From the NCBI GenBank assembly GCA_025786725.1, contig JAHLTZ010000013.1, positions 558,001 to 622,000 of the forward strand: a DNA stretch of 64,000 nucleotides, given 5' to 3'. Source of the DNA: Syncephalis fuscata (taxonomy: Eukaryota; Zoopagomycota; Zoopagomycetes; Zoopagales; Piptocephalidaceae). Numbering within the stretch: the stretch's first letter is position 1; every line of letters starts with the position of its first letter. The position numbers and the translations under genes were made by a program. Shown here in pieces: positions 1-64,000 of this stretch. The notes beneath the pieces were generated by a model. It did no database searches. It had not been told where the DNA came from and saw only the letters and a list, made by a program, of their open reading frames with translations.

Positions 1-1
1 A

Positions 2-322
2 ATGGCAGAGCACCATGTGTGTATATTCCAATGCTATGCAAATCAAGCAATAGTCGTTGTCTCACTACTGGATGGCCGTATACAGCTGGAAATCTCCGCC
101 AAAGATGCTAATAGCGAATTTAAAAGCTTTGAACGAGTTGTTGGCTCATTAATTGCCGGTTACAATTATCAAACTAATCAATACTGTATTATTGACGTAT
201 TAACCGGTGAGCGAAGCATTTTTTCATTTCCAATACCATCAGTTAGACGTTGTATTTCTGTATTTGGGCACATGTTGATGACCAATGATAAAACAACACA
301 TGCAGTAAGCTTTGTTTTATAG
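2..322 (+). CDS. C-terminal part of an unrecognised protein (5' end outside window)
   Basis: An open frame runs from the window edge to a TAG stop at 320-322, giving up to 106 residues. The ATG at base 2 is probably internal, because the frame is open to the edge. The visible part mixes beta-strand-like hydrophobic stretches (for example CYANQAIVVVSLLDGRIQLE) with Gly and Tyr turns. That would fit the end of a beta-propeller or similar fold, but no family motif is recognisable. Only the upstream sequence can settle its identity. Confidence 0.5.
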   Translation: MAEHHVCIFQCYANQAIVVVSLLDGRIQLEISAKDANSEFKSFERVVGSLIAGYNYQTNQYCIIDVLTGERSIFSFPIPSVRRCISVFGHMLMTNDKTTHAVSFVL

Positions 323-810
323 CTGATGTAATACCAATGATTAGCTTGGTGTTCTATATTAATGATGCACGAGCTACACATATTAGAATATAGTATAAGA
401 AATCATTAATAAAGTATCCATTGTGTGTATACAGACTTAATACTAGATTTTACACATTATAAATAATTTCACTATACTAATAAATTCAGACTTGAAACAA
501 ATATTAGTAAATATAATCGTTTGACTCAGACTATAAACATTTACATTCTAAATTTAAATATTATATATACTACATTCATTACAATACTAATCGATCAGTA
601 ATAATAATAATAATAATAATAAGTTGTTATTGATATAATTAATAGATTTGCTTGTAAATAAGCCAAGAATATCTCTTATGAATTATTAACGCGAAACTAA
701 AACGTAGCTATTAGCTACTAGATCCGTGCCTATTACAAATATTTATATAGCCATTAGACAAAACCGTTGATAGATTAAATTTGGGTATCATATAAAGAAA
801 TAGATCAAAA
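323..810. other. AT-rich spacer with (TAA)n microsatellite
   Basis: This stretch lies between two gene 3' ends. It contains a perfect TAA/ATA triplet run at about 597-622 and no convincing ORF or RNA gene. Confidence 0.6.
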
Positions 811-1723
811 TTATCCTCGTAAGAATTGATCACATCGATCTTTACGACGTTCAGAATACTAAACAATAATCAGTTAGTCAACCAGTACCATTACTAGTTC
901 ACTAAACTTACCTCTTCAAAACCGATAAGCCGATGAAGATCCTCTTCCCGTATCGGATTATCCGCAATGGACACCACAACTACAGGCGTGTCGCGTAGTA
1001 CCTCGCCAGGAAAAGCCTTTAACTTATTGTTATCCAGTCTAAGCACCTTAACTGCTCGCATACGCCGCCAAGCAGTCGGTACTTCTGTTAACTGGTTGCC
1101 CATGCACCGTAACTCTTCCAAGGCCGTAGCATTAGCAAGATCAGGTGGTAGTGATTCAATTTCATTTTCGGATACATCAAGTTCGCGCAATTGTTCGAGT
1201 GCACCAATACGTGCAGGCAAAGTACGCAGCTTATTCCGCTGCAACTTAAGTGTACGTAGCTGCGATAAATCTTCAAATGGAAATGAAGTGACTGAAGTAA
1301 GTCGATTTCCACCAAGATCCAATGTTTCCAAGCGAGTTAATTGTGCCACCACCATAGGTAGTTCTAGCAATCGATTGTCACTCAAGGTCAAGTGACGCAA
1401 GTGATTTGCAAAACTAGCAAATTCATCTGGCCTAAATATAGTAATTACATTAGCCATGTAACAATAACAATAACAACAATAACTTACAGTATTTTAAGTA
1501 AATTTTTGGCCAAATCCAGCGACCGTAATTCAACTGAATAGATATCCGGTAATTCTTTGAGTTTGCCATTGGACAAGGACAGTATACCAGTCTTTTGAGC
1601 ACGCTCAAGCTGTGCATCCAGTGTTGCACTTATCTTGCGGGTTGGCGGTCCCACAATACCACCAGGACCATTGATACGACGAAAAATACGCTCCGCAAAC
1701 GTCTCTTCGCTATTGCGCGTCAT
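811..1723 (-). CDS. Leucine-rich repeat protein, LRRC57-like
   Basis: Spliced model: exons 1723-1488, 1431-912 and 858-811, giving 267 aa. Introns are 56 and 53 nt with GTAAGT donors and ATTTAG/TGTTTAG acceptors. The N-terminal ERAQKTGILSLSNGKLKELP matches the start of the LRRC57 family. It is followed by about eight 23-residue LRRs with the LxxLxLxxNxL pattern (such as LRHLTLSDNRLLELP). The last small exon supplies the tail YSERRKDRCDQFLRG, resembling the conserved [YK]xERF-type LRRC57 C-terminus; this supports the third exon, which an unspliced frame would miss. No signal peptide or membrane segment is seen. The family is cytosolic and of poorly known function. The start at 1723 gives a longer N-terminus than animal homologues. 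Confidence 0.85.
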
Positions 1724-2155
1724 ACCGTCTTCTTCGTTGGGCCAATAGTAGTTATTGGCTGGTGAGGTTCAAAAGATTCCTGCTACTTGCTTCACAGGCG
1801 ATACAAGCACCGTCAAGGATACTTTTGTGTGGGTATAGAGTTATGGCTATCGTTAATAACCGATAGGTAGAAGGTAGCTATTTGCAACTGCACAAACTAG
1901 CACAAGAAAAAGAGATAGATATAGTAAACCAGTGTAATGCTGGTCGTACTAAAATGAAATTGCGGCAATATTGATAACGACAAAGGGAGCAGAAAGGAGA
2001 ATGAAACGGACTTGCGTACTTATCACTCACACACACACACACACACACGCACACACAACTCTCCTTGTTTAATAGAGACAGTGGTTGTGCCACCTTTGAT
2101 TTAACAGACATTGTAGCACAGACATTCAGTGTATGTATTTTTACATAATAATAAT
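1724..2155. repeat. Intergenic spacer with (CA)n microsatellite
   Basis: A dinucleotide CA run at about 2025-2056 sits between LRRC57-like and the methyltransferase, both on the minus strand. A minus ORF (1878-2111) crossing it is a low-complexity artefact with repeated Cys-Val. Nothing else is recognisable. Confidence 0.7.
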
Positions 2156-3436
2156 TTATAAACGCTTTTGAATAATACTAAGCCCATCAAATAGCGGCCA
2201 TATCAGTACTTCTACTCGGTCATCTTGAGCCACATAACTATTAAATTGGTGCATAGCCATGGCAGCACGACGTACACTGGACCGGCTACTTTCAGCTAGA
2301 CTTGCCGATTCTCTTTCATCTGGTGCCATGCGCTCTTGTCCATTGTATCGACTACTTCCTTCACGGCTCCCGTGCGGTGAAATAAATAGCTCGCCCATTG
2401 TATTAGCTACTCGTACAGTATCTCCACGAAATAATACTAGTTCACTCTATAATTAATTAACTACAACAAACGATCTATCTATTTATTTACCATTATCCGC
2501 AATAATAAATCCATGATCTGCAAGAAGATTGCATTCCAAGATTGTAGTTAAATATGAAATATAGCCATTTTTATTGGCATCTATACCATTCATAAGCTTT
2601 ACATCATGCCATATCATCAATTACTTACCTAGAAATATTAAATCAAATGGCTTTTGAGTATTCAATCGCTGCAGTCTAATAACAAATATGAACAATATAT
2701 GAATAAACATTATAACATAAATGAGCACCACTATAACTATTTACATGGTATCAGCGTGGCCAATCTCAATCGTTACTTGTGCCGTAAGATTGGCCTTGTC
2801 GATCCATTCTTGAGCTAGAGCAGCCGCCGTTGGATCCCGCTCGCATGTAACAAGCTCAATAGATGCAGGGTCTATGTGTCGACGTTTAGCCGCTTCTATA
2901 GCACCGTCGGCCAGCCACAGTGCACTCTGTCCGGTAAAGCAGCCAAGTTCGAGTATCCGTCGCGCTCCGGTAATACTTACAAGCATACGCAGTGTTTGGC
3001 CCTGTAACGACGACACAGCCTGGTATGCATTACGAGTAAATTGAACGGCAGTTGCCTCCCGTAATCCCTTATGATACTGACCTAGATTGCTATCACTAGC
3101 CGGTGTGCTATAGTTTTGCAGGTAGCTATCGAGCGCAGCATACGGCAGTCGGTGGATGCCTGTTGCTTTACTATGCGTCGTCTCCTCCATGGACCGAATG
3201 AATTCGTTATACACCTTTGATGTGTAATGACGTGTCGTATTAGTGAACAGATATTTACGTTTGCATGGTAATTGGCGAGATAGTGTTGTTACAGATGCAT
3301 TTCTCGCGCAATAGAAGGCCCGTAAAGAATATAACGAGGCGTAATTGCGTAGGTGCATAGAGAATAGCGGTTGTTGCGACAATAACAGAGTGGTCTCGTT
3401 TCTCGACCAGCGGCAATAAACAAATATCATAATCAC
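2156..3436 (-). CDS. Class I SAM-dependent O-methyltransferase (COMT/CCoAOMT-like), possibly mitochondrial
   Basis: Four exons: 3436-2745, 2675-2629, 2580-2491 and 2436-2156; phases 2, 1 and 1 join cleanly to 369 aa. The SAM-binding motif I is visible as RRILELGCFTGQSALWLADG. The metal-binding and active-site region across exons 2-4 reads FDLIFLDANKNGY and then GFIIADNVLFRGD, diagnostic of the methyltransf_3 (CCoAOMT/COMT) family. The first ~85 residues are Arg/Ser/Tyr-rich and acid-poor, compatible with a mitochondrial presequence; a start at the internal Met (MHLRNYASLYS) is equally possible. The C-terminal ~60 residues are family-typical apart from a Ser/Arg/Glu-rich insert. Substrate unknown. 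It is divergent from MAK11, 125 bp away, so a shared promoter is likely. Confidence 0.85.
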
Positions 3437-3561
3437 TGTAATTCTTTTTTTTCTTTTTTAATACAATTTTCAATAATTGCTTTAGTGTTGGTAGCCTAAT
3501 CTATTTCCTCCTTATTAGCCATAGCCAGCGATACTTCTACTCTATTGAAGCTTATACAAAT

Positions 3562-5218
3562 ATGGTTGAGATCGCTAAAAAGACTAAGCAGAAGCAGTTG
3601 AGCCGACAGACCAAACGGCAAAAGACGAATGCACCGGCGGTAGAACCTGCACCTGCAAGCCAGGCGAAGAAGGCTAGAAAGACGAAGGAAAAGACGGAAA
3701 AAACGAAAAAGCCGGCTACGGCTGTGGCAGTAGCACCAGTAGTGCAAGAAGTATCAACTATAGACGATAGCTACTTCCGTGTTGTTACAGGTTCTTATGA
3801 ACGATTACTCCATGGTCTTGATATTTATTGGCCCAGTTTGACAAAAGAAAGCGATGAAGTATCGGAAGTATCGGCTACCGAGTCAAAAGATAAAGATAAT
3901 ACAAAGGTAAGTAGATATACTAGTATATTCATAACGATATTAACTAATGAGTATTAATAGCTACGATTTGAGCCAGTATTTGCTTTTCCAGCCCATATTG
4001 GCTGTCTAAAGGCTATAGGAGCAGGTGGTAACTATTTGGCATCAGGCAGTACAGATGAATTGATAAAGTAAGTTATTTATTGAGTAGTTTATATATAACA
4101 ATCATAATAATAACTAATGGATTATTTAGACTTTATGATCTTAAAAACCGAAAAGAACTTGGTACACTCATGCATCATGATGGTATGTTAAAGGCATGTT
4201 ATCAATTTGATTATTAATATAAATGTATAGGCACCATTACATCACTTGAATTCTGCAACAAAACACACATGATTAGTGCCGGTGATGATGGAAAGTTGTG
4301 TATTTGGCGCACAAAAGATTGGGAATGTTTAAGAATACTTAAAGGCCACACGTAAGTAGATATAGTATTCAATAGACAATCTAAATAATATACCATTAGT
4401 GGTGCAATCAATTGTGCTGATGTCCATCCAACAGGACGTGTTGCCTTGTCAGTAGGCGCCGATAGAACATTAAGAAGTTGGGATTTGACTATTGGTGGCA
4501 AGTTGACATCTAGCAAATTGAAGCAAGGTAAGTTTACTAGGAATTAATTATACCGCTATGCAGTTATATTTATATAATGCATTGTATAGCGGGTAACATT
4601 GTGCGCTGGAGTTTGACTGGTCAACAGTATGCCATTGTTACTGGTCGACAGATTGATATCTACAATGTAGCAGTAAGTAGACATTAATTATAATGATTAT
4701 TAATTATTAATAATAGTTTATTAATTTATAATATAATTAGAATGCCAAGATTACTCGTACATTCCTAACACGTACAACACTTCACTGTCTTCGTTACGCT
4801 AAAGATAAGGCAGGTCGTGATCTACTTGTACTCGGTGGTGATGATAAACGACTACGTATTTATCATGCTGATGAAGAAGAGCCTATCGTTGATTTTGTAG
4901 CACATGATGCTCGGTAAGTATAATATAGCACTTTTAGTGGATTTTAACATTTTTATTATTATCGATAGTATCAAGGATTTGTCTATTTTACCATCAGCAT
5001 CAACAACAAGACCCACAGTTATTGTAACAGTTGCTTCATCAGGACAAATACGTATTTGGGATCTTGAACACTTATTACTATTGGCCAAACAAGCTGATCC
5101 AGCAATAAAGACTACAGCAACAACGACAACAGCCAAATCAGTCACTCCATTAGGCGATTATAATACAGGTTGTCGAATTACTTGTGTATTGGCCGTTCAT
5201 GGATTTGCCAAACAGTAA
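3562..5218 (+). CDS. MAK11: WD40 ribosome-biogenesis factor MAK11/PAK1IP1
   Basis: Eight exons (3562-3906, 3961-4067, 4130-4182, 4231-4351, 4400-4527, 4590-4672, 4741-4913, 4969-5218) join in frame to 419 aa. A Lys/Ala-rich basic N-terminus of about 70 residues (nuclear or nucleolar type) precedes WD40 repeats. These contain GCLKAIGAGGNYLASGSTDE, LYDLKNRKELGTL, DGTITSLEFCNKTHMISAGD and INCADVHPTGRVALSVGADR, the succession typical of PAK1IP1/Mak11. In yeast Mak11 acts in 60S subunit assembly (handling of Rlp24). It converges with DBP7, another 60S factor, only 92 bp away; the pairing may be coincidental. Confidence 0.92.
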
Positions 5219-5310
5219 AAAGTAGCCACATTATTAAATAACCATAATAACATTAATAAAATAAAGCGTATTTGATTAAATGGTACAACATGAATATCAT
5301 CTATATTTTA

Positions 5311-8169
5311 TTACTTATTGCGTCTCTTTTTAAGACCGGCTGGTAAAAGTAGAGCCCGTGCATCTGATACAATGGCAAATTCATCATCATGAGCACGTTT
5401 AGCCGCTGCTTGCATCACGCGTCGTGCTTCATGGGCACCTGGCTCGCGTGGTTTTTGTGGTCGTTCAAATGGTCCGCTTCTCTTACGTTCGGCAAATTGT
5501 TCGGCTGAGCTTTGCTTTAACTTGCCGACCTCCTTAATACGTCGCTTCTTCTGCGTGCTGCTCACTTCGCCTGGCGCTTCACGTAAACCGAAACTCTTGG
5601 CCAAATGACCCAGATGCAAAAACTTGATGTGAAAGATGTGCTTTTCCGATGCAGCGTGTGTTGCATAAGCACGAACATGTGCTGTAAATGCCTCACGGGC
5701 TAATCTTGCCGCCTAATAAACAAATATATTAATGATCTATTTATAACTATTGTTATTATTATCTTACCTCGGGTTGGTTGGTAATCCATCGTTCAAACTG
5801 TAGTTGCAGGTTAGTGGCAGCTAGTTCAAAATCGCCACGACGTCCACCGCTATTACTACCGGTTAATCGACCAAGTATATCTTCCATAGCAATAAGAATA
5901 GTTTGCATGCCTTGCCCTTTTAATACATCGATATAGGCCATCTCACTAGGTAGTAGGAACAGTAGTGCATCGCCACCTCGACCTAATCGAGCTGTTCGAC
6001 CAACACGATGTGCATAGTCACGTATATCGCAGGGTGCATCGTATTGCACAATCTGGTCAACGTCAGGTAAGTGAAGACCACGTGCTGCTACATCAGTGCA
6101 TATAAGTACACCTTGTGTTGCAGCACAGAATTCAGAATAGACACGACTACGATCAGCCTGTACCATGTTACCATGTAACTTAAATAATGGAATATTAGGT
6201 AGTAGATGACCCATTAAAGCAATTGGTTGAGCTTTAACTACTCGTTTCTTTGTATTAGCTTCTTCTTCCTCATCCTCTTCTTCGCCTTCATTACTGCTAT
6301 CGTCAGTCGAATTGGCTGATTCGGCTATTTTGACTAAATCTTCTTTCGGTTTGGCTGTTTTGGCTGTTGTTGATCGGCCGGGTGTTTGTGTTTCTACGAG
6401 TAGTTTATAAATAAAATCAACTGATCCACAGCATGAAAGAAAGACAACAATCTTATTTTTACGTTCTTCACAACGTACACCACGTACACCCAATGCTGAT
6501 TTCAAAAAGGTGCAAAGTGTTACTAAGCGTAATTTGGCCGGCACAACAACGTATGATTGTCGTAACTGTTTGGGTGCAGCACCGGAAATACTGGCCACCA
6601 TATCCTCATTGCCTGCCATGTCCATTCCGTCGTTGTCGCTATTATCGATAGCTGCGTCGAATTTACCCGATTCAATGGCATCAGCATCGCCTTTTGTTCC
6701 TTTATTATCACTGGACGTGTTAAAGCTTGTCCTGCTAATTGACGGATATTTGGCTGTAATGTAGCAGAACATAGAATAATCTGTCGACGACGTAATAATC
6801 TAGACTGTAGCTTTTTAGTTAACGCATCGTTGCTTGTTACTAATTTGCAGCGCTGATCTGGACCAGTACCGCTATTATCGACAAATGCACGTCGCTCCTC
6901 AATTAGCTTTAGAATAGTAAGCAGTGTATCTTCAAATCCTAAATCTAATAGACGATCGGCTTCATCAAGTACTAGCCAGCGTAACTGTCCCACTAAAAAC
7001 GATTGCGTATTCTGTAAATGATCAAGTAAACGACCAGGCGTGCATACAAGAATAGTAACACCTTTGCGTAGGCGGGCCTTTTCTGACTGTCGTTTATCGC
7101 CACCGCTAACAAGTCCAGGTACTATCCAGTGCAATTTACGCACATTATTATCATTGGCAGTAGTGTCAACAGCCATATTGCTATCGGTATCAGTTGTGGG
7201 GCAATTGCTGCAGCTCCGCTTTTATACTGTAATAGTCGCTCCAATACAGTATAGACTTGTCGGGCCAATTCTCGTGTTGGCGTTAATACACAGGCGATGG
7301 TACCTAGTGAACGAAATGCTTCACGTGCTGCCGCTGAAGATGATGCCGTATAAGCTATATCTGGTGTAGCCTCTAACAACTGGTGTACAATTGGTAATAA
7401 ATAAGCCAGCGTCTTGCCCGATCCCGTTTCAGACTGTAAAATAGCATCGCGATTAGCATGATCCTTATTGGCCAGTGAATGTAGCATGTGTCGTTGAATG
7501 CCTGTTGGTTGTTTGACATTCATTCGTTCGGACAAGTGGTGGGCAAGGTCAGCGTTAAGTCCAAGTCCTGAAAAGGTACGATCGTCCAACACGCCATTGC
7601 TTATCGCTGCAGTGTCGGTACCGGCAGCCTGACGCGCTTTATCGGCCCTCCAACGATCAACACGAGAAGGTACGACTGGATTGGCCGTGAACAACGAGGA
7701 TGTTTGATCTCTTGTTCTTGCTGTTGCTGCCATAGCCGTATTATCGCTGGATAGATTATTGGTGATAGGTGTTGGCTTATCTGCAGCAATAGTTATTTGT
7801 GTATCGGCGGTAACACTAGCACTAGCATCACTGGCCACATTCTTCTTTACAGCACTCAATAACCAATCTGGCATTGTATCTGGTACATGTACTTGATGAC
7901 GTGGTTCATCATCATCACGTTTAGTTGTTGATGCTGCTATTGTAGATCCATTACTACTGTTGTTGTTATTTACGGCTAATGCTGGCTTGTTAATAGGCCT
8001 AGTATTACTTTCTAGCTTATTTGTGAGTGCTGCATTCGAATGTTGTTGCTGTCTACTCTTGATTTGCTTATTTGCCTTGTTACGTTTGTTGTTGTTTGTT
8101 GCTCCTACGACTAGCACCTCCACTGCCACCGCTATCAACGATATTTAGTAATAATGGGGCGTCATCCAT
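5311..8169 (-). CDS. DBP7: DEAD-box RNA helicase Dbp7/DDX31 (60S biogenesis), with frame breaks
   Basis: Main exon from the N-terminal region down to 5768, a 55-nt intron, then a last exon 5712-5311. Helicase motifs in order: GFxxLxF-like [27 protein letters not shown] (I), PTRELA (Ia), TPGRLLDH (Ib), [14 protein letters not shown] (II), ILCSATLQ (III), [20 protein letters not shown] (V), [14 protein letters not shown] (VI). The C-terminal [20 protein letters not shown] and [13 protein letters not shown] segments are the Dbp7/DDX31 signature. The likely start is the ATG at 8169 (MDDAPLLLN), matching the conserved N-terminal LLLN of this family. The frame changes three times: near 8,090-8,060, near 7,240-7,195 and near 6,720. 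The last two each behave as one missing base beside a homopolymer. Motifs are intact on both sides, so I read a functional gene with sequence errors, though a recent pseudogene or allele is possible. Confidence 0.88.
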
Positions 8170-8597
8170 ATTGAATCGTGCGTTTACAATTAATAATGGA
8201 ATAAAAAAAAGAAAAAAATTAGGCAGTATTGTGGGCGAATGAGCTTTGTTGTAATTTATTTAATTATTTTTAATATGTTTATTATACTACTAATAACTTG
8301 TTCTATGATAATGACTATTGGTGCTAAATGGCTTTTATTTACGCGCTATTATACTGAACATATGTTTTATGATAATGAGTAGCTTTTGTGCCAACTCTTA
8401 TTCTTTTAATACATATCAATGCTGATTTTTGACTTAAATCATCATGAAATCATCTATGTTAACTAAACAGTATACAATCTACATTACTACACTTTCCTTT
8501 CTCTTTTTTTACGTTTAATAGCATATATACATTGTATATACTTGTACACTCTATATATACCAGTTAGATATTGTTAGTAGTTATTTGCCTACTAGTT

Positions 8598-8690
8598 ATG
8601 TACAAACACCTTCTACACTATGTACTTGCATTACTCTTTTATAATTACCTTCATTACTCCGATCATTGGTATTAACAGTTTTATTAACAC
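8598..8690 (+). pseudogene. Decayed copy A of the two-exon secreted peptide gene
   Basis: The start matches the intact copies at 13634 and 18557 (MYKHLLHYVLALLF). A one-base deletion after the Phe codon shifts the frame, the exon-1 donor is changed (ACAATAAGTAC) and the cysteine exon is missing. The flanks, including the TATATATA box just upstream and the repeat sequence at 8.27-8.40 kb, match the other copies. Confidence 0.7.
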
Positions 8691-8754
8691 AATAAGTACA
8701 TTTATGGCTTTACTTTTACTATGAATTATTACATGTATATGGCAGGATAAATAT

Positions 8755-8885
8755 ACAATGAAATAATATAAATGGATAAAGGATATATGCATATTGAATA
8801 ATAAATCTATGATGATGAGTATTTGATGATTGATATCATTCACCACCCACCATCATATTCAATCTATTGAATATTATCAAGTTTA
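8755..8885 (+). repeat. Dispersed repeat tail, copy next to peptide copy A
   Basis: The sequence from TATGCATATTGAATAATAAA through GATGATTGATATCATTCACC to the CACCACCCACCATCATATTC end recurs at 39,720-39,810 (+), 39,160-39,250 (-) and 51,425-51,535 (-); the first part recurs at about 14,850 (+). It lies downstream of the peptide gene in copies A, B and E in the same relative orientation, suggesting it is the 3' end of one composite repeat. A TGATGACGTCA-like palindrome is embedded. Confidence 0.6.
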
Positions 8886-9563
8886 GTCATTCAATTTTCA
8901 AATAATATAAAACTATTAATAAATTGCTAATAAAAGGCATAAATAAAATAATTAACAAAAATAAAGCATTAATACTATTGTTTAAATGGATAGTGTACAT
9001 TTGTATTAAATATAATTGTAATCTAATTATTTAAGTATCAACCGCTTTTCTAATCAAATAAATAATGCCACTTTAACCTTAAAACAAATACTAAGCATAA
9101 CACTAAATAAACAATAGTAATAAATTATTACTATAATATTATGTTGCTTTAATAAACACTTATACACTTTATCAGAACTCTTTCAGCTCAATATATATAA
9201 CTCTCTTTTCTCTCAGCCGTCACTGCCACTTCATTTATTAGCTAACAAACTTAACAGGCATGCAATAACAATATCAATTGACACTTGACCGGATAAAAAA
9301 CCAAATGGGTATATATTCACTCCCTCCATCTGGAAAACCATGTCAAGTGATAGCATCAACAACAATGCATAATACTACTGTTAATACTTGTGCTGATGGA
9401 AGCAATAATTGGTATTGTAAATTGCATGCAAAATGATGATAAATGCGATCCAGATAACTTGTCGATTTGGCACCAATATTTGAAGAACTATAACAAGATT
9501 TGTTAGTGTTGTTTAGTAGTAATAAAGTATTATACATTTAGTTGGTCGTTGTTCATATGTAGT

Positions 9564-9848
9564 CTATGATGCACATGTGATGTGATTGTTTGTTGTTTGG
9601 GTACTGTTACTAAGTATTATACAAACATTATAAAAAATTAAACTAAAAAAGTTATTGAAAGCTGTTAATCGAGATAACAGCCAATAAAAAACTATATGTC
9701 CACCTGGAATACTGATAGTACTACAACTCGGGCATAAGTAACATTCGTCAGAAGCACATAGCTTTCTACCAGCTGCCGTCAAGATGACAATGTTATTTAA
9801 TAATGTTATAATGCAATGTAGCAATTCAAGTGCAGCAATAAACATCAC
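9564..9848 (-). CDS. Weak candidate: small secreted Cys-containing protein
   Basis: An open frame of up to 94 aa starts MMFIAALELLHCIITLL, a plausible signal peptide. It is followed by a C-x4-C-x2-C-x2-C cluster (KLCASDECYLCPSC), reminiscent of the spacing in the two-exon peptide family. The rest of the frame is hydrophobic and may be intron. There is no second copy and no conserved family, so chance is a real possibility. Confidence 0.2.
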   Translation of the reverse strand: MMFIAALELLHCIITLLNNIVILTAAGRKLCASDECYLCPSCSTISIPGGHIVFYWLLSRLTAFNNFFSLIFYNVCIILSNSTQTTNNHITCAS

Positions 9849-12226
9849 TAAACTACTGGTTCACCCAATTGTAGCTAATGTATAAAGCCAAACACACATA
9901 GATGTTGCAGTGTATTACAACTAAACAACACATGTCAAATGCTGATGTGCTATTAAAGTCACAATATAACAGCTAGTCTCCACTACAATATAATTAATTG
10001 TAGAAATAACATCTAATAATCATACGCTACAACTCGGAGTGGTGCACTTTCTTAATTCTCAAGCCTTGGACGCATGAACTAGATGATATTGAGAATAACG
10101 CTATATCACAATTGTTTAACAACACCCGCAAGTAAACAGTAGGTGATATATGGACACATCCACCCAGATGAACCACATACTCATCAATCCAGTGTGTGAT
10201 GGCAGTGTTCAGCAAGTTGAACAATACCAACACACCTCCAGCGCGCGTTACAAACAGGTGAGCACTAACATATGGCCACCCATCACAGGTCGCCGCATCC
10301 ATATGAGGGAAACACACAGCAATAACTGACTTGCTAAATACTGTTGCTGCGCGCTCTAGCCTTTACAGGAGGGAGCATAGAGCAGTATTAAGCTAATACT
10401 GTGCGCCCTAGCGTCCCCCATGAGAGAGCGTGCAGCAATACCGACTTATGTCCTATCACTGCACGCTCCAGCATCCCACATATCTCCGCACTACACTAGT
10501 ATACAGCCGCCTATTACGGGCAGCCATATAATTGTTGAGCTAGTATAATACAGCAGTCTGCAAATACTGTATTGCACATTCAACACAGCTCAAAAGCAAG
10601 AACACAGTATATCGTGATCAACCAACAAGGGGACCCCACACCACTGGATGTAACTACTAGATTTAATGCTAACCATTAACAAACAGTTTACAGCACATTA
10701 ACAACTAGAAACAGAAGAAGGCGAAGTAATGAGCAAAAGTAATCCAACACAACCTTATAAACTTCAAAACATATCTACCAATTAGAATAAACAATATTGG
10801 TAAATAGTATGTGGCAACTGTTCATTGGCGTATTGCAACTGACTGAACCTTCTAATGTCAGATACCATCTTATCAGTAAATTGGATTATAATCCCTTCTT
10901 TGTTTCCATATTTGCTCACTTTTTGCCTTCCATTTGCCGGTTATTTCCGCGCATAATCAGCATATCTACACTGGCTAGTTGAATCAATTGGCCAATGCAA
11001 CTGAAACATAGCCAAATACAACCATTCTTAATCAGTTGTACCACTACAATAGCGGCTCTTCCCAATGCTATCAATATTGTCAGGGTATAGCGGGTATTTT
11101 CACTTTCCCCCAAGTATTCTTGCCATTCGCACACAATTAAATCAGTCGATCCACCAATTTATTACTGTATTAGTTAAATAAAAATGACTACTTTTCTTTA
11201 GAAATATGGTCTATAACATAATTCACCGATTGAGTTTCAATGCTACTAAATAGAAATAAAATACACGTTGTTCATACTACATTACAAAGTCCGTTAAAGC
11301 TATAAGTAAAAACAGGAATAAACACGTAACCATATCGACTGCAAAGGCCAACATGAAAACCAGTATGATGTGGCACATGCATGCTTAGCCAAGTGACTAT
11401 ATAAAATACCGATATGCACAATAGTTTGCCATACAACTTAGGACTGAGCTATAGCATCAGTAAGCAGAACATACTACAGCGTATGTAGAATTAGTGTATA
11501 TGTACAATAAAGTATTATTATTATATTATTTTGAATACTAATAATATTTTGATATTATAAAAATGCTTACAGTTACGTAATTTGTCGCGCAATTATTTAA
11601 AAAATATGATGTCAATCATTATATTCGTTTATTTAATATACATATATAACACTTGAAACTTTAATGTCAAAATTAAAGCGTTATACTGTCATTAGAAAAT
11701 AAAGTGCATTGCTTCTTTGTCATATTTTTATTCATTACTATCAATCAACAAATAAATCTGTCACAATATAATTAACACGTTTATGCCAATTCAAACATTT
11801 TTTATTTGTTAGCATGTCAGCACATTGTACTACTTTTTTTCTTACTTTCTGCTTTGCATAACTTCTTTATTGCGTGTTGCTTAATTTTGAATTGCCTAAT
11901 GCATTTATAATCAAACATGTCACTGTTTCTTATCATTGTACTACTGTGCTTACCCTAAGTTATAATATTAACAAACAAATATGCCTACTTTGCTATAAAT
12001 ACCTTGCTATTTAACATTCATTAAATAAAATTATTATCCTTCAAATGCAATACTAGCATTCCGTTTTCAACACTTGTTTATTGTAAGTTAATTTGTTTAT
12101 TTAATAATACAATCACTAATTATTGCTATTACTACTACTGATTATTGCTATTTAAACATTAAGGTAATTTATTTATTTATTTAATACTAAACACCATTAT
12201 TAACAAGCAATCAGCTTGGAAACATC

Positions 12227-13020
12227 ATGTTATCTGCCCATTGCCAGTATTCCAAAGTCATGTATACTAGCTTTGGGATGGCTTACAATGTAAAGTCTTC
12301 TCCCGCGGTGCCAGGTTGCTGTGGCACTATTCCATATATGGCGCCTGAAGCGTCATTATGGTCTAGTAAGCGGCCATTCTTGCTAGAGTGTGTCGAAGAC
12401 AACACCAAAGTGTGCCACCGGCTGACCTCTTCACCACTAAGCGTTAATGGGTATGGCACACCCATTGGCATGTGGAGTCTAGGAGCAATGCTTTATTTGA
12501 TCATATGGGGTAAGTATAAACAAAATCAAACTATTGTACTAACTATTACATGCTGTTATTTAGGAATGTGTCCTTACGGCGACGGTGGTGATGTGGAGCA
12601 GTATATGAAAAATATACTGCAAGACTCGGTCACATTTGGCCAGGGACAAACGAATGGCCCAAGTAAAAAAGGTAAGTTTAATATGTCTTTATTAACAGTA
12701 ACTAATATTTTGCAGCTGTTGACTTGATACAGCAGTTGCTGAACATCAACAGCGACAAGCGGCCTACAGCCGAGCAGACACTGGCCTGCCCTTGGTTTAC
12801 TGGTGAAGAGTTGACACCAGAATTAGGGGAAGAGCCAGTAGCAGCAACAGCAACATCAACGGATGCAGCACCAGCTGCAAAGAAGCAGCGGCCAACGCCT
12901 AAGCTTTTACGGCGACGCCACCTAAACGCCGATGCTACTCGAAATACAAATCACAAGGTGCTGCCAAACGTGCAATTCCCTCCCGAAAATTCCGGCTTAA
13001 CAAGAAAGCATATTAGTTAA
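12227..13020 (+). pseudogene. Protein-kinase C-lobe fragment (CAMK, Rad53/CHK2-like), catalytically incomplete
   Basis: Three exons (12227-12509, 12564-12670, 12715-13020) join in frame to about 231 aa. Visible: an activation segment SFGMAYNV..GTIPYMAPE, subdomain IX GTPIGMWSLGAMLYLI, and subdomain XI NINSDKRPTAEQTLACPWF. A basic, nuclear-type tail follows (KKQRPTPKLLRRRH). The whole N-lobe and the HRD catalytic loop are absent. The DFG Asp is Ser, and the conserved Asp before WSLG is Gly. Introns have good consensus, so it may be transcribed. I call it a truncated kinase relic in a repeat region; a deliberately shortened pseudokinase is less likely. The start at 12227 is arbitrary. Confidence 0.6.
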
Positions 13021-13587
13021 AAGGTAAGAACTCATTAACAATCAAACAATCATAATGCTAACTATCTAATATACTTAGTTGCTTTACATTATCTATTCAT
13101 TGCCTATATCTTATCAATAAATATTGTAAATATTTTTTATTTAGTATATAAATCATTGTTCCATTTTTATATGCAATAAAATTGATATGTTTTAATGATT
13201 TTGGTGTCAAATGACTTTATTCTTTTAATACATTCGCTGTTATACTGACAACATGTTCTATGATGATGAGTGTTTTTTGGGTGTAAATGATTTTTATTTT
13301 TTAATTGATCTTTTAATATACTGAATATATGTTCTATAATAATGAGTAGTTTTGGTGGTAAAATGACTTTTATTCTTCATTTATTCTTTACTATTAATCT
13401 GTTCTATGATGTACCGACATGTTGGGTAGATTGACTTTTATTATTTACACTCATTTATTAATGAATTAAACTCGGCTGTTTATAAATATTGACTGACAGG
13501 CTCACATCTCACAATCTACGTCATCACATTTTCCTTTCTCTTTCTTCACACTTGAAACATATATACATTGCATATACTTGTACACTC

Positions 13588-13595
13588 TATATATA
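13588..13595 (+). promoter_or_regulatory. TATA box of secreted peptide gene copy B
   Basis: TATATATA lies about 40 bp before the ATG at 13634. It is conserved with the same spacing in copies A, C and E, in a stretch that includes the conserved TACACTCTATATATACCAGT. Confidence 0.5.
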
Positions 13596-13633
13596 CCAGT
13601 TAGATATTGTTGGTAGTTATTTGACTACTAGTT

Positions 13634-13945
13634 ATGTACAAACACCTTCTACACTATGTACTTGCATTGCTCTTTTGTAATCTGACCTTCATTACTCCGA
13701 TCATTGGTATTGACGGTTTTATTGCCACGGTAAGTGCATTTCTGGCTTGCTTTATGTCATGTCGAGCAGTGCTACGAAAATATCGTTGCATGCTTTATTT
13801 GTACTATGGAATGCAATTGCAGTTCATCTAACAGCAACTTTGCAATCTCAACAGCGATAATACGATCTACTACTGCAAAGACTGTACAGTCTGCTGTCGG
13901 TACGGTCTACAGCAAAGATCTATAGTAAAACAAAGCATGCAGTGA
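13634..13945 (+). CDS. Small secreted cysteine-rich protein, copy B (intact)
   Basis: Two exons: 13634-13729 (32 codons) and 13835-13945 (36 codons plus TGA), giving 68 aa. The 105-nt intron has GTAAGTG and CTAACAG ends and sits in phase 0. Exon 1 is a signal peptide (MYKHLLHYVLALLFCNLTF). Exon 2 encodes the mature part with five Cys at residues 35, 46, 49, 52 and 53 (pattern C-x10-C-x2-C-x2-CC). Copy C has an identical exon 2 and an intron differing at one base, while exon 1 differs at several residues. The competing frame beginning inside the intron (63 aa) is a shadow. No known family; a host-interaction or antimicrobial role would be pure inference. Confidence 0.65.
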
Positions 13946-14936
13946 CTTTAACAACATATAACCACCACAGTCATCGTGTACGGCAGTTGTACACATACAC
14001 CGGCAATAGTATAGAAAGCTTTACTAGCATAGTCACTAAGCAAATTTCAGTGCCAGTACAGCAGTGCGATCCACCACTGTTGATAAAGTTGTATACGCGT
14101 AGTTACCAGCACATGAATGTGTTGGCTATATGTACTGCTATTTCTTCACGCTTGCTTTATTCCCTCTCTTCCGCTATATGTTTGATTATTTTACATTTTG
14201 AACATGCATCATTTCTTTAAATGCTCAAGTAAATCTTGCTACGCTTTATTGAATCTGGCATATATTACGTAAACATGATAATGATACTCATAATTATTAA
14301 TCTAATGTATTATCAATTCTGTTGACTAACGATGACTACAAATTGACAAATGTCAGCTGTAAGTCATTTCTTTGTAATGGTGATGTGACTTTAAGCTACG
14401 ATACTGAAAGTCTTTATTTTCATACTTTATAAATAAAAATAATGTAAATCTAAATGAACAGTCAAAGAAATATATAATGTTAGCAATAAAAGCATAATAT
14501 GTTTAGGTAAACTGAATCAGAATATACAAAGTATATAATTAATGACAAAAGATGGCTTTTATTAATAAAGCATAAAGTAATATAGAGCAAAACGAATAGA
14601 TAAAATGAATAGTAATGATGAATGTATAGTATATACAGTTGAATGAATTGAGCGATACGACTAAACGCTTACAATGAATACAGTTGGCAATAAACAACAT
14701 GATTAATAACGCGTAACCAGTAGCTGATAAGATGATATAGAACAGAATGAATATACAATGATTAAGACATGAATAATAAAGCTATATTATGTTATATATA
14801 AATCAATGATTGAAATAAAAGGAATGCAGTGGGAATGATACAAGTGGATGGAGGCTATATGCATACTAGATAATAAATCTATGGTTACTACTTATATCAT
14901 TATCATTATTCATATAAACAAAGCTACATAGCAATA
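13946..14936. other. 3' flank of peptide copy B and AT-rich spacer
   Basis: The sequence to about 14,030 is shared with copy C. The dispersed-repeat tail starts near 14,845. The rest is AT-rich with no supported gene. Confidence 0.5.
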
Positions 14937-15743
14937 ATGTGCTTCACAGCAGTACGGTCAGCTCGCCACTATACGTCTCGCTTACAACGTATTAGTGCAG
15001 CTAAAGCATCTACTGCGTCAATAAGCGTAAACTGCTATGCATTAAGGAATAGATTGGCACGATCTATTAGCTTTTCTTCGCGTCCAGCTACCAATCTATT
15101 AGCAACGCCTACATTACTTCGTTCTTCATATCGTGCCTTTAGTGTTAGGCTTCGTCAGTAAAAACCGGCTCGGCTGCTGGCAATAACTTTCAAATTAGGT
15201 AGGTTATTTAACAACTGTCGTAATTACTGCCTATACTATTGCTACAACAAAAAATAGCCAGCAATCAAGTCGCGAGTATGAATTGCGCTCGGAAGAGACG
15301 CTCGATGGATTGACCACCTATCTTGAAGATCTAATGGAGCAGTTTAATGATCCTAGCTACGATATTTCGTATTCGGTAAGCTTCATTGTTAATGAATAGT
15401 ATATGAATCGATACTAGACGATGTAAACAATAGCAAGGTGTATTAACGCTACAACTTGGCCCACATGGTACATTTGTATTAAACAAGCAGCCACCCAACA
15501 AACAAATATGGCTGTCATCGCCACTTAGGCAAGTAGAAAAGACACAGTAAATTGCATTACAGGTTATTTATATTTAATTTATTTGTATAAACGTTCAGTG
15601 GACCAAAACGATATGACTATGATACTAATGCTAAAGTATGGTTTTACGCACGAGATCAATCGCTACTACATGACTTGTTGGACAAGGAGCTGTCGGAACT
15701 AATGGGTCTCGCGGTTAGAACATCACAATTACCGATCCATTAA
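14937..15743 (+). CDS. YFH1: Frataxin (mitochondrial iron-sulfur assembly)
   Basis: Four exons: 14937-15157, 15258-15375, 15434-15528 and 15599-15743, giving 192 aa. The Arg/Ser/Ala-rich N-terminus of about 75 residues is a mitochondrial targeting sequence. The frataxin core follows: an acidic helix 1 ([20 protein letters not shown]), [40 protein letters not shown] and a final helix. The [12 protein letters not shown] stretch is the family hallmark. Intron 3 has a GC donor (CTTAG|GCAAGT), confirmed by the conserved SGP junction. The stop is 8 bp from the RUSF1 stop on the other strand. Confidence 0.93.
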
Positions 15744-15751
15744 ACCAGTCT

Positions 15752-17714
15752 TTATATTTTAACTCGAATACGATGGCTTCTTTGGCCGATAAATACATGT
15801 GCTGTATCCCAGCCATAACTACTTAGCTGATCTAGTAATTGATCAAATGTATTGACTACTGTATTGTGTGTCTGGTGCACTAATTGATCGTAATGATGAT
15901 TGATTCTACTTGGTTTCAATGAAGCCATGTTATTTTTTGGTAATTCAGCTGTATCAAGTAAACGGCGTAGCAGTGATGCATGATAAATACCGCGTATTAA
16001 ATCAATATCCTGTGCACCAACTGCATACCATATCCACACTTGATGGTTAGCAACTGCAATATAATACTTTTCCGATTGACAAAGATGTCGTTGAGTAAAT
16101 AAATCAGTTAGACGGCGGTAATTTAGTGGCCGTGCACCGTTGGTGGGTACAGGAGAATATAGAGCTAATTTGTAGCTTAAATGGCGTAACGGTACGTCCA
16201 TCTCGAGTCGAGTAGTGAATTGAGATGGCGTTCGACGAATAAATGATTCATGTTCGGCTACACATGTTGGTGTTAATGCTTGTGTCATATCTATAAGCAA
16301 CAATGTTAAAACTATCATTTATCTGAACTAACACGTATTTACCGAGTTTTGCATCAGTGTGTTTATAATTGCGAATCACTGGCCAAATGGCCATTTCAAA
16401 CCGAGTTGTATTAAGTGTTCGTGTTCTGACTACGGCAGTCAGTCGATAGCAGGCATGAAGATTTAGTACACTGAATGCTGCATAAATAGCAGCTGTTATA
16501 ATGAGATTAGAATTGGCTGCTGTACAGACAACTACACCAATGCCAGTACCTAGCATGTAGATTTGGTAAATACAAGCATTTAAACGACCACCATCCAGTC
16601 TATTCTTACCAATTAAACCGGCGGCAGTGCTTTGAGATCCTGATTTTGCTGTAACATCGCCCAAACTAAATACATTGGCTGGTTATTAGACTAAAACCGA
16701 CTGTATAATGTAACTCAACTTGTCGTGGCATGCAAGTGTTTGCTGCATTTGTGTACGTGTGGCACCGGCTGCAAGCCATGCTACGTTTTTGCCTACCCAT
16801 GATAGCAATTAATATTCATTTAATTGTAAGCATTGGTAGTTGGTATAATTACCTATATTTGAAATAGATGCAATGGCGAGAAAGCCGCCCGGCCATAGTG
16901 GCGATACAATCTCAATAGCGCCTGCTAGCTGCATAAGCACTGCAGCACGCATACGATGTCGCTTTGGCTCCGAATCAAATCGATCACCAACAACGCCTGC
17001 GTACAAAACACCGCCCAACTGTCCTAGGCCGTCCTTAATAATCCAATTGAGTGCCGCGGCCATCTATTGGTAAAACAGTTGCAAGGATAGTTGTAAGCCA
17101 GTGTTAGCTATATTCAATGCTCTATTTACTGGGATCGAGCCCGCTCCTAGGCCAACGGCAAATAGTAGACACTGCATACTGAGCACTGATTGATAGACGA
17201 GGCTGCGGTTAATGCGACAAACAAGGATGGTATACAGCACAACTGTCGCCTACATACCGCCATTAATCGAGCCGGTCAGATTATGGACAAACTGCCATAG
17301 CGAATAAGGCATGTACTCGGAAGTTACAGATTTCGGGTAGTTGCGAGGTAGAAAAGCGGCGCGTAGACCATCGCGTGCCGCGTCAATAAGCCGTGTCTCT
17401 CGACTATCCGTCATAATAAACTTTGCAGTACTGCTTGGCTTCGTTAATCTAGCTTTGTTATTGGTTGATAATATACTGCTTGTATTAGTATCTATATCCT
17501 CTCTGGCACTATCACATTGGCCAGGCGTCATACGTGTCCAACGCCAGCCTAGTAATGTACGCTCACGTTGTTGTATAAACAGCGGTTTGCTCCCTGTTGA
17601 ACTGCGTGCAGAAGAACCCGTGCTATATTCGCTTGCTAGCCACTTGGAACGAAGCGTACGCGACACTACAACTGGCAGTCGGTAACGCGCTGTACCGCCA
17701 ATATTCCATAGCAT
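15752..17714 (-). CDS. RUSF1: RUSF1/RUS (DUF647) family membrane protein
   Basis: Six exons: 17714-17258, 17185-17130, 17063-16853, 16792-16720, 16665-16343 and 16290-15752; all phases agree, giving 552 aa. Conserved DUF647 blocks in order: FLPRNYPKSVTSEYMPYSLW, a loop with VLSMQCLLFAVGLGAGS, MAAALNWIIKDGLGQLGG, VGDRFDSEPKRHRM, then WLAAGATRTQMQQT and DVTAKSGSQSTAAGLIGK. The family acts in UV-B/vitamin B6-related pathways in plants; the fungal role is unknown. Intron 4 uses an uncommon GTTGAG donor, supported by the restored DNLGDVTAKSGSQ junction. It converges with frataxin (8 bp between stops). Confidence 0.88.
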
Positions 17715-18274
17715 AATGTCGCTTTTATATTTACTAAATGCTTAGTATTGCAATCCGTTACGCAAGTAGGTAAACGGCCAGCCGAAAGAAAAAGGAGGAG
17801 GTCATTGTTACCGTCTTCGTCGTCGCCTTTGCCATCCAGTCTTTCTATGGATTTATGGATTGCAGATTCAACTCCTGAACAAGAGACCCAATAGTCTTAT
17901 GATGAATCAATTGAAATAAAACCATATATACTTCATCTAGCAGATGGTGTTCAAGCCATTTTTGGATGCTGTCTTATTTGCGTTACTTGTTTTCAATGTA
18001 TGGGCAATTAACTGCTTAATACACTAACATAATAGCCATATTTATAGTATTTATCAAATAAATAGTAGGCAATTTCATATGTCATGTCTACACTTTTATT
18101 CTTTTCTATCTATCATTCAGTATATCATGATGCATTGTTTTATGCCTACCACTAATACACTTTAATATACTGTTGCTGCTCTTTTATTAGTATATAGAAT
18201 GAAATGATTTAATTTGTGGTGGACTACTTTTATTATTTGTTAGTTATTCATTTTAACTGCCCTTGCTATTTAAA
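17715..18274. other. Spacer upstream of RUSF1
   Basis: It includes a Ser-rich open stretch at 17,790-17,897 (+) that ends in TAG and resembles no known protein. It then leads into the left arm of a long inverted repeat. No gene is supported. Confidence 0.4.
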
Positions 18275-19315
18275 TAGTGATATGTTCTATAATAATAGCT
18301 TATTATTTGGTGTTAAATGGCTTTATTCTTTTAATACATTCGCTATTATACTAAAATGTGTTCTATGATAATGAGTAGTTTGTTATTAAATGACATCATT
18401 GTTTTAGTTCATTTATATTAACAACACAACATACAATCTATGTCGCTACACTTTCCTTTCTCTTTCTTCACACTTGATAGCATATATACATTGCATATAC
18501 TTGTACACTCTATATATACCAGTTAGATATTGTTGGTAGTTATTTGACTACTAGTTATGTACAAACACCTTCTACACTATGTACTTGCATTGCTCTTTTG
18601 TAATCTTACCTTCATTACTCCAATCACTAGTATTGGCAGTTTTATTGCCACGGTAAGTGCATTTCTGGCTTGCTTTATGTCATGTCGAGCAGTGCTATGA
18701 AAATATCGTTGCATGCTTTATTTGTACTATGGAATGCAATTGCAGTTCATCTAACAGCAACTTTGCAATCTCAACAGCGATAATACGATCTACTACTGCA
18801 AAGACTGTACAGTCTGCTGTCGGTACGGTCTACAGCAAAGATCTATAGTAAAACAAAGCATGCAGTGACTTTAACAACATATAGCCACCACAGTCATCGT
18901 GTACAGCAGTTGTACGCATACACCGGTAATAGTATAGAAAGCTTTACTATACTGGTACTGACCAATCATTCAGCGTTAATATAGCAGCGCAGTTTGCTAC
19001 TGTTGCTACTCTGTATGTGCATAGCTGCCAGCACAATAACTATACCAGTTATATACACCATTATATCTTCACCAATTGTTCCATTCTTTGCTCTATTTAC
19101 CATCTAAACAACCTCACTCATCAGTAATTAATTCTAAGCAGTGGCGTTTATGATGGATTGTTGCATTGCATTTTTGCAAACTATCTTACTAATATGTGCT
19201 TAAAACGCGTCATTTTCTATTTAATAGACAAATGTTGTTATATTTTATTCAATAAAGCATGTTGTCAACAAGCATATACATGAACATACAAATTGCCGTG
19301 TGTTTATAGCCTACA
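18275..19315 (+). repeat. Left arm of ~1 kb inverted repeat
   Basis: This segment recurs in reverse complement at about 25,393-26,545 with high identity, including gene, flanks and 3' stretch (for example GCGTCATTTTCTATTTAATA). Each arm carries one copy of the secreted peptide gene. The arms enclose about 6 kb with the CAP gene, the tRNA-like repeats and the tRNA. Confidence 0.8.
18557..18868 (+). CDS. Small secreted cysteine-rich protein, copy C (intact)
   Basis: Exons 18557-18652 and 18758-18868, 68 aa. It has the same architecture as copy B: a signal-peptide exon, a phase-0 intron of 105 nt and a mature exon identical to copy B in sequence. Exon 1 differs (PITSIGSF against PIIGIDGF), so change is concentrated before the mature part. 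The start codon, donor, acceptor and TGA are all intact. Confidence 0.65.
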
Positions 19316-20294
19316 ATCCAAGAAGACTATTTTACATTTATTATTGAATGAGTTGTTGTCTTTTCTTATTTAATTGTTTGTTGATATCATTGGTGGCTAG
19401 TATTAAATTGCTATTTTCCATATTCATAACTATTAGATTATAAACATTTATTTTTGTCTCATTCTACTACTCATTGCTCAGCTTTTATCTTTACGGCATT
19501 TTGGTCGTATAAATCCAAAGATAACTGTTTATATTATCGGCTATCCCATACCATTATACTTTGATTCAAGCAATAAAAGCTTTTAAAATAAATCAAACTC
19601 AATAATACTAAATATAACTAATAACCAATATCATATAATCATTATAATTATACTCTGTTTTATATACCATGATAATATCATTTTATTTACTCAAACATAG
19701 TGATTTTAATTACAAAGATAAATAATTGTAATTATAGAAATTAAGAGTAATAATGGCCATTTTAATAAAATAATTTATAATAATAATTCCATTTCAATAT
19801 TTTGTTTGTATTGCTATGATAATAATACTTACTAGTTATAAATATGTGAGCAATTGTATTAAAAATACACTGTGTTAATGGTGTGCAATACAGAATATTA
19901 AAGTATATCATTAACTATGTCTACCATAAAATGGTAGCTTTATTTAATATCAATAAATTTCATAAATTTTAGCTTCATCTTATCACTCCTCAGTGTTATA
20001 AAATTTATTCAGCTTATTAATGTCATTAAGAAGTATGTTTATTATTTGTTCAATATTAATCAATTAAAATTTTTATATATTGAACATTAAAACATTAGCA
20101 AACACCAGAGGCTAACATGATAGCACAGCATCAAGATAAAGTGTTGTTTGCTCGTTTAGTCTACGGCTTCATAGGCAAAGCAATAAATTAAAAGCTATGA
20201 ATTATAAATAAATACATTTTTATTTAACAGTGTCAATGCAGCTCCAATTTTAGTGTTACCCAGTATTCTATTTTAGCTGCAGTTCGTTGCTTGT
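19316..20294. other. AT-rich spacer
   Basis: No ORF, RNA gene or repeat is recognised. It borders the 3' side of the CAP gene. Confidence 0.4.
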
Positions 20295-20780
20295 TTAGCA
20301 TTTTGGAAAATGCTTTAGCAATTTATCGTTACTACCAAAGTATTGTGTCCAGTATGTTGTGCCTTCATTGCTTACAGCCATGCCACTGCCGAAATGCGTG
20401 GCATTGCTTACTAAGCTTTGAAAGTGAGTGGGTGATTGAATCCAGTCGTCCATAACTTCCTCCATAGATGTCTGTCCGCCTGCGGTATTTTCTCTTACAC
20501 TATCCCATTCGCCACCGCCGATGGAGTAGCGCTCCATTAAGTCAGGCTCACCAGCAAAAGAATAGCCCATCCTGTTATTACGGGCTTGAAATGCACTGTG
20601 GTCCTGTGCAGCTTTGTTTAGACCGTCATGAATTGCGAATGGAGGAAGCTTTCGTTCACCGCGGAATCTGTTGACCAGACAAATCATACTTGTTTGATCA
20701 AAACTAACTGAACCTGCGCTTACTTCGATCGCACTGGCGGCGACTGCGGTAATCATAATGAGAGTAGTGAGGAATTGCAT
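20295..20780 (-). CDS. Secreted CAP/SCP (PR-1-like) protein
   Basis: Intronless, 161 aa. The signal peptide MQFLTTLIMITAVAASAIEV is followed by a CAP domain: CLVNRFRGERKLPPF (helix 1 with LVNxxR), LNKAAQDHSAFQARNNRMGY (with the conserved His), RENTAGG (conserved Glu), DDWIQSPTHFQSLVS, ATHFGSGMA and TYWTQYFG. Only two cysteines remain (in SMICLVN and the C-terminal FPKC), against four to six in many PR-1 proteins. CAP proteins act outside the cell, often binding sterols or acting at host interfaces. It stands alone in a repeat-bounded island next to secreted peptide genes, which hints at an accessory or effector-type role (inference). Confidence 0.9.
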   Translation of the reverse strand: MQFLTTLIMITAVAASAIEVSAGSVSFDQTSMICLVNRFRGERKLPPFAIHDGLNKAAQDHSAFQARNNRMGYSFAGEPDLMERYSIGGGEWDSVRENTAGGQTSMEEVMDDWIQSPTHFQSLVSNATHFGSGMAVSNEGTTYWTQYFGSNDKLLKHFPKC

Positions 20781-22020
20781 GGTGGTAGTGTTCGTAAGTT
20801 TAAAAGTCGCGCGTAACTATTCGTGTGTTTAGTTGATTAAGCAGACTAGCTGCAATCAATGGCATAAAGGCACTGGCGTAAAAGTCGTTGCAAAAGCTGT
20901 AGCTTTGTTGAGGTACTGAATAAACCATTGACCAGATAAGCCACTGTGTATTTATATTCAATATTATATTAACAACTGCTAAGATGTGCTTCATGATTAC
21001 AGCCATGACCAAGAGTGTTCTTATTTTTTAGGTCTTAAATGGTATAATGAACAACATCTTCGGCCACGTTATGCTAAAACATAACAGTCCTCGATGGCTC
21101 TTACTTTAATGTTTCAAATAATCAACCAGCTATATCATTTTTATCAAAATCGTACTTTTACACATTATATTGCCATAATTTACCAACCGTGTTTGTGTAT
21201 TGCAGCTTTATTCTTTATTCTTGAGATTAGTGATTTTTTGCCAACAAATATATCACCACACCAATTAATATGCTAGACTGTAAAGCTAGTTTTACTAGCT
21301 ATAGAACACTGCATGTTTCATAATATTGCGCAATACAAGCTTGCACTCTCTTATTGTATCAAATTTTTTATCCAACCTCCGCAATACTAGTTTGAAATTG
21401 CATGTCTTGCCATATTTACTAGTTATAATCCATTAATTTCATTACACAAGTGATAAGGCCAAATTCCATGAAACTATCCCGGTTATGTTTAACGCAGTAC
21501 TACCATAGTTAGCTGCTATTGATTTATAGGCAATTACCCCTATTATGAATATATTGGCTCAAGGCGTTGTAGCAGACTAATAAAACTGGTAGTGTTACAA
21601 ATACAAATACTTCACGTGCAATGTAAACAATACTGCTATGGATTACAATAAATCCAGTCGCTACATTATAAAAGTTTTACATATCGTATTAAAAACGTGT
21701 TAATGTTTTAACATATGTTTACAATTCAACTTTCGATAAACCATGTTGCGTAGTCTGTCATATCATAAACATAATCATGTTTATACACGATTAGTAAAAT
21801 ATATGGTTTTATCGACAGTTGCACCAAAAAATAAATAAAATTCAACTATAAACAAAAACATTAACAGCACATTCAATTGTAGATATCCGATTTCAGATAA
21901 TAACTATGGCCATCATAAAGATGTGGCATTCTCTGTTTCTAATAATCATCGCCGTATTAAAAAAAGATTTCAACGTAATTAGGTGGTAAAATGCAAGGAA
22001 ATTAAAGCAATAAAGCCAAT
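20781..22020. other. AT-rich spacer upstream of the CAP gene
   Basis: No supported gene. Short ORFs at 20,800-21,012 (-) and 21,094-21,276 (+) have no family features. Confidence 0.4.
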
Positions 22021-22345
22021 TTACTTAATAAAACATTGACAATAATACATATAACTTACGTATAATAAAGCAAATTGTTTGATATTTTGCACATGTGTGT
22101 GTATAACATATAGGTAACTACTGGCAAAGTATACCGTTATTGCATTGCATGATGGTGTAATGGTTACGATAATACGCCGATAAATGTGCAAAAATAACAG
22201 TTTTTAGTCATTTATGACTTACATAGTTAAAATACAGCAAAATGATTGTTGGATTTGAGTCCTCCATGCTTCGCTGTATCGATTGGTATGATTTATAAAA
22301 CAATGATTTTTACAAAAAAATGCTGGTCAAAAATGCTATTTACGT
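22021..22345 (+). repeat. tRNA-like (SINE-type) repeat, copy R1
   Basis: A ~320-bp unit shared with 22,354-22,700 (direct) and 22,850-23,215 (inverted). Its core (22147-22269) starts GCATGATGGTGTAATGGTTA, an A-box-like tRNA 5' end, and ends in GGATTTGAGTCC followed by TCCATGC, a B-box-like 3' end. The outer GCATG/CATGC can pair. The boxes are about 95 nt apart and the cloverleaf is imperfect, so this is a tRNA-derived repeat rather than a working tRNA. Confidence 0.55.
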
Positions 22346-22353
22346 ATTTTAAT

Positions 22354-22700
22354 TTACTTAATAAAAAGTTAATAAAATTATACATAACTTTACGTATAAT
22401 AAAGCAAATTGTTTGATATTTTGCACATGTGTGTGTATAACATATAGGTAACTACTGGCAAAGTATACCGTTATTGCGTTGCATGATGGTGTAATGGTTA
22501 CGATAATACGCCGATAAATGTGCAAAAATAACAGTTTTTAGTCATTTATGACTTACATAGTTAAAATACAGCAAAATGATTGTTGGATTTGAGTCCTCCA
22601 TGCTTCGCTGTATCGATTGGTATGATTTATAAAACAATGATTTTTGCAAAAAATGCTGGTCAAAAATGCTTTACGTGTTATTAGTTAACAAAGCTTTATG
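22354..22700 (+). repeat. tRNA-like (SINE-type) repeat, copy R2
   Basis: Nearly identical to R1 over 300 bp, including the A-box-like and B-box-like segments. The differences are mainly in the AT-rich first 50 bp. Confidence 0.55.
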
Positions 22701-22849
22701 TTATGCATATGTATATGACATAGATTATCAATTTACATCGGTATTTCTTTACACCAACTTACTATTATGATTGTTATAGTATTGCAAAGCGCTTCAAATT
22801 TACTTAATCCAAATCGAGTTTTTAATATTAAATTTTCTAAAATCATGAA

Positions 22850-23215
22850 GTCTAATAACTTTTCGTTAACTAATAACACGTAAAGCATTTTTGACCAACA
22901 TTTTTTTGCAAAAATCATTGTTTTATAAATCATACCAATCGATACAGCGAAGCATGGAGGACTCAAATCCAACAATCATTTTGTTGTATTTTAACTATGT
23001 AAGTCATAAATGACTAAAAACTGTTATTTTTGCACATTTATCGGCGTATTATCGTAACCATTACACCATCATGCAACGCAATAACGGTATACTTTGCCAG
23101 TAGTTACCTATATGTTATACGCACACATGTGCAAAATATCAAACAATTTGCTTTATTATACGTAAGGTTATACGTATTATTGTCAATGTTTTATTAAGTA
23201 AATTAGCTTTATTGA
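22850..23215 (-). repeat. tRNA-like (SINE-type) repeat, copy R3 (inverted)
   Basis: Reverse complement of R2. The pair R2/R3 would form a long hairpin with about 150 bp between arms. It keeps both box-like motifs. Confidence 0.55.
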
Positions 23216-24606
23216 TTTTGCTATCGTTTTTTGCCACTTAATTACACTAAACGCATTCTTTCAATACATTGCTTACTTTTATGGTATTGGCGCAATAATT
23301 CTACACTTTAATTTGTAAAATAACGCTCTATTGCCAGTTCAAGGTATTATACATAAAATAAGATATTTTACTGTAATCACGACTATCAGAAATAATAACA
23401 TTACATTTATATAATGGTCCTATATATTTAAAACAACAAATAGTTTAATCTACAATGTTTATAAATGTTGTGTATAAATGGTAAGATTTTCCGCATTATC
23501 TACTCAACACAATTATTCATTCTATTCTATATCATTTATTTTGTAGTAGTCATGTACTATTTATAATTATTGCCCGTTTTTCTCCAGTTTGATTATCAAT
23601 AAACTTTGACTATTTTTGTTTATTGGACCATATATGCAGATAAAACAAACAATATGAGTATGCATAAACTTATTGCTTAATTATAATTGTGTATTTGGTT
23701 AATCATTTATAACTATTGATTGCTAAGCTAGTTAACATCAAATAGGCCGATATAGAACTGTAGAAAGCTATAGAATAAAGAAATACAAATATCCATATTA
23801 TAGTATTATGAAAATATAATGGTATGGCGATATCTATAATAAATGTATTTATATTGAATGGTTAGAATAATAAATTTGATGACTAATATAATGCACAATC
23901 CATCTCCATCTTCAATAGAACCAATGTCTAGCTCAATTACGTGAATGTTATTACATTTATTCGTTTAAATCCCAAATTACATTAAATTATTAATAAACGG
24001 TTTTTAAATTAAATATAATAATAATTCCAATATCCACATTTACTATTCAATCATCAATGTTGATACATCACCTTTGCCATACACTTGCCTTAGCTCTACT
24101 GTGCTACTGCCAACTATATAGCAACCGTTTTAAGCAATGTATAATAATACACTTTATCAAAATACAATAACAGTCTACTGACATATATATACCACTCATA
24201 TAAATATTGAATTTATTATACACATTATTAAAATAAAACCAACTTGCCATTTTAAAATTTACATCTAGCATAGCCAATTTGTTGATATGCATAGACAAAG
24301 ATAGCTGTTGGATTAGAATTGGCAAATTTGTGCATAGAACCAGCATCTAAATGCCATCACTATGATATCTTGTTACAGACAGGACAGGATTTGCCGGTAC
24401 AAACAAGCTCAACATTAATAATTGTATAAAATGATATGTAGATTGGTGTAAAATAAACAAATTATGATAGTAGTTAAGCAATTATGCAGCCACATCACTA
24501 AAATGCATGCACACGCAGTAAAAACGTACAAAAGACACACCAGCGTGCCTTTAATATATACTGATGTCTATATACCAAAGCAGATCGCGGCAAAACAAAA
24601 AACAAT
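23216..24606. other. AT-rich spacer
   Basis: A fragment near 23,860-23,930 faintly resembles the dispersed-repeat tail. Nothing else is recognised. Confidence 0.35.
24592..24602 (-). terminator. Pol III terminator of tRNA-Thr
   Basis: On the minus strand a run of six T, G, then four T lies just after the tRNA 3' end, as expected for RNA polymerase III termination. Confidence 0.7.
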
Positions 24607-24678
24607 GCCTTCTGGCGGAATCGAACCGCCGACCTTCTGCTTACTAGGCAGACGCTCTGCCAACTGAGCCAAGAAGGC
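24607..24678 (-). tRNA. tRNA-Thr (anticodon AGU)
   Basis: 72 nt without intron. The acceptor stem is a perfect 7-bp match (GCCTTCT with AGAAGGC). The D-arm is GCTC-AGTTGGCA-GAGC. The anticodon stem TCTGC/GCAGA holds loop CTAGTAA, whose middle reads AGT. The T-arm GGCGG-TTCGATT-CCGCC is perfect. A T-rich terminator (TTTTTTGTTTT on the minus strand) follows at about 24,592-24,602. Confidence 0.96.
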
Positions 24679-25392
24679 TTGTTAAAATTTTTTGTCCAAA
24701 AACATATCTGTTCCAAATTATTTTGGAATTTTTTAAAATAATTGGCTTTTTTTAGTAATGAGTTAATCTACATGCTAAAACAGTTTATAGACTATATAAG
24801 GCAGCTTTAAAGTAAAATATATTTGTTATTTTACTATTATACTTGTATTTTTATGTATATACATGTATAGAAACAAATAATATTAATCAATAAATAATTT
24901 ATTAGCTTTATTAATTATTCTAACTATTATATATATATCCATTAATCTGAATGTCTTAATAAACATCCAATATAACACAAATACATTAAAAATGGCTCTA
25001 CTTTATTATATACAGCATACTACAGTAAAAGCTCATTTAATTATAATTTACTGCTAAAATACTGCAGTATACTATAAGGTTATTTTTGGTTGATGTGCGC
25101 GTTTTGCTTTTCTTTTTAAATTTGGAAGGATTCTATTGTTTGCTGCATTGTACATTTTAATACTATGGTGGTCAAATGCAATGGTATTACAGTAAAAAAG
25201 TTTTTATAGAGTATAAATAATACTGTTATTACCTTGCTAATAATATCAATGTGACAATTGCATGATATTGTCTATTATTTATCTTGTTAGTATGTATTGA
25301 GCCTGATTTTTTTAAAAATATTTATTAATTGAATCATAATAGCATGAATACGAACAGCAATACTAGCGTTTTGCCTTTAAAACTATACTTTA
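24679..25392. other. AT-rich spacer
   Basis: The 5' flank of the tRNA and spacer up to the right inverted-repeat arm. No gene seen. Confidence 0.4.
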
Positions 25393-26545
25393 TAAACACA
25401 CGGCAGTTTGTATGTTCACGTATGTGCTTGTTGACAACATGCTTTATTGAATAAAATATAACAACATTTGTCTATTAAATAGAAAATGACGCGTTTTAAG
25501 CACATATTAGTAAGATAGTTTGCAAAAATGCAATGCAACAATCCATCATAAACGCCACTGCTTAGAATTAATTACTGATGAGTGAGGTTGTTTAGATGGT
25601 AAATAGAGCAAAGAATGGAACAATTGGTGAAGATATAATGGTGTATATAACTGGTATAGTTATTGTGCTGGCAGCTATGCACATACAGAGTAGCAACAGT
25701 AGCAAACTGCGCTGCTATATTAACGCTGAATGATTGCTCAGTACCAGTATAGTAAAGCTTTCTATACTATTGCCGGTGTATGTGTACAACTGCCGTACAC
25801 GATGACTGTGGTGGTTATATGTTGTTAAAGTCACTGCATGCTTTGTTTTACTATAGATCTTTGCTGTAGACCGTACCGACAGCAGACTGTACAGTCTTTG
25901 CAGTAGTAGATCGTATTATCGCTGTTGAGATTGCAAAGTTGCTGTTAGATGAACTGCAATTGCATTCCATAGTACAGATAAAGCATGCAACGATATTTTC
26001 GTAGCACTGCTCGACATGACATAAAGCAAGCCAGAAATGCACTTACCGTGGCAATAAAACCGTCAATACCAATGATCGGAGTAATGAAGGTCAGATTACA
26101 AAAGAGCAATGAAAGTAAATAGTGTAGAAGGTGTTTGTACCTAACTAGTAGTCAAATAACTACCAACAATATCTAACTGGTATATATGGAGTGTACAAGT
26201 ATATGCAATGGGTATATGTTGTCAAGTGTAAAGAAAGAGAAAGGAAAATGTGATGACGTAGATTGTGAGATGTGAGCCCGTCAGTCAATATTTATAAACA
26301 GCCGAGTTTAATTCATTAATAAATGCAATGTGAAATAATAAAAGTCAATCTACCCAACATGTCGGTACATCATAGAACAGATTAATAGTAAATGAATAAA
26401 TGCATTAAGAATAAAAGTTATTTGGTATTAAAAACTACTCAGTATCATAGAACACATATTCAGTATAATAACGAGTGTATTAAAAGAATTGAGTAATAAA
26501 GTAAAAGTCATTTGACACCAAATAATAAATTATTATTATAGAACT
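25393..26545 (-). repeat. Right arm of ~1 kb inverted repeat
   Basis: Reverse complement of 18,275-19,315, with small indels. It carries peptide gene copy D, which has lost its start codon. Confidence 0.8.
25831..26142 (-). pseudogene. Copy D of the secreted peptide gene, start codon lost
   Basis: Exon 1 (26142-26047) is homologous to copies B and C, but the ATG is AGG and two other bases change (giving YLLSL for YVLAL). The intron (26046-25942) and exon 2 (25941-25831) are intact with the same five cysteines. No in-frame upstream ATG is visible, so it is probably not translated from this frame. Confidence 0.65.
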
Positions 26546-27111
26546 TATTAAAAGTAATAAGAGTATGATACAGGGTAGAAACAGTATATGAAAGCTAATT
26601 TACCACCAAAATAAATTATTTTATTATATTATAAGCACTGTTTTTTACTCAAATTATATGGTGGTCCATTACTTGATACATTGTATAGGAATAATGAAAC
26701 ATTTAGTGCAATATGTGGAAAGAGATTTGTTTATTCAAGGTCATGCCACAGCTATACAGTAATATTATTAATAAAATGACATCTTTATTGTTATTATTTT
26801 ATTGCTATGTCATCGTCATGTTTTTAGATTGTTCTATAATGTTATCGCTATGATATCATATGGATAAATATGGTATTATGCAAAACATGGTTGGTTGATA
26901 AGCATGAACGATGCTTGGTTACACGAAAGGGACTGGTGAAACCTTGAAGATAGAAGCATTGGCCAGGAATATCAGCCAATGTAGCAGATTTTAGAAATAA
27001 TAAATTAGTTACTATTGACACCATGACAACCTCATTTCCATTTTCATTCTTTTATGTGTCTCGTCTATCTGCCATTATCGTTTTTGTAGTTTGAATTGAT
27101 CAATATCCAGT
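26546..27111. other. Promoter region of the Ca2+-ATPase
   Basis: AT-rich in its distal part, with no ORF. Confidence 0.4.
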
Positions 27112-30894
<3,783 letters not shown>

Positions 30895-31757
30895 GTACTT
30901 TTGTACGCATGTTATATAAAGTATCGTTTAAACTGCCATAGAATAATTAATGTATTTATTATAATTAAGTAATACAGCAATGTTATTTACGTTTACTATT
31001 TATCTTTATTTCTACATATTTTAACAACAACAGCATATTTGATTTGTCATTCAATGGCCATTGTAACCTGCATAATCACACCGGCCATTCAATAACATCG
31101 ACATGTGACTACTAACTAACTAGATATTGATTATCTGTTCTCATTCTTTCTACTTGGTGGCCCCTTTTTTGTAGTCAGCTGTCCAATCAGTACGCAAAGC
31201 ACAAGTCCCCTTTTTTCTTTTCTTCACACCGATATGGAAGGACGAGGGAAAGAAAGAAAGTGAACGAGTGAGGGAGAGTTTTTCTTCTCACTGGTCTGCA
31301 CCCGCTACAGCACCACGCTTTACCTCTCACTCTCTTCTTTTATCGATCGAGTAGCGAAAGGCTTTCAACCTGCGCTTCCGCGTTCAATCCTATACTTCCT
31401 ACCTTACCGTTTGCCCACGTTTGATTTAAATCTTCTCGTGCGAGTCTACGTTTGCGTGTTGTCGAACTTGTTCGCCAGCTATTTTATCCGTAGTAAGGAT
31501 TGATCCGGACGTTGGCCGTTCCTCTAGCCTCGTTCGTTTATTCTGCAAAAACCTTAAAAAAACTTCAAAAAACAAAAACTTACGTCTACTTTATAGCTGC
31601 CGTCTGGTTAGTTCTATAGAGTAGTATTGTCATCGCTCTGTCATCTCTTTTGTTTGGCGATCGATCGTTCTTTTTTTACTATTGCGTGTTATTGACACCG
31701 CTACTGCGTTTGCTATTCCGTCCTTAATACAAACGTACATCTACTACTATTATCATT
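30895..31757. other. PAB1 promoter and 5' leader
   Basis: An unusually C/T-rich region (31,150-31,740) with stretches such as CTCTCACTCTCTTCTTTT, followed by an A-rich segment. It is typical of a strongly expressed translation gene. No ORF. Confidence 0.6.
31547..31579 (+). promoter_or_regulatory. A-rich tract in PAB1 5' leader (possible autoregulatory site)
   Basis: Short A-runs (A5, A7, A6, A5) are separated by one to four bases (CAAAAACC...TTCAAAAAACAAAAAC). PABP mRNAs of animals carry A-rich 5'-leader sites bound by PABP to repress its own translation. Position and composition fit; function is inferred. Confidence 0.4.
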
Positions 31758-33743
31758 ATGTCTGCCGCTAGTCCTGCTGCCGAAAACCCATCCGCTAGTC
31801 CTGTCGTCCAGGCAGAGACAGCTCCAGCCACTGGTAATGGTGCGGCTGCTGCCACCGCTACCAATGCCAACAACGCCGATCAGCAAGGCCATACTACGGC
31901 TTCGTTGTACGTTGGTGAACTAGATCCAAGTGTCACTGAGACTATGCTTTTTGAACTGTTCAACTTTGTTGGTCCAGTGGCCAGCATTCGCGTTTGCCGT
32001 GATGCTGTTACTCGTCGCAGTCTTGGCTATGCTTATGTTAATTACCACAACCCAGATGATTGCGAGCGTGCACTTGACTCACTTAATTACACTCAAATCC
32101 GCAGCAAGCCATGCCGCATTATGTGGTCGCAGCGCGATCCATCGCTGCGTAAAACTGGTGCTGGTAACATTTTCATCAAGAATTTGGACCCAAGCATTGA
32201 TAACAAAATGCTGCATGATACATTCTCGGCCTTTGGTCGTATTCTATCCTGTAAGGTAGCTATGGACAATGGCTCATCGCGTGGCTATGGCTTTGTCCAC
32301 TACGAACTACCGGAAAGTGCCGAAAAAGCCATTAAAGCCGTTGACGGTATGCTTCTTAATGACCGCAAGGTATTTGTTGGCCACCATGTTTCACGCAAGG
32401 AACGTCAGTCGAAGATCGAAGAAGCCCGCTCCAAATTCACCAATGTATATGTGAAGAATCTAGATTTGTCGGTAACAAACGAGCAATTCGACGAGATGTT
32501 CTCTAAATTCGGTCCAGTTACATCGGCCGTTATTGCTACTGATCCAGAGACTGGTGCCAGCAAAGGCTTTGGCTTTGTTAATTTTGAAAATCATGATGAT
32601 GCACACAATGCCGTTGAAGCTATGCACGATAAGGAGATTGGCGACAAACGTCTTTATGTATCGCGTGCCCAAAAGAAGGCTGAACGCGAAGAAGAACTAC
32701 GTCGTCAGTTTGAAATGGCCAAGATTGAGAAGTTGAACAAATACCAAGGCGTGAATCTATACGTAAAGAACCTTGAGGACACTGTTGACGACGAGCAATT
32801 GCGTCAAGAGTTTACTGACTACGGCGTTATCACTAGCGCTAAGGTGATGCGCGACGAAAAGGGCGTATCTAAAGGATTTGGCTTTGTATGCTTCTCTTCT
32901 CCCGATGAGGCTACCAAGGCTGTTACCGAGATGAATGGCCATATGATTGGTATTAAGCCAATCTATGTAGCACTTGCTCAGCGTAAAGAAGTCCGCCGCA
33001 GCCAGCTTGAAGCCCAAATGGCACAGCGCAATCATATGCGCATGCAACAAGCTGCAGCACAAGGTATGCCAGGTGCTATGTACCCAGGCGCACCAGTCTA
33101 TTATCCAGCTGGTCCTGGCTTCCCTGCTGGCCGTGGTGGTATGGTATACCCACAAGGCGGTATGGTGCCACGCCCACGCTGGGCCACTGGTGGGCAACAG
33201 CCAGGTGCACCAATTACCGGCCAATATCCAGGTGTGCCACAGGGTGGCTATCCAGGCAGCCCAATGGGCCGTGGCGGTCGTCCAATGCGTGGCCGCGGTG
33301 GCGTACCCGTCCAACAGGGTCGTCCTAATGCTTCAGGTGCACCAGCTTCAGGTAATCAGCGTCCTAATGGTCCAGGTGTTACTCGTGGTGGCGCTGCGTA
33401 CAAAGGCAATGCTGGCGCACGTCCAGCTCCAGCTGCCGGCTCACCAGCCACTTCTACCGCTGCTGCACCAGCTGCCGCTGCACCAGCCAGCTCATCTAAC
33501 TTGACAGCTGCCGCTCTGGCCGCTGCTCCACCTGCTGAGCAGAAGCAAATGCTTGGTGAAGCTTTGTTCCCATTGATTGCTGAGCACCAACCAGATTTGG
33601 CTGGTAAGATTACCGGTATGTTGCTAGAGATGGACAACGGTGAACTACTCCATCTACTCGAAAGCACCGAAGCACGTACCAGCAAGATTGATGAAGCTAT
33701 TGCTGTCCTTCAGCAACATACCACTGCCGATAAATCCGCCTAA
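31758..33743 (+). CDS. PAB1: Poly(A)-binding protein, cytoplasmic
   Basis: Intronless, 661 aa. An Ala-rich N-terminus (~48 aa) precedes four RRMs starting near residues 49 (ASLYVGELDPS), 137 (GNIFIKNLDPS), 230 (TNVYVKNLDLS) and 333 (VNLYVKNLEDT), each with its RNP1 (such as KGFGFVNFE). A Pro/Gly/Gln-rich linker contains RGG-like MGRGGRPMRGRGG. The C-terminal MLLE domain (~585-655, KITGMLLEMDNGELLHLLES) binds PAM2 partners such as eRF3. It coats poly(A) tails and links them to eIF4G. The 3' flank has a (TG)n run and GTAGTAGTAACAACAAC. Confidence 0.97.
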   Translation: MSAASPAAENPSASPVVQAETAPATGNGAAAATATNANNADQQGHTTASLYVGELDPSVTETMLFELFNFVGPVASIRVCRDAVTRRSLGYAYVNYHNPDDCERALDSLNYTQIRSKPCRIMWSQRDPSLRKTGAGNIFIKNLDPSIDNKMLHDTFSAFGRILSCKVAMDNGSSRGYGFVHYELPESAEKAIKAVDGMLLNDRKVFVGHHVSRKERQSKIEEARSKFTNVYVKNLDLSVTNEQFDEMFSKFGPVTSAVIATDPETGASKGFGFVNFENHDDAHNAVEAMHDKEIGDKRLYVSRAQKKAEREEELRRQFEMAKIEKLNKYQGVNLYVKNLEDTVDDEQLRQEFTDYGVITSAKVMRDEKGVSKGFGFVCFSSPDEATKAVTEMNGHMIGIKPIYVALAQRKEVRRSQLEAQMAQRNHMRMQQAAAQGMPGAMYPGAPVYYPAGPGFPAGRGGMVYPQGGMVPRPRWATGGQQPGAPITGQYPGVPQGGYPGSPMGRGGRPMRGRGGVPVQQGRPNASGAPASGNQRPNGPGVTRGGAAYKGNAGARPAPAAGSPATSTAAAPAAAAPASSSNLTAAALAAAPPAEQKQMLGEALFPLIAEHQPDLAGKITGMLLEMDNGELLHLLESTEARTSKIDEAIAVLQQHTTADKSA

Positions 33744-34492
33744 ATTGTTTAGCAGCCATGATAACGACACAATGCCTGTCTACACAAACACATATAAGAA
33801 AGAGTGAGATTTTGAAGCAATATATGTGTCATTGTTTGTCCGCCTGCCTGCCTTTTTGCTACTTGTAGTAGTAACAACAACAACAACAGCAGCTTAAGGT
33901 AGAGCAGGTACGACAGCCATAGCGACATTTGTGTCTTTCATGTGTGTGTGTGTATGTGTGCTTGTGTGTATATGTGTTTGTATCTGTCTATTCAACAGTC
34001 ATTACTATTACATAACATTATCCAATAGCATTTGGAACAAGTATCGTATAATTACATACTGTTTATTAATAGTATCATTTGTTGTGATATGGACATATTC
34101 AACTCATTCCTTCTAGTATTCACACCTAGTAGTATTATTAATTCATCCATCTACTCATTCAGTTTCCTACTTGTCATTCACCATTACCATCACATCACTA
34201 TTACCGCAACAACATCATCACATCATCAACATCATCATCACATTATTATACGCATTCTCACATCATATAACATCGCTATTTCCAATCTAATCAATGTGTT
34301 TAAGTTACATAGTGTATATAGTGTATATAGTGTTTATTCAGTGTTGTTTAAAGAAAGAGGGGATATAGTAGGTGCACTGCGAGTACAACGAGAGAGAGTC
34401 GTTGTTATTCAATTTTGTGTTAACTTGATGGATCCAGTACGCATATATCCTCAAGTTAAAGCGGTGAGATGAATATAATCAAAATAGTCAAA
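33744..34492. other. 3' region between PAB1 and the antiporter
   Basis: It holds a (TG)n microsatellite at about 33,940-33,965 and a TAGTGTATA triplicate near 34,310-34,335. A 146-aa ORF here is His/Ser low-complexity and rejected. Confidence 0.5.
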
Positions 34493-36758
34493 CTATTTAG
34501 CATTTTCAACTGTGTTTTTAACTGTAATAATTTCAATGGATCCGCCGCTATTAGAATTAATAGCATTTGATATGTCTTCTTCATTGTCCTCGGCTACACC
34601 ATGAGTGAATGTATGCGTTTCTTCAATATAGCTGGTGCCAGATCGCATACTACGCCGTGTCGCTATACTGTGCTGCGATAGATGTGATTGCCGTCGGAGT
34701 AGTTCTCTTGAACGTCGGCCAGCTGCACCGGCACTCGGATTACTATTGGTTTGTTCGGCCATTTCAGACGTGGCAACGAGTTCTTCATTGAACGATTCTG
34801 GTAGGCAGACCGAGTTTGGTCGACTGATTGTTATTTCGGTCGTATTATCCGTGCGACGAATAATGATCTCTTGGCCAGGTCGGATAAGTGGTAGACGTTG
34901 GACCAAATGAGCAATAGCCGCAGGATTGGTAAGTGTTCTGGTTAGATTGCTGGTCGATAGCTGGAATACCGGCACAGTAATACCGTGGACCACTACCGAT
35001 GCTAGCACAATAAATGACACGACCGGGAAGAGCAGATTGCGCGCATTGCCTTGGTAGTCGTCTTTATCCATCTCTTCTATGGCCAGCATGGCAAAGAAGA
35101 GTGCACCGACACCCATAGGACCGAACCAACCGGCAAATGCTGCTTCACGCCACGTTCTTAGTGTTGGTATAAACCATTGAAGCATAAGTACGGCCGGTAA
35201 TCGCCGGAACAATAGAATAAGGATGGAAATAACCACTAGACGCCAGATAGATAGCTGGTCATGGGCTGTCTGGAATGACGGCCATGGAATAATGGCTCCA
35301 AAGTAAACAAAGAATGACAAGTTGAACAGCATATCGACTACTTCTTGTAAATGGGCTTCTTGAGTCTCTGATCGGAACCAGTCACTAAAGAGTAACAACA
35401 TTAATAACATGTTAACAATAATAGAGATCAACTTACTCCCATGTGAATGAGTTACTAGCAACAAATACGGCAAATAGATCATCGCTACCAATAATATAAA
35501 CGCTACCCATAATAAACATCTAAATAAATAGTTAAATGGCTGTTTGATATACTAACTAGTGATTACTTACAGTAAGCGCAAAGGAAAATGCCAAAAACGA
35601 CTCTTTATCAATCAACTCGCGGCTCTGAGCAAAGTACAGTAGCTTTCGAGCAATATAGCCAACAGCTATACCAATAGCCAAGGAAAGTACAATTTGGTAG
35701 AGTACAATTTCATAGACCCATTTACCAACTGCTTCTCCCGGACTTGCATATCGGATAAGGTAAATAGCAAAGAATAAATAAGGAAAACCGAGGCCTAATT
35801 AAAAGTTAATAAACTTAATGGCGCGTATCTATTAATCATTACCATCATTGGCACCACTATAATAAAATATGGTTAGAATCAATTAAATCAAATAGTAATT
35901 TAAATGTTAATTACCTTTCAGCTGAAATGATATTTCGTACATGATCAGGTACATATTGATCAGCAAAACGACCTTTAACAACCGAGTTAGCCAATACCTA
36001 ATAAACATAATGGTAGACATGGATTGTAAGCAAGCGAATCAATTAGTAATTAATACCATCAATGTTATATAATATAAACCAACTTACTGGGTCAGTAGGT
36101 GTAATACAGGCAGCAATCATTAATGCCTCCACCTATACATTGTTGAAATAATAATAATAAAAGTTAGCACTATAGTTATTCATAACTGTTATTAAACTTA
36201 CAAAAGTGAGGGGTAAAAATGCGTAAATAAATGCTGCACCGACAAGCCACATGATAAGCATGACGGGAAATAAAAGCGTAAACAGGGAACGCCACTCTTT
36301 AACAATATAGGCCCTTAATTACCAAGGTTAATTAATAGCATGAATGACACTGTATCAATGACTTACTTGGGTAATGAAATACCGGCTGCCGCGACCTAAT
36401 TACCATTTTCAATTAATTAATTAATTAGATTACTTTCTGTAAATCGTTTTACTCACCGACAGTGCTATCACAATACGTGAGTATTCTCGAGTAATAGTGT
36501 CTGTATCTCCCCATTGTTCTATGTGAACTACTCCGCTTACAGAGGGCCCTATAATGATACCAAAGATGGTAGCCACCACTAGATATACAGTAGATTAGTG
36601 CTATGGTTAAAAACATCTATTTCATCTATATCACACTTACATGCTTCTGATAAATAGAGCCATTCTTTAATAGGCATAGAAATTAGCCCAAAGATTAGAA
36701 TAAATAGGCCGAGAACGGCGAATACAACCGACACGGTCTCAAGATGAATAGCCACCAT
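34493..36758 (-). CDS. NHA1: Fungal-type Na+(K+)/H+ antiporter (Nha1/Sod2)
   Basis: Ten exons: 36758-36641, 36578-36457, 36395-36367, 36313-36202, 36132-36088, 35997-35915, 35856-35843, 35794-35571, 35519-35437 and 35384-34493, giving 573 aa. Exon 7 is only 14 nt and is needed to restore SGANDGLGFP. Hallmarks: LYLSEALVATIFGIIIGP, ITPTDPVLANSVVKG, AESGANDGLGFPYLFFAIYL, and GSDDLFAVF with the twin Asp (~262-263) essential in Sod2/Nha1. About 12 membrane segments occupy the first ~420 residues; a polar cytosolic tail of ~150 residues follows, shorter than in S. cerevisiae Nha1. It exports Na+/K+ at the plasma membrane. Confidence 0.93.
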
Positions 36759-39159
36759 AATGTTAAATTATCAATGAAAATGCACGACAATAACAGTAAT
36801 TTTGATGAAAAGCCAAACAATGATGGTAAATGGTAATTTGCTTGACAAATCAATACCAAGATACAAAACAAGTAAATGGTAGATCAAATGATGAGAACAA
36901 ATAGAGTAGTTGCAGTGAATAGAAATGCGCAGCCACAGTACCAATCCTATATCTCGGTACCGGATACAATGCAATGGTGAATAGATGGAAAGATGTAGTG
37001 CGGTGGTTAGTGAAGCGAGTGAGCAAGCAAGCAGCTCAACGGAAACCCGGATTGTTGTACACCTTAAGCTTGATAAAGCGACCCCAACCGTTTGACAGAG
37101 GTTGATAGTATGTTAACAAACAGACGAGCATAGACTTGGACCATTCAATGGGAATGCAGCATACGAGTCGATATGGCACGTGAAATACGATACAAGTCTG
37201 TAGAATGAAACAGTATCTGGATGCGAGCCAAAGAGTACTAGCCAGCTATTTAATAGACGAAACAAATATAAGCACTCTATTTTTAAAACAAAAATAGTTG
37301 TAGTAGTGGAATGGATAGTAGTAGAAGCGATAGAGGCGTTGATAGTAGCAAACTAATCAGTTTAACAGCACGCGAGCGGTGTATTCTAGCGGCCTGACTA
37401 GAATAGCAATTAACCAGATATTGCAATGCAATAAAACGAATAAAGAGCGAGAGAAATGAAATAAAAAGTAATAGAGGCGGCTGTGGCTTTTGTATCTAAA
37501 ACCAAGTTGAATAAATGAATAGGCGTGTATCAAATGTATTAGAAGTGGTGATAGATGTAGAAGAAGAAGTAACAATGTAGCGCAGTGATGGTTGGTTCAT
37601 GGAGAAGAATATACAGGTACACTGCAGCTCACGTGGTTAAAACGAACCACTGTTTCACGTGTATAATAAGGCGCCAATGAGATTAGCACAGTGCTTGTAG
37701 TTAGTTAGTTGGAAAGTGCGCGATAAACCCCTCAATGTTTTAAGGGGAGTGATGTTAAAGGAGAGAAAGAGAAAAGACCTTGATAGTCGACTTACCGGGT
37801 GGAACAGGCACAGCAGTAGCTGAAGTACTGGTGGTAGCAGCGCGGTAGTCACGACAGTAAACACACACACACGCAACAGTGGGATTTGTAGTAGTGTAGG
37901 AATCTGTTGTAGATGATGTGGTAATGAAAGGCTTGGCGGCCAACAAGTAATATGCTAATGGTAGGATGTGACCGCGGGACGGCATAACACGGTGGACAGC
38001 CAGTAGTTAGTTGTAATGAAAACCCGACAAAAAAACGCTTGGTCAACTGATTCGTCGGCTATTGTTTGATGCTAGCGGAGTAGACAAAGGGTGTGTACAA
38101 CAAGTGATGACTGATAACATTGGAATATAAATATCTGATGCTAGACTTTTAAAGCAGACAAAAAGAACCGTAACGCTGGTGCTACAAAGGCCCTCAATCA
38201 TAGCAAAAGCAGCAATACATTCGTGTCCTTTGGGCCATTTGTAGGCTACACAAACATGCTGACGCCACCAATATAGCAAAGGCACGCTGCTATTACCAAG
38301 TTTGTCATAATCACGTTGAATCCAAAGTTACAAGAATGTGTAGTGGCATTCTGTCTATTAATAAATATGGATAGATAGCGTGCAGGCCATGATCGATGGC
38401 AGTTGCAAAGTTTATAGTCGCTGTACACTGTGTCATGGTTGTACGAGAGAGCGAGAGTGTGTGCGATAAAGAGAGAGGCATTGGCATACTACAAAGGTGT
38501 AGAAGATGAGACGTTGAGTATCATATGCATTAATGACGTCAATAATGCGCAGGCAGTATTTACTAGATGCAAGGCAGCTTAACGGTAGGATCGGCGGCGT
38601 GTTAAAAATAAATAGAATGGTGCAGATTAATGAGTTGATATGCAGTGTCTATCCGTTGAAGGGATGTTAATGATGACGTATAATAATTAGTATTAGTGCG
38701 TGTGTGTGTTGGCATCCAAAGCATAATGCGGCTTCATTAATATAGCTGCAGATGTTTATTTTTGTTATCTATTATTCTTATTACGCATAATATTTTACTA
38801 ACGACATGTTCTATAATTATGCTTGATTTTATACGATTGGTTTCTATTTTTGTTTTGTTCCATTACTTGAACAACTCTTTCATCCATACTTAGTTTGTTC
38901 ATAATCCTTATATGTACAATGCCATTCAGTTTATGACTTGTATTATCATTTCATTTATTAATTGAATAAAGATAGCCGTTCTTTGCAAGTATTAAACAAT
39001 TTATTAACCATTTAGTGTGATTTAGGGCAAATGACTAAGCCTGATAAGATTTACGCAGTTGAACATAATGGTGGATGATGAGTTTTGTTAAATAATCACG
39101 TCATCTCATTTATTGCTTTTTTTGGGGGACAAATGACTAGCATCTAATAACACCCAATC

Positions 39160-39250
39160 TATTAAACATGATGTTGGGTGGTGAGTGACATCGGTCATCA
39201 AATACTCATCATTGTAGATTCGTTATCCAGTATGTATGTATCCTCTATTC
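39160..39250 (-). repeat. Dispersed repeat tail copy
   Basis: Minus-strand match to the tail at 8,755-8,885, including GATGATGAGTATTTGATGA-like and CACCACCCA blocks. It forms an inverted pair with 39,720-39,810. Confidence 0.6.
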
Positions 39251-39719
39251 ATGTATACCATTGCCATTCTACCTCATACCAATATGTATCATTCTACGAT
39301 ATATTATACACATTTTATTATTTATATGCGACAATATACTTTGCTCATTCCACTCATTCCACTATACACACTGTAGCTTTGACACCGCTTTTTATTATTT
39401 TTACCGTATATTTATTACTTTATGTAATATTTTATAATTGCCCACCCTTCCTCTATCCCAAATCATCTTTGTTTTTGTTCTAGCTTAATTATTAACAAAA
39501 TTAAATTGTTTGCTCATGTACATACGCGCCGTGTAACCGTCTGCTAGACAAACCTGCAATTGTCAATTAGCAATGGCTTTGGTGTTGATCAAGCAAAACA
39601 ATGCGTATCCACAGTAATGGCAAAGTCAGCCGGAAATAACGAAATGGATTGATGGGTAGGCAAATAGAAAATAAAACTATAAACAAAACAGCGTAAACAG
39701 CAATAGCACAGTATTGCGA

Positions 39720-39810
39720 TAATGGTATATGCATACTGGATATTAAATCTACGATGATGAGTATTTGATGATTGATGTCGTTCATCGCCCACCATCATGT
39801 TCAATAGAAC
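39720..39810 (+). repeat. Dispersed repeat tail copy
   Basis: Plus-strand match to 8,790-8,870: TATGCATACTGGATATTAAA, GATGATGAGTATTTGATGAT and CGCCCACCATCATGTTCAAT. Confidence 0.65.
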
Positions 39811-40357
39811 GAATGTTTAATTTAAATGTGTAAATAATCAATTTAGTTATTTGATCCCAAACTATTCTAAATTATTAATGAATTGTTTAATATTCTGTAG
39901 TAAATAATATAAATAAATTACTGATAGTCTTGTTAAAATGAGCAGTATTAATGGAGCAGTACTAAATGCAACTAACTGCAATATGTCTATTTGCTTTTGA
40001 TTTAACTCAATAAAAAACTAAATAGGATATATGATAACATATTTTAACTATTCTATTTGGAGTAAAATAATAAACATATTATTAATGTTACACTAGCCTT
40101 GAATGGTTGTTTTAATTAGTAAATTGTATTGATTCAATCAGAGTCGATTGAATTAATCTGAATTAATTTGCGATTGAAGTCGTCACCACTGCCCACTTTA
40201 TTTGTCCTAAAGAACTTACAGCTCTGTTACTATTACTATTATCGCCACCACCACAATTATAACCACTACTTTGTTATCGTCATTAGCGCACATTGGCGTG
40301 CTTTCTATTTACAGATAAACAAGCATATTAAACTTATTAACCAACCACTCAAACAGC

Positions 40358-42669
40358 ATGTCTTTGCGGAAAGGCGCTGTCATTGGCGTTATAGCCATTG
40401 CATCGCTGCTGGTCAATCCGCCAGTTGACGTGTGCGCAGACAAGCACAAGGCGAGTGACCAACCACGCGGTGTATCAAAGTCAAGTAAGTTAATAGCACC
40501 TACTGTACTGCACTGTATTAATAAATGGCTGACGTATTGTTTTATTTATAGAGGCGGCATTGTATGTAGCCAAAGACGGCATGTTCGCTTGCTTAGATGG
40601 TTCGCAAATCATTCCGTTTGAGCGTGTCAACGACGACTATTGCGATTGCTCGGATGGCAGTGACGAGCCAGGTATAACTACTAGCTATAATATTAAATAA
40701 ATAAACAAAGCTACTAACATTAATTATTATAGGCACTGCCGCTTGTCCTAACGGCGTATTTCATTGTGCAAATCGCTGGCATCGTCCGGCGAATATCCCA
40801 TCATCGCGTGTTAATGATGGCCTTTGTGGTAAGTAGTAGGTGTGTGTATATATGTGAATACGTGTATACGTGTGTGTGTGTGTGTTGGCTTAAATAACAT
40901 ACTAATGGCCATATTGTGTAACTATTTAGATCCACGATGCTGTGACGGTAGCGATGAATACGACGGCAAGGTACAATGTCCAAATCGCTGTAAGGAAATT
41001 GGTGCGGCTGAAAGGGAGAGCCGTAAACAGCTCAATGCTGTTAAACATGAAGTAAGTGATGTGTATATGTATTTAGTAAATACTTAGCGATATATAGGGA
41101 GGTAGAAAGCGATTAGAATACATAGCTATTGGCACGACCGCCAAGGAAGAAAGAGAGCAGAAGTTGGCCAATTTAAGACGCGAAGAATTAGAGTTAAGGG
41201 CACAGCTTGAAGAATTAAGTGGTAGGTTATTTTAATTAATTATTAATAAGAAAATACTATATGGTTAATATAAATGATCAAATAGCGGCCAAGGAACGTG
41301 TAGAAGCAGTAGAACAAGCTGAATCTGAGACACCACAAGCAAGACGTCTACAAAGTAAGTATAGCATGTATGCATTTATAGTATATTACTTTATTTACGC
41401 CCATCATAGCTTGCAAAGATCATAATGCAGATTTGGAAAGGAAGATTGATACTGCCCGTGGCCGTCTATCAATTCTACGCGGCGATATTGACAATTTGTT
41501 AAATATTCTAAAGGATATGAAGGAGAATCATAATCAAAACTATCACGATATGGCAGTCACTCATGCCATTTCAGCCTATGATGCACTTGAGAACCAGCGA
41601 GCTGCACGCTATGAACCCAATAACGACAACGATCTAGCTGTATCAACGGATAATACATGGATCGGTGATGGTAAATCAAATGCTATTAAATTGAGTAAAT
41701 ATTAATGATGTATTTAATAGAATATACCGATACGATACCGACCTCTTCAGATGTTGTATCATCAGTATGGGATACGGTAAAGAGTTGGGTTGGCTTGTAT
41801 TCACCGTCAGTTGATGAAATTCTACGTGGTGTACATAATGGACAGTATCCAGGTAAGCTATTCTATAACACTTACTAGTAATACATGTAATTGATTGTAA
41901 TTATTGTGTTAGATGGAGACGCATTGCGTAGTGCTTACAATACAGCGAGGCTCGTAAATCTGATGTGGAACGTGATATACGCTCTTTGGAGAATAAAGAG
42001 TCGGTTGATTATGCTCCTGATCAGCGATTTGCCTCTCTAGATGGCAAATGCTATACATTAGATGTTCACGAGTAAGTGTTATTGTCATGGTGTAGTGTAT
42101 GACATACTAATTAATGTATTAGATATACATACGAAGTCTGTATGTTTGATAACGTTCGTCAAAAGAAACAAGGAGAATACAGTGATACTGATCTTGGGTA
42201 ATTAGATCAACAGTAACAACTGTATTAGTAATTAATAACTAATGGTTTATTCGTTAATTTGCATGTATTTAATGTGTATAGACGATTCCGTGGATGGGAT
42301 TTATCGGCACCACCAAATGACAGTGAAGCCAAGTATCGTGTAATGCGATTTGAAGAGGGACTGCAATGCTGGGATGGGCCTCAACGATCTGTTAAGGTAA
42401 ATAGCTACTATTAAACAATTGATCGCCAAGTTACTAATGCACGTTATTACTATTGTATTACTATTTATTTATAGGTTGAGTTGACGTGTGGCATTGAAGA
42501 AAAACTATTATCGGTTGAAGAGCCAGAAAAGTGTGTTTATTTGATGAAGATGACCACACCAGCTGTATGTCCACTGCCTACTGATACTGATGAAAATGCC
42601 GACACAAAAGATGATGGTGATTCATATGAGAATGGTTCGTTTAAAGATGACATTCGAGACGAGCTTTAA
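40358..42669 (+). CDS. GTB1: Glucosidase II beta subunit (ER glycan processing)
   Basis: Twelve exons (40358-40484, 40552-40671, 40733-40828, 40930-41051, 41098-41221, 41286-41354, 41410-41670, 41721-41852, 41913-42071, 42123-42197, 42282-42396, 42475-42669). A signal peptide ([19 protein letters not shown]) precedes two LDLa-like Cys-rich modules ([14 protein letters not shown] and [10 protein letters not shown]), a coiled coil and the C-terminal MRH lectin domain ([17 protein letters not shown]...GRFRGWD). The protein ends in RDEL, an ER-retention signal. It supports the alpha subunit in trimming glucose from N-glycans. Exon 9 is one base short: after YNT the frame must shift to give [16 protein letters not shown], near 41,945. 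The other exon phases agree, pointing to an indel error. Confidence 0.92.
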
Positions 42670-43015
42670 ATAGTATATATATATATACATGTGTATATAC
42701 ATATATAATTACATATCTATTATTCGGTCATGTTGATGGCAATAGTAAACATCGTTCAATGATTAAAACTATTGATATTTGTTGTTGTTAAATACAGTTA
42801 TTACATGTTTAAATTATGTTAATGCTTGTCATTCATATATCGTTGATAAACAACATAGTCAGAGATATTTATTTATGGTAGACAAATGCGAAAATTGAAA
42901 GAAAACTGAATTGCTACCTATCACTGGCACATATTGTTTAAGCGAGAAAAAAGAAAGGTCAATGGCGAGGTATATTTGAGTGTGTGTATTTGTATGTCTG
43001 TCTTGAACCAGCCTA
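42670..43015. other. Convergent 3' spacer
   Basis: Between GTB1 and GDI1 stops; an AT-rich (TA)n run at about 42,676-42,705. No gene. Confidence 0.6.
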
Positions 43016-44517
43016 TTACTCTTCTTGTGCTGGGCGCTGCTTCAATACGAGGTCGGTGCCAGTAACGCGCTTGTAAATGTTTTTGACATCATCACAGACG
43101 GTGGCAAAGTGGCTAGTAGCATCATAGGACTTGCTAATAAACACGTTGTCCTTGGTACCATCTTCAAGTGGCTCTTCCAAGTCGCTAACGGTAACAAACT
43201 TGTCTTCAATCTTGCCAAGTAGTTCAAGAGCTGGAGCAATCTCTTGTTCTGGTCGGTCCGTTTCGGCAATGGTGGAGATGGTGGCGAGATAGTAGCCGCC
43301 AAGTGCTACATTCTGAGCGGAAGACACAGAGGCAATGTAAATATCGTGCTTGCGGTTAAGCTGATCTTGTGGAATAATGATCTGAGAAGAGTCGCAGTCA
43401 TTCGTGTTGGGAATTGGATGACGTAGCAAGCAGATGCAACGCACAATGCGGCCAGTCTTGCGGGTCTTGCCTTCAAAGTAGCTTGGATCGCCGATAATTT
43501 GTGTAGCCTTGGCTACTTCATCACCGGAACGAATGCCAGTGAACTTGCCTTCAGCATCGTAGATAACCTCATCGACCTTCTTGTCAAGCATATAGGTGCC
43601 GCCATAGATAGCCGATAGACGGGCAAATCCTTGTGGCAATTCACCTAAGCCATACAATGGATAAATGTATGGGCTCTTGCCAAATCGGTTCATAGACGTG
43701 ACGTAAAGAACAAGACGCTTTTGCACTTCGATGGCTGGCTGTTCCAAGTAGTCATCGTTCAAGTAAAGAGCCATAGCATGGCCGACAAAGCCTTGAGTGG
43801 CCTTTTCAAGACCAAAATGGGCATAGACATCCTTCATTAGCGTCTTAGTAAGATCCATATCTATTTAACTATGTTATTAGTGCATTCATCTAGATGATCG
43901 TTACTAATACTTACTCTTATGGGTGGCTGGGTCATCTTGGTTGTATTGGCTGGCGTATTCAAGGAACTTTTGCAGACGGCGCTTCTCAAACATGCCTACC
44001 AATGGACTGCTTAATGCCTCAGCACCAGTGCTAGGAACCTTAGAGAGAACCTTATTAGCGTAGACATAGCTGCCGGCAATTTGCTTGAATTCTAGATAGC
44101 GGGTAACATCTGTATGCGTCAATACTTTGACCAATTCGCCGCTGGCCATCATAAACTTGGGAATAAGGTCGACGTTCCATTCACGGTCAGCACCTAGAGC
44201 ACTGGGTGGTGCTTCACCATCGCGGAATTTGCCAAAGAGCTGTTATTAGGCAAGATTAGTACACCAAGCTGCTATTACGCGTATCAATGCGCGTACTTAC
44301 CTTGGTCAAGTTAAGCGATGTACTTTCGCCGCCGTAGTAGTCGTTGCGATCGACGTGTAGCACTTTCTTGCCATCAACCGACAACAATCCAGAAAGGATG
44401 CATTCGGTAAGGCCGGTACCAACAATAATAACATCGTATGTCTCATCCTATATGCATACAAGTACAATGACACATCAGCAAGTGTTACGACATAGCAGAT
44501 AGTCTAGCACTTACCAT
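43016..44517 (-). CDS. GDI1: Rab GDP-dissociation inhibitor
   Basis: Four coding exons: 44517-44515 (the ATG alone), 44447-44301, 44239-43915 and 43860-43016, giving 439 aa, the usual family length. N-terminal [20 protein letters not shown] is the Rossmann GxGxxG-type motif. Sequence conserved region blocks follow: [53 protein letters not shown] and MSRFG-like [20 protein letters not shown]. It extracts GDP-bound Rab/Ypt proteins from membranes and recycles them. The first intron directly follows the start codon. Confidence 0.96.
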
Positions 44518-45369
44518 GGCTGGAGTAGTAGTTAGTGATGGTTGTATGGAGTATAGATGTAGATAAACAGCACGGCTAGTAGTTAGCGGAGCGTACGAGA
44601 GTAAGTAAGTGAGTGTAGAGGAAAAGGCAGTAGTTGGTTAACAGAACAAGTGGCGACGAGGACAAATGATGAGGAGAATAAAAGCACCACGATAAGGCTG
44701 ACGCAGACCTCTCTAGTTATCCAGTTTTGGGGAAGGCACCACCTCATTAATGCTGTGCTGTACTATTCTTTCCTTGTGTGCTGTGTGGCAGTGTGGCCGT
44801 ATGCGGTCCGACCAGCAAATGGATCATGGAATGGTGGTGGTGTGCTGTACACGTCAGTCAGTTACTGAGCATTCATTCACACTGCCATCTATCATGTGCA
44901 CATTAAGCCACGCGCTAATATCACCACGCATCGGCAGCATGTACATTAAGCTAGAAAGCAAGTTAGCGACGCATGTTAGTGGCCTACCGATGACTTCCCT
45001 GGTCAATTTTGGTATTTTCACGTTGCATACGCGCACGCGCCCACACGACTCGGCCTTGGGCGTCGTGCGATATATGGACGATGAATTAAGGGACCATGTG
45101 CATGCACATACGTGCAATTTAGTCGACCGGCCTGTTTGAACGAACTCTGTTAGTGGTAGTATCTCTGCTTCAGCTCTACTTTACAACCTAACCTGAATTG
45201 AACTAAATATAGATAGACAGACAGATGGACAGATATACTTGTTACGACTGTCTATAGATGTATCAATCTGTGTGTGTGTATTAATCTTTGTGTGTAATAT
45301 CCTCTTATTTGCATACTCTCTTTTTCAATCTTCATCTTTGATTCTTATTGCCACTACTGATTTGACAGC
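44518..45369. promoter_or_regulatory. Divergent promoter region GDI1 / NDUFB8
   Basis: About 850 bp between two divergent start codons. The overlapping ORFs on both strands have no homology features. Pyrimidine-rich just upstream of NDUFB8. Confidence 0.45.
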
Positions 45370-46203
45370 ATGATCTATCGATCGATTCTACAGGCTGCGA
45401 GTACTGCTCGTCGTCAATGCTCGTTGAAGCATAGCACAGCACTAAACACTAATGCTGTGCGAGTATTCTCAACCAGAACAGTAGTCGCGCGTTCAGGAGA
45501 AGCACGCTTTCCTGGCGAGAAAGTAACGAGTGACCCGCAAATAGGCGACTATCCCAATCTTCCCTGGGTCCACTACGAGGACAAGAATCCGCTCAAATAC
45601 TGGGATCGCCAAGGAAGGCGTAACCTAGGCGATACGGTAAGTTGTTTGGCATACACGCGTGAAAAGTCCGCGTGCTTTAAAGCATATATCATCCATACAC
45701 GTGGCATAGTAATCGTGTGGATGATGGATAAAATAACCGATTTGTGAAATAGCATAATTTGCTTAATGTAGATTTTCATAATAGCTAATATTGCATGGTA
45801 AATTGTTATTGATGTTGCTACTTAGGTACACGAACAAGATGAACTGTTGAATGCATTCTCGGCTGATATTCAGCCATTGACTGCTGGTCGCGCACTCTTC
45901 CAACTCGGTGTATTTGCCAGTGGCATTGCTACCATCTGTTTGGCCATCAAGTATTTATGCCAGAGGCACCACATGCAAGTATAATAATAATGGATTTAAC
46001 AAATGAATGCTAATTTATCTATTCATTAGACGAAACGCACTTATCCCTATGATGGACTAAGCAAAGAACTCGGCTTAGATCCGGCAGATCCCAATGAAGT
46101 CCGTGTGGTAAGTACTATTGATATCTATAACAATATAAAATATAATATTAATGATCAATATTGAGTATAGCCGGCACGTAACAGCAGTGAAGTCGTTATT
46201 TAA
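45370..46203 (+). CDS. NDUFB8: Complex I accessory subunit NDUFB8 (ASHI)
   Basis: Four exons: 45370-45636, 45826-45978, 46030-46107 and 46171-46203, giving 176 aa. A mitochondrial presequence (Arg/Ser/Thr-rich, ~40 aa) is followed by the conserved GDYPNLPWVHYEDKNPLKYW and RRNLGDTVHEQDE. Then come one membrane segment (LFQLGVFASGIATICLAIKY) and a tail with YPYDGLSKELGLDP. Its presence shows a respiratory chain with complex I. Confidence 0.9.
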
Positions 46204-46342
46204 ATCAAATAGCACATTTACGTTCATTTGTTGGTCGATTTGTTTGTTCGTAGATAAATTATCTTTTCAATTTATTACAAATGACAGATCTACTTAAATT
46301 AATTAACTAACTAACTAATTGATATAATAAGTGTATTATTTG

Positions 46343-47070
46343 TTATTTATGATTATAAAGTGTTTGAATGCACTGATTGATGTCCAATTCAGGAAAAAAG
46401 AATTTAATTTCTTTAATGGCCGTTTCAACCGAGTCTATATCATTATTAATATTTAGTACATTAGTAATATCAATGTTAATAACAAATATTACCTGAACCA
46501 TGAAATGAATTGCGTGTATCTGTCAAGCCATAAATGGCTCTTAATGTTGTTGGTGCATTAACCCGTGCTCTATTAAACTATTTAATCTGTGTACTCAATA
46601 ACAATCAAATAATATTTACCGAATTGGATGTGTTGGACCGATCAATGCTCGCCACCGTGCAATAGCCTGTTCTCCTCCCAATACCATGCTTCAAATGGAC
46701 CACTGATTACAATAGTTATATTATATATTAATATATTAATAGATGGTATTCAATTATCTGAATTACCTGCTCATATAGCCACATAGTCGCTCATAGAAGA
46801 ATCGACCTTTATGTTCAGCATAAATGCCGCTGCTCCATCGGTGTCCATAGAACAGAATGACGGCCAGTATCGTAAGCGATGCATCATTAATAGCTTGTTG
46901 AATGGCTTTACTTGTTCGTTATCAGCACAAACATCCGGCTTTAGTAGAGCAAGTGTTAATTGAAGCGAGGACGGTGTCGTAGACGGTATAGCCGTATCTT
47001 TTATACTACGCGTAATCATTGTATTTAATTGTCTATGCTGACCCATTCCACTACGACATAAACGCCACAT
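46343..47070 (-). CDS. NME6: Nucleoside diphosphate kinase, NME6-like, with two single-base frame breaks
   Basis: Four exons: 47070-46767, 46702-46620, 46569-46493 and 46434-46343. Conserved: LTLALLKPDVCA, AEHKGRFFYERL, SGPFEA, VLGGEQAIARWRALIGPT, LRAIYGLTDTRNSFHGSDSV (the active-site His is in the NxxHGSDS motif). The insert pattern and C-terminus fit the NME6 group (often mitochondrial). One base is missing near 46,904-46,911 (GTAAAGCC, needs one more A) and one near 46,684-46,690 (GAAGCATGG, needs one more A). With both restored the phases close at 185 aa. Upstream frame to 47,130 may be non-coding. Confidence 0.82.
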
Positions 47071-47299
47071 TGTAACTAATTGTTGAAACGGCAATAATAC
47101 ACCAATACTGTATAGAATAAAAATAAACATAAAATAAAATAGTAAAGTGTTAATATTATTTAATCAAGTGTTATAATAATTATTAGGATCCGAATCTACC
47201 CGTATTAAGTGGTATGGATTAGCGCACAATCTGCTGATATCTATCTACAACACTCTCCTTTTTCGTTTGATCATTCAAGAAAGTGCTTCTTTGTGAATC

Positions 47300-47560
47300 A
47301 TGTCAGCTCTTAACAAGTTCAACCACTTGATTGTGAACTCACTGTTCCGCCGTAATTCTGTGTTTCTTACCGGTATATTTGTCGGTGCTTTTGCCTTTGA
47401 GATTGGCTATGATGGCGTGACAGAGCGTATCTGGAAGCGATTGAATCAAGGGGTAAGTTTGCTATGGATCCCAACAGCTCTACTCGTAACTATAGTATAG
47501 TATTAACGCGTTTAAATCTAGCGTACCTGGGATGATATCAAGGATCGTTATACTGCTTAG
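47300..47560 (+). CDS. QCR9: Cytochrome bc1 complex subunit 9
   Basis: Two exons (47300-47452, 47522-47560) give 63 aa, the normal size. FNHLIVNSLFRRNSVFLTGI and FVGAFAFEIGYDGVTERIW carry the single membrane span and conserved FE..YD motif. The tail WDDIKDRY is typical of the family. It sits divergent to NME6 (230 bp). Confidence 0.93.
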
Positions 47561-48102
47561 ATTTCCATCTAACAACAACAACAACTATAAATACAGCGAA
47601 AATGAATAACATGACTACATATCGTGTGATTTACTATTTCAATGAACATTTTAGTTACTATTGTCTATTTATGTTACAATCAAGTGATGGATGTTCATTA
47701 TATTTACCATGAAATGTATACACACACATATATATAGCCACAAATACATAGAAAAGTATATGATGTTTGATAGAGCGTTATAATGATTGTAAATGAACCA
47801 ATAACTGTATTGCTTCGTGTTAACACCACATCTCTGTAACAATACAGGTGGATAGTTGATAGAAGAGAACGACAAGACTTTTATTCTATTAATAATACAC
47901 GACTACTATTCTACACAGTATATTACACTCTACTGGTGTGAGTACACCCTTATTGTTCTGTTGACTACACACATTCTATTCTATTCATTCTGAAGTAAGC
48001 GTAGTTACTCCGTCTATACCTGTTACTGCTACTGCGCTTGTGCTTGTTGTTCTTGTTCTATTAAATAGTACGCAGTCTTGTTTGTCTATAGTGTATTTAT
48101 CT
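47561..48102. other. Spacer QCR9 to PI4-kinase
   Basis: AT-rich 3' region, then a T/C-rich 5' leader of the kinase gene. No gene recognised. Confidence 0.5.
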
Positions 48103-50960
48103 ATGCAGCGTTATAGTTCTCGTCGTCATCAGTACCAGTACAGTAGTACGCCACCGCGAAAGACAAAATCACTCCATGCTCGACGTCGCCACTGGCTTCC
48201 ACTATTTATTGCCCCACCACGGCCCCGTCTAGTCATTAGTACAGCGTCGCCGCCTATCGACTATTCCAAGCACTCATGGTCTCTCTCGTCTCCTCACTCT
48301 TCTTCTGACTCCTCTTCCTTTCCCTCCCCTTCCGCTCAGCAACCGACGACTGCCATGCCATGGCTCAACAGTCACAGACCCATCAATATACTGTTAGATA
48401 CACCGCCAGCCATTGATTCTCCCTATTTGGCATCCAATTCATCACAGCCATCTATTCTACTATCAAGTAATAGACATAGTCGCCAAGAAAAGGAAGAGGC
48501 TGCAGAAGAAGAGGAGGAGGAAGAGTCTGATAATGAAGATAATGAAGAAATCAATGTACGGCGTCCATTGTTGGGAAAATTATCTCATCAACCAAAACGT
48601 CATCAAAATGATGGTAATAATTATGCGGTTTCAGAAGATTTAGTTACAAAACCTTTAGTAAAATTGTATCGACGAGGGAATAATGAAATGAAAGCTAGTT
48701 ATGCAGTTATTTATTCACCACTTTATACACCTATCAATACATCAACGTCTATTGCTATTCCATCTATTAAGAGTTCTATGGATGGACGTCATAAGGGATC
48801 TAGTGCTAGAATAGGTATGTCAGCATCACCTAGATCATCTGTGCCGGCTGTACCGGCAACGGATGAGGAGGGAACACTGAGACGGTCAACAAGACGAAAG
48901 CGTAAAGGGCGTAAGCGACAAGTAGATTTACGAATGAGTGTATTTCAACCACTTCCCAATGAATTAGAAAGTTGGCAGGTAAGTAAATAGTCCAGTAACA
49001 TTGATAGATACTAATTAATATTTGCTTGGTTAGACAGAAGTTGTTAGTTGTACACCATTTCATGCGCCTGTTAATAGCCGCGACTTTAACTCTAAAGTGG
49101 ATAGAGTCAAGATGGCTATTAATAATAATATACAACCGGAGAGAAATGCGCAAGGGTCATCCGGATCGTATTTCTGTAGAATGTTGTTACCAAATAGTGA
49201 TGAGGTGTCTACACGTTATCGATATGCGTTAGATCATAGAGATCCACCATTACAACGTACGCAAGTAGTGGGTATATTCAAACCAAAGAATGAAGAACCA
49301 TATGGACATTTAAATCCCAAATGGACTAAATGGCTACACCGTAACTGTTTCCCCTGTTTCTTTGGCCGTAGTTGGTAAGTAATATATACATAACTATATA
49401 AATATGTAAATTATTAATGATGCTAATATGTTTTTAGTTTGATTCCTAATTTGGGATATTTATCAGAATCGGCAGCATTTCTACTTGATCAAAGACTAGG
49501 ATTGAATATTGTGCCACATACTAATATTGCTCATTTAGCATCTACTTCATTCTATTATGGGAAGCGTAGACGTAGAAGAGCGAATAGAGAGCACAATGAG
49601 GAGGGAATGACTAGTACGGGGAATGACTATTTACCGCAAAAGATTGGTAGTTTTCAATTATTTGTTGATGGCTATGAAGATGCCGACAAGTTCTTCTCTA
49701 ATCATCCCTGGACTGAGGATGATGCACCTGAAGTAGATCCAGCAGTTGATTATACCAAGAAGAATGCAACTGCTGAATTTAGATGGTCAGCGTCTATTAA
49801 AAAGCAATTTCAAGAAGAATTTGAGAAATTAGTGATATTAGACTATCTAATGCGTAATACAGGTGAATAGATAGTATTGATTGCAAATTGTCAATGTATT
49901 TATTAGTATATTTGTAGATCGTGGTATGGATAATTGGATGATCAAGTGGTGTATGGCACCTGATGAACATCCAGCTGGTTGGTGTACTACAAGTGAAGAA
50001 GATTGTAGTCAATTACATACTACTGCCACTACTACTGCTGCTGCTGCCACTAATCATTATAATGTACAATCTGATATTATATTTAATGATCACTCAAGTG
50101 ATCATACGTCAAAGCAGGCTACTAGATCATTGCGTAATACAAATAGTGATTTAATTACACCAGAGTATTTATCTGGTCCATCTACAGCATCACCATCTAA
50201 TAGTACACGTCCTCATTTACATATTGCCGCTATTGATAATGGATTGGCCTTTCCGTGGAAGCATCCAGATGAATGGCGCTCTTATCCATTTGGTTGGCTT
50301 AGTCTGCCTTCTAGTATTATAGAGAGACCATTTTCGGAATTTACTCGACAGGCGATGCTAACTAAATTGACGAATCATCGATGGTGGGAGCGTACAGTGC
50401 AGTCACTCCACGCGCTATTCCGTCAAGATGAAGACTTCAACGAACGTATGTTTCATCGCCAATTATCGGTAATTAAAGGACAGGCTTGGAATTTGGTAGA
50501 GTGCCTAAGGGATCCGACGAAAGGCCCAGTTCATCTGTGTGATATGGTGGCCGTGGCAGTTATTGAGGAAGAGGTGGATGCGCCGTCACCGCTACCGGTA
50601 GATCCGAACCACCCGCCAGCCATACCGCTTACTGAACAGCAACTGGATGGAGATGGAGAGGAGGGTGGTGAATCACCGCCAAGGCCGCCGCATTCACTAG
50701 CTCGGTTAAAGGAGTCACGGTATAGACGTAGTGTCCATAGTTTGAGAAGTGCGACGAGTAATCGGTCACAGCACAGTAGACGTAGTAATCGCAGTGGCCA
50801 CGCTGCAGCCACCGCTACCGCTACTGGTACTTATCATGGGGCGTTGCCGCCTAACTATTTTGATGCACCGGCAGCAACAACAAGAACCCGACGGCGACAA
50901 CGTGTAAAAGAACGACTACAATTTCTCACACAAATACGACCTTGTTTTACATGGTGTTAA
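48103..50960 (+). CDS. LSB6: Type II phosphatidylinositol 4-kinase
   Basis: Exons 48103-48978, 49034-49374, 49438-49862 and 49918-50960 give 894 aa. The first ~290 residues are Ser/Pro/Arg-rich and disordered with an acidic KEEAAEEEEEEESDNEDNEE run. The catalytic part has GSSGSYFCRM (P-loop-like), VVGIFKPKNEEPYGHLNPKW, KWLHRNCFPCFFGRSCLIPN (Cys-rich palmitoylation-type CCPCC region), GSFQLFVDGYEDADKFF, DYLMRNTDRGMDNWMIKW and AIDNGLAFPWKHPDEWRSYP. It makes PI4P at endosomal or plasma membranes. Low-complexity inserts split the domain, so it is much longer than animal PI4K2 (~480 aa). The usual Asn of RGNDNW is Met here. An upstream in-frame ATG at 48040 is possible. Confidence 0.93.
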
Positions 50961-51982
50961 TATTACAAGTTGTTAGTGCTGATGATCCTGTTTGTTATTC
51001 ATATTAGTTGGTTGATTGATCAATAGTGTTTTTATTTTATTGATAAAGTAAATGATTAAATTGATCTATTGATTGGTGGCATTAATGGGATATGCATTAA
51101 TGCAGCGGCTGGTGCATGCACCTAGCTGAAAACCAAGCATTAATAATGCCCCTTGTTTGTATATAGCATGGCCATACTGCTGACAGTAAGATGAATGTCG
51201 CCGCCTTGTTTGTTAAAAGTCTGGCCTATGCCCGTGGCAAGTTCATGTTTCACACAACAAGCACCAAATTGTACGCAATTTAGGCGCCATCGGTGCACAA
51301 TTGAACGTGGGGCCGGATGGTGCGCAATGTGAATGATTTGATTGTTTGATTATATTGTGATTGGGTCTCAAATGACTATAGCCAATAAAATTCGCGCAAT
51401 TGAACTAGACATTCTTTCTATTGAAAATGAAACTAGGTGGTGAGTGACGTCAGTCATCAAAATATTTATTATCATAGATTTATTATCCAATATACATACT
51501 GAATATATGCATATATCCTTTATCATTGCCATTTATACTTTTACTATTGTATATCATTTTATAAGTAGAAAAGTAAAAGAAAATATAGCCAGTACAGTTA
51601 TCGTGTACAACAGTTTTGTATGTACAGTATTAACAGCAGTAGCAGATCGCACTATTATAATGATACTAAAGAGTTGTTCAATGACTATGCTAGCAGTGCT
51701 TTCTACATCATTGCTGTTGTATGTAAACTGCTGCTACATATGACAACTGTGGCGGCTACATACCGCCAAAGTCTTTATATGCTTTGGTTTACTATAGATC
51801 TGCAATGCTCTATAGTAATGACAAATCAAAAGACAAAATTTACAGCACATATTTAACATAGCATATAAAGAAGCCAGAAATGCACTTACCGTGTCAATAA
51901 AACTGTCAATACTAGTGATTGGAGTAATGAAGGTAAGATTACAAAAGAGCAATGCAAGTACATAGTGTAGAAGGTGTTTGTA
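50961..51982. other. Repeat-bearing spacer
   Basis: It includes the dispersed repeat tail in minus orientation (51,425-51,535) and the 3' part of peptide copy E. No independent gene is supported. Confidence 0.45.
51425..51535 (-). repeat. Dispersed repeat tail copy
   Basis: Minus-strand match to 8,755-8,885, at the 3' side of peptide copy E as in copy A. Confidence 0.6.
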
Positions 51983-51985
51983 CAT
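51734..51985 (-). pseudogene. Copy E of secreted peptide gene, mature exon lost
   Basis: The start at 51985 and exon 1 (MYKHLLHYVLALLFCNLTF, then PITSIDSFIDT) and the donor GTAAGTGCATTTC are conserved. After that about 170 bp containing the 5-Cys exon are missing or diverged; only the end (GATCTATAGTAAACCAAAGC) still matches. The frame happens to stay open for 84 codons and contains several Cys, so a recast protein cannot be ruled out. Confidence 0.5.
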
Positions 51986-54144
51986 AACTAGTAGCCAGTC
52001 AACTACTGACACTATTTAGATGGTATATATGGAGTGTACAAGTATATGCAATGGATATATGCTATCAAGTGTGAAGAAAGAGAAAGGGAAATGTGATGAC
52101 GTAGATTGTGAGATGTGAGCCTGTCAGTCAATATTTATAAACAGCCGAGTTTAATTTATCAATAAATGGAGTGTAAATAATAAAAGTCAATCTATCCAAC
52201 ATGTCGGTACATCATAAAACAACAAGTGAAGCAATAATGCATTAAGAATAAAAGCTATTTGGTATTAAAACTATTCATTATTATAAAAAATATATTTAGT
52301 ATAATAACGAGTATAATAAAAAATATTTTACTACCAAATAATAAGCCATTACCATATAATATGTTTTTAGTAAATAATGAGTTACAATATAAGAAATAAT
52401 AACAAATAATAAAGACAGCTTGCGATAAAATATACTGATTTATTCTATATACTAATAAAAGAGCAATAACAATACATCATAGCGTATTAGTGGTAGTCTA
52501 TACACAGTGTAGCAATATATCCTGAATGTTGCATAGAAAAGAACTACAGTGTAGATATTTGTCGTACAGTTTTGTTAGTAAGTAGCACGGTTTATTATTA
52601 GCTGTCCATCAAGGACTATAGCTATAGTGCTGGGCAGTGAGTTAAATAACGCATGTGGTACTTGTGAAGCTAGTAAAACACATTTACTCCTGATAAGGCG
52701 AGATAATAAGTACAGGCCAAGCATGAACAATAGCATGGCATGCATAAGCAACTAGCATGGCGAGCATGATCAACTGCGTATAACGTCTATTTCTATGCGC
52801 TGTAATGTCATTTATTATTTCATGAACAGTTAGTGACTTTGTATAAAACAAATATACCATTGTTCAAGGTTCGGGGCCATTGTATTCAGCCCAAATATCT
52901 AACAGCTAAATATATCCATTGCTTGATTAGTGTAACCAACTATCTTGCACTTAACGGAGGGACTATCTGGTGTAACGAACAGCAACTTGAAACGTCTTGC
53001 CAACCTATATTCAATATGTATTCTACTATACACAGGTGGGTGCCTTGACAACCTACCATGTTGTACTTGTTTTACTAGCAAGTATTATTAGATTTGTTAC
53101 TGATTGCTGGTGATGATATGTCATGTTACTACCACGTGCCGGCGTCGTGGATGTGTGACGCTACCGTGTGATGCCTCATTTGATTTCTAATGGTAAAGAT
53201 ATGACGACCCGACCACGATAATGACTATATGGAGATAGTAATAGCGATTGCGGTAACGAGTTTTCCCGTAAATATATCCGGTACTTCAGCGGCCGAGTAC
53301 GTGACACTGATGGACACTATAAAATTCACAGCTGGTTAAGTATTATAGGAGATGTATATAGTGTGGTATATACTGTGGGTATGTTTCTCCTTTCTCCCCC
53401 GTTTCCCTTTCGAACTTTGTTGTCTCTTGTAGCCACGACTATCCTTATTTGAGCAAACGAAAGTGAGGGACGGCCTCTGAACGACTCCACCACCACCACC
53501 ACCTATTCTTGTACTTATTACTACAAACGACAACCAGACAGACAAACAAGGGGGCATCATCATTTGCATGAATTAAAACATTGAAACAAGTCGGTTTATT
53601 TGATCCAGCCGGTTAGTTTTATTTCGATACAAGAGCCCGCTACACAGGCCAGTATTTTGCAGCTATTGTCCAAGCCCCGTTTTCTGGTTATTTGAATAGG
53701 GACGCCAGTTTTACCGGTACGTGTCTATATAGTTCTGTGCTTGCGCGTGGTCCTTGTTGGCCATATGGATAAATAGCTAAAAGCGGCCTGAAGAGTCTTT
53801 TTTTCTTTCCGTATTGCTCTATTAATTTTACCATTCATTTTCTTTTGCTTCACCGGTGGGACAAAAGTATTGCAGCCTAAATAGCTTGGCATATTTATCT
53901 ACACGAACATTTTCTTTACTAGGCCTTTTGCTTTTCTTTTTATTGCCTACTCTCTTTTTTTCCCTATTGCCAGTCAGTCTCAGTGCTGCTTAATAGTGGT
54001 GACCTTTCGTGGCTGCCATAAAACGGTCATACACAACCTAACCTATCTTTCTCTACCTTCTATAACGAGTAGTACTACGTATCTAATCAAAATTTTTTTA
54101 TTATTTAAAGAACATTTATACGTATCTACGTACACGATATCATA
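51986..54144. other. Upstream flank of copy E and promoter region of the phosphate transporter
   Basis: 51,986-52,330 matches the 5' flank of the peptide repeat. The 53.3-54.1 kb part is T/C-rich before the transporter ATG. Short ORFs at 52,833-53,081 on both strands show no family features. Confidence 0.45.
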
Positions 54145-56715
54145 ATGAAATTCGAACGACAGCTCGAACTTAACGCAAATCCCGACTGGATTGATTATTA
54201 CATCAAGTAAGTATTATATTATAGTCCACTTGGACCAGTATTTAACCGGATATTAATATATGTATTTTATAGTTATGGTCGGCTAAAGAAATTGACCTAC
54301 AAGGAAGAAAAGGTCACTTCAGAACTACGATCGACAGGCAGTCTTGAACAAGGACTTGAATCGCCAGGATGTCCGTCTAAAACACTTATGACGTTCCAAG
54401 ATGCGGTCGAACAAGAATTAGGCCATGTTGTATCGTTCTACCAAGCAACTGAATCATCACTTTATGAACGTCTCGACCAGTTGACCCGCCATTGTTTGGA
54501 AGAAAAGACCCGTCGTGAAATTGAAGCCGATGAATCGAATACTCCGTATATTCATCCACATTGGTGGGAAGGCGGCTGGACAGACGCACAAGTACCCATG
54601 GCTGAAGCACGTAAAAATGATACTTTGAGTGCGCCTTCTCATACAATTAGCGGTATTACCGAAGAAGATATTCATTCTGACACTTATACCATTGCCTCGG
54701 CACGCCATATGGGCCAGTTACGTTCCGGCCTTTCATCACCCACCGTATCGATGCATGGTGGCGCTTCGGACGATGACGAACTAAAGGATGAAGCCCGTCA
54801 ATTGTTTATGCAACTATCAGAATTGGAACGTTACGCGCAGCTTAATCGTTCTGGTTTTGATAAGATTCTAAAGAAACACGATAAAGTAATGGGATCAACG
54901 CTACGTAAATGGTTTATGAATGAACGAGTCGACATGGCACGTCCATTCCAATCTGATACGCAAAGCACTTTGCGTCGTAAAATCCTTCGAGTGGAGGTTC
55001 TTCATGGATTTGCAGCTCGTATTGATAATTCACGTAAAAATGGTACATTGCTACGCCGTTTACTTCGTGATAAAATCACTTTTTCACGCAACACCGTATG
55101 GCGTGATATGATTAATCGTGAGCGTATGATGTCAACGGTTGATGTTGACTCACCGGAAGATATTGAGGAAGCACTTGAACGGCCACACAATCGTATGCGG
55201 CTCTTTGGACGTGAGCTGCCATTTCCGCGCATTCCACGCAGCTTTATAATTGGTGTGCCATGTGTTATCATTTTTATTGTGTTGCTTTGCCTACCAATCA
55301 TGAATAACTCATCGGAACGCAATTGTCTGGCTCTTCTCGTATTGGCCTCTTTGTTCTGGGCCTTTGAAATTGTACCGCTCTTTGTTACTTCAATGCTAGT
55401 GCCATTCCTCGTTGTTATTTTAGGTGTTATGCGCGATGCTGAGGGCAATGCATTGCCAGCACCAAAAGCAACCAAGACTATTTTTGGCGCTATGTTTTCA
55501 CCAGTAATTATGCTATTGCTGGGTGGCTTTGCTATTGCTGCTGCATTTAGCAAATATCATATTGCTCGTAAGATTGCTGCTGTTGTACTTTCCAAGGCGG
55601 GTACACGACCAGAAGTTGTACTTATTTCAAATATGGCAGTGGCCGCCTTCCTCAGTATGTGGATCAGTAATGTGGCTGCACCTGTTCTTTGCTTCTCGCT
55701 ACTCGAACCGGTACTTCGTTCTATGCCGTCGACTTCAAATTACGGTAAAAGTCTTGTACTAGGTATTGCGCTTGCCTCAAATGTTGGCGGTATGATGTCG
55801 CCCATCAGTTCACCTCAGAACTTGATTTCGATTGATGTCCAAAAACCATCGCCATCCTGGGGCTCTTGGTTTGCCGTTGCTTTACCCGTGGCCATTATAT
55901 CGCTATTTGGCGTCTGGGCCTTACTCATGATCACTTATAAGCCACACCGCGAGAAGGACACTGTTGTTACCATTCGTAAATACGATGAAGCATTTGGCTG
56001 GAAACAATATTTTATTATTGCCGTTACTCTATGCACCGTTGTTCTTTGGTGTATCGAGTCACAGCTTAAAAGTTATGTCGGTGATATGGGTGTTTTAGCT
56101 ATTATTCCACTTGTTGTATTCTTCGGTTCAGGCCTACTTACCAAGGAGGATTTCAACAATTTCTTGTGGACAGTTATTATGCTTGCTATGGGTGGTATTG
56201 CCCTGGGTCAAGCTGTTAACAGCTCGGGTCTATTGCACACCATTGCCACGGAGATTAGTGAGGCCGAAAAGGGCTTTTCACTTTGGGCTGTGACGGCAGT
56301 ATTTGCTCTTTTAATGGCGGTTATTGCTACATTTATATCGCATACTGTGGCGGCACTTGTCATTCTACCTGTGGTCAATGTCGTCGGCCAGAGTATGCCA
56401 GAGCCACATGCTCGACTAATGGTTATGGTAAGTCTTTAAAGCAGTACAGTGACTATAGTCATTGCTATTTCTTCTAAACATTAACTAACAAATATTTATT
56501 ACTATTAATAGGTCTGCACAATGATTTGTTCCGGTGCTATGGGATTGCCAGTCTCAGGATTCCCCAATATGACGGCTATTATGCTTGAAGATTCAATGGG
56601 TCGTAATTATTTGAAAACGATCGATTTTATCAAAGTTGGTGTACCGGCCACGCTGTTCACTGCATTAGTGTCAGTATCGCTAGGTTACGGTATCTTGTTG
56701 GCTCTTGGATTCTAA
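54145..56715 (+). CDS. PHO91: SPX-domain SLC13-type phosphate transporter (Pho87/Pho90/Pho91)
   Basis: Three exons: 54145-54206, 54273-56427 and 56512-56715, giving 806 aa. The short first exon supplies the SPX start MKFERQLELNANPDWIDYYI, joined to NYGRLKKLTYKEE. SPX continues to about residue 250 with the typical ELERYAQLNRSGFDKILKKH (Lys-rich inositol-pyrophosphate site). From about residue 325 there are some 12 membrane segments of the SLC13/DASS type, with the signature SNVGGMMSPISSPQNLIS and MGGIALGQAV. SPX senses inositol pyrophosphates. Pho87/90 act at the plasma membrane, Pho91 in the vacuole; the sequence alone does not separate them. Confidence 0.93.
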
Positions 56716-57260
56716 AATGTTCATTTCTATAACGTTCTTTCCTTTCTCTTCTACTTACTATAACTTACTTCTTAGCGTTATATTTTTATATCGAATAAGA
56801 AGAATAAATACACAGTTATAACATAATGAGCTATCCATTTTTATTTAATATTTTAACATTGTAATAATTGAGTAATTAAAATATGGATATTTAAATAATG
56901 TTCATTGTATCGCTTTACTAAAATGGTGAAGATGAGCACAATACACAAATAATGGCAATGGTTTGATAGAAAGCTAGAGTAATGTAATCATATTGCTTTT
57001 TGCTTGGACATCGACAATGAAACCATGTTTATTACTAAAGCTTGCATAGCTGAATAGGTGCAACTAAATTCAGACTTGCTGGTAATATAATGACGCCATT
57101 GATTAAAAGACGAATAAATCGGGACATTGGCTAGAACTTGGTATACAAATAAGCTGATTGGCAAGTGCCAACTGATCTTGCTCTTGCCGAATATATACCT
57201 AAATTATATCGGACTAGTAGCCTAGCCATATTACTAATGCTAGCTTCTTGAATGTACCGG

Positions 57261-60200
57261 TTATTCTATGTCTATAAAAATATAACACATGCTATAGAGT
57301 TAATGTATAAACTAGCAATACACAATGCCACTTACTAGCTATTAGTGTTAAGTCGTTGGTATACACGGTAAATATCAGTTAATTAGTACATAATTAGCTA
57401 AGACACAGAATCACTTACGACCTATCAATATTGATTTGTCAATACATATAATGAGCACACAGTTAATGCATGGCTGCTTGCAACAAAATGTCACTTACAG
57501 CCTATTAGCATTGAGTTTTCGATACAAAAAATAACCATGCAGTTAGCGCATAGCCAATTGATATACGGTGCCACTTACGATCTATTAAGGTTGAGTCATT
57601 TATAAACACAGTATAAATTATTTAATCAGTGGATAGTTAGCTACCATAAAATCCACGTACTCTCTATTAATGTTAGATTATTGGTAAGGACAATTTATAG
57701 TATAGAATTAGGATATGGTCAATTAATATACAACATCACTTACGATCTATTAATGTTAAATCATTGGCAGACACAATGCATAGTATGTAATTAGCGCATA
57801 ATCACTTAGTGTAAAACACTACTTACTGCCTATTAATATTAAGTTGTTGATACACACAGTGGCCAATATATAATCAGTGTATAGCTAATTGATATACAAT
57901 GCCACTTACAGCCTATTAAGTTGTCAATGAATACATTAAAGATTATTTAATTAGTATATAATCAATCAATAAACAGTATCACTTACGAGCTATCAATATT
58001 AATTTGTTGATACACACAATTCATAGCATGGAATTAGTGCATAGTTACTTAATATATAATGTTACATACCGACTATTGGTGTCAATTCGTTGACATACAC
58101 AGTATATGATAAGCAGTCGATATATAGTCAATTAATAAACAGTATCACTTACTGCCTATTAATATTAATTTTTAATACACATAATGATTACATAATTAAT
58201 TTATGGCTGAGTGCCATAAAATACCGCTTACAGTCTATTAGCATTGAATTGTCAATACACGCAATAAACATTCAATTAGTGCATAGTCAATTGATATAAA
58301 ATATTACTTACCATCTATTAATATTAAATTGTTGACAAACAGTAAATGGTGTGCAATTAATGTATAGCCAATTATTATATAATACCACTTACCAACTATT
58401 GATATTAAATTATTGATAGACACAATACATAGTATGTAATTAGTGCATAATCCCGTAATATACAATACCACTTACTGTCTATTAATATTAAGTTTTTGGT
58501 ATACACGGTAGACAGTCTATAATCAGCGTATAAATAATTGACATACAATATCACTTACAGCCTATTGAGTTGTCAGTAAATACAGTATAGATTATTTAAT
58601 TAGTAGTTAGCTAATTGCCATAAAATATCACTTACTCTCTATTAGTGTTAATTTGTTGATACGCACAATCCACAACATATAATTAGCGCATAGCCAATTA
58701 ATGCACGGTGCCACTTACTCTCTATCAATGTTTTAACATTGATAAACACAATACATAACATGTGATCAGTGAAAAGTTATTAATATACAACACTACTTAC
58801 TGTCTATTAATATTATTTGATTGATAAACGTAATGCATAGCATTTAATCAGTGTATATCTAATTGACGCAATATCACTTACCTTCTATTACGTTATTAAT
58901 ACATGAAATAATCATGTAATTAGTACAAGCCAATTGATATACAATACCACTTACCCGCTATTGATATTAAGTTGTTAGCAGAAATAATACATAGTATGTA
59001 ATTGGTTCATAGTCAATAATATAAAATACTACTTACGCTCTATTATTTATAATATATTAATACATAATTAATAATATAAATGCTACTTACTGCCTATTAT
59101 TATTAATTTGTTGGTATACACAATAAACAGTATTAATCAGTGCATATCCAATTAATATACGATGCCACTTACAAACTATTAATATTGCATTGTTGATACA
59201 AATAGCCAATAGTATATAATTAGCGCATATTCAATTAGTATATGATGCCACTTACAAACTATCAATATCAAATTGTTGATGCAAATAGCACATAGTATAT
59301 AATTAGTGTAAAATTACTTATTACATGATTACTTACCGCCTGTTAATATTAAGTTGTTAATACACACAGTAAGCATATAATTAGTGCATAGCCAATTACC
59401 ATACAGTACTACCTACAGTCTATTAAGTTGCCAATAACATATTATAGATTATGTGATTAGTAGATAGCTTATCAATGCACGGCGCCACTTACATTCTTTT
59501 AAGACCAGGTTTTGACCCACATGAAAGATATCATTTAATTAATACGCAGCCAATTAATATACAGTACCACTTACTCTCTATTAGTATTAGATTGTGGACG
59601 CATACAATAATAATATAATTAGTAAATACTCAATTGCTATACAATACCGCTTACCATCTATAGCATTAGGTTGTTAATACGTACAATATTCAATAAATGA
59701 TTAGTGCATAGCTGGTACATATAAAATATCACTTACAGTCTATTGTCAATAAACATATTATAGGTTGTGTAATTAGTAGATAACCGATTAATCCACGGTG
59801 CCACTTACAAGCTATAAGCATTAAATTGTTGACCCACACAATAGATATCATTTAATTAATACCCAGTCGATTGATATACAGTACCACTTACCAGCTATTG
59901 ATATTCAATCATCGATACACACAATGCATAGAATGTAATTAGTGCATAACCATCTAATATACAATACCACTTACTGCCTATTGATATTGATTCGTTGATA
60001 AATACAGTGGACAGTATATAATTAGTGTATAACTAACTGACATACAATACCACCTACATTCTATTAATTTATTGATAAACACCACAAATGTCACGTAATT
60101 AGTGTATAATCACTAAATATATCATGCCACCTACTTTCTATTAACATTAAATTGTTGATACACGCAGCGCATATCATGTAGTTAGCTTATATTTAATTAA

Positions 60201-60621
60201 TATACAATAGCACTTACCTTCTATTGATTTTAATTTGGCAAATAAAATATATTTAATTAAATTGCTAACTGGCCCGTAATACTACTTGCCTTTTATTAAT
60301 GTTAGTTTGACATAGTAGTATTACAAATACAGTGTTTAATCTACTGTTTATAACAAACTTACCATCTGTTTACATTTTTCATTGTGTTTATTATGTGTAT
60401 GGAGTTGTATAATAAGTAATGTAGCAACAATCCCATGATCACAACTTACTTGCTAATATCACCATTGGTGGTTAAATATAACAACAGTAAGCATATCAAT
60501 TTGCACATTATTGTAATTACAACATACCACGACGGGCTAGAGCCGGTCTAGCTTCCACAATGGCTGTACTGGCTACAAAAGCTATAGTGAGGGTGCAGGC
60601 GACTATAATAAAAAGCTTCAT
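57261..60621 (-). CDS. Micro-exon gene: secreted six-cysteine peptide from 39 consecutive 3-nt exons
   Basis: Exon 1 (60621-60528, 94 nt) encodes a signal peptide (MKLFIIVACTLTIAFVAS) and ends ..LARR plus one base. Then come 39 exons of exactly 3 nt; their low coordinates are 60450, 60363, 60218, 60135, 60058, 59975, 59892, 59809, 59737, 59655, 59575, 59493, 59417, 59337, 59256, 59173, 59091, 59037, 58955, 58882, 58801, 58719, 58636, 58559, 58476, 58393, 58312, 58232, 58153, 58070, 57987, 57910, 57827, 57744, 57661, 57589, 57499, 57419 and 57336. The last exon is 57271-57261 with TAA. Each micro-exon lies between AG (mostly TAATAG) and GT (mostly GTAAGTGG). All are phase 1. The splice is open for 73 codons with Cys at 37, 45, 48, 60, 64 and 69 (C-x7-C-x2-C-x11-C-x3-C-x4-C). 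Arg30-Arg31 is a Kex2-type site, so the mature peptide would come wholly from micro-exons. No family recognised. Splicing is inferred from sequence. Confidence 0.82.
57272..60527 (-). repeat. Tandem array of ~83-bp paralogous introns separating single-codon exons
   Basis: Period is mostly 72-90 bp, commonly 83. Each unit on the minus strand begins GTAAGTGGTATTGTATAT, passes through a CACTAATTACATA-like middle and ends TTAATATTAATAG. Units are degenerate, but the two splice ends are far better kept than the interior. The interval between the 59,037 and 59,091 exons is one short 51-nt intron. Similar introns recur about 650 bp apart (blocks near 57,860, 58,510 and 60,010), suggesting duplication of several units at once. 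Confidence 0.85.
60290..60292 (-). other. Degenerate micro-exon unit in the array
   Basis: The expected position (midway in a 145-bp gap) has AAG, but the acceptor reads TTAATAA instead of TTAATAG and the donor is GCAAGT. A GC donor is tolerated elsewhere (frataxin intron 3), but the lost AG should cause skipping. Either way the frame is kept. Confidence 0.55.
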
Positions 60622-61874
60622 GGTGATATTGATTTGTTAAACAAAGTAAAAAAGTAGAGGATCAAAGTATAGAGTAGAGTGCAGTGAATGCTTGGTAGAA
60701 AGTAGGGTGTAATGAAGATATTGCTGCTATGTGTGTAATTTGCGGCTATTTAAGCTTATAATTGCACTGAGATATAAAACATGTATTGTATGGATTATAC
60801 CATCGGTGTAATATAAACCAATAGCAATACATTTATATAGTGATCTAAATCGTACATATACCAGTATGTTCATAGTGTGACATTGTGCTGCCTGGCCCTT
60901 TGCTTCAATCTGCTTAGTGTTTAGTCATGTGAAGTGGCAATGATGATGGTTCAGTACATATAATACAGGGGTACATATACCAACCTGTGCTTTGTTGCCC
61001 AATTTGGACATTTAGTTAAAAAACTTGTTCGTTTTATAAAAATAGTAATGACGACTTTGCTGTCACTTTCATTGACAGAAATGCGTAAACTAGTCTTAAC
61101 TCCTTGAGTTATAAAATAAACTGGTTGGTGCATGTGTGTATTCAATCTAACAGTATGAAGATTTTTACAAAAATAAGCAGTGCATTAAATTTGCAAAAGC
61201 ATAGTATCAAAATATCATTGTATACTGCACTATTGTCAATGTCTCAAGTAGCGCATTGTCAAAATCGTTCAAAAACCAGTTGCATAATAGGCACTGTTTG
61301 TAATATACTACAGCACATAGTTTACTAGTAGATATTTTATTCAATTACTAATGTTATTGACTATTCAACCGTCCGGCTATCTCAATTGCTTAAATAACAC
61401 TTACTAAAATGTGGAAATACTAAGCTACAATTGTAGGGCTGCCATAGTTAGATACAGTTAGTTTTGCTATAGTTAGTTTTGCACAGTATATAAACACAGT
61501 TTGCTTGATGTTTTAGTTTCAAATTGCATATTTAAATAATATTATCGAACTCAATATAAATTATTATTAAATTCGACTCTTTTATTATGTTTATATAATA
61601 TAAACATGCTAATACACTAGCACCATATGATTCTAGAATTAAAATAGTAATAAGGCTTTATTATTGATAAAGTGTTCGGAGTAAGAGAATGCCAGATCAG
61701 ATCATGACCGTGATGAGTGATCAATTAAGGATCGAGTAGTTCAAATCAGATTCACTCTATCCAAGTAAGTTTTTCTTTTTGCAGTAATTCCGTAGAAGCG
61801 ACACCAGTTCTCTTTATCGTGCCTGATTTCTACTCGCGTTGATCTACTCTTTAAACGAAAAGCACCATAGCAAT
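60622..61874. other. Spacer between micro-exon gene and TIM8
   Basis: It contains a weak ORF at 61,155-61,328 (+, MKIFTKISSALNLQKHSIKI start) with three Cys and a stop; there is no copy or splice support, so it is not called. The rest is AT-rich. Confidence 0.4.
60746..60761 (-). promoter_or_regulatory. Candidate TATA region of micro-exon gene
   Basis: On the minus strand TTATAAGCTTAAATAG lies about 125 bp before the ATG at 60621. No other core element is obvious. Confidence 0.35.
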
Positions 61875-62171
61875 ATGGCTTCACACGGACATGCTTCGAG
61901 CCTCTTTTCCGGCGCCGCCGGTAATGATTCGCCATTTAGCCCAGAAGATCAAAAAGAGCTGGCCGTGTTCCTCGAAACCGAGCAGTCAAAGGCTCGTCTC
62001 CAGAGCTCTATCCATACATTCACGGAAATGTGCTGGGATCGGTGCATTACGGGCAAGATCGGCACAAAGCTATCGTCAAGCGATGAATCGTGTCTAACTA
62101 ACTGCGTAGAACGCTTTCTCGACACTAGCTTGTTGATTGTCAAGCAGTTGGAAAGCAAGCGTGGCAATTAA
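61875..62171 (+). CDS. TIM8: Mitochondrial import inner-membrane chaperone Tim8
   Basis: Intronless, 98 aa. The twin CX3C motifs are C53-WDR-C57 and C73-LTN-C77, 15 residues apart, and FTEMCWDRCITGKIGTKLSS is Tim8-typical. The C-terminal helix is VERFLDTSLLIVKQLE. It works with Tim13 as a small Tim chaperone in the intermembrane space, guiding Tim23-type proteins. A (TAA)n run follows the stop. Confidence 0.95.
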   Translation: MASHGHASSLFSGAAGNDSPFSPEDQKELAVFLETEQSKARLQSSIHTFTEMCWDRCITGKIGTKLSSSDESCLTNCVERFLDTSLLIVKQLESKRGN

Positions 62172-62462
62172 CGCTACACAGTAATAATAATAATAATAAT
62201 AGTAATAGCAGTGGCATAGTAATCATATCCATAACAAGTTTTGTTACGCTAATTAATTGCTTTATTGCTTGTATGGTCTGAAGTCACAAACATTGATAAA
62301 GTATGATGACAATGATGCTGATATTCAAGTAAAACACCGCCTATTGCGATACTATCTATACTTAACTGTCTATTATATTTTAATGTTATTTATTAAATAC
62401 GATCAATATAAAACATAGTATTCATTATATTAAATTGGTATAGGCTAATCATTTATTACTAT

Positions 62463-64000
62463 CTAAAGTTCAATATCTTCTGAATTGTACTGTTCCACGA
62501 GTAACTGTCCGATAAAAGACCGTGGCTGGGCACCACTAGTTGATTTGTTAGTATATGCTGTGTCAAACCATCTACAGCCCATTATATTTAATACTTACAT
62601 ATTAGTAATAAACAAATCAATAGACTCTGGCGGTACATATTCATGACGAGGCTGTAACACTTGAACTTCTTTAATCAATTGATCTACAATATAATAAATA
62701 AAATAATTAATAAGCCATCCACTATCATTGTTACTGGAACATACCTTCTTCAAACGGTAGAATAGCATCCGGTGCACCGTGTACAGTGTATTGACTTGCA
62801 TCAAACGGCACAACTGGAGAGAATTTAAATACACCGCAGCATACTACAACAGGTACGTGATGGTGTCGTGCTGCAACTGTAGCGGCCCGACTACCAGCAA
62901 TAGCACTTAGACCGCCATTAGCAAATACTATTAAATTATGAGTATAAGCAATTAGTAACACATAGCCTTTAATCTCCTACCTCCATGAGCGCCTATTACG
63001 ACTTTATTCATACGCGACATAACTGCAAATATCGCGGCATCAGGAATAACAGTCGTTTCAATGCCCGCTGCCACTAATGCCGCTGCTTGTTCATGACCTA
63101 TATAACTGTAACAATTAAGTGATAAATTGTCAAATAACTAGATAAACTATAATATATCGTTATTTACCTAGGAGCAGATTCGGCCACCACCACTTGAAAT
63201 CGTCGCTTTTTAGCAGCATGCCGTAGAAATTGTTCTACCGTTCTCGATTTGCCAATAGTCAAAATAATTTCACTATATACATAGTAAGTATAATATATAT
63301 ATATGCCAATGGCCACATCTAGCTTACTTTGAATGAATATGATCTAATACTTGACCTGCTACATTGACATAGACATTTTCAAGCTCGTCAATATACTCTT
63401 GAATTGCCTGTATCATATTAGGCTTCAGTCGTAAAAAGCAAAGTAAGTCAAGTTAATAACCGTTATTAGCCAGTGTACTAAGTGCTTATAACAAGGATAT
63501 TATATGTAGATGTTGCATCATTATCATTGTCGTCGTCGTCTTTATCGTTATGGTTGCTATCATCGTCATCTTGTACAGAATCGGCCGTATCAGCGCCTAC
63601 CCGCATTGCTGCAACCAGATCATTGCCAAACAGTGTAAACATAGACGATGTTGTAGCATATTGATGTTGGCCATGTGTAGACAGCGTTCCTGAACCAGTG
63701 GCAGTAGCACCAGCTGCCCCATGAAGTCGTGGTCCAACAGCGCTGCTAGCCGTATTATTGCTAGTTTCTGGCTGCAATGCTGTTTGATACTCTTCACGGA
63801 TCAGTTGCATCACACGTCGACACACATTGCCTACAACCAATTCTGTATGCTATATTAGCGTGGTTAAATAAAATTAATTTAAGCTATTTACTTACCAGTG
63901 GGCTGTGCGGCCACCAATCGACTAGATACTTCGCGAACAACCTTTAAAAGCTGATGCACATTGGCCCAACGACTTGACGATACCACCTGGCGCAAAAGAA
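62463..64000 (-). CDS. GCD7: Translation initiation factor eIF2B beta subunit (5' end outside window)
   Basis: Eight visible exons: 64000-63896 (partial), 63842-63493, 63422-63328, 63272-63168, 63105-62981, 62927-62745, 62683-62599 and 62535-62463. Conserved: [91 protein letters not shown] and [13 protein letters not shown]; the tail is [13 protein letters not shown]. It is a regulatory subunit of the eIF2 GDP/GTP exchange factor. The second exon has an Asp/Asn low-complexity insert ([19 protein letters not shown]). The intron between 63,493 and 63,422 uses a weak GTTATA donor and is the least certain junction. Confidence 0.9.

Follow-up and report, generated by a model that had tools for sequence, protein, structure and literature searches.

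Predicted runs of successive three-nucleotide exons in a family of candidate secreted-peptide genes of the fungus Syncephalis fuscata

The window analysed in this work is a stretch of 64,000 nucleotides of Syncephalis fuscata DNA (assembly GCA_025786725.1, contig JAHLTZ010000013.1, positions 558,001 to 622,000 of the forward strand). This fungus belongs to the Zoopagales, and Syncephalis is treated as a mycoparasite grown together with its host in a study of a related species (PMC6784888). The window carries a poly(A)-binding protein gene (31758-33743), closest to BDF19DRAFT_343190 of the same species, and, on the minus strand, a tRNA gene (24606-24678; Rfam RF00005, 71.3 bits) and a stop-to-stop open frame of 173 residues with a signal-peptide-like start (20295-20816), presumably a secreted CAP/PR-1 protein. 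The feature under study lies on the same strand, between positions 60621 and 57261.

Read on the minus strand, the predicted gene begins with a 94-nt exon 1 (60528-60621), which encodes a signal peptide ending in ARR, a dibasic site, and leaves one codon base over. It is followed by a 75-nt intron 1 (60453-60527; GTATGT...ATTAG), an array of 39 three-nucleotide exons and 38 introns with a modal length of 80 nt (57336-60452), a last intron of 64 nt (57272-57335) with the terminal sequence TTTTTATAG, and the coding part of the last exon (57261-57271), which runs to the stop TAA, giving 41 predicted exons in total. The array consists of 39 units in which AG, three nucleotides and GT follow one another, from 60452 down to 57336. 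Comparison by blastn with L042, a contiguous member of the same family, shows shared sequence on both sides: the upstream region (60622-60725, minus strand; about 104 bp) together with most of exon 1 is 75% identical to it, with array genes matching too, and a stretch after the stop (57026-57131, minus strand), which contiguous and array members have in common and which is probably 3' UTR, is 76% identical over 107 aligned columns.

The words flanking the triplets are recurrent and variable, AATAG preceding 29 of the 39 and GTAAGT following 32; the unit search demanded AG, GT and, as the fifth base of the intron, G, and the constancy of these bases among the 39 units is therefore by construction. 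From exon 1 to the 39th unit the gaps measure 51-84 nt, except for one of 142 nt that contains a degenerate unit (60294-60284, minus strand), where AAAAG directly abuts GCAAGT; this unit would either be skipped or serve as a zero-length splice point. A chain model free to choose exon length recovered 36 of the 39 exons; it missed CAA (60452), ATG (60365) and a unit late in the array, and it set an exon of zero length where the degenerate unit lies. Information content is 0.27, 0.11 and 0.07 bits at the three exon positions, compared with values such as 1.42, 1.35 and 1.05 bits in flanking positions outside the search pattern, and 28 of 39 introns contain CTRAY between bases 21 and 60. The initial annotation had described a minus-strand gene with 39 three-nucleotide exons, and its coordinates, its exon 1 and its order of parts stand, the flanking words being more variable than it stated; its claim of an exon length of three without exception holds for the 39 units by sequence and for 36 of them in the length-free model, and passed over the degenerate unit. 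Joined, the exons read MKLFIIVACTLTIAFVASTAIVEARPALARR-ANEEKCTAYYEKYCVFCKPEDKKSYIDDCIARCNQNRCPNIE-stop, which bears out the open frame with six cysteines that had been read in the phase of exon 1 as far as the TAA.

The predicted product is 73 residues long, and the 42 that follow the dibasic site include all six cysteines. When the triplets were shuffled 100,000 times, no stop appeared in 2.3% of the shuffles, at least six cysteines in 0.6%, and both in 0.08%. Skipping of the whole array would give the leader plus the three residues DIE, and the gene without any splicing the leader plus GML. A protein search with the 73-residue peptide returned no match at E<=1, and a Pfam scan of four cysteine-type family peptides (window, L066, L068 and L060) gave no match for any of them. 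Nor was the similarity of the window peptide to the contiguous peptides significant (223 of 1,000 shuffles were as good). Six-frame searches of the fungus's own genome with the mature peptides of the window gene and of another array gene, L018, found nothing, as would be expected if both were encoded only in arrays, though an empty result of this kind carries weight only alongside a positive control.

Beyond what the initial annotation had noted, the window gene is one of many such genes, and the family also has contiguous members; the anatomy and its genome-wide repetition show that the original observation understates the case. In the 28.95-Mb genome, the pattern AATAG-3nt-GTAAGT has 3,183 matches and its reversal 28. 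At a spacing of 4 the same words give 54 matches (reversed control 50), and at a spacing of 6 they give 38 (control 19). A stricter pattern gives 503 matches at spacing 3 (control 0), 25 over spacings 4-30 (control 18) and 4 over spacings 0-2 together (control 0). Since the AATAG-3nt-GTAAGT pattern fits 393 of 616 modelled three-nucleotide exons, a fair extrapolation from its 3,183 matches is about 5,000 such exons genome-wide, duplicated stretches being counted twice.

The chain model scores acceptors and donors and permits exons of 0-45 nt; given 27 loci, it returned 644 exons, of which 616 were exactly 3 nt long, 19 more were 6, 9 or 15 nt, and nine had other lengths. An earlier model with exons of up to 60 nt had given 469 of 476 at exactly 3 nt. 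First chain models, in which long exons were allowed or weak units were missed, were replaced by the later length-free model. The site matrices were trained on sites 3 nt apart and may favour such sites; the pattern counts are independent of this training. Under one gap rule (45-170 nt), the longest runs of three-nucleotide exons were 63 in L018 and 40 in L012, and the run in the window gene was 36. Searched genome-wide, exon 1 gave 40 scored matches among 61 first-look candidates, and the L042 peptide including its leader gave 150 among 319. Among 20 regions fetched for the array pattern, 18 have exon 1 upstream of the array on the same strand, including L017 with a changed donor; ahead of the arrays of L014 and L024 there are only decayed exon-1 remnants.

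Several features of these loci are recorded here as observations. Pairs of array genes that mirror each other on opposite strands have identical triplet order (C1:475-478k with C1:531-534k; C1:575k with C1:610k; C2:520-522k with C2:537-540k), pointing to inverted segmental duplications. In L026 (C19:1500-11400, minus strand), a repeat of exons of 3, 3, 3 and 15 nt spells a peptide repeat of the TPISIW type, after which comes an Ala-Pro stretch. Array introns are broken shortly after the donor by a 400-bp (approximate length) repeat, with copies 83-91% alike, in L029, L038, L047, L050 and L024 (in the last from about 2415 and 3565), and an interruption in L013 looks alike by eye.

The introns of the arrays resemble one another throughout the family. 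The commonest lengths among 564 array introns are 78 nt (143 introns) and 80 nt (137), and inside the introns conservation is highest at an A in aCTAA, which falls at +35 in 134 of the 143 and at +36 in 134 of the 137; this motif, some 44 nt ahead of the acceptor, lies where a branch point would be expected. Within a gene, array introns are 70% alike, and between genes of the family 66%. With L026 excluded, identity is 0.702 at lag 1 and 0.690 at lag 12, and no sign of recent tandem growth of the arrays was seen in intron identity along the array.

The contiguous members encode their peptides without arrays. L042 and L043 hold the leader and a small cysteine peptide within one open frame; among 20 further loci fetched for open frames, 17 were contiguous, two were array genes and one lacked exon 1 at the threshold used. 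One contiguous member, L064, is annotated as BDF19DRAFT_420983. The L042 peptide matched two S. fuscata proteins only in the protein search, one of them a partial array-gene model. Ten contiguous members (L060, L061, L063, L066, L068-L071, L075 and L077) have at least six cysteines at short spacings, in a layout that by eye resembles the peptide of the array gene L027 and the end of the window peptide.

Whether the order of the triplets carries coding information was assessed with chain models built without using the frame (28 models from 30 loci, near-identical duplicates having been removed beforehand), each chain being truncated at its first irregular exon ahead of the stop count. In the phase set by exon 1, these models contain 0 stops in 601 codons and 51 cysteines, and in the other phases 4 stops in 629 codons and 49 in 601. 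Shuffling exon order within genes 2,000 times gave a mean of 24.8 stops (minimum 12) and at most 40 cysteines. The uncut chains of L015, L016, L018 and L026 contain stops beyond the irregular exon. For L018, the 64 predicted residues have a mean hydrophobic moment of 0.494, compared with 0.205 (sd 0.047) after shuffling; 0 of 2,000 shuffles were as high, and 12 of 2,000 were free of stops. The predicted peptide of this array would be a strongly amphipathic helix.

Judged from sequence comparison, the strongest single piece of evidence for coding arrays is the match between the array gene L020 and the contiguous L064. Successive three-nucleotide exons of L020 spell CKCQDEDGNCTSC, L064 reads CKCRDDDGYCTSC, and 33 of 39 bases are identical over these 13 codons. 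Shuffling the exon order 5,000 times never yielded the alignment score of 69, the best being 47 (and 53 among 300 earlier shuffles), and the other phases scored 21 and 27. In a comparison of 25 array peptides against 18 contiguous ones, none but L020 and L027 scored above all of 300 shuffles; when 5,000 were made for L027, 17 reached its score. By eye, exons of 9 and 33 nt apparently precede the array of L020, consistent with its partial annotation P0121: this public model at the locus (C13:299645 on; BDF19DRAFT_464749) is a partial one of 51 residues and lacks the CKCQDEDGNCTSC part.

These results bear on the proposal that the arrays are ordinary satellite DNA within one long intron, splice-like words recurring merely with the unit. 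The units are indeed tandem and alike, as the resemblance of introns within a gene illustrates, but the unit is conserved except at the exon triplet (0.05, 0.18 and 0.00 bits, from 516 unique sites), the order of the triplets encodes an open frame and a peptide matching a contiguous paralogue, and removal of the entire array would leave a leader with three residues only. We find this proposal scarcely credible.

Duplicated genes offer a view of constraint. Ten of 12 pairs were pooled, L031/L036 and L054/L055 being dropped as repeats of a gene. Across the pooled pairs there are 17 differences among 1,951 positions of the donor and acceptor words, 360 among 13,544 of the intron interiors, 19 among 560 of the small exons and 6 among 943 of exon 1, the small-exon changes coming mostly from L039/L048, L047/L049 and L011/L012. 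Since differences are fewer in splice words and exon 1 than in intron interiors, the splice words and the leader look constrained, and the mature peptide appears to change about as fast as the introns. A conserved leader and a fast-changing mature part are common among secreted peptides that meet a host. The same comparison weighs on the idea that the arrays are relics of formerly working one-codon-exon genes, now mostly silent, the work being done by the contiguous paralogues. Damage of the kind this idea predicts does exist, in the decayed exon 1 of L014 and L024, the changed donor of L017, the 400-bp repeat that interrupts several arrays and the frame that is broken late in some models; the absence of stops from 601 codons and the lower divergence of splice words and exon 1 in recent duplicates speak against it, and we judge it very improbable. 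The order-dependent frame of the family, the L020 homology, the putative branch point and the apparently constrained splice words support the claim, already made in the initial annotation, of successive three-nucleotide coding exons.

In the reading that we consider very probable, the window gene is a member of a large S. fuscata family of genes for small secreted peptides, the mature peptide being assembled from dozens of three-nucleotide exons. Exon 1 would supply a signal peptide with a dibasic end, each intron would split the frame after the first codon base, the separating introns would be diverged copies of a single spliceosomal intron of about 78-80 nt, and the peptides would probably act on the host fungus. 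Against this reading stand the irregular exons in some chains, with stops beyond them at four loci, the lack of a Pfam match for the window peptide, and the outcome that L020 and L027 alone among the 25 array peptides stood out from their first shuffles, L027 less clearly in the longer series; nor do we know of any benefit of fragmentation at every codon. The arrays would be transcribed and spliced by intron definition, adjacent introns being removed in succession, because a three-nucleotide exon is too small for splice complexes on both sides simultaneously. Once an intron had been removed, the next donor would stand behind an exon of normal length and hence be usable. With exon bases free to vary, U1 would depend on the GTAAGT within the intron, in keeping with the strength of that word. 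For an exon of 1 nt, a published proposal is that its two flanking introns are removed in succession (PMC4674806).

Contiguous and array genes have about 100-150 bp upstream, exon 1 and post-stop sequence in common. Plain retroposition was rejected as the origin of the contiguous members on account of the 100-150 bp shared upstream of the start. Probably the array of an ancestral gene was replaced through recombination with the cDNA of its spliced mRNA, as this single event is simpler than dozens of insertions spaced by exactly 3 nt. The opposite direction, in which contiguous genes are older and gained introns, may apply instead. Two features of the predicted structures look like the loss of a single intron: exons of 6 nt and, in L011, L022 and L045, an exon 1 with exactly 3 nt more.

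A different use of the same architecture would be the generation of variants, the one-codon exons being real and introns of a single phase allowing any subset to be skipped in frame, so that one gene gives many peptides. Skipping any exon preserves the frame, and variant production is thus possible in principle: 635 of the 644 modelled exons are 3, 6, 9 or 15 nt long, and flatworm micro-exon genes are described as varying their proteins by single amino acids through exon skipping, in the passages covered here (PMC7653826). Random skipping would often spoil six-cysteine peptides, however, and the contiguous paralogues yield one fixed peptide; we consider variant generation unlikely. A broader proposal is that codon-by-codon splicing is the usual encoding of this class of secreted peptides (about 5,000 exons by extrapolation), that a common phase and similar splice sites let each gene retain or omit single residues in frame and so provide a combinatorial repertoire at the parasite-host interface, and that the contiguous paralogues are fixed mRNA-derived copies; this we regard as possible, if somewhat doubtful.

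Micro-exon genes (MEGs) of flatworms (Schistosoma, Echinococcus, Hymenolepis) provide the nearest comparison. In the parts of the sources consulted, they are alike in carrying a signal peptide in a conserved first part and series of small exons whose lengths are multiples of three, and in having fast-evolving secreted products and poor annotation (PMC10526429, PMC7653826). Their exons are reported there as 6-81 bp, mostly 15 bp (3-81 in the abstract), with introns of about 0.1-5 kb (PMC10526429), so that the statement that flatworm micro-exons are longer than 3 nt was broadly right. The S. fuscata exons, unlike these, are nearly all exactly 3 nt, with related introns of about 78 nt, in a fungus, and the likeness is one of architecture only. 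The structural definition excerpted from the Hymenolepis study asks for exons with transcript support, for at least seven exons, of which the window gene has 41 predicted, and for at least half of the exons to be shorter than 70 nt and divisible by three in a run of at least four, of which it has 39 by sequence and 36 by the length-free model; in structure, the predicted window gene would thus count as a micro-exon gene under this tapeworm definition (PMC7653826). No descent from flatworm genes emerged, the window peptide being without protein match at E<=1 and the L042 peptide matching only two S. fuscata proteins.

Aphid bicycle genes form a large family of secreted putative effectors whose many small internal exons nearly all begin at codon position 2 (PMC9168663); they average about 17 exons, and a megacycle gene related to them contains over 100 micro-exons. 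The 94-nt exon 1 of the window gene likewise places the starts of the following exons at codon position 2, again a likeness of architecture only; the bicycle genes are from an insect and their exons are longer than one codon. The window peptide shows no apparent bicycle motif. Isolated exons of 1 or 3 nt, such as those described for Arabidopsis APC11, Drosophila homothorax and Fusarium CYP621A, also come close to the minimum exon size or reach it, but are single and in otherwise ordinary genes, whereas the S. fuscata arrays have dozens in a row (PMC4674806, PMC7392893, PMC12940212). Introner-like elements and fungal stwintrons are likewise multiplied, recognisably related spliceosomal introns, described in the part of the review consulted as having entered the exons of various genes at apparently random sites (PMC8469720); in the S. 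fuscata loci read, conversely, the related introns are tandem in one gene family, in one phase and 3 nt apart. According to the excerpted text of one study, functional microexons were previously undescribed in filamentous fungi (PMC11121469). The statement that no gene of successive three-nucleotide exons was known agrees with our search of the open-access literature, which found none.

If spliced as read, these genes would hold the most finely fragmented coding sequence known to us, with about one intron per amino acid across runs of 30-60 residues in many genes. The arrays test the lower limit of exon size and, since neighbouring splice complexes cannot flank a three-nucleotide exon on both sides, the intron-definition model; as a natural system, they would allow study of what keeps splicing in order and of whether skipping that leaves the frame intact is exploited or prevented. 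A secretome of this kind can escape gene prediction, only two family proteins being catalogued among the search matches of a contiguous member. If the interpretation is true, the family would be a fungal counterpart of the micro-exon families of secreted proteins in flatworms and aphids.
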